From: Cornus controversa
Taxonomy: Eukaryota; Streptophyta; Magnoliopsida; Cornales; Cornaceae
NCBI GenBank assembly: GCA_026545225.1
Contig: CM048846.1
Coordinates: 89,917,270-89,981,269, forward strand
Direction of reading: 5' to 3'
Length of the DNA: 64,000 bases
Under the pieces are notes generated by a model. The model was not told where the DNA came from. It saw only the letters and a list, made by a program, of their open reading frames with translations, and did no database searches. Each line of letters opens with the position of its first letter. Position 1 is the first letter of the stretch. Both the position numbers and the translations under genes were made by a program. Below are positions 1-64,000 of the stretch, in pieces.

Positions 1-1439
1 TCAAAGATGAAAAATTACTCGAATTCACCAAAAATCACACCTATTGTCTACATAGTTAATTTCAAGCTTTACCTGTTGCTTGCATGAACCAACAATGATC
101 AAGGGTACACTCAATTTGAAAAGCATGCAAGATGAATGCAAAAGAATGACATTCATAGCAAAAGAATGGTGCAATATCAAGTTCGCTATCAAAAATCTAG
201 TAGAAACCCACAAAAACAAAGCTATATAAGACTAACAACTCCACAAATACAAACTCAACTTAAAATATTGTCCTGTCACCTTGGAGCCATTTCATTACAT
301 AAAACAGCATAGCCTGGTTGTAACCGTTTAACCTATGAAAATGAAATTGATAACCAAGCAAGAAACCCAAGACTGCAATATGTGCGTGTATGGTATGCGT
401 GTAGTATATATATTGTGATATGTCAGCACTCTCAATTGGCAAATTTCACACAATAAAGACTGTATGCACTCCTACTGAGCCCCCGTTACCATCTTTCCAA
501 CCTACAATACCTTTTCTTTTTCCACACTTTGCCCAGGGATAGAACGCTGTGGGTGGGAAGGTCATACCATTGGGCTAGAGGCCTTTTGGTTCAAACCTAT
601 GGTATTTAGTGAAACTACATCACTCAAAACAGGATTAACAGAAAAGAAATTGGTTGATTTCTCTAGTATATGCATGTTAATAATAGTCTTTAATGGACAA
701 TACATCACACCTACATTTTTGTCATAAACCTTGTAGCCATCTCATGGCATAAAACTAGTCTAACATGTATACAACTGTTTAAAAGTCCAGTCTAGTAGTA
801 TCCAACTGTTTAGAAGTGTGATGAAATTGGCGACCAACCTTGAGGCTGGATTTATGTATGCATGATCTCTAGAAGAGTGATGAAATTGGTGACCAACCTT
901 GAGGCTGGATTTATGTATGCATGATGTATATATGTATGTATGAATGTACGTATGAGTATGAGTGTGAGTGTGTGTTTGTGTAATGTAGCAAGCAAAACAC
1001 TCCAGATTAGCAGGAGACCATGCAGAATGATCCTTATCTCCAGGTTATATTCTAATCAATCCTGTAGTGGACTTCAATCACCAGCATTAGCTAATATGCC
1101 AAATAAACACAAAAACATATTCAACTGTGATAACCTAATCCATTCCTCATTGCAAATGACTGATCCTATCAGTACAATCACTTCAACAACAATTCATTAG
1201 ATCATAACCCAAAATTGTGCAATTGAGACTCTTAATACCAAAGTCTTGGAGAAAGAAAAAATAGGAATATAGTGAACATATAACTTAAAATCAGCCATGC
1301 ATAGAACAGAATCTTCACTAACATGAACCTCTCCTGCACCCATTTCCAGCAAGCCCAACAAGCTCTGAATTTCTGTCACAAGAATCATCAGATAATTAAA
1401 AATAAGATTCAGTATAGTTGTTTGAGTTGCATCAACGCA
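1..1439. other. Region downstream of eEF1B-beta, no separate gene
   Basis: No convincing coding exon was found here on either strand. Because the last clear eEF1B-beta exon carries a consensus-like splice donor near its end, part of this stretch may be a 3'-terminal intron and 3' UTR of that gene. It also contains a 59-bp tandem duplication at about 811-928. Confidence 0.5.
811..928. repeat. Tandem duplication, 2 x 59 bp
   Basis: Two adjacent near-identical copies (about 811-869 and 870-928) share the core gtgatgaaattgg followed by a block ending atttatgtatgcatgat. They differ at only a few positions, so the duplication is fairly young. No function is apparent. Confidence 0.85.
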
Positions 1440-3696
1440 TCATGCAATAGATTCATTATGAGATTTATCGGCAACATCCAAGAACTGTCTTGCAATGAAC
1501 TTACATATTTTATTGAAGGCCACAATATCACAGCTCTGGACAAACTCATCGATTGGCTCAACTGTGAGCTGTTCCTCAATGAGACTGTCAACAGACACCA
1601 AGTCATCCACAATGGTAAGCATAATCTGCAATTTCTTTATACCATATCCAACAGGTACGAGTTTGGCTGCAAAGAACACATGTTTACAAGTCATTTTGAG
1701 AAACATAACTTCACATGACTTGATTGCTTCAGTTCCAAAAAACTATACATTAGTTTCCATTTGTTCCTAGAAGAAATACAAGACAACAGAAAGAGAATCA
1801 TACATGCTCCCCAAGTCAATCCTTCCATATGAACACTTCTAACAGCTTCCTCAAGCTTTTTCATGTCAGTCTCGTCATCCCATGGCTTCACATCCAACAG
1901 AATTGACGACTTTCCAGCTGACAATAAAAACACAAGATTGAACTTATAAATTATTAAAACAGTGAGGGATTAAAAAAAAAGCAAGGTCTAAAAGCAACAT
2001 AAGCAAACATCTAAAGCCCTCCTGTTGGGGGGAAGTTGTAAAATAGTTCGGGATAAGCATTACAGCAATTGAACTATATACATCTGCCAGGGATTCCTAT
2101 ATAGAGTCTCCCAGCAAAGAAGTCCGAGGGTACGAAATAAAATGTTATGGATTACATAGATATATGTAGGTTACTAATCTTGAAACAATCTTTCCACTCA
2201 TTGATGTCCTATGTTATATCATATACGGACTCTTCCAAATGCATGAAATATCCATGTCAGATACATATCATCTGGACATGAGTACGAGGTTATATGTCTG
2301 ACACACTGACATCTCTTGATAGACATTCCCCTAGCAAGGATATTAACTATATAATTTAATTTTACATAGAACTGTCATACTATGTTCCTTTTCTAACATA
2401 ATTACTTCAAATTTCAAAACAAATACCCATATTAAAAGATATATACTACATAGAAACAACATTTATGCTAGGATATTAAATGATAATATTGATAATAACG
2501 AAATTTAGATGTGACTCCGTATTGTTGGAATTGAGAGTTTGATGAATCCGATACAGCAATAGACAAAGACATATACCAGAGTCAATTTAATATAATAATT
2601 GTCTAAAAATAATAAAAGCAAAAGACTCAAACTCTAATGCATGAATATAAAAGAGAAGAAACTCACATTCTTTCTTTTTTCCAGATGCCTTCACGGCAGC
2701 TGCACGTTCCTCAGCAGCCTTCTTTTCCTCTTCAGTCTCTTCACCAAAGAGATCCACATCATCATCATCGTCATCCTCAGCAGCTGAGGCCTAACACACA
2801 TGTTCCATACAAAGAATTAAGATACAATTCTTAATTATTAGCCACTAAACTTGTTCAAATGTTCCAGACTGTACAAAACTCCAGATATCAGAATAAAAAG
2901 AAGTGCGACTAGAAAGAAGTATATACAACCATGACATCAGGAAAAGCTGACAAACTGGCACATGCACACGCACGCTCAAAAAAGAAAAATTACAATCAGA
3001 CCATGATATCAGGAAAAGCCGACAAACTGGCACGTGCACATGCACACTCACAAAAGGAAAAAAGAAAAAAGAACAATTACAATCAGAACAATAGCCACAA
3101 ACGTTACACAGACACACATCGAGAAACTTACTTTAGTGTCAACAGCAGCAGGAGTTGCAACAACATCCTCCGTGATAGGAGCTGACCCCTCTACAGTGAC
3201 ACCGCAACCTTGACCAGAAACACCACTGCAAGGCCAGAATTTCAAAGAAAATAACTGAGTTCAAAAAAAATAGAAATTTGTAGAACATGATTGTACATCC
3301 ATACTGTTGTATCTTCACAATAATGATGACAGTCAAATAGGTTGCAAGAACTTACGAAATCCTCAAAAGTGCTTCAATGTGATGATACCACCGAGACACG
3401 TTCACATATTCAGATGGCGGAGGTTTCAAAAGCGCTGCATGCACCGTGATATCATCCTTTGAAGCTTGGTAGCTATAAGGGTGAACAAACAGATTATCAA
3501 AAATTCATATTCAAGGAGTCATATTAGTTATAAAAAATAAAGATACACATCAGTAAATAATTTAAGCCAGACACAAAAGTGAGTTGCAAATTTAATGCAA
3601 TGGAACTCACCCCGTGATGTAACTGCGTGTAAGGAGGTACTCATCGAGCTTCTTGAGGCCAGACCCCGAGCTGAGATTGTAGAATGCAACAGCCAT
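1440..3696 (-). CDS. Elongation factor 1-beta (eEF1B-beta), guanine-nucleotide exchange subunit
   Basis: This cytosolic subunit of the eEF1B complex recharges eEF1A with GTP during translation elongation. Coding exons on the minus strand are 3696-3611, 3472-3356, 3225-3132, 2790-2667, 1917-1804 and from 1666 downward. The phases join cleanly. The protein begins [20 protein letters not shown]. It has a GST-C-like N-terminal part, an acidic linker starting near residue 104 (five Asp, then [18 protein letters not shown]), and the C-terminal exchange domain from about residue 141 ([44 protein letters not shown]). The 3' end is uncertain. Reading straight on stops at 1440 and adds about 21 residues after FNKI (253 in total). 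However, a strong donor, T|GTAAGT at 1505/1504, lies exactly where the family normally ends (about 231 residues), so a short terminal exon further down may be used. Family identity is very secure; the last exon is not. Confidence 0.93.
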
Positions 3697-3721
3697 TGCT
3701 AAATAATTAAGTGGAGTCTAT

Positions 3722-4712
3722 CTGAAAGTAAAATAGGTTGATTTTAAGTTTATGCCGAAATGCATAGAGAGTTTATGTTCACCTATCCAACTGAATTAAC
3801 AAGTCAACAACTAATTAACGACTTGTCACACTCAAGAAACTGAAAAGACATTAAATTGTGCCAACTCTGACCAAAAATGAGGCAAGTGTAGATTAGAAAA
3901 AGTTCCATACAATTGTGATAATAGTCTTATGAGACTTCGCTGCATTAGATAGCTATTTGAGTATAGCACCCTTAACTTCCGTATTCTAATTTATCAACTA
4001 CCAATTAATAAAACACACATCAACTAGTAGAAATGTGTCGGGCAGAAACAGTATATATAACTTAATCTCAGGAATCATTATAAACACATCAATAACAATA
4101 TCATGTAATAGAACGTGCACTGACCTCATCAACGCAACATCCCTAAATGAACAAAAATAAGGGGCTTTAAATCGAACCAACATGAGCATACCAATAAACA
4201 CTTAGAACCACACATTCGCACATACAAATTGATATATGCCAAGCATCTAATAATATGCACTAAGGTCACATTAATTCATGTAAAAAAGTATTCCTTAGAA
4301 TACAAATCCTTTCTTTTTCGCATGTGTGTTTAATTTATAATCCCAGTATCTAATAGTATGCATTAACGTCACATTAATTCATGGAAAAAGTGTTCCTTAT
4401 AATAAAAATCCATTCTTTTTTGTGATTGTGTGTGCGTGGATTTATATCAGTGATTGAGATCAGATGGGTTCACTAGGAATCAATATCAGTTCCTCTAATT
4501 ACATGAACCGAGAGTCTAGCTCGCTAATTTCTAACTCCCGGAACCAAATACTACAACAATCAGACCCTCCACTCTCCAGCTAAAACTACGTAAACACACG
4601 CGCGTAAAAATCAAATATGAAAACGATGTATATGTATATACGTAGATTTATATTGATTGTGTCATTATAAATAAGATCGGAAACAGATGAGATCTGACTG
4701 GCGAAATCTTAC
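3722..4712 (-). other. 5'-UTR intron of eEF1B-beta
   Basis: On the minus strand, a donor GTAAGA follows gcgccg at 4713 and an acceptor ctttcag ends at 3722, about 25 bases before the start codon. This gives a 991-bp leader intron. Leader introns are common in highly expressed plant translation-factor genes and often raise expression; that role is an inference here. Confidence 0.7.
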
Positions 4713-4777
4713 CGGCGCTAGAGCTTTGTTTTCCTGGAGAAAGAGTTGAGCGCTTTAGGTTTTTGTCACTCCATGCT

Positions 4778-4788
4778 TTATATATATA
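4778..4788 (-). promoter_or_regulatory. TATA box of eEF1B-beta
   Basis: The minus strand reads TATATATAAA here. It lies about 65-75 bp upstream of the leader-intron donor. A start site about 25-30 bp further along would fall near 4750, giving a first leader exon of about 40 bases. This fits a strong TATA-driven housekeeping promoter. Confidence 0.6.
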
Positions 4789-4799
4789 CTACAAAAGTT

Positions 4800-6470
4800 G
4801 CACTGAGTGATCTGGTGTTACGCATCTTACCAAAGGTATAATGATTATCTTGTATCGTGACCGTTGATGTCGTCGAACTTGAAAACGAGCTTGTGGGAAC
4901 CCGGGTCAGTCTGTGGCCTCAAAACCTCTTGGGCGGGTCAATTCGATGTTCGAAGTTCCGAGCCTAGTCCGATTTCATGAATTTGTGCAACCATTTTTAA
5001 ATTTTGAATTGGACTTGGTTGAAAATTTTTAACTCAAATTTAATTAAGGTTAAGTTTGGATAGAGGCATCAATAATCAAGTCCAATTCGAATTTTAATTT
5101 AATTTTTATATACTTTTTAATTTTAAATATATTATATATATTTCAAATTATTAACACTTTTATTTTCTAATAATTTGTTTGTAATATTTTAAAATTTTAG
5201 AATTTTTTTTGTGTATATTGTATATTTTAAATTTTTAATTAATTTCATGCATGAAAATAGGTACTCTGTAAAGCATCATATCATTTCAAGACAACACGCA
5301 CCAATTTATCTATCTTCATAGATAGATAGATAGATAGATATATATATATATATAGGCTCTCTCCCCCTCTCAACTCGTCTTGCAGTCAACGACACTCACT
5401 ATTACAAAGATCGCGTGAAATTTTGACAATTTTTAAGGTCACTTTCATCGATCTCTGCCCCTCATTCTTGCACTACAATATGATGCTCAAATCCGATTTT
5501 AAGTCAAAGTTTAAAATTTTATTTTCTAATAATTTGTTTGTAATTTTTTTAAAAAAAAATAGAATTTTTGGTACTTATTGTATATTTTAAATTTCAAATC
5601 GGTTGCTTGTTAAGACAAGACAAACCAATTTATCTCTCCATATATATTACATGGTCTCTCTTCCTCCTCTCAATTGTTCCACTACACTCGTTGCTGCAAA
5701 GATTGTGTGAAATTTTGACAGTTTTTAATGAGCTTCTCTAGTCACCTTCGTCGATCTCTGCCATTCACTCTTCTTCCATTTACAAAACCGATGTCAAACC
5801 CGAATTCAAAGGTTTTACAAGAGCTGATGTCTTTAAATCATGCCTACGAGTTATTGTTACAATAAAAAAAGATGTGGTGAAATATATATGATTAACACAG
5901 GACTTGATCTTCAACTCCGTCTGTCTGTGTGTGAAACAAAATAATTTGCTCTCTCTCTCTCTCTCACACACACACAAACCCTTGAATTCCCTCTAATTGA
6001 TGTCCCTTGGAATTATTCTCATGGCGCTCGACAAACAGGCATTTGATGTGTAGTAACTAGCAAGTCTCATTTAGCAAATTAGTTTTGAAAATTGTGTACG
6101 AGCTTTCAGATTTATCACTACACGTCTAGAATCAAATACATTTGGAAATTGAATTTCACAAAAGGTAAAATAAATTAAAATGAAATCCTTTTTTTTTTTT
6201 GTTTGGAATAATTGGAATTTAATATGCTAAAGCAGGGTTAGAGTTATATAAACTACAAAATTTACTTAAATAAATCCAAACTCATGAAACCCAACAAAAT
6301 TTTCAGTACTACACATCTTAGCGATAATGAATGGTTAAATATTACATTTCAATCTTTCAAAGTACCTAGCTAAGCCAACACATCTTTATATTAACATTTA
6401 CAACTCCACATGTTAATGTTCAAAAAAGGTCAGCCATGAATGATCAAAGAAGTTTTGCTATGATCCAGGT
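4800..6470. other. Intergenic AT-rich region with diverged direct repeats
   Basis: No supported gene lies here. The stretch holds a degenerate direct duplication (about 5155-5500 and 5515-5800), a (gata)n/(ta)n simple repeat near 5320-5354 and a short (tc)n/(ca)n tract near 5950. Confidence 0.6.
5155..5800. repeat. Diverged tandem duplication, units of about 300-360 bp
   Basis: Successive blocks occur twice in the same order: attttctaataatttgtttg (about 5162 and 5521), accaatttatct (about 5300 and 5634), gtgaaattttgaca (about 5415 and 5706) and cgatctctgcc (about 5449 and 5752). The distance between copies falls from about 359 to 292, so indels have accumulated and the duplication is old. 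Confidence 0.75.
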
Positions 6471-7210
6471 CTAATCAAGCCCGTCTACTGCAGAAAGCCA
6501 CAGAGGGATTAGGTTAGGAGAAAATAGGGTTTTTAGGCTATATCAAACTCAATACTGGTAGCTGTTGATTGGAATTCTTGGCGCGGCTAGTGATGGATGA
6601 TACTGAACTTCTGGTGTTGAAATATATTATCTGACACCACATTGCCAAGACATTCTGTCCCTTGTCTGACTAAAACTCGATGCAGATGCAAGTCCATCTG
6701 AAGCTGTGGACTCGGTGAGCAAGCTCAGAGAGTCCCGCCCCTGGCCAAATCAAACTCAAAGCATATTGAAGTTTCTTTGAGTTCTGTCCTTGCCAACTGC
6801 TGGAACCTTACAGAAGTACAAGTTCAACGATGTACAGGGAAGAAAGAGAAGATTCTCTTTTGTCTGTGTGAGTATTGGTGGTGGGGATGTGGAAGGGGGA
6901 GCAATGTGATGATACTAATTTCATATTTAATTCAAAATTCAAACACCGTATGGTATCCAAGCTTTGATGTAAATTCAGTTTCAGTTCTATCAAATTGTTT
7001 TGAAGTACAGGTATCCAAAAGCCAAAAGGAAAATTCAGTACCTGATTCCCAAAAAGTTGGTTAAATGTATACATTCATCCAACATTTGATCTTTCAATCA
7101 AACACACCCTCTACACATTCATCCTTTTTATGTACTTGTAGCAGAATATGATGCAGTATACAAAATATGTGCACAAAATACACAAAAGAAATCCGCTAGA
7201 CCTGTAGAAT
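6471..7210. other. Region downstream of the Ulp1-like protease
   Basis: No confident gene was found. It probably includes the 3' UTR of the protease gene, which ends at 7211. A patch at about 6640-6860 is less AT-rich and has a plus-strand stretch of coding-like composition, but it is broken by stops and I recognise no homology. Confidence 0.4.
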
Positions 7211-9635
7211 TTACTGGCAAAATGAATCAAGTTTTTTGCAGAAGCATTCCAAGCCTTCGGTAGTAAACCAGTCTTCTTTCATCTGTAAGGTAGCAGCCGA
7301 AAAGATAAAAAGAATCCCATAATTTCAACATGAATAGGTTAATATAGTAAATGGCACAAAGGTTATGAAACAAAAAAACTCACAAAGTAAGGGTAGCCCT
7401 CAGATATGCTAAAATTTACGGGAGCACTCTCTATGAATAGGTTAATATAGTAGAGAACAAAATTGCCACATTCATCACCATTTCTCTGCTGCGGCACCTG
7501 AATTGTTTAATTTGTACAAATGAGCATTCATGAAAATGGATCAAGGAAACAACCAAGATAAGTTGGTCACCTTGGGAATCAAAAGAGGTATTTTATAAAT
7601 CATTTTTTTGTTCTCTGGCCTGTCCTCTGATTTATATATGTCCAACACAAACCTGAAAGGAAAAAAAGAACAGAAGTATAAACAGAAAGTATATAAATAA
7701 AGATAATATGCATGTGAAAGGGCAAAAGTAAAGAGCGTGTTGAACACTCATTTTGACAACTACAATGAAATAAAATGTTCACAAAAATATACTTCCTTAT
7801 CCCAGGTTCAAGTCGCTTTGGATTTGACATTTGCAGTGAATCCAGTAACAGCATGCATGGAGTTCCGATTTTTGATAGTATACTTTCACCAAAATGACAG
7901 AAGATCAAGAGACTCCAGTGACACCTAGGAAAACACATTTCAGTTCACAAAACAACGCAAACCGACAAGAATGAAATTTATGTTGCATGATCATTTAGGA
8001 AGAAATGCCAACCACTGAACAATGGGAACAAAGACGTATTTTGTTGAGAAAATATTCTTCCTCTTAATCCAATTCAACACCTTTTCTTTGGCAGCACCCT
8101 TCATGTACAATGAAAACCACAAGCAATCAAGATATGCGAATGAATTCCTCTTCTCCTCCGAGAGGCTCCTCCATAAATTCCTAAACAAACCATAAAATTA
8201 GTTTAGAAGAAGAGGTGACAAAAGGACAAGGTGCTTCTTTTCACATTAGATTATATAAAACTAGAGCTTACTCCAAGTAGCATTCAAACATATTGGTGTT
8301 CAGCTTCCCCTGCTGTTGGGTGATTCCACTAACACAGTTGATTCTCTTTGATCTTTCACGACAGCTGAAGGAAACTAAAGAACTTGGTGAAGCTTCTTCA
8401 GTATCACTAATTTGTTCATCTTCTCTTCTACTTTTTCTTTTTTGAAGAGCACGCCGACGTGCCACAAATTGTGGCTGACTTGTGTGGTGTTCCATAATGT
8501 GATGTCCAGGAAACTCTATCACAACACAATAAACTCAAGCGTCAATCCCTGATCATTTATTGGTTACCCAACATGAATTACAATGAATTTGATCAAATCA
8601 CATAAACTTTATTATGATTGGCGGTGATGAGAGGCACCAAGAAAACATGGGGAAGTTATACTTGTATCTTCAGCCTTTTCTTGATTTGTTTTTATCTTTT
8701 GCTGTGTATGTGGAGGCACTACAACATGTAGATCACTGAGCAATTGTTTCATAATTTGATTTGTACATATATCTGACATGACATGACATGACAAACTCAC
8801 CATTAAACTTGTAAATATTTACCAGTCACCCAAGATAAGTCTCAATAATTTGATCAAATATCCATCTAAAAAATAACAATTGATCAAAACACATAATGTC
8901 AATTCAATTAACTAAATTAGCAAATCACATTTTCAAGACTGGTATGCTTAAGTTTGTAACCAGTCAACCCCCATTTAGCACCCCGGATAACAGGACCGGC
9001 ATTAAGCAATGGCCTTCTAAATCTTCCCTATTCTATACTAAACTTCATGCTTTAATTCTAAATTTCCAATCAAAGGCATGCAAACTTCTTGATCTTAAAA
9101 TGCATATTTGACAAGTGTAATAGACATCGGAGCTTATGATTTCATCGAACATCAAAAGCTCCAACAATATCTTTCAAAAAAAAAATCAACTAAAAACAGC
9201 TTTTAAAGACTGATATTGATACAAATTTTTTTACTTTTTTTTTTTTTTTTTGCTGAGTATCTTTAATATAAAGCCATATAAATATATAAAAGAATATAGT
9301 ACAATATAATCAAAATGATAAACCCAAGCCGTATAATCACCAAACATACCAGCATTTGGAAGTTGATCCACTGTACCAACAAAGCATTCTGCAAAATTGA
9401 CATAAAACCCCAGTTCAGTAAATACTACTCCATAATTCATATATGTATATGTGTATTAAACACTGATATACAGAAGCCCTTAACCATATGAAGTTGTATC
9501 AATCAATAAAAGAGTATTAACACGTTAATCAGACAAAACCCTAATACCTGAAAGATTATAGAGGTTAGTGATCGAACCAGTTTCTTCATCTGCCGTCTTC
9601 TTTCGCGCCCTCTGATATGTCAGAGTCTCCTTCAT
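7211..9635 (-). CDS. Ulp1/SENP-like cysteine protease (peptidase family C48)
   Basis: This predicted protease probably cleaves SUMO or a related ubiquitin-like modifier. Nine minus-strand exons (9635-9548, 9388-9350, 8772-8662, 8515-8272, 8180-8013, 7924-7793, 7652-7571, 7497-7384, 7282-7211) join in phase to 1,050 nt, or 349 residues, ending CQ-stop. The catalytic domain fills the C-terminal half. His219 lies in WCHWSLLIF, Asp245 in CMLLLDSLQM and Cys298 in QQRNGDECGNFVLYYI; the upstream Gln291/Gln292 are candidates for the oxyanion residue. The basic, acidic N-terminal half (RRRALQKRKSRRED, about residues 90-103) looks like a linker with a possible nuclear signal. The start MKETLTYQRARKK is the first ATG of exon 1. 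The exon 5 donor (TG|GTTGGC) is weak, but the reading VFVPIVQ-WCHWS restores the family motif across it. The precise substrate (SUMO, NEDD8 or other) cannot be told from sequence. Closest class: plant Ulp1-like C48 proteins shorter than ESD4. Confidence 0.88.
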
Positions 9636-9639
9636 TCTC

Positions 9640-10415
9640 TCTCTAACTCTCTCCCGAAATATCAATCTCTAATTCTATATAATCTAGATATGTGCGTATA
9701 TACACGTGTGTGTCTTGCCTAACAAACCAAGCCCAACCCAGAAAAAGAGACATATGAGTTAATGAGATGTCGCATAATACGAAGTTAAGAGATGTTTAAG
9801 CTGAATTATCTCCGTGTTTTGGACTGATTAGTTCAAGGCGTCCTTTGGGTTGATGGAATTGGAAGGAGAAGAGAAGGAAAAAATAAATAAAGGACTAATT
9901 ATTTTTATATTTGGTTAACAATTGAAAAAATATATTTTGAGGTTAGGAGAGATGCTTGACTCTTCAAATTGTATTTTCACTGTACTTACAAAAGTACGAG
10001 GATTTAAAAATATACATAGACACTTTAATAGAACTTTCAAAATACTTAAGTTAGTTAAAAATAGGATAAATTATTCTGATCTCTTTAAAGGTTTTGACTA
10101 ATTACTTTCCGATTAAAATTTGTAAACTATGATTGTCAACTTTGCTAGATTTGGTTAACTTTACTCCAGGTATTCTTGTCGTTAATTGATAATCAGTCCG
10201 TTTAAGTTAATTAATAAAAAATAAAAATGTCAAAATTATCCTTGGTAGCGGTAGTTCTGGTGTTGCATTGATGGAGAAAATAGATATATAAAACATGTTA
10301 ATCTCAGTCAAATGATTAAAAATTAATGTTATTTTTGCACAAAAACTTATAACTTGATAGTACTTTTGTAATTGTATATTAAGTGAAATTTTGTTTGACG
10401 AATCGTTAGTATGAC
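9640..10415. other. Intergenic, upstream of the Ulp1-like protease
   Basis: This holds the 5' region of the minus-strand protease gene and then AT-rich sequence up to the LTR array. No coding sequence was recognised. The last five bases (atgac, 10411-10415) are the left target-site duplicate of the array. Confidence 0.5.
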
Positions 10416-12433
10416 TGTAACGACCCGCTCCACTGCATAGTATGATATTGTCCACTTTGGGCCTAAGTCCGCACGATTTTGCTATTGAATTTTACCCCAA
10501 AAGGTCTCATACCATTTGGAGAGAACACACTACATATAAGCACATCCCCTTCTCCACACTTGGGCGATGTGGGATTGAGCATCCTGTAGCTTGCCAGTGT
10601 AGTAGCTCGTCCAGTGTCTCTCGCACCCGCCCACAAGGGTCACCACAATCCACCCCCCTAGGAGGCCTGACGTCCCCGTCGGCACACTTTCGGCTAGGTT
10701 TGGCTCTGATACCATCTATAACGACCCATTTCACCACATGGTATGATATTGTCCGCTTTGGGCCAAGCCCGCACAGTTTTGTTCTTGAATTTTACCCCAA
10801 AAGACCTCATACCATTTAGAGATAACACACTATATATAAGCACATCCCCTTCTCCACACCCAGGCAATGTGAGATTGAGCACCCTGTAGTCTGCCAGTAT
10901 GGTATCTTGCCCAGTGTCTCTCACACCCGTTCACAAGGTCACCACAATTCACCCCCTAGGAGGCCCGACGTCCTCGTCAGCACACTTTCGGCTGGGTCTG
11001 GCTCTAATATCATTTGTAACGCTCCACTCTATCCCGACACAATATTGTCCGCTTTTGGTTCTGCTGAACCAAAGACTTCCTAGGGGATCACCCATCCTAG
11101 TACTACTCCTAAGTAAGCACGCTTAATTGTGGAATTCTGGTGAGTTCACAACCGTGAACTCACCACGGCTTTAAAATGTGTTTGTGTCATAAAAGGGTGA
11201 TAAACATACATATAACACTTCCCCATTTCACACCCAGGCAATGTGGCATTGACCACCCTATAGCTTGCTAGTATGGTAGCTCGCCCAGTGTCTCACATCC
11301 GCCCACAGGGTCACCACAATTGATGTGGGTGGGTGTGAGAGACATTAGGTGAGTTACCACACTGGCAGGTTACAGGGTGCTCAATCCTACATCGCCTGAG
11401 TATGGAGAAGGGGATGTGCTTATATGTAATGTGTTCTCTCCAAATGGTATGAGGTCTTTTGGAGTAAAACTCAAGAGCAAAACCGTGAGAGCTTAGGCCC
11501 AAAGCGGACAATATCATATTATGTGGTGGAGCGAGTCGTTACAAATGGTATTAGAGTCAAACCCAGTCAGAAGTGTGCTGACGAGAACGTCAGGCCTCCT
11601 AGAAGGATGGATTGTGGTGACCTTTGTGGGCGGGTGCGATAGACACTAGGCGAGCTATCATACAAGCAGGCCATAGGATGATCAATCCCACATCACTTGG
11701 GTGTGGAGAAGGAGATGTACTTATATGTAGTGTGTTCTTTCCAAATGGTATAAGACCTTTTGGAGTAAAATTCAAAAGCAAAACTGTGCGGGCTTAGGCT
11801 CAAAGTGGACAATATCATACCATCAGGTGGAACAGACTGTTACAAATGGTATTAGAGTCGGATCCAGCCGAAATTGTGCCGACAAGGACGTTGGGCCTCC
11901 TAGGAGGTGGATTGTGGTGATACTTGTGGCTGGTGCAAAAGACACTGGGTGAGCTACCACACTGGCAGGCTACAGGATGCTTAATCCCATATCGTCTGGG
12001 TGTGGATAAGGGGATGTGCTTATATGTAGTGTGTTCTCTCCAAATAGTATCAGATCTTTTGGGGTAAAATCCAATAGCAAAATCGTGCGAGCTTAGGTCC
12101 AAAGTGGATAATATCATACCATTGGGTGAAGCGAGTCGTTACAGATGGTATCAAAATCGGACCCAACCAGAATTGTGTCGACCAGAACGTCGAGCCTCCT
12201 AGGGGGGTGGATTGTGATAACCCTTGTAGGCAGGTGCGAGAGACACTGGACGAGCTACCACACTAGCAGGCTCAATCCCACATCGCCTGAGTGTGGAGAA
12301 ATAGATGTGCTTATATGTAGTGTGTTATCTCCAAATGGTATGAGGTATTTTGGGATAAAATTCAATAATAAAATCGAGCGAGCTGAGACTAAAGCAAACA
12401 ATATCATACCATGTGGTGGAGCAGGTCGTTACA
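10416..12433. mobile_element. Head-to-head array of seven TRIM-type LTRs (Cassandra-like fossil)
   Basis: Seven related LTRs of about 200-283 bp, each running TG...TTACA, sit here. Three are in minus orientation (10416-10625, 10716-10925, 11015-11297), then four in plus orientation (11334-11543, 11635-11844, 11934-12143, 12235-12433). Between them are internal segments of about 90 bp, each starting just after TTACA with a match to the initiator-Met-tRNA primer site (close to TGGTATCAGAGC) and ending near a G-rich tract before the next LTR. This is the layout of terminal-repeat retrotransposons in miniature multiplied by LTR recombination. The orientation flips near 11320. The five bases atgac occur immediately outside both ends (10411-10415 and 12434-12438), matching a 5-bp target duplication around the whole block. 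No protein-coding capacity is present. The copies differ visibly, so the array is not very young. Naming the family Cassandra-like rests on the 5S block in one LTR. Confidence 0.82.
11015..11297 (-). repeat. 5S-rRNA-bearing LTR of the TRIM array
   Basis: This LTR is about 70 bp longer than its six neighbours. The extra block (about 11075-11140, minus strand) closely matches the 3' half of plant 5S rRNA, including ttaagcgtgctt and agtagtactaggatgggtga, the region with the RNA polymerase III internal promoter elements. A 5S-derived block inside a small LTR is the hallmark of Cassandra TRIMs. It is a relic inside a retroelement, not a working 5S rRNA gene. Confidence 0.8.
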
Positions 12434-12513
12434 ATGACAGAGATGTAGGAGTAATTTTGCAAAAAAATTAATTTGAGAATAATTAAAACAAATCTTGAGA
12501 GTAATTTACTCTT

Positions 12514-12545
12514 AAAAATATCATACCATGTGGTGGAGTAGGATT
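12514..12545 (+). repeat. Stray fragment of a TRIM LTR end
   Basis: About 80 bp outside the array, the sequence aatatcataccatgtggtgg recurs, matching the last part of the plus-oriented LTRs. It is a short isolated fragment, perhaps a remnant of an earlier insertion or of gene conversion. Confidence 0.6.
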
Positions 12546-13141
12546 GTATATTGTCCAGTTCTGCTTGGTTTTGATATTAACCAAAATCAAAGAGGTTGTA
12601 ATCGTATATACTTCTAAAGTTAGGGCTTCATGTAACACAAAACACCAGACACAATCAATTTGGAGAGAGACAGAAAATGTGGCACAAGGGAGAAGATCCA
12701 AAGTGTGATCTACTAAAGGTTTGATATTTTTTTTTATCAAAAATCATGAAATTTGGTTCACTTTGGTTAGGAACCGTATGACACTTAACACATGTAACAA
12801 AACGTGAGGCAATTATCTTTAAATTATTAGAACAAAATATCAAAATATTAATATGTTCAAATTATTAGATGTCAGGATCACATGAATATGGACATATGGT
12901 AAATAACAATTTATCAAACACACAAGTAATGAAAATTAAACAAAAGTTTTGAATCAAGATTTAGTATTGTGTAGTTATTTATTGAAGATAGTTAAAACAT
13001 CTCTTAAGTGTACTCGGAACATTATGGCAACACTATGTTTTGAATTAAACTAAGTCAAATTTAACAATCCAGATGTCCATAAGTTAGCACCTATATGAGC
13101 CCACATATTCATCTATTTTCAATTGTTCGTAAAAAAATATA
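12546..13141. other. Intergenic, nothing recognised
   Basis: AT-rich sequence without a convincing open frame or repeat. Its last nine bases are the left target duplicate of the Mutator-like element. Confidence 0.5.
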
Positions 13142-13676
13142 AGGAACATTACACTGACCTCTCCTCTAAATAGGCGAAATAACAGATACCTCCCCTGTAG
13201 TTTTAAAAATAACACTGTCCTCCCCTGTTAGTGCACCTTTTGTAACACTGACCTCCCCTGTCAGTGGTGCAGGTACGAAAATTGATGATGTCATTGTATA
13301 TTTGATCTAAAAATCCCAAAATACCCCTAAAATGTATGAAATGACTGAAATACCCTCAAGAATTTTAATAATCCACACTTGTAAGATGAGATTTTTGAAT
13401 TGCATTTCCCATCAAAACTATAAAACCCATATTGCAAGACCTTGAACCCAGTTATTTAATTAAACCAAAATTGATCAAACTGAAATGGTGATCAATGTCC
13501 CATCTCTCTTCTTGGTGATATGCCATTTCCAATCCGTCATCGTCATCTCCTAGGCTCCCTTCCCTTTGATTGCTTGACTGAGGCCTTATCGGAGTCTCAC
13601 TTATTCGGCAAAGTAGTAAGAGATCTTGAATTCCATATTCGAATTCGAATCCACATGGAAAATCTCTTGAAGTATA

Positions 13677-13756
13677 CACACACACACGCATATACAAATC
13701 TCAATTCCATATATATATATAATCTTTGTTCCATATATATATATATACACACACAC

Positions 13757-13793
<37 letters not shown>

Positions 13794-13797
13794 ACAC
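13677..13797. repeat. (CA)n/(TA)n microsatellite
   Basis: Alternating (ac)n and (ta)n dinucleotide tracts inside the Mutator-like element. Apparent open frames through them read as repetitive YIYIYI or HTHT and are not genes. Confidence 0.9.
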
Positions 13798-14110
13798 AAA
13801 GCCATAGAAGAGCACATGCCATAGAAGAACAGAGAACCCTCCAAATGCTTGTAAAACAGGGCTTTGCTTCAGAAAAATCAACACGGATCTACCACTGCCT
13901 CCGCCATCTTCTCCACCTCTGGATTTACCACCTGTCGTTCCTTCTCCGATGCCCCAACCCTATCGACTACACCTCCGGATCTACCACCGCCTCTGCTATC
14001 TCCTCCACCTCCGGATCTTCCTCATGCTTTTCCCATTTTTGGTCCTCTGTTCTTAGATCCAAGCCCCTTAATGATACTCCTTTTTCAGAATCTCTGTCCG
14101 TACAGTTTCT

Positions 14111-14320
14111 CATATGCGTGTGTGTGTGTATATATATGTGGACTATATATACACTTGACTTATATAAATATGAGATTTTTATATATGCGTGTGTGTGTGT
14201 ATGTGTGTGTATGGACTATATATACACTTGACTTATATAGATCTGAGATTTTTATAAATGCGTGTGTGTATATATATGTACTATATATACACTTGACTTA
14301 TATAGATTTGAGATTTTATT
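14111..14320. repeat. Three tandem copies of a roughly 66-bp unit
   Basis: Each unit runs gcgtgtgtgt..., then actatatatacacttgactt, then atataga(t)..tgagattttta. The copies differ slightly in length because of the gt tract. They lie in the interior of the Mutator-like element. Confidence 0.8.
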
Positions 14321-14604
14321 GTTTGGTCTAGTTATATATTTGTTCCTTTTTTTTTTTTAATAATAGTGGAGATGAAGATGATGAATAGTGGGTTAATGTG
14401 ATAAGGTTATTTTGGTAATTTAACATTACAAAACTTTTTTAAATAAAACATATTAAATCGTACGTGGGCATATTTGTCATTTTACCATTTTGAAGGTCTG
14501 ACAATTCTGACAGGGGAGGTCAATGTTATTTTTGAAACAACAGAGAGGTATTTGTTATTTCGTCTATTTAGAGGGGAGGTCAGTGTAATTTTTCCAAAAA
14601 TATA

Positions 14605-16098
14605 TATATAATATTGAGAAACTATATTCTAAATTCAAAGACATGAATGTAAAAGTTGAAATTTTTTATTGAATTGAAATTCTTAAAATTTCTATAATTT
14701 TGTTATTGGAAGATTGATTGGAATTTTAATTATGTTATTAAACCCTTCGCCGAAATCTTGTATTTGATCCTCGAGATCTCACCGAAAATTTGCTTGATTC
14801 TTGACATGTCACTGAAATTCTATCAAAACTTCGTCGGAATTTCACCTAACGATGCCAGCTCACTCATTGTATTTGATCTCATTCCATTTTCTAAATCTAT
14901 ATGTGTAGGGCTAACGGTAGGCCCTTTTGCATAAGTGATTAAATGACGAACTTAATTTATTTCCTTTCTCTTTAGATTGATTAATTGCGGTCTTTCTAAC
15001 AGCAATTATAATTGATTGATTCTATTAACTTCCTCTTATGAGTGCGGGCATTGAGCAAGTAAAGTTACTATAGTGTTAAGAAATATCGACACTTCTACGA
15101 ATGTGTGATATTCGTATTCGACATAACATTTTATGAACACTTTATGACACGTGTCCAATATATCATGAATATTTTCATAATTTAAAAATAATTTTTATTA
15201 ATTTAAACACTTAGTCAACACATTCTAAATACTTTGCTGATACATCCTGACATTTGATTAATACATCTTATACTCTCTAATACAAGTCTTTTAAAATACA
15301 AGCATATAACAATATTGAAAATGATACAAATATAGTTTAAAGTGTCAACCTATTTTTTTTTAAAAAAGAAAACTGATATTATATACATGTGATGACATGT
15401 AATAACACTTCTAAATATAACAAAATATAATGACAAAACTGGAAAATAATAACATATATAATATTAGAATATTCAAATAGTTTTCTCATTTAAATTATGT
15501 GACAAGTTCTAAATGTCTTTTCTAGTAAAATTAAAAATAATAATTTATATTTATTTAGCCGTTTCACACCATCTCCATGCATGCGAATGCAACATATACA
15601 TATTAAAACTTAGAATTAGACAACACTTTTGCCCTTCACGGGTATTTAGACTCCCAACTTTTTTTTCTGTTTGCAAGTATTTAAAATCTCAAATTTTTAT
15701 TTGGGAAGGTTAGGTAGTACCATACAATGATTGAGATCAAAAATAAAATATTAAAAATTTGTGACTATGTCAGTATTTGTTCAGATAAAAAAACAAAAAT
15801 AATTTAATAGTTTAAAGATAAAAACAAAAAATAAAAATTACAAAATAATTTAATAGTTTAAAGATAAAAAAAAATTTAAACAATGGTATGTCATAAATAA
15901 ATTTGCCTCTCCATTCCAGGCATTCAAGACGAATCGAATCTTATAACCGGTTGTTTTAGAGATACCAAACCAAATCACCTTCCCACTTGAACCGAACTAT
16001 TGGGTTTGGGTTAAGCATGCAGGATAATTGAAACTCCTTTCAAGTTGAATACCGTTCCAACTCTACCAACCGCTCAGTACTATACTAATATACTAATG

Positions 16099-16141
<43 letters not shown>

Positions 16142-16281
16142 AGAAGAAAATGACAGTTCCGCTACTGTTACACATCCTGCGGTTCGTATAATACAACCAG
16201 CGAGTCTTCGAGTAGTCCTCAATTCCATTTCAGTTATTAAACCTGTAAAAAAAGCACACACGCTCACTCAAGCCAAAACCA
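14605..16281. other. Intergenic, COG2 upstream region
   Basis: No gene was seen. The stretch includes a small near-duplicate (aataatttaatagtttaaag, about 15798 and 15845) and a 38-base A tract at 16102-16139 about 140 bp upstream of the COG2 start codon. Confidence 0.5.
16102..16139. repeat. Poly(A) tract of 38 bases upstream of COG2
   Basis: An uninterrupted run of 38 A, followed by gaagaagaaaa. It lies in the COG2 promoter. It could be a nucleosome-depleting poly(dA:dT) promoter element or the relic tail of a retroposed sequence; no element body was recognised upstream. Confidence 0.85.
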
Positions 16282-19200
16282 ATGGCGGATCTACAATCTC
16301 CTCCACCACCACCGACACCTCCACCGCCTCGGTCCACCACCGACTTCTTCGGGGACCCGATTGACTCCCACCCAATGTGGTTCAAACAATCCTCCTTCCT
16401 CCAACCGACCTTCGACTCCGAATCGTACATCTCCGATCTCCGATCCTTCGTTCCCTTCGACACTCTCCGATCCGAGCTCCAATCCCATTCATCGTCCCTG
16501 AAGCACGAGCTCGTCGAGTTAATCAACCGCGACTACGCCGATTTCGTCAATCTCAGCACCAAGCTTGTTGACGTCGACGGTGCAATTGTGCGAATGCGGG
16601 CACCGCTGACGGAGATCCGCGAGAAGATCTTGGTGTTCCGGGGGACGGTGGAGAGCTCGCTTTCGGCGCTTCAGAGCGGGTTGAGGCAGCGGGCGGAGGC
16701 CGCTTCGGCGAGGGAGGTTCTCGAGTTGTTGCTACATACTTTCCATGTTGTGTCCAAGGTATGTGAATGTGAATGGATTGGGTTTAAACTCAATTTTGGC
16801 CTTGTTTGGTGACTGAGAAGTTGTGAGAAAATAGAGAGAGTTGAATGTCTTAGATCTTGCAATTTGAGAGCTTAGGTTTTTCATAATTGGGATTCGGGAA
16901 ATGAGGAACTTCTAATTTAGACTCAATTTAGTAACAGAAGTACACAAATTATGAACTTGAACTTGAACTTCCCGAAATCCACGAGTCCGATTCATTTGAA
17001 TTTTGGCCTTGTTTAGTTGTTGTATTTGTGCTGTGTTTCATTGCTGAGAGAACTCAGGAAAAGAATAGAAAGTTAAACTTTATTTTTATTTTATTGTTTG
17101 CCAAAAATTGAGAAACTGACGTCAACCAAGTTAAACATTTGGGATGGCTAAGTTTAGTGCACAATTTTGTTTTCTTTTCAATTTTGATATTTCTTGTTAG
17201 GATGAATTTGTGTTTTATTTAACCTACATATTTTATTAACCTGAATTAGGATTCTTTCATTTGCAGTTGCAAGCTTTAGAGCTTCATTTAAGATAATATA
17301 CATTTCTGTTGTTTATGTACAAGGGGTTACAGTTTATATGTATTTTTATTTTTTTAATTGCAGGTTGAAAAATTGATAAAGGAGCTGCCTAGTGTGCCGA
17401 CTGATTGGTCCAACGGATATGTAAATTCCACCGAAAAGGGTCATTTAAGCAATGGAATTTCCTTACAGCACACTGAAAATGGAACAAATCTCAGGGAGAC
17501 TCAAAGCATGCTTTTGGAGAGAATTGCCAGTGAAATGAATCGGCTAAAGTTCTATATTGCTCGTGCACAGGTCCGTCTTGATCTCAACCACTTGGTAATA
17601 TTTTTAGAGTGTGTTTGAGTGAGGGAATTAGGAAGAAAAAGGAAAAGGAGGTAAATTTATCTCACCTTCTTGAGTATCTTTTTCCAGGGCCAAAAAAGGA
17701 AAATGTTTGAATTTTTATTTGCAATACATGTGTAAAAGAAGAGCCAACGGCAATACCTTTTCCATCAGAATAGCTAATTAAGTGTGATGTCAAATCTTTA
17801 ATTCCTGAACATTGTCTTGAAGTAGTGATTCCTCTAATATATTTAATATTTTTTACTTGGATAACTATTTTATTGTACTCATTGGTGCTCAAGCAAGTAT
17901 TATTCATGCACAAAGCTGCTATAGGCTAATCTTACTGTGAAGAATCAATGGCTATTGGGTAGCTGTGTCAATAACCTACACATTTTCTATCCTCTCTTAT
18001 GGCAGTACAGAACCTGCCATTCATTGAGAATATGGAGAAGAGGATACAGAGTAATAGCCTGTTATTGGATGCAAGCTTGGGGCACTGTTTTGTAGATGGA
18101 CTGGAACACAGGGATGCAAATGCAATATACAATTGCTTGCGTGCATATGCTGCTATTGATAATACCAGGAATGCGGAAGAAATTTTTCGTTCAACTGTTG
18201 TGGCACCAATGCTACAGAAAGTTATTCCCCACAGTTCGTCAGGGGTGGTTGGTGGGGCATCAGGAGATGAACTTGATGAGGACTATAAGCAAATCATCCA
18301 ACATATAGACAGTGACTGTAAATTTTTATTGGAAATTTCCTCTACAGGTATTGCCATCAACCTTTGGTGCTACTATATTCTTAACAACTCAAGAAAGCCT
18401 TATGGCCCTCTTCCCAGCTATTTAAGTCATTGCATGCTATTTTGATTATGATATCATGCACAACCCCAACCAAACATTGTCCTTGTAGTGCCTTTCAGCC
18501 GAATATTTTAACTCTCAGTTGGTGTGCTCACCAGTCTTTGTTGCCGAGCCCAGGTCATCCCTGTGATATACTTTACCGTAGTTTTGCTATTCTTAAGTTA
18601 TAAAGAACACATTAATTTTATTTTTCAGTAATTTGTTTCTTTGTCAGTTTTCCATTTCAAAATCATTGTTTCAGATATGGACATTTTATTAAAATATTGT
18701 TTGTTGAGTTTTGACTGCCCAAGATCTTTGTAGTTTGTTCATAAACCTTGGATTGCTTTATGGCCTTCCTTAAATTGTCCTTTTTAAACCTTTTATTTGA
18801 GAGGTATGCAAGAATCATGCCAAGCCATAAACCCTTTTCTCTTCATTCCTATCTCTCTCGCTCTATTTATTTATTTTTTGCTTCGTCATGTTCTTACTTT
18901 GTAGGCAAGACCCTCTTCAATCTCCCACTTACTTTGGATGATTAATCCAATATGGAGAAAACAGTTTTGCTGTTTTATATTGCAAAAAGGAAGTAATAGG
19001 ACGATCTTATATATGATTACATGTCAATTATTAGTTTTCCTCGATGTTTGTTATTTACTAGTTTCTTCAATGTTCCCAAGTACAAAGAAAGAAAGAAAAA
19101 AATTCTTTGCTGTTTATTGAATTAAATTTTTTGATATGCAGAAAATTCAGGTCTGCATGTATTTAGCTTCCTGGCCAATTCAATCCTTAAAGAGGTTCTC

Positions 19201-22200
19201 TTGGCAATCCAAAAGGGGAAACCAGGAGCCTTTTCACCTGGAAGACCTACAGCATTCCTGAAAAATTACAAATCAAGCTTAGATTTCTTGAATCATTTGG
19301 AAGGTAGTAGAAAAACTTCTGATGTGTCTATATTTTCATATGCAAGCGATTCATTTAGAATAAACTTGATAAGTATATATATGTTCATTTTAGTTATAAC
19401 ATTCTGTTGTCATGCAAGGCTACTGTCCGTCCAGATCTGCTGTTACCAAATTTAGATCTGAGGCTGTCTACATTGAGTTCATGAAGCAGTGGAATATTGG
19501 GGTCTATTTCTCATTAAGGTACTCAATGCAGTTGCTAGATGGTTGCTGTTGACAAAATACTGGAATTTATTGTTTAATGATGTTGGCTACTTGTTGCCCC
19601 CCTCCCCAAAAGGGGGAGAGAACAAAAAAGTAATATAGAAACAAGTAAAATGAAACACATGAGCAACTGATATACTTAAATTGGCTCAGGTTTCAGGAGG
19701 TAGCTGGGACCTTGGATTCTGCACTTATGGTTGCTGGTCTTGTCCCATTTCAAAACTCACATTCTGACCATGGAAGTTCTCAAGTTTTAACATTAAAGCA
19801 AAGTTTTTCTCTTTTGGAGTGCTTGAGATCCTGCTGGAGAGATGATGTTCTTGTCCTTTCTTGCTCTGACAAGTTTCTTCGATTGTCTTTGCAACTTCTT
19901 TCTAGGTCAGTCTGCATTTGGAGATTGGAAGGTTCAATTTTTTCCTTTTATTGGACTGATTTGCTGACATGTAAAAGTATTTGACTGCATTATGCTTATA
20001 GATACTCAAATTGGTTGTCAGCGGGTCTGGCTGCTCGCAAAGCCGGTAATGCAGGCTCCAACCCTGGATTTGAGTGGGCTATTTCTGCTCTCCCAGATGA
20101 TTTTATTTATGTATGTAATATTTCTTGATTTCACTATATTATACTTTCTTCTCTGTTGAAAATTATGTTTATAACCTATTGCCCTTTGCTTTTTTTCCTT
20201 GTAGACATTTTGTTGATACCACTTGGTTTTTCGGTCCACAATGCAGGAGTATCTTACTGCATTTTTTCATGTATGTCCTTTTAGTATTTTAAGTTGAAGG
20301 ACACGCTCATGATTTTCCTTCTTTGAAACACATTTGGATGGGAGACGATTTGTTAGATCATTTCTTTGTGTCAGATAATTATAACAACAAAAACTACTTG
20401 TTTGATGTCACCACTAAACTAATGGTATTCTAAATAAATGTACCATCAAAGAATCAAGGTCTTGGAATCTGATGCAGGCATATGAACTTTGATAGGTAAC
20501 AAGTTCATTGTTTTTCCTTACAGACAAAATATATGGCAAAGATATGATTTAAGATATACACTGTGTGTTGGTTCTCCATATAGATGTATTAAGCCTACAT
20601 TGAAGATAAACCTAGGATACCGTTCCGTTTTTTCAGGCTGATGATGTGATCTTCGATTGGAAATGTAAAAGGTGCCTTGATGCATATGATTGTATACACT
20701 GTATTTGCCAATCTTTGTGCTGCAAATTGGAATTACTGATTTGAGATGTCCAGCTAATAGCTTCTTTTGAGTTTTTCATTTGAAGTCTGACTTTTGAGGA
20801 TTACAATCACATTAAATGAACTCCACACTTGACTTATTTATAGGGTGTTCAATATCCCTTGTGTTCTGTTTATAAACTGCAAAATTAAGAAGCAATAATC
20901 ACCTTATATTGAAGTCTTTTACTTGTAGATATTGCTTGTTGGCGATAAAACGCTTGATGCACTTTGCAAACTGCATTTCCAAAATCAGAAGATATCATGA
21001 TCTGCATTAGCAGTTATATGCTATGCAGCGGCACCGCACCCAGTTGGTATTTAACTGTATGTCAGCATGAAGTTAATGGCATTGTTTTGTACTTCTAATG
21101 TTTCTAATTTATGATGGATTTATTTTATTAGAAGTCATTATATGCAGAATAATGGCATGCGTTAGATTTGTCTCTAGACTTTTGCATCCAGCACTTTGCG
21201 TAGGCGGGACAAGCATTGAGTAATGGCTTCTTATTCTATCAGAAGTTATTACTCAATGTAATGGTAAAAACTTGGCTTTTAAGCATGAGGACTAGGTTCG
21301 AGTTTGTATGTAGTCCTTTTTTGTAAAAATACAAAGTTAGATTTGTATGGGCTTAATAACACAAACTTTATTTACTTCAAGTAATATATTTCCTTAAAGA
21401 GGTTGAATAATTACTATGAATCTTGATTTATAATCAAAATCCCGAAAGTGGATCTAATACTTCTGCAATGACCACATAAGTTTCATGCATTGCTTTTCTC
21501 ACTTACAATATCTTTCTTTAAGTTTTTTAAATCCAGATCTTAAACTGTTTTCTTGACTAACTCCTGTATTATGGTTTGGTTCGAGCTGTAATTTTACCAC
21601 ACTTTGGCCAGCTCGAGCTATGTGCTTTGGTATGGAAATATCTTGCATACATATAACTTGTTGAGTTGTTGCATGCCTCATCTTCTTGATTTCATATTCA
21701 GCAGATAATTATGGTCAATTTATGTGTTAAATGGAGTTTTTTTGTTGCAGATAATTAATGATCTGAATTGTCTAGCAGTGGAGGTTTGTGGTGACTACCT
21801 TGGACATGTACTTGAGCTTCTAAATTCATGTTCCAGCGAAGTACTTGATCTTGTAAAGCAGAGTATTTTACAGGGTGGAAAACTCCTGAATGATCTTGTG
21901 CCTCTAGTTATGAATTCAATAATAGAAACACTAGTTGAGAAGTCTGTAGAGGTAAGCTACATATATTATCAAAAGTTTCGTTTCAGCTGACTATGCAATG
22001 TAAATGGAATTTTTTTTTGGGGGTGGGGGGAAGGGAGAGAAGATGCAAGTTTTCTGAATCTCTATCTTGAATGTGGAGATGCTGTGATAGATTGATGGTT
22101 AGCTTGGTGACTAGACTACTTGGCTTCTAAAATTTCCATTGAACTTCTGTAGTTTAATTAGTTTTCTGCATCTTCATTTGTCACTAATATATCTTGCAAA

Positions 22201-25200
22201 ATTATTATAGGACTTGAGACAACTGAAAGGGATAACTGCAACATACAGGATGACTAATAAGCCTCTTCCTGTTAGGCATTCACCATATGTGTCGGGGGTA
22301 TTGCGTCCCTTGAAGGTATGCAGTCTCATTCTGTTTCGTAGAGTTTATGTTACTCTTTCCTTCTCTCTTTAGCATAATGTTTCCATTGCTGGATTCTCAA
22401 TTGACTTGTGACGATGGCTCCATTTTTAGTGATATATCATATATGCACTATATAGGCTGGTTTTGTTACTTCAAATGCATTTGGAGACGATCTGTTCAAT
22501 TTCTACTGGATATCTTAAACCTGAATGCAACCTTATTTGATTGGTTATATTTTATTTATTTATTTTATATTTGTGTAACTAACTGTATCGATCCTTCAGC
22601 AGAAGTGTTTTTATTTTATTTTTAGATCAGCTGTAAATATTGATCAGCATTTTTGATGTGATAATTTAAATGATGTAACCATATATATGTCAGAGGTTTT
22701 CTGCAATATTTGATTCTAAAGTGATCCTTGGTTATGGAAGCATAACACCAATAATTTCGATATAATGATTGTGGTGTCACATAATAAATATCATGACTCT
22801 TAGAATCATGACATGGAGCGTAAGAGCCATAATGTGAAATCTTACCTACGCAATAGAACATTTATGAAACGATATGCTTCACATGAGAGAGCAGTGGAAT
22901 ATATGATATTTTAATTGTATCTTATGATTCATTCTAATTTCTAATATAGATTTGATGCACCTATGGTATATAAGTTACATATCGTAGGTGCACAAGTTGA
23001 TTTCTTCCGACAGTTTCTGAAGAAAATTATTATTGTAATTGTTAAGGTAGTCGCACTCCCCAAAAATATGCTTATATCCACTTGCTTTTTCTTAAAGATT
23101 AGGAGACACAATTGTCTCTTAAAAATCAAAATCAAATAAGCTTGTTGAGTAACAAGTGTAACATGAGAGTATTTTTGAGGGATAATTGCGTCATCTTTTC
23201 GTGAGAAATAAACAAAAGCGTGGAAGCACTTTTATGGAGTGCGAATGTCATTTCCTTTGTGATTACTATTACTTTTAGTATTATGATTGCTGATACTCCT
23301 AGTCTTTTCATCAATTCATTCTGGGTCTTGCTGTTTCTTTTCCAATCAGTATCTTTCTCAATAGCATGATCAGTATCAGAATTTTTGGAAGATTTATGAT
23401 CTGTTGAGTTCATGGCAACAATCTACCTTCCATTGCCATTTAAATGCTGATTGGCTTCAGCACAAGTTGTTTGCCAAACTAAACGGGACTGGTTTTTAGC
23501 ACAACAATACTCTTCATATTCAGTCTTCCTGTTCCAAAATACTGTAGGTGTAGGATGGCAATCCGTCAACCTTGTGGATGTGGGGATTTTGAGTATGAAG
23601 TGTTGTCGGAACTGTTTGGTTCTATGAAGTTAATCATTTCCTACAGATTTTTTTTGTCTTTTTTTTAGGTATCTCCAACAGAATAGTTACTGTCATAGTT
23701 TATGAAAAAAATTCTGATCCTTTCAGGACAGAGTGATAAGATGAGGGTTAATTTTTTTTTTGTAGCTTTTTAGTTTTTTGCATATATATGCATTGTTATG
23801 TATATTTCTGTGGATGTTATTACCCATGGATTGATGTTTTAATGTTTTATGGATGGAGAAAAGCACCATTCCTTTTTGGGATTTGTTTTGGTATGGCATT
23901 TTGAGTAGTTGTTCAGCCTGACGTTGTTATAGAGAGATCGAAATTTCTAATGTATATTCACTTTTTCTTGTATCTTATCGTAGTTTCCATACATTCATGA
24001 TCTGGCACATGCGTGTTTAAATTTTTATTTATTTTTATTGTAGTCAAAGAAATTCTGATGTTTAGCTTGTAGATCTCTATTTTTGGAAACACAAAACCCT
24101 TTTTTTTCTTGTTTTTTTTTGGAGTTGCTTTCATCAAACTATGACGTGTGTCTAAACCCATTATAGTGAGGTGTAAGATTTTGTTAAGTCTGGTTGTATT
24201 CTGTATGATGGTTGAAAAACATAATACTGCCTTCATTTATTCTAATGATTGGAGTTGCATTTTTACTAATCAAAAAAAGAAATAAATAAATGATTGGGCT
24301 GGCATTTTAAAATTGTAAAAAACATAAAAATATCTCCGAAGTAAGTTTGTAATTTTTGTATTTTATTACTCCATGGACTCTTGAATGAATGCCTTCTTTG
24401 AGTTCTTTCCATCTCCTTACAAAGGAATCCTTGATTCTCTTTGTATATTTTTTCAGCTATTGTGTGCTTGACCAATATTTGTATTCTTTTGCTACTAAAT
24501 GAACTTGTGCTTCTAGATATCTTAGGATTGCTTGGTACCTGGTACTTTCATAACTGTTCCCTTCTGAGATGTAGATAACCTTTGTGTTGAACCACCCCCC
24601 TGTTCCCAGGCTTTTTTAGATGGTGAGCGAGCTGCTACATATTTGACAAGGGAAATTAGGCATGAACTCTTACGAGGTGCTGCCTTTGAGATTACTAGCC
24701 GTTATCATGAATTGGCTGCCGACCTTGTTAGTGTGGTTAGTATGCAAATTACAATATTTACTGTTTGGAGTTTGATTTTTTCTTTACAGAGTTCCTATTG
24801 CATTGGATAATCTTGATTTAAGCCTTTAATTATCTTGACCAGGCTAGGAAAACAGAGTCTTCGCTGCAAAGAATACGTCAGGGTGCACAAAGACGAGCCG
24901 GAGCAAGCTCAGATGTCTCAGACCATAATGTGTCTGATACTGATAAGATCTGTATGCAATTATTTCTTGATATTCAGGTGAGCAGCATAATTATATGAAT
25001 CTTGCATCTTTGTGTGTGTGCACGAGCACGGAGGTGTAAAGAAAGTTTTGGAGTCACTAGATGGCAAACGAAAGACTTTTAACTGCTGTGATTTTATTTT
25101 CCTCGTGTTCTTTCAATTCACCAGGAGTATGGGCGCAACCTATTTTCCCTTGGGGTTGATGCAGCAGAAATTCCAGCATTCCGCTCCTTGTGGCAGTGCG

Positions 25201-25238
25201 TCGCTCCTGCTGATAGGCAAAATACAGTCAAATTCTAG
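16282..25238 (+). CDS. COG2: Conserved oligomeric Golgi complex subunit 2 (COG2)
   Basis: COG2 belongs to lobe A of the COG tether, which captures retrograde vesicles at the Golgi. Twelve exons (16282-16758, 17364-17570, 18011-18347, 19142-19303, 19419-19518, 19690-19905, 20002-20110, 21751-21951, 22211-22315, 24610-24735, 24843-24977, 25125-25238) total 2,289 nt, or 762 residues, with unbroken phase; I recall Arabidopsis COG2 at about 756. Conserved blocks are visible: DPIDSHPMWFKQSSFL and SYISDLRSFVPFDTLRSEL near the N-terminus, LINRDYADFVNLSTKLVDVD with the coiled-coil region after it, ETQSMLLERIASEMNRLKFY, NLPFIENMEKRIQ, GAFSPGRPTAFLKNYKSSLD, GITATYRMTNKPLPVRHSPY, and QLFLDIQEYGRNL before the C-terminus (LWQCVAPADRQNTVKF). 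The N-terminal Pro run (PPPPPTPPPP) is lineage-variable. Introns 7 (1.6 kb) and 9 (2.3 kb) are long but show no transposon I could identify. The gene faces RNase J tail to tail. Confidence 0.96.
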
Positions 25239-25954
25239 TTTGAGCATTTGACTGTCATTTATTTTAGGACCTAAAAGAGATGCATTTGGTTTGGTTGCAT
25301 CTGGCACCGAGTACCAGAGCATTTGACTGGCTGCTGTTTATCTCACGACACGGTAAAAAGCTTTTGGTGGCGAGTGGCACATAGTTATACCATTTCCTTT
25401 ACCTGCAAAATTATTTTATTCTAGGTGGGTTTTTATTGTGTAATGCATTTTTCTTATGTTTTACCTTCAGTAGTTAGTTGCGTCTTCACATACATTCATT
25501 CCAATTATTGTTTATTTACATCATGAAATACACAGTTTTTGTACTTGATAAATCCTAAGTGCTATATGATATGATAAAGAAATAATAACACTCTTCAAAC
25601 ACAAGTCTGTTCAGTTGCCTCCTTTAAGATTTCAAACCTAAGATCAAACAAAATGCTTTGTTTTGATCCGTGGATAGGGCGGCTTAGTCACATACCTTTC
25701 TCAAGAAATGGCATAAAAACAGGTGAACAACATATCAAAGCAAAGTGATTATATTATCATCATTTCTTTCATATGTTGAATCCTTTACAATATACAATGA
25801 ATCCTTTACATAGAGGATTACACATAATCTAAGAATAGCATATTTACGTTGAGATCAGTTGAGTGTTATAATTATTTTTCACAGAAAACAGTTTGATTTT
25901 CCCATCTATGAACAAATAATAGAGCAGGCTAAACTGGAAACTCTTTCAAAATCT

Positions 25955-26110
25955 TGGGGTTGGGGCTGTAGTATAGTAGAAGGTTGATGGTTCAAGAACA
26001 GGGGTTTAAGTGGGTGGGTGAGACCATCTGCTCTTGTGGCCGAGTAGTACTTCCTCATGTGGAGCCCCTTGCCAGGTTTGAAAAATAATAATAACAATAA
26101 AAAAAAGTGG
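25955..26110 (+). mobile_element. Possible SINE-like segment
   Basis: A short segment with a gttcaaga B-box-like motif near 26000 and an aataataataac... A-rich end near 26085-26107 resembles a plant SINE. No target duplication could be recognised and the A box is weak, so this is tentative. Confidence 0.3.
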
Positions 26111-26590
26111 GTCGATGAGTTTCTGGTCAATTAAAAAAAAAAACAAAAATCGTTGGTTGACAAATTAAAAAAAAATATACTTTTGACAATCGAGTATAAC
26201 AAGGCATGTTTTATATAATTGCCTTTTATAATTCTCTAAAATTGTTTATGAAGTTTTCTTTAACGAAACTGATAAGAGTGGAATGCTTTCTTTAGAATAT
26301 GAATATAAACCTCCTTAATATGCATACATATATAAATTTAATCTAATCTTTATACACCTCAATAACTGAAAGGGAAAATTATTGTAATTGTTAGTAGGAC
26401 AAATTTATTAGAGACAATGAAAGGGAAATTAGGACTAAATTATTCAAGCAGACCAAAACCGGATTCAAAATATAATTTAATGATCAAGCCTAGATATAAA
26501 TACTGAACAAAATAACATTTGAAGCTGAATTCTTAAGATCCTGGAATTACACGCAGCTGGACATTGAATCCTCCCATTTCAACTATCTTG

Positions 26591-26592
<2 letters not shown>

Positions 26593-26662
<70 letters not shown>
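26593..26662. repeat. (TA)n(GA)n microsatellite
   Basis: A compound dinucleotide repeat of about 70 bp downstream of the RNase J stop codon, likely in or near its 3' UTR. Confidence 0.95.
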
Positions 26663-26668
<6 letters not shown>

Positions 26669-26713
26669 AAATATAAGAGAAGAAAAGAATACCATCCTCG
26701 ATAGCAGTAAATA

Positions 26714-26952
26714 TCAAAAATACTCAATGATCAATTTACTGTCAGGCCTTGAGGCTACAAAGCTAATCCCATTCCAGTTTCTCGCTCCTTTCCTATTAAA
26801 ACAGACTTCCCACAACAGGTTATATAATTTCTTGTCTAATGAATTCATCCCAATCATGATATTTGCCGCCTCCAATCTTTTCTGAAGAACAGTTGACAAA
26901 ATCTCTTCGTGCAATTTTTTTTTTAAGGCAAGCTGTTCTGCTACAATTCCAA

Positions 26953-26956
<4 letters not shown>
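26714..26956 (-). CDS. Uncharacterised 80-residue frame overlapping the RNase J stop (ATGA)
   Basis: The sequence ATGA at 26956-26953 is both the start of this frame and the stop of RNase J. The frame reads MIGIVAEQLALKKKLHEEIL... and ends SKLIIEYF-stop. Its residue mix (Lys/Glu-rich helix, then FNRKGARNWNGISFVASRPD) looks more protein-like than the surrounding AT-rich DNA, but I recognise no family. It may simply be 3' UTR. A diverged old C-terminal extension of RNase J in another frame is another possibility. Confidence 0.25.
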
Positions 26957-47646
<20,690 letters not shown>

Positions 47647-49913
47647 TTTAATATGGGTGTGGTGTTATTGTTTGTTTCAGCAAAAGCACAGTTCAATTTA
47701 TGGGAACCCAAATTTCTTATAGAATGATAAGAGGTTTCAGAAATTCGAAACTGTGAAATCGAAACACTATAACTCTGAATTTTTATTTGGAGAGATATAG
47801 ATAGAGAGAGAGGAGGAGGAAGTAACACTAGTAGTAGCAGATGATTTTTGTGAGACTATAAAATATCTTTGTTATCATTTTGCAAAAGATAGGAGAAGGA
47901 CACACGCGTGTTTTTCGATGAATTGCTCTTGCACTTCACGTGACATTTTCTGTTTTTTTTTTTCGGTAATTAGACATTTTCTGTTTATTAGTGCCATATA
48001 TTTTTTTTTTTCCAATTACTGACGTCATGTTTGGTAACGTGAAAGAATGTCATAACTGTTGGGATTTTATTATTATTTTTGATGATGGTAGTGTGGGATC
48101 GCTTAGACTATATCAAATTTTTTTTAAAAATAACCATTAAAGAGAATTTGAACTTTTGACTTTCAAGATGTGAATGGATAACGGTTGTGATTATGTTATA
48201 TGGGCATATCATTAAATGATGGACATTTTGTTTTTTTTTTTACCTTTATTTTAAAACAAATTTGAATTTCATCCGGTTTAATTTCTCTTTTGAAGGTTAA
48301 CACCCCATAGGCCGGATGGTGAACTCTTTTCATACTCTTAGTTTCACTTGGTTCGACAGAGTTTTAGCATCTATTCCAAAGGACTTGTTTGAAAATGAGA
48401 TCACAACTAGCTTAACCAGCTTTAAGAAGAGGGAAAGATTCGAGCATGAGGACAGACCAATCCATTCATCCCGGAAAAAATGGAATAATTTATTGTGGAC
48501 TCATTGAGAATCACAAATTTGTACTAACGATGTCACACATATAGCCAACTCTATTATCGAAGAAATAGGGAAATCGAAGACAAAAAAATTTTGGTTGACA
48601 TTTGTAAAAAATATTTTCTAAAAACTCAATTTTAAAAAAAAAATGCCTTATTTTTCCGGAAACAATCTTTTATAATTATTTGATAACAGTTTTTTTTTTT
48701 AAGTTGTTGAGAATATTTTTAGAAACCGAGACTCTGACTAGTTGGTATAATTTTATTTTAGGTTATTTTTATACGAATTTTTAGAAAAGAACCTTTTAAA
48801 TACAAGCAAGATTATTATATGATTTGTGTCTGATTTTTCGTAATCAAAACTTGTTAATTTAAGAGATAGCTCATAACAATTGTCACGAGATGCACTCTAC
48901 CACAATCTTGCTCTTTTTCGTATTTATTCTTTATAATTTGTTGCTTCCAAAGATGTAAACACCATTTAAATCAGCTGTGATTTTGGCATTTTTTCTATTT
49001 TCATTTTTTTTCTTTATAGTTCTCAAGTGAACGCAAAATCATTCGAAATATGCATTAAATTGTCTAGAACATTTGTCAATCACTAACTTTAACAAGAAGT
49101 TTATTTGCATCCAAATTGAGCATTTGAGCCGTGGACTGAACTCGTCTGATGGCAAGAAGTGAGAAACAAAGACGTGAGAGCCCAACAAGATGGATCCAAG
49201 CAGAGGCATGCCATCAGCTCCATCGCCCCTAACTGAAGCACAGAGCAACTCTCATGACAACTAACTAGCACCAAGAAACAACTCTCAATGACAAGGCACA
49301 AAGAGCGAGCCCAACTTGCTGGGCTAGTGGAGGTACAAACATAGAGACTCCATCGTGAAATAAACAAACAACATAAAATAAAACAGTTGATATACATGAT
49401 TCGGTTTCACTCAACCTACAAATTTTACTGTCATTTTACATTAGTAGAGTACAAACATTTATACACTGTCCCATGAGAAGTCACATAATTGTAAGGAATG
49501 TCCATTCATTTATTGCATTTCTCTACTCTCACGACTCAACTTCCTCATAAGGCTGCTCTTAGAGCTACATCTTTCTTCTCTTCTATCCACTCACTCTTTT
49601 CTTTTCTTTCCCATTCCTCCATTCTCTTTTCTTCTACAAGTCTCAACTCAAAACATGGATATCTATTTATAACTTTTTCTTGGTCACATATTCCTTACAT
49701 TTTTCCGATGCCGAACATCTGTTACGAGTAAAAGAAAAAAAAAACCAACTCAATTTTGACTAGAAATATGAGCCATATTTCGTAACACAACTTTCAATTC
49801 AACATTACACATGGCGCTTATCCAACAATAGACTTTAGTTCTTCTAACACTATAAATAGAACACATTTAAGCGAGAGGGCATCACATTCCACTGTAATGT
49901 TCTCCATTGAATA
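47647..49913. other. RNase J upstream region and intergenic DNA
   Basis: The first 100-200 bases include the presumed RNase J promoter and leader; no clear TATA box was picked out. From about 48000 on the sequence is AT-rich with T runs. Short open frames (for example 48316-48507) have no recognisable content. Confidence 0.45.
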
Positions 49914-50345
49914 CTAATCCAGAAGTGTAACACAATGACGCAGGGTTAATGATTTTGCAACAATTGCATCAGTCACTGTAGGAAAGAAAGCCTTCGCTGC
50001 ACGTATACCATTTTTAGCCACTGCAATTCTCTGCTTCAAATTCATGTTCAAATGATATGCAGAGCTGATAGAAAATATACCATTTTTACTGAAACTCCGA
50101 ACAAGTTTATCCTTTACTCCTCGAGTGCTCATGGGAATTTTCATAATGTTCTTCCTATCCTCCTGGTTAAAAAGTTGCATGATAAGAGAGTGGTTCCATT
50201 GACGAGTCTCATTATCAATAAGATGGGCTACTAAGCTGACATTACAGTCAAAAGGATCTCAAGAACATATTTTATAATTTCTAGCTCGATCCAACCACTT
50301 GTCTTCCCAAATTTTGATGCTACAACCATTTCCCACCTTCTTTCA
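49914..50345 (-). mobile_element. LINE ORF2 3'-region remnant
   Basis: The minus strand reads KVGNGCSIKIWEDKWLDRA near 50340-50285, then RQWNHSLIMQLFNQEDRKNI and GIFSISSAYHLN. These are the hallmarks of the region between reverse transcriptase and the zinc-binding (zf-RVT) end of plant LINEs. The frame is interrupted and only this fragment survives. Confidence 0.75.
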
Positions 50346-50349
50346 ATAG

Positions 50350-50351
<2 letters not shown>

Positions 50352-50418
<67 letters not shown>

Positions 50419-50419
50419 T
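50352..50419. repeat. (CA)n(TA)n microsatellite
   Basis: About 38 bp of (ac)n followed by about 27 bp of (at)n, adjoining the LINE remnant. Confidence 0.95.
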
Positions 50420-51409
50420 CGCTTCAACCTTGTAATACTTAAACTAGTTTACAAGTTCTTCGTTTCATTTCACCAATAGTGCAAGCTTGTAGTCTTGGAT
50501 ATATTTGTCCTTGCAAATTTGCAATTGATTCACATAAGGTTACATTTTCATTAAAAGTATTGGGGTCTTTCTTTACTCTCTCAGATGCACTTCATCCAAA
50601 TAATAATAATAATAATATCAACTCAAAAAAAAAACAGAGGAAAGTTTTCATCTTTCATCCTCCAAGCTAGACCGAGTATCACCCTAAGCAACTGTTTAAC
50701 TATTCAAATTTTGCACTAAATAGAAAACTTCAAAAAGTAAATATAATCACATGTTTTTCTTTCTTCTTTTTTAGTAGAAGGTAAGAAATTAAAATGATGG
50801 GCTAGAGGTCATAATGAATTATTTTCTAGATAAAGGTTCAATCATAAAAGTTTCTAATTAAATTTGTATGAGATTTCAAAACATAATATTTTCTCTTCAA
50901 CTTACCGAAGATCAATCTATAGTTACCAATAATACTTGTTTAATAATAATCATGGAGGTTAAAGGTCAGAGTATATTATCAAACTACAAATTCTGCAAGA
51001 TTATTATATTTTCAACTTCAACATCCACGATGCAAAACCAAAAATTTCCATATCATTTTCATCACCCATTCGCTATTGACGTTTCAAAGCAGCAAAAACT
51101 GATCACGTTCTTGACATTGGGATTGGGAAGAACAAAATGATGACTCAAATCAAATGTCACAAATAGCTAACTAAATAAGTTAGCTGGGAATTATCAATCG
51201 CAACAGATCCGTGAAATCAGTAGCAGAATCAGAGGAGAAATGTATTCATTGTCTTCTTTGATTTTCATTGGGATGCCTTGAAGATGGACAAATACAACAA
51301 CGACCTAATTTAATACAGCTACGATTACATCATGAACAACAGATACCCAAACATTAGTTTCTATCACAGTCGAGAACTTAAAGGATGTCCTTGTTCCGCA
51401 CGCATCGGT
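50420..51409. other. Intergenic, downstream of CPI1
   Basis: This presumably includes the 3' UTR of CPI1 just below 51410. Otherwise it is AT-rich DNA, with a short (taa)n run near 50599 and no recognisable gene. Confidence 0.5.
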
Positions 51410-52620
51410 TCAAACTTCGCTGGCATGTCCTGGAAACCATGGCAGTCCTGGTTGGAGGCATTGATTTGTATCTGAAACAGGAACTATGGGACCCAGAAAG
51501 ATGCGCCACAAGTCGAGTATTATTGTCACAAGCATTGCAGCTCCCAAAGCATCGATGGCTACTCTGGGCAAGTCCCACAGATCACCGGGTTTCTCATCAA
51601 TCCTGTTATGTACACTTTGTTTATTACAAGTAAAGGAACTCTAGCATACACATTTTATTGGAAAAAGAGAAGAAATAAATTTGCGCATTAATCAGTTCTG
51701 GAGAATGAAGATGCCAGCTTATCTGCTGGTTGGGATTGTCAAACCCCCTAAGCGAGATTCAAGCTACTTACATGGACTTTCAAAAGCAAATCAAGTACCG
51801 GTATCGGACACACAATACTTAGATGCGCATGTGTCCGACACTTTAGCTTCGGCATGCACCTAAAACGAATATCCAATGATTCAATTTTTTTATATTATTG
51901 CTTCAGAATGAGTGAAATGCTATAGCGAACACTATTATATGAAGACATTATTTTACTCTCAAAAATATTAAAGAATATAAACATCTAGCAGTATCCTTTT
52001 GTCCTTCTCTTTGGTATTTTACATGTCTGATGCTTGGATTCATACCTCGAAACATGTACCAGAGTCCATGTATTATAGGATTCAAGTCTTCTAAGGAGTT
52101 TGAGGAGTGAGCACCATCTATCACTGGATTTTTTTTTCCCACCCCCTCAACCTATAATTCCCCTTCTCTGCTATTAACTCATAAAACTAATCTAAGTAGA
52201 AAACGAAAACCAAACCTTCTCATGAAGTGGCCCACACCCTTAAACATTGGAGTATGTCATACGTATCACCAAGTACTATGTAAACTTTGAAGTTCCACCG
52301 ACAAAAGTCGACTCAACAAAGCCTTATCATACTTGGGATAGTCTGTAATACTCTTTTAGCCATCATGCAGATCTAGGGCCGTATCTATTGCTAAGCACTT
52401 TCTTTTTGGTACATGAGGGTATGTCACCTTCAACTACCGAAGTTGTCAATCATATAAGAAAAGGTCATGAGCAAAAGAATAGAACAAATTATTTTAAAAA
52501 TATGATATTCATCACATTAACTAGACAAGATCACAAACACATCAAGTTAAATGCAAAAGCTATGCACTTCTCCGACACCATTGACAAAATCCGTGTATTA
52601 GAGTAGATGTAAAAGCTGTG

Positions 52621-52661
<41 letters not shown>

Positions 52662-55600
52662 CTTTTAAAATTTAAAATTTAATTTTTGAATATCTAGATA
52701 AACCTATTCCTTATCCAAACATTGATAACCTAACCCTAATTACCCACGTTTATTTTCAGTTTCCTCACATTTATAGTCATTCCTGAACATTCACACTACC
52801 ATGTTGGTAACACTCTCCTATTAGAACAATTATGTTCGAGAATGCTTCAGAGAGAGATGTGAAATAGAAGGGAAGAAGAAAGAGAACTGCAAGAGAAGGG
52901 AGAGAAGGCATCGGGTTGCAATCAGATTGAAACTAGGCTATTTTTAGACTAATATAGGATAATGGACATTGTTATTTTTGACTATATCTCAGGCATCACT
53001 CTCCATTTCCACATTACCACTCCCAATTTTACACAAGTTACACTATGTTTCCATTGCATTTTGCATTTGAGAAGCCATTGGTTGACCCACCAGTAATGAG
53101 TAAACTCTCACCCTACCAAGTGCCAGAATGCAAGTTCAAGTTTGAAGACAGCCTTTTCTGCAACTAATGCCAAAAGTAAGTTTATGCCTAGTCCGCCCCT
53201 TCCAACACCCTCTACTAACAAAGACCACATTGGTTAATAACAAACTACATTTTACCATCGTATCTTAGTCCTCTTCATTCTAAACCTTTCGACCTAGCAT
53301 CTCTCCCTGATTTTTTTATTTTTTGATCAGGTAAGTAGAACCACACGCACACTGCCTCCACTGAGGCTTAAACCTGGACCTTCCTTTGCGAAGCCATGGC
53401 CTTTATGCCGCTGGACCAATTGGTCTTTGGCTGATGTTAGTGTCATGCTGATCTCTCCCTGATTTTACCCAGCGATACTCCAACTCTGGTCTCGGTAATC
53501 AAAAGTATGTTAAGAAAATAACATATATTGGGACATCTTCCTGTTATGTCCAATATATCATCAATAACCAGTGTTAAATACAATAGTCTTAAAAATTAAA
53601 AGCAGATTGATGTTACAATATTAGGGCCATGCATGACACTAACAGGCACTCCATGTAAAACCCACAATTGGTAGCAACTAACTATGCAAGCAAACTAGTC
53701 TGCGAGCTAGGTTGTGATTGTTCAACATAATGAGGAAAAACAAAACAGTAATCCATTGAGTCAAGTTCTTACCTCAAAAACATTGGGAAGCTTACGATAA
53801 AATAAATTGCATAAAACAAGGAGCCAACTTTGTACATTGATGCCCGATCCACGAATTCATAATAAGGGAACTGCACATGTTCAAAGCAAAAGACTATAAT
53901 AACAGCCATGGCTGCATTGTCAAGCAGATTATTCAGTTTAGTACTTTAGCATCAATTACAGAGCATTAAAGAGAACCAACAGATTATAAGCCTGTTAAAT
54001 TTTAGCCTTCAAAACTATAAAACAGAAATTCAGACTTTTCCAAGCCTTATTCATTTTCAAAAATAAGGCAAAATTGATGATGATGGAGTATGATATTAAG
54101 ATAGGCATTGCATGATCCAGCTAGGTTATGAAATCGTCAAGTAATAATTCTTATATGTAGGCCTAGGTCACGTGTCATACTGTTTCACAATAGAAACAAG
54201 ATAAGGAATAATCAGATGTCTATTTTTCAAGTAATAATTCTTATATGTAGGCCTAGTTCAAGTGTCATACTGTTTCACGATAGAAACAAGATAAGGGGTA
54301 ATTAACCAGCTAAAATTATATCTTTACAATTATTTTAACTAGCATGGAACAGATATACATTATACATATCCTCCAACTTAAGTTTTGATGGGGGAATTTA
54401 ACCAGCTAAAATTATATCTTTACAATTATTTTAACTAGCATGGAACGGATATACATTATACGTATCCTCCAACTTAAGTTTTGATGTACTTTCTGACTCC
54501 TCATGTAAGGAATTACCAAAAAGAAAAACACTTTCAGCAAAGATGTGAATTAGGGAGGTTTGGATGACAAAATATGAACTGGAAAATCTAAAAGATCGTG
54601 GATTCTAATAGTGTTAAGAAGGATATAAGATCTGAGCATATGAGAAGTAGACTAGTGTTGAAGCGCCTGTATAATTCTTCCACACATTGTTATTCGTTAT
54701 ATGGCGTATTTTGTTTGTTTTAGAATTTGATGATTTTTTTATGCTCCTTAAGAGGGGCATGTGCCCGTCAAATTCCCTTCCAATGGAAATCCTGGCCACC
54801 TTGAATGTACAACATTAAATAAAATGAACGAGCGCTGAACAAATCATTCTACAATTTTTTTCCATCCCATGAAATAATTCTCGCACAAGGGATAGGGGAT
54901 TTCCCTGCCTCAGACATCTCTAATTTAAAAAAGTTAAGGATATTCATCTGCCTTCATAGACAATCCATTGTCGAAATACAAAGCTTTGTCCATCTCCTCC
55001 ACTTGCTCCAAAGCTCATACTGTCAAGCATATAAACCAAAAAAAAAAAAAACACAGTTCACTTGGTTGTAGGAGAAGCAATATCAAGCTACAACTCACTC
55101 CTGGCTTACATTCTTTATCTTCGAATCCTTGCATTTATTTACAGCCAATGGAACATCCAGAATCCATCTACCACCCAAATCACCATTTTCATTCTAAAAA
55201 ATAAAAAATTAATAAATTACAACAGTTTATAAGCACCCCACCAGCCTAATAGGACTGACTAGTGTCCCTAATGTCAACCCCACCTCTGTTTTTCAGCATT
55301 AACACAATAAAATAAGCATAAAAGACCTTTGATCTTAGTTTGACACTATTTGTGTAGATAAGGATGCGACTTACTGATAGGGGTCCCTCTTTCCCTTGCG
55401 AGTCAAAGACCCCCTTAAGTTGGCTTTCTTTGTGTGGACAGTAGTTTTAGGAAGGATCTTGATTCTTGACAATTGATAGCCTAAGGAAGAGGTGTCATAT
55501 TATGGTGAACTGGTGTTGTATGTGTAAAAGGGATGAGGATTCGGTTGATCAACTCCTTCTGAATTGTCTGGTGGCTAGAGATGTGTGGGCCATGTGCTTT

Positions 55601-58600
55601 GCTCTTTGTGGAGTCCATTGGGTCTCACTGGGTTCCACGATAGGCATGCTTGAAGTTTGGAGAGGTTGTATAATGAATAGTCAAGTCTGAGATGCTTGGA
55701 GGGCAGCCCCTCTTTGCTTGTGGTGGGGTTTGTGGCACGAGAAGAATAGGAAGTCCTTTGATGGAGAGGAAGCTCCTATTTGGGTGTTAAACATTCCATC
55801 TTAAGTTCTCCATTTTTTTGGGTTAAAAGGGTTGTATTGTAAATCCTTGGAGGACTTTGTAGATTTTGTGGATAGCTTGAGAGTTTAGTGGGCCTGTCAA
55901 AGGTCTCTTGGCAGATGTTTGTTGCGCAGTCGTTCTTTAAGGCACGCTGCCCTTTTGGGCGCTTTAAATAAATTTTACTTATCAAAAAAAAAAAAGGATG
56001 GGATTACTGATGTTTACAAACAAGATAGGTGTCTATATACGAACTGTTATGCAAACTGGGCTTCTTTAACATTTTATGACCTTGCGGTAGGTTGGGTGGA
56101 GGAGTATAGGACCATCTTGATGCAGGAGCATCTACAAGGCTCTCCAAGACCAATCGGGCCAGCTAGCCAACTAGGCTTGGGTTCAATTATATTAGGGTCT
56201 TAGTTATTTGCTTATTTTCTGTGTCTTATTTGATTTTTATGTTATTTGGTAGATGATAGTTGTAGTCCGAGCCTTTTTTGAAAATAGTCATGTGATTGTC
56301 ATGTGAGTTTTTAAGTACTTTGGAGGGTTAGGATTTATTAGTTATAGAAGTAATCAAGGGCTAGGATGTTTAGGGCTGCTGTAACCCTAGTATAAATAGT
56401 CTTTTAAGAGACTTTGTAGGCAGTTTTTATTGCAGAAGATTAGGCTTACACTTATAGTTTCTCTGGGCCTCCTTGCCCTAGAACTCATCTATCTACGTTC
56501 CAACTTCAATTCTATTGCTTTATACCTCTAATCTTCTGCTTGTTTATTGCTGGAAATCCTTTTCCTTTGAGGTTTATCGCTACTGTTTCTACATCACATA
56601 TGTTGGTACTTCTGTTAGCAAAGGGCATATTTGTACTTTAAGCACTATATTATGACTATTCTGAAGTGTATTAACCATATCACAATATATATGGCATTTG
56701 TCTTTAAACCTAATCTACCATGCACCAAAACCATCCATCAATATATTTATAATAACAGCAGCAGCAAGTAACGCAACTACATTACCACATACATTTGAAA
56801 TGGCTATGGTCTCCAGGTAAGCTATAAAATAAGCAAGAGCTAGAATCCATGAAGCCTTGATAACCCACTGAATATTCTCCGGCAAGTCAGCAACAGAATG
56901 TTGTAGTCTACGAAGTGTTATGTTTGATGTAACATGGTAAAATAGGAAGCAAACATGTGTGAGAAGGAAAGTTGTGTGTGGTACCTACAAAGAATAACAA
57001 ATGTTCAGTGTGGTAAGGAAAAGAACAAATTCATAAGGCTAATTAACTGGCAACCTATCTGAAGGTTCCTGCTTTATAGCTTACGTTATTCATCTTCCAT
57101 GATGGGAAGGTATAAGAAGCTCCCAAGACTGTGAAGAAATAGTGAGTCCAAAAGTAGTTTCCAACATAGCTGAAAATTATTATCCAGAGACTGGCCTGCG
57201 CAATACAAATTTATAGTTACAACCAAGAAAAAACATAAAAATGTTAACACTTAAAAGCAGTACGAGCAGCCAAATTTCAATAACAGTGAAGAGCAGTCAA
57301 ATTTCAACAAAAGTGATTGGCCATATTAGCCAATCAAATAGCTAAAAGAACTTGGTTCAAGCAGTGTTATCCATGGATAATTAAGAAGTAAAACAACAAC
57401 CAACTAAATAACCAAACAATTTGTACAAATATTGGCCAATCATCATGGGCCCAAATGTATGATCAAAGTGGATCTCGTGTTTCAACACCATGGGATGTCA
57501 AAGAAAAGCCCAAATAGACTGATTAGACCACCAGAAGGATGAGAACCTCAAGGGCCCTTGCTTGTATTGGGGAATAAAAGTTCCATAAGCTAATTCTACC
57601 AAAACCATCGTAGCACATTGTTTAAGTGTTGGAATGACATCTCATTATTTTTTTGGTAAGTAGCTCCTCCCATAATCACTAGAGACATGTCCCTTTCTTA
57701 AAAAATGTATGTTATCATTTCATAACAACTCAAACAAAAATAAGTGGACTGCAGAAGATAAAACCGTAAGGTGATGAACCTCACTGACTCCCACTTTGAG
57801 AAATTTCAGTGTTTTGTAGAAGGCAAAAGCCTAACCAAGAACCAGGAGATATTATTTTTAAAACTCAAACTGTTCCAAATAGTTGTTAAAACCTCTCAAG
57901 AAAAGGCTTGGGCAATATTAAAAAGAGAACCCGAAGCCATTATCATGTTAAAATTTAGGAAAACTTCCATTCAACTTCTCGGGTTTCGGATTTATCATAA
58001 AATACAATTCAATAAACCCAGTTTAGGTCACATAATCAGGAATTCCTCTTTCTTTTTAAATAAGGATGTTTTATTTCGCTACTTTCTTTAACTATATGTA
58101 ATTTTTCACATATTTTAAGAATCACAGTTAACCATTGGCTAGACTACAAGAGCAGTTCCCAGGTAAATTGAAAAACCCTGTAATTGAGATTATAGGGTAC
58201 ACTTGGAGACAAAGATATAGAAGACAATTGACTAGACATTTTCATTATCAAGCAGGGGGGGGGGGGGGGGGGGGGGGGGGCAGGGGGGCGGGGGAGTGGG
58301 AGGGAAGTCACCAGAACAACTAACATTGAAAGGCCATGTCAAATAATATCAAAAGATGTGGTTGAGTCCACGTAAAATTATTATTCTCATAGAGTTGAGA
58401 AATGAACTTCACCAACACAGGGTCTGTTTCTTAATTGTTTTTACTTTAAAAATGAGAAGAGATTTTGTGAAGGTAACTGCTATCAGCAACAGGGTAAGAA
58501 AGTGCTGAAGTGAATATTCATTTGCAAACATCATTTAGAAACCACTATGTCTGCCCATACCATCAAATGATTTTACTTTTTTAAATCGTATTCACTATAA

Positions 58601-59596
58601 CATGCTTGCCAACATTAATATCTCATGAATAATGAAATATTATTCACATTTCCATGGTTGGATTAGCCCTACAAGCTTGCAGCCAAGCACTCAAGAATTT
58701 GCTCTACAAGAATACTTGCCTTTACCCAGTACCGATCCTTCCAACAGATGCTGCTATCAACCTGTGAAAATACACCAAAAATTTAAAAGCATGAGTACAT
58801 CAATGATTTAACAGGGTAGGCTACCAAAGTTATCTATATTCTTAGGCCGTCGAATTGCTAAACTACTAAATCGATATGTAATTTAAGCTACCAAGAAAGT
58901 TATACCCCCAGCAATAAATGAGTATACCAATTTTTGTTCCTTCTTTAACACACCTAAATTAGTGGTTGAAGGAGGAAAAACTCCTGAAATTCAGAAGTCC
59001 AACCAACTATAGAATGAATAATGACTTCTAAAATTTCATATGCTAGTTTAAAAGAGAAATAGTCACTCTTAAAAATTGTAGATTCCTCCATCACTAGGCA
59101 ATTGCACATTCCTAATGAAAAAGATTCAATAGTAGATAGTTAAGGCTTGTTTGGCATTCGGGAAAATAAATCTAGGAAATTAATTTAAAGAAAACACCAA
59201 CACTTGATACTAATCATTTATTTGATAACAAATCGACTTTAGACCACATTTTCATGCAAAAATGCTGAATACATTAATCTTTTCTATCTCATGCAATGCA
59301 ATTACATTAATAACATAGAATACGAATTGATAATCCGCAATGGATGCAGCCTAATCCAACAGCATGAACTCACTTCTTATTATGATTCTGTGATGAAGCC
59401 TCAAGGGGAAAAAGGTTAGATAATCCAACAATTCACCTTTCCAACAACTAGCATTGGTATCAAGAAAGAAGGAATCGCTGAAACCAGTCCCAAAAGCAGG
59501 TACTCCAATTCTGTAAAGCTCTGATAATCAAGAACGATCCATTAAAATGACATTTTAAATAACATCCAAAAAATACGTGAGCATGCAGCATGTATG

Positions 59597-59634
<38 letters not shown>

Positions 59635-60522
59635 TGTTTCCCAATAAATATATGTATGTACATTTGTGGTCCAATAAAATAGTATATAAAGAACATTACT
59701 AAAACCCATGCATGTAAAAGATTCTCAATCAAAAAAGGAATGCTTTTTTAGCTATGGTTGCAATCAATGACAGTAAAATTCAAGAGTTGACTGAATCAAG
59801 GAACCCTCATCAGTAACTACATTACCATAACCACAAGCTCTTATTCACTCCTATTTCTATATTATTAATTCAGGAGCTTCAAAAGTGCACAACAGATAGA
59901 GTTCAGAACACTGAATAGACGGGAAAGAAAAATGGGTACTATTATTATCCTATCAAAATCCAGCAAAATTTAGAACCAAAAAAATTTAAAAAATCATCAA
60001 TTCCCTTGAAGCCAGTCCAAGAATTCTAGGGTAATTCTTTCAAAGCATTTACCAATCACTATATTACCACTAAAGTTTAATCTGCATTAGCTATACAAAA
60101 ATCAACTTTACCAGTATACGAGCAAATTCAGAGAAATTCACTTACCTGCATTACATCAATAATTCAATTTGTACTAATAGAGCTCAAAATAAATCACTTA
60201 AGTTCCGTAAATCATACACACATGCAGATTGTATGTAACAAACCTCGTAGAGCTTGTAAGGAACGACTATTCCAAGGCAGAGAGTGAGCCAAAATGGAGT
60301 GTAGAGAAGGAAAAACAATTCGCCCCATCTCTTGCTTGGATTGGGAGCAAGCCACAGACTCGAACTAAAAGAAGCTACTTCGCTACCTGTGCATTTATAC
60401 ACATACATATATATATATATACATAAATGCAATTTTATCAAGAAAATTCTTAAATTTCGGAGTGTCAGAGTACAAAACCCTAAGAAAACCCTAATTTGGA
60501 GGAAAACGAACTTACCTCCCAT
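51410..60522 (-). CDS. CPI1: Cycloeucalenol cycloisomerase (cyclopropylsterol isomerase)
   Basis: This ER membrane enzyme of phytosterol synthesis opens the 9,19-cyclopropane ring of cycloeucalenol to give obtusifoliol, ahead of CYP51. Eight minus-strand coding exons (60522-60516, 60386-60244, 59520-59437, 58761-58720, 57195-57085, 56984-56793, 53870-53773, 51602-51410) sum to 870 nt, or 289 residues, in phase; I recall Arabidopsis CPI1 at about 280. Family-diagnostic blocks are FLLYTPFWLTLCLGIVVPYK, FTELEYLLLGLVSAIPSFLI, KDRYWVKASLWIIIFSYVGN, FWTHYFFTVLGASYTFPSW, VPHTTFLLTHVCFLFYHVTS, FPYYEFVDRASMYKVGSLFY and DALGAAMLVTIILDLWRIFL, with about six hydrophobic membrane segments. Oddities are a first coding exon that holds only ATGGGAG, and an intron after exon 4 with a GC donor (AAG|GCAAGT) that is required to keep WVKAS. 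Introns 6 and 7 are 2.9 and 2.2 kb and carry LINE, LTR-like and SINE insertions. Confidence 0.96.
52623..52660. repeat. (TA)n microsatellite
   Basis: A run of about 19 ta dinucleotides in CPI1 intron 7. Confidence 0.95.
53315..53450 (-). mobile_element. tRNA-derived SINE with 16-bp target duplication
   Basis: On the minus strand it has an A-box-like ccaattggtccagcggca, a B-box-like ggtccaggtttaagcc, and ends cttacctgatcaaaaaataa. The flanks atctctccctgatttt (53299-53314 and 53451-53466) are exact direct repeats. It is in CPI1 intron 7, in gene orientation. Its 3' motif resembles that of the SINE at 46061-46183. Confidence 0.88.
54137..54490. repeat. Two adjacent tandem duplications (units about 90 and 96 bp)
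   Basis: The first unit begins tcaagtaataattcttatat at 54137 and again at 54227. The second begins taaccagctaaaattatatc at about 54303 and again at 54399. Copies within each pair are nearly identical. Both lie in CPI1 intron 6. Confidence 0.9.
55340..55996 (+). mobile_element. 5'-truncated LINE 3' end with poly(A) tail
   Basis: The plus strand encodes the C-terminal end of a plant L1-type ORF2: LKLAFFVWTVVLGRIL, then NLRKRCHIMVNWCCMCKRDE, DQLLLNCLVARDVWAMCFAL and APLCLWWGLWHEKNRKSFDG (zf-RVT Cys/His motif CCMC...H-like region). It continues to an untranslated end ttttacttatc followed by 13 A. Truncation at the 5' side and a 3' poly(A) are typical of LINE insertion. It sits in CPI1 intron 6, antisense to the gene, with stops in frame. 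Confidence 0.85.
56000..56600 (+). mobile_element. LTR-like relic
   Basis: After the LINE tail, a segment begins like the 3' end of an LTR-element internal region (near 56010-56190). It continues into an LTR-like stretch with a TATA motif (tataaatag near 56391) and a U5-like CT-rich end finishing about 56596. No partner LTR was found, so it is at most a partial fossil, and the family (copia or gypsy) is unresolved. Confidence 0.4.
58255..58280 (+). repeat. Uninterrupted run of 26 G
   Basis: Twenty-six consecutive G, followed by ca and then further G4-G6 runs to about 58310, in CPI1 intron 4. The pre-mRNA of CPI1 is C-rich here; the plus strand could form G-quadruplexes. The exact length may be affected by sequencing error. 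Confidence 0.85.
59599..59631. repeat. (GA)n microsatellite
   Basis: A run of about 16 ga dinucleotides in CPI1 intron 2. Confidence 0.95.
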
Positions 60523-60624
60523 TTCGTTAATTGGGATCTGACGCTTTTCTCTCCGGTGGACCTCACAACAGAACTGTGATCACTGATCACCTAAAGTGTG
60601 TTGACTTTGTGAACTTTTTTTAAT

Positions 60625-61192
60625 GGGTTAAATTCATAAAAACCCCCTCTAATATCAAAATTTTTTATAAAATCCCCTGAATTTTTAAAAACTCCTATCT
60701 ACTATCAATTTCTCTCATATAAGGACAAAATTAAACGGCTCCGTCAATTTGATAACGAAATTACCAAAATATCCTTCCTTTATTTAATACAATAACTTCA
60801 TAAAAAAAGGTTATTTGTAAATGATAGATGTATCCTTTACGAAGGGGCAATTTGAGAAAATTAAAAAGTAGAAGGGGGTTTCTTGATTGGGTTAAAATCA
60901 TAAAACTCCCCTCTACTATAAAAAATTCTCATAAAACCCCCCTCTACTATAAAAAATTTTCATAAAACCCCCCTTACTATAAGGGTATTTTAGTCCTTTT
61001 AATTTCAACAAATGCATCAAGGGTAATTTAGTCATTTACACACCATTTAACAGATCACGTGAGATGCACGTGATCCTTCTCTGTTAATTTCAACGGAAAA
61101 CTAACGGGAGGGGGCAAATTGATTGATTTTTTAGTATAGGGGGGTTTTATGAGAATTTTTTGTAAAAGAAGGGGGTTTTATAAATTTAACCC
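60625..61192. mobile_element. Composite Mutator-type MITE upstream of CPI1
   Basis: The left end gggttaaattcataaaaacc and the right end (reversed gggttaaatttataaaaccc) are inverted repeats. The nine bases ttttttaat flank both sides exactly (60616-60624 and 61193-61201). Inside, from about 60889, another left-end-like sequence gggttaaaatcataaaactc starts, and blocks such as ctactataaaaaattctcat recur. The element therefore looks like one unit nested in or fused to a relative. It has no coding potential. It begins only about 100 bp upstream of the CPI1 start codon, so it may overlap the promoter. Confidence 0.82.
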
Positions 61193-61201
61193 TTTTTTAA
61201 T

Positions 61202-61628
61202 TGAATGACACAATACCCTCTGAATTCTGAAATACATGGACCGACCAATTTAACCTTAACACATGTGATAAAAATGCAATAAATTGATGGTACTAGGCCT
61301 CTCAATGCATCGAATTTCAATCGAAATTTGCGAATATGAATTTAATATTTAATTCGATTAATAATCTTCTTCAACCAAATATAATATATAATAAGAACAA
61401 ATTAATCAAAAATATTGTTTACGTATTATTTTATCATGTATAGTATTAGAACTCTTAATTATATCCATTTTTCTTCATTTTTTAAAATTATTTTCTTCCT
61501 TCTATTAATTTTTTTCACTCTTTATTTTTGTTTTCTTTAATTAAGAATCAAGTATCTAATTTATTCTCTATTTTTGTTCATTTTTGTGTCTCTTTCTCTC
61601 TCTCACTTTTTAAAAATTTATTTTATTA

Positions 61629-61668
<40 letters not shown>

Positions 61669-61889
61669 TTTAATAGATCAGGTTATCAGATCAGATATTC
61701 GATTAATTACAAAATTGGATATGAATTCAATACGAGATAATTCGTCAAGTTATCTGGGATCATATATATTCGTTATCAGATTCAAATCGAGTTAAGTCAT
61801 ATTTGATCCGAATCTAATTTATTGACCGGTCTACATAGTATTGGTTGTAAATTTAGGGCATAAGATTTCGACGATGGTCATCATTATCC
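61202..61889. other. Intergenic AT-rich DNA
   Basis: No gene was recognised. A (ta)n tract lies at about 61636-61667. Short plus-strand frames here are low-complexity. Confidence 0.5.
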
Positions 61890-62800
61890 TTGCCTTAATC
61901 TTATATGAATAAGGCCAGCCATATGAATTATTTCTCTTCAAGCTCATCCCATGTTATTTTTGGTCGTCTTCTTCGTCTTTTATTTTCTATTACAACAAGT
62001 ATTTTTCATTTTATCAGCATGTCATTGGGTCTCCAATGTATATGTCCAAACTATCTGAGACTCCTTTCTCGAATTTTCTCACCAATAGGTGTTGCACCTA
62101 ATTTTTCTCCCACACTTTCATTAGTGACCATATCGCTTTTAGTCACTACACTCATTCATCTTAACATTTTCATTTTCGCTAAATGAAAGCATTGTTGTCA
62201 TTTTTTTCAGAGGCCAACACTCTGTTTCATACAACATAGTTGGTCTAATAACGGTATTTAAAACTTTTCTTTTAGCCTATGTATCACGTAAAATCTCACT
62301 AGCTTACCTCCATTTTGTCCAACTCGTCCCAATTATATTAGTTACATCACTATCTATCTCTCCACCCTTTTGTATTATCAATCTTAGATACTAAAAGTGG
62401 TTGTTTTGAGTAATCCTTTAGTTTTGAAGAGCTATCATTATATTAAATCTTTATTAAATTTGCACTCCAGATTTTAGTTCAACTAATTCTCAATCCTTTT
62501 TATTTTAAAATATTTATTCATCTTTCTAGTTTTATTGCGAAGTTATCTTTAGCGATATCCAAAAACACGATATCATTGGCAAATATCATGCACCATATAA
62601 TCTCATTTTCGAATTCTTTTGATATTTCATCTAAGATTATTGCAAATAGATAAAGGCATAGCACTGATTCTTAGTGTAATCCTACATTTATGAAAAACTT
62701 ACTAGTGTCACCACACATAGATCTTGTTGCTTACTCCTATATTCTTCAACTAATTAGTGAGTATATAGATTCTATTATTGATCTCTTCCCGACACGAATC
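61890..62800 (-). mobile_element. RTE-type LINE reverse-transcriptase remnant
   Basis: The minus strand, read across frames, recovers IIQKGGEIDSDVTNIIGTSW (about 62385-62325), TKWR, VLNTVIRPTMLYETECWPLKK (about 62265-62200) and ENENVKMNECS. This series (YLGSIIQKDGEID, GWMKWR, AIRPAMLYGTECW, EMRMLRWM) is characteristic of plant RTE-clade ORF2. Upstream the order fits too (MVHDIC near 62590 in place of the catalytic block). Many stops and frameshifts show it is long dead. Confidence 0.75.
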
Positions 62801-62835
62801 CGAATTGATTATAAATACCATGATTCTTTTCTATC

Positions 62836-62901
62836 TGTCTCGGGTTTGAATCAAACCCACCTGAGGTATGTCTCGGGTTTGAATCAAACCCACCTGAGGT
62901 A
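62836..62901. repeat. Perfect 2 x 33-bp tandem repeat containing a palindrome
   Basis: Two identical 33-bp units (62836-62868 and 62869-62901) each hold the inverted repeat gggtttgaatcaaaccc. The identity of the units implies a very recent duplication or selection on the motif. No gene is attached to it. Confidence 0.9.
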
Positions 62902-64000
62902 TGAAGCGGTTGAAAGAAATTTAACTAGTCGTAAAATAAATGGGCTCATCCGAAAGACCAAAGCTGAGTTATCGGGTAGAATTTTAGATTATATTGTTGT
63001 ATGTTTCTTTACTTTTAGTTAGTTATTTATTTATTTATTTTTGTTCTTGCACTCATTTTAAATATTTACATGTTTCATGGGCAACAAGAAGGCTTGGTAC
63101 ACTGTTCTTATGTGAATGTACCCACATTTGACTAAGAGTTTGTGATTGTCTCTTGGAGTATCTGTGTGGTTGGTTGATATTTGGAGTTAGTATTGTAGAG
63201 TCTCTCTGGTTTGTTCGTATTTGCATATGGAGAGGCTACAAAGAATCTAGGATGGTGTGCTTGTACATGCCTTTCCGTATCACGCCTGAATTTTTTTACT
63301 TTATTTTTCATTATATGTTTTTTTGTTATTTATTTTAATGATGTCTATTATTTATTCATTTTACACATTTGTATTATTAGTAAACTTTTAATATTCGGTG
63401 TAATTTTCAATTTCATCTTAACAAGTAAAATTAGTTTTATTTATTTAAAGTTGTGTAAAAGAGTGAAATTATAAAATCATGTAAAATATCTCCAATACTA
63501 AATTCGGTTAAATGTTAAAAATTTGAGGTATTTGATGTAATGCAATTTTGTTTATTCGTCCTTCCAACTATAGATTATATATATGTTTTTTAAATAAATT
63601 ACATGCTTATATCACTGATTTGTATCTCCACACATGTTCAATCTCGTGACAGGACATTCTAAGCTTTATCATTACATTTATGTATTTCTAATAAATATAA
63701 TAGCTTACACCGAACAATATAAAGTTAATCATTGGTAATCATTGGTGAACACTACAAAGTGCCAACTTGGGTTTGGATTGTGATTCAATTTGAGTCCTTT
63801 TAATAATATGATTTTTAACACATTTTAGTGCCATACATTTTGTTACGTTCAAATTGTTAATTTCATTTCACCCATGATTTCCAAATCCTTGCTACTTGTT
63901 AAAGAATAGTAGTATGTATTTATAGTTTACCATTCTTACTAATTATAACAAAATTTTCTTATTGTTTTTCTTTTTTAGAGAAGAATCTTTGTGTTGTGGG
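62902..64000. other. AT-rich DNA at the window end, nothing recognised
   Basis: T-rich sequence with several short open frames of low-complexity hydrophobic content. No splice-consistent coding exon, RNA gene or repeat could be supported. Confidence 0.5.

Follow-up and report, generated by a model that had tools for sequence, protein, structure and literature searches.

Tiny retrotransposons often enter this genome as mirror-image pairs or arrays in which the same end points outward on both sides, an arrangement which suggests that two DNA copies can be put in together via one preferred end. One such block occupies positions 10416-12433 of the window (the whole stretch of 64,000 nucleotides that was analysed). 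It holds seven LTRs of a TRIM with a unit of about 300 bp, three in minus orientation and then four in plus orientation, with five internal pieces of about 68 bp each between the LTRs. The block starts with TGTAACGACC and ends with GGTCGTTACA, and ATGAC exactly abuts it on both sides; the coordinates and letters of this three-against-four array agreed exactly with the original prediction. The arms are TRIM, but the block as a whole is not an ordinary TRIM copy, both of its outer ends being U5 ends. Its features (window positions; strand where there is one) are the following.

10231..12520: dispersed repeat broken by the array, limits approximate; its paralogs are the empty sites (38 read-through places)
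10411..10415: ATGAC, left target-site duplication; letters exact, pentamer single in 8/8 fetched paralogous empty sites
10416..10647, minus: left arm LTR 1, outermost, U5 end at 10416 (repeat finder and LTR annotation)
10648..10715, minus: left arm internal domain 1, from PBS-like ATGGTATCAGAGCC to PPT-like CCTAGGGGGGTGGAT
10716..10946, minus: left arm LTR 2 (LTR annotation)
10947..11015, minus: left arm internal domain 2 (match 10952-11013)
11016..11318, minus: left arm LTR 3, innermost, probably Cassandra-type, 303 bp
11061..11165, minus: 5S-rRNA-like stretch within left LTR 3 (RF00001, 26.4 bits, E 0.013, below the gathering score of 38)
11309..11330: head-to-head centre, intact U3 end CCACA plus AT, then the right arm starting inside its LTR
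11321..11543, plus: right arm LTR 1, innermost, long-form LTR without its first 24 nt
11545..11612, plus: right arm internal domain 1
11613..11844, plus: right arm LTR 2
11846..11912, plus: right arm internal domain 2
11913..12143, plus: right arm LTR 3
12145..12212, plus: right arm internal domain 3
12213..12433, plus: right arm LTR 4, outermost, U5 end at 12433
12434..12438: ATGAC, right target-site duplication; letters exact, supported by the empty sites

In the sense direction the order of parts (judged by eye) was LTR, at most two bases, a PBS like ATGGTATCAGAGCC, which we take to be of the initiator-methionine tRNA type, about 45 bp, a PPT like CCTAGGGGGGTGGAT, and the next LTR. Because the PBS-like stretch (ATGGTAT(C/T)A..) comes after the same LTR end inside the array, the outer ends could be identified as U5 ends, in line with what had been claimed, and from the order of the unit it follows that both outer ends are U5 and that 11318/11321 is where the U3 sides of the arms face each other. 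The LTRs (221-303 bp) stand in direct order within each arm, and the outer LTR ends read TGTAA../..TTACA. A repeat finder reported inverted arms of 349 bp, 84% complementary, and the inverted termini result from two LTR arms facing each other; a MITE or a TIR DNA transposon was ruled out by the PBS, the PPT and the occurrence of family members with direct LTRs and 5-bp duplications. At the centre, the left U3 end is intact and followed by AT, while the right inner LTR begins at position 25 of the 247-bp subfamily form, and the inner LTRs of the two arms belong to different subfamilies. Absent from the original prediction was the probable Cassandra-type nature of left LTR 3, with its 5S-rRNA-like piece; this Rfam match was found in one of the seven window LTRs and, at 26.4 bits, lies below the gathering score of 38, as do the matches of 31-35 bits in young loci related to the array. 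The sister pairs of LTRs that had been proposed as a guide to the origin of the array would have to be sought in an old, star-like tree, the six ordinary window LTRs being 79-87% alike in all directions. With seven LTRs, five internal regions and one ATGAC pair, the block falls within the definition of a tandemly arrayed TRIM, or TA-TRIM (at least three LTRs, at least two internal regions and one duplication pair). An ORF of 125 aa (10442-10819) spans LTR and internal DNA of the array.

Several other features were seen in the window. Beyond the right duplication, at 12514-12548, is a piece of 29-35 bp similar to the U5 end of the LTR (93% over 29 nt). About 4 kb from the array, 16282-16812 on the plus strand is an exon with a COG2_N domain (Pfam PF06148, E 4.3e-26) of a Golgi-complex gene. 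Two directly abutting copies of 228 bp (31880-32107 and 32108-32335) form a tandem duplication with 98% identity. Direct repeats with 90% identity at 34024-34626 and 35516-36110, about 0.9 kb apart and with TTGGTATTAGAGC just after the first copy, are probably another small LTR element.

Empty sites were sought in the window's own genome (771.7 Mb, 61 contigs) with a query in which a single ATGAC joined 180 bp of flanking sequence from either side. Matches ran straight through the joined flanks, without the array, at 38 other places, and the array therefore sits within a dispersed repeat. The eight empty sites that were fetched (L079-L086), which are paralogous and not allelic, all carried the target pentamer once (ATGAC in one, other NTGAC in six, NTGAT in one), which confirms the 5-bp target duplication of the original prediction. 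No sign of copying of a ready-made palindrome was seen for the window: among the best 40 scored candidates, the window alone matched the full length of its 301-bp centre, and the head-to-head matches ranking next were 76-82% alike.

Head-to-head loci recurred in three samples, each consisting of the 40 best-scored candidates for one query, that is, top-scoring rather than random places, the first sample and the other-subfamily sample overlapping. In the first sample (39 loci examined from the best 40 of 5345 first-look candidates), a switch from minus to plus, that is, from U3 to U3, was present in 13 of 39 loci, or in 12 of 36 without the segmental duplicates L025, L041 and L042; L025 shares flanks and the same palindrome with L020, and the pair was counted once. 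Both U5 ends were complete in 10 of these 13 palindromes, one end being truncated in L010, L039 and L045. A young Cassandra query gave 14 head-to-head loci in its 40 best places (12 by table, L065 and L077 by fetched DNA only), and a query from another subfamily gave 13 of 40 (a hand count, judged by table alone except for loci fetched earlier). The resulting frequency of about one-third is valid for these family samples only. The recurrent palindromes include young Cassandra elements with 5S-like LTRs.

A switch from plus to minus only, which would leave both U3 ends outermost, was found in none of the three samples (39, 40 and 40 loci). Plus-then-minus joints did occur beside minus-then-plus ones, in L047, L048, C3:45518447, C1:93957399 and, as a distant 51-bp fragment, C1:35773186; C1:93957399 and C1:35771320 carry an extra fragment in opposite orientation outside the head-to-head part. 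A genome search for the U5-U5 joint pattern returned six rows at four places, of which L047 and L048 were real inner joints and L049 and L050 were rejected as direct elements with a similar flank; the exact Cassandra U5-U5 joint pattern had no match anywhere in the genome. The U3-U3 pattern returned six rows at five places, one of which (L055) was rejected as a direct array with a similar flank. The U5-U5 joints of L047 (1232-1237) and L048 (1293-1301) lie in multi-switch arrays, and one of them reads GTTACA-GATC-TGTAAC, which could be the joint expected for two unprocessed U5 ends. Two direct copies, L038 (481-937) and L036 (461-1814), have a 5' LTR cut in U3 and yet a duplication of 5/5 (AGAAC) or 4/5, hinting at integration via a non-standard U3-side end.

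The target duplications of 26 independent U5/U5 palindromes were compared, with the result that 16 matched at 5/5 positions, four at 4/5 and six less well.

5/5 duplication: the window block, L018, L020, L057, L059, L060, L062, L063, L064, L065, L073, L074, L075, L076 (read by eye), L077, L078
4/5 duplication: L011, L028, L040, L044
No good duplication: L013, L027, L053, L056, L058, L061

Loci with a truncated or unread end (L010, L039, L045, L047, L048, L052, L054 and L067, the last being part of L078) were left out. In a set of 22 palindromes with both U5 ends scored, which includes the duplicate L025 and counts L065 as unmatched, 11 reached 5/5 and four reached 4/5; re-pairing of the flanks of these 22 produced on average 1.05 pairs with at least 4/5, and never more than six in 10,000 shuffles, against the 15 observed. 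L065 was unmatched there because an inner stretch of about 2 kb split the locus, which as a whole reads GCTTG/GCTTG. The set of 26 is the set of 22 without L025 and with L074, L075, L077, L078 and L076 added, L065 being read as a whole locus. Direct elements with both ends scored reached 4/5 in 19 of 26 cases (with L012/L041 and L021/L042 being duplicates, and with L021 and L030 scored low, though 5/5 elsewhere, because their ends were extrapolated differently), so palindromes and ordinary insertions have boundaries of about equal quality. At its left end, L053 carries a direct repeat of 11 bp and a filler of 18 bp in place of a good duplication.

Three rival explanations fit these observations poorly. 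An ordinary direct array could have been inserted and part of it inverted later, with the outer ends kept in place. Arrays do change after insertion: L021 and L042, which have two and three LTRs, respectively, can be aligned both inside the element and in the flanks (1070 bp at 92%, 1077 bp at 89%), so array length changes once the element is in place. Inversion would, however, have to turn an outer U3 end into a U5 end right at the 5/5 duplication of no fewer than 16 separate loci, and should also yield the U3-out products that are missing from the three samples; moreover, the segmental duplicates L020 and L025 retain the same palindrome. We consider later inversion improbable. The original prediction had left it side by side with integration of a palindromic multimer as a unit; the latter is supported, as integration of a palindromic or two-part product via two U5 ends (empty sites; 20 of 26 palindromes with 4/5 or 5/5 duplication), and the former is unneeded.

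Two or more independent insertions, nested or neighbouring and in opposite orientation, are easily imagined in a family this common (5345 first-look candidates), and L070 and the outer fragments at C1:93957399 and C1:35773186 do look like neighbours or nested pieces; the complex locus C3:512 (L076) has CAACCATT repeated beside an inner end. A nested insertion would nevertheless leave one U3 and one U5 end outside and add inner duplications, and by eye none of the latter was found at the printed centres, apart from L076. Such insertions are also hard to square with 26 two-U5 loci, 20 matching outer duplications and empty sites with a single target, and as a general account they are highly improbable. 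Some long-read chemistry is known to create spurious inverted repeats, and an assembly or fold-back-read artefact might produce them here too. We give that next to no credence, given that the window LTRs differ by 13-21%, that the arms of L063 and L064 differ by subfamily, that the structures end at 5-bp duplications, and that the pattern is repeated at many loci.

The centres of the palindromes bear on how the two arms came together. In L053, two Cassandra elements with 5S-like LTRs are joined as CCACA-AT-AT-TGTGG, their arms showing four differences in 650 aligned bases plus one 41-bp gap. The joint is ATTAT in L062, a single, shared AT in L054 and ATCCCGT in L063; in L064 it is AT followed by an arm without 7 nt. 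L059 has a 283-bp filler, which over 143 aligned columns is 81% identical to the larger LTR element in the middle of L077. Other centres are cut in the LTR or the internal domain, on one or both sides. The PPT/U3 border in family copies is GGAT|TGTGG, and AT is therefore what an unprocessed U3 cDNA end could carry; AT neighbours 15 of the 19 intact U3 ends at centres not running on into the PPT (a hand count in which the one AT of L054 is tallied on both sides, and L063 and L052 could be PPT remnants). L063 and L064 each pair a 5S-like Cassandra arm with an arm of a type of about 245 bp, under a 5/5 duplication in both loci, and L073 has a variant LTR in one arm only, likewise with 5/5. Among young Cassandra loci, mean differences were 2.83 between arms, 2.71 within an arm and 3.97 between loci; in older subfamilies the median identities were 0.864 for opposite arms, 0.875 for the same arm and 0.839 for different loci, a weak contrast.

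Some middles hold additional DNA. In L077, a 6.7-kb middle (799-7487) contains a larger LTR-like element, whose fusion to the Cassandra internal domain lies close to the primer binding site in both arms. The inner arms of 1923 bp are 99.9% alike and enclose a single-copy centre of 2.8 kb; this larger element is a possible co-packaged partner. In L065, foreign DNA between the arms (964-3070) ends in an LTR-like end ..GGGCGTGACA fused to the Cassandra PBS/internal domain. L056, L073 and L078 carry a Cassandra LTR variant with an insert of about 126 bp, and the middle of L078 contains a PBS-like GGTATCAGAGTG piece, where no tRNA gene was called; none of the five loci with fillers or variant LTRs contained a tRNA gene. 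Rfam miRNA matches at palindrome centres, all below gathering scores, were taken as chance.

A single cDNA could also give such structures by folding back: minus-strand DNA would prime on itself from its 3' end, which lies at or close to U3, and the resulting palindromic cDNA, with U5 at both ends, would be integrated. This predicts the U5-out polarity directly, and it agrees with the centres of L058 and L076, which lie at natural LTR palindromes, with the 99.9% identity of the L077 inner arms over 1923 bp, and with arms of young loci that are about as alike as LTRs within one arm; for L058, L076 and L077 it is the main rival. Against it, the arms of L063 and L064 are of different subfamilies under 5/5 duplications, which is hard to obtain from one molecule, the inner LTRs of the window also differ, and the AT-AT joint of L053 is exactly end to end. 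A hairpin has, besides, one open end only and would need copying or opening before two-ended integration. On balance, we hold fold-back of one cDNA to be unlikely for the window block.

The window block is, more probably than not, a Cassandra-related TRIM insertion derived from two separate cDNAs that entered one target together. A borrowed integrase would engage the U5 end of each cDNA, the two probably coming from the same particle, and join both to the target in one concerted reaction, which would create the 5-bp duplication. The U3-side ends, often incomplete, may be joined to each other, before or after integration, through end joining by the host or through reverse transcriptase jumping from one end to the other, and further LTR-internal units could be gained later, or in concatenated cDNA, through LTR-LTR recombination. 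Against this reading stand the six of 26 palindromes without a good duplication, the arms of most young loci, which are no more different than LTRs within one arm and may there have a single source, and the loci L058, L076 and L077 that suit a fold-back. Further points against it are the U5-U5 joints, which so far lie within multi-switch loci (L047, L048, C3:45518447), and the outer fragments at C1:93957399 and C1:35771320; the integrase evidently also accepts U3, since ordinary insertions go in with one such end. A broader proposal, which we put forward tentatively from sequence comparison, is that TRIM cDNAs enter this two-molecule mode about one time in three: the integrase would pair the U5 ends of different cDNAs in trans, perhaps since a cDNA of about 550-700 bp is too short and stiff to join its own ends, and the idle U3 ends, with their unprocessed AT, would be sealed together. 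The palindromes would then record cDNA ends and a U5-dominant integrase, and would continually supply LTR loci that can form hairpins.

In the textbook account, an LTR element enters with one U3 and one U5 end. If roughly one in three loci in a plant TRIM family is a two-U5 insertion, the end preference of an integrase and the completeness of cDNA become readable from genomes, and counts that rely on direct LTR pairs overlook many insertions. Hairpin RNA could also arise from LTRs that stand head to head. For the Arabidopsis element EVD, closely spaced antisense LTRs were sought as a possible silencing trigger; that search found none, and one antisense nested insertion was reported (PMC11624286); Cassandra would supply many natural cases of this arrangement.

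Several known systems resemble the loci described here. Tandem TRIM and Cassandra arrays are established (PMC4717578, PMC7215508). Cassandra (Kalendar et al. 2020, PMC7215508) has, like the elements here, a 5S-like LTR domain, an internal domain with PBS and PPT only, and long LTR-internal arrays; its arrays are described as tandem and as formed by LTR-LTR recombination or template switching, and the text available to us contained no head-to-head form. SMART, a 292-bp LTR retrotransposon (PMC3281118), is similar in total size to the family here, but it is a grass element with LTR ends TGTT..AACA, and the comparison here is one of size. Multi-LTR plant structures are also described in PMC11899658, with no inverted or head-to-head LTR form in the portion available. 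The original prediction had known of no head-to-head TRIM with an intact duplication; a precedent is nevertheless in print, an inverted TRIM pair from maize with one 5-bp target duplication, CTTCA (Gao et al. 2016, PMC4717578, Fig. 2C legend). It is a single figure-legend example, and the accessible text of that paper says nothing of a polarity rule, of how joints are built, of how often inverted forms occur or of a mechanism, whereas the form seen here is recurrent, Cassandra-type and U5-out. Among the matches listed, no further paper on head-to-head, palindromic or inverted LTR elements or TRIMs was found from titles and the starts of abstracts, and no account of the recurrence, the U5-out rule, the anatomy of U3-U3 joints or two-cDNA integration was found in this mostly non-subscription literature. 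Retroviruses offer mechanistic parallels. At the junctions of 2-LTR circles, unprocessed ends are joined by end joining, and in concerted integration in vitro with two identical ends, integrase can pair two like ends. Here, a product of two like ends (U5/U5) has been inherited in a plant genome, with its target duplication.
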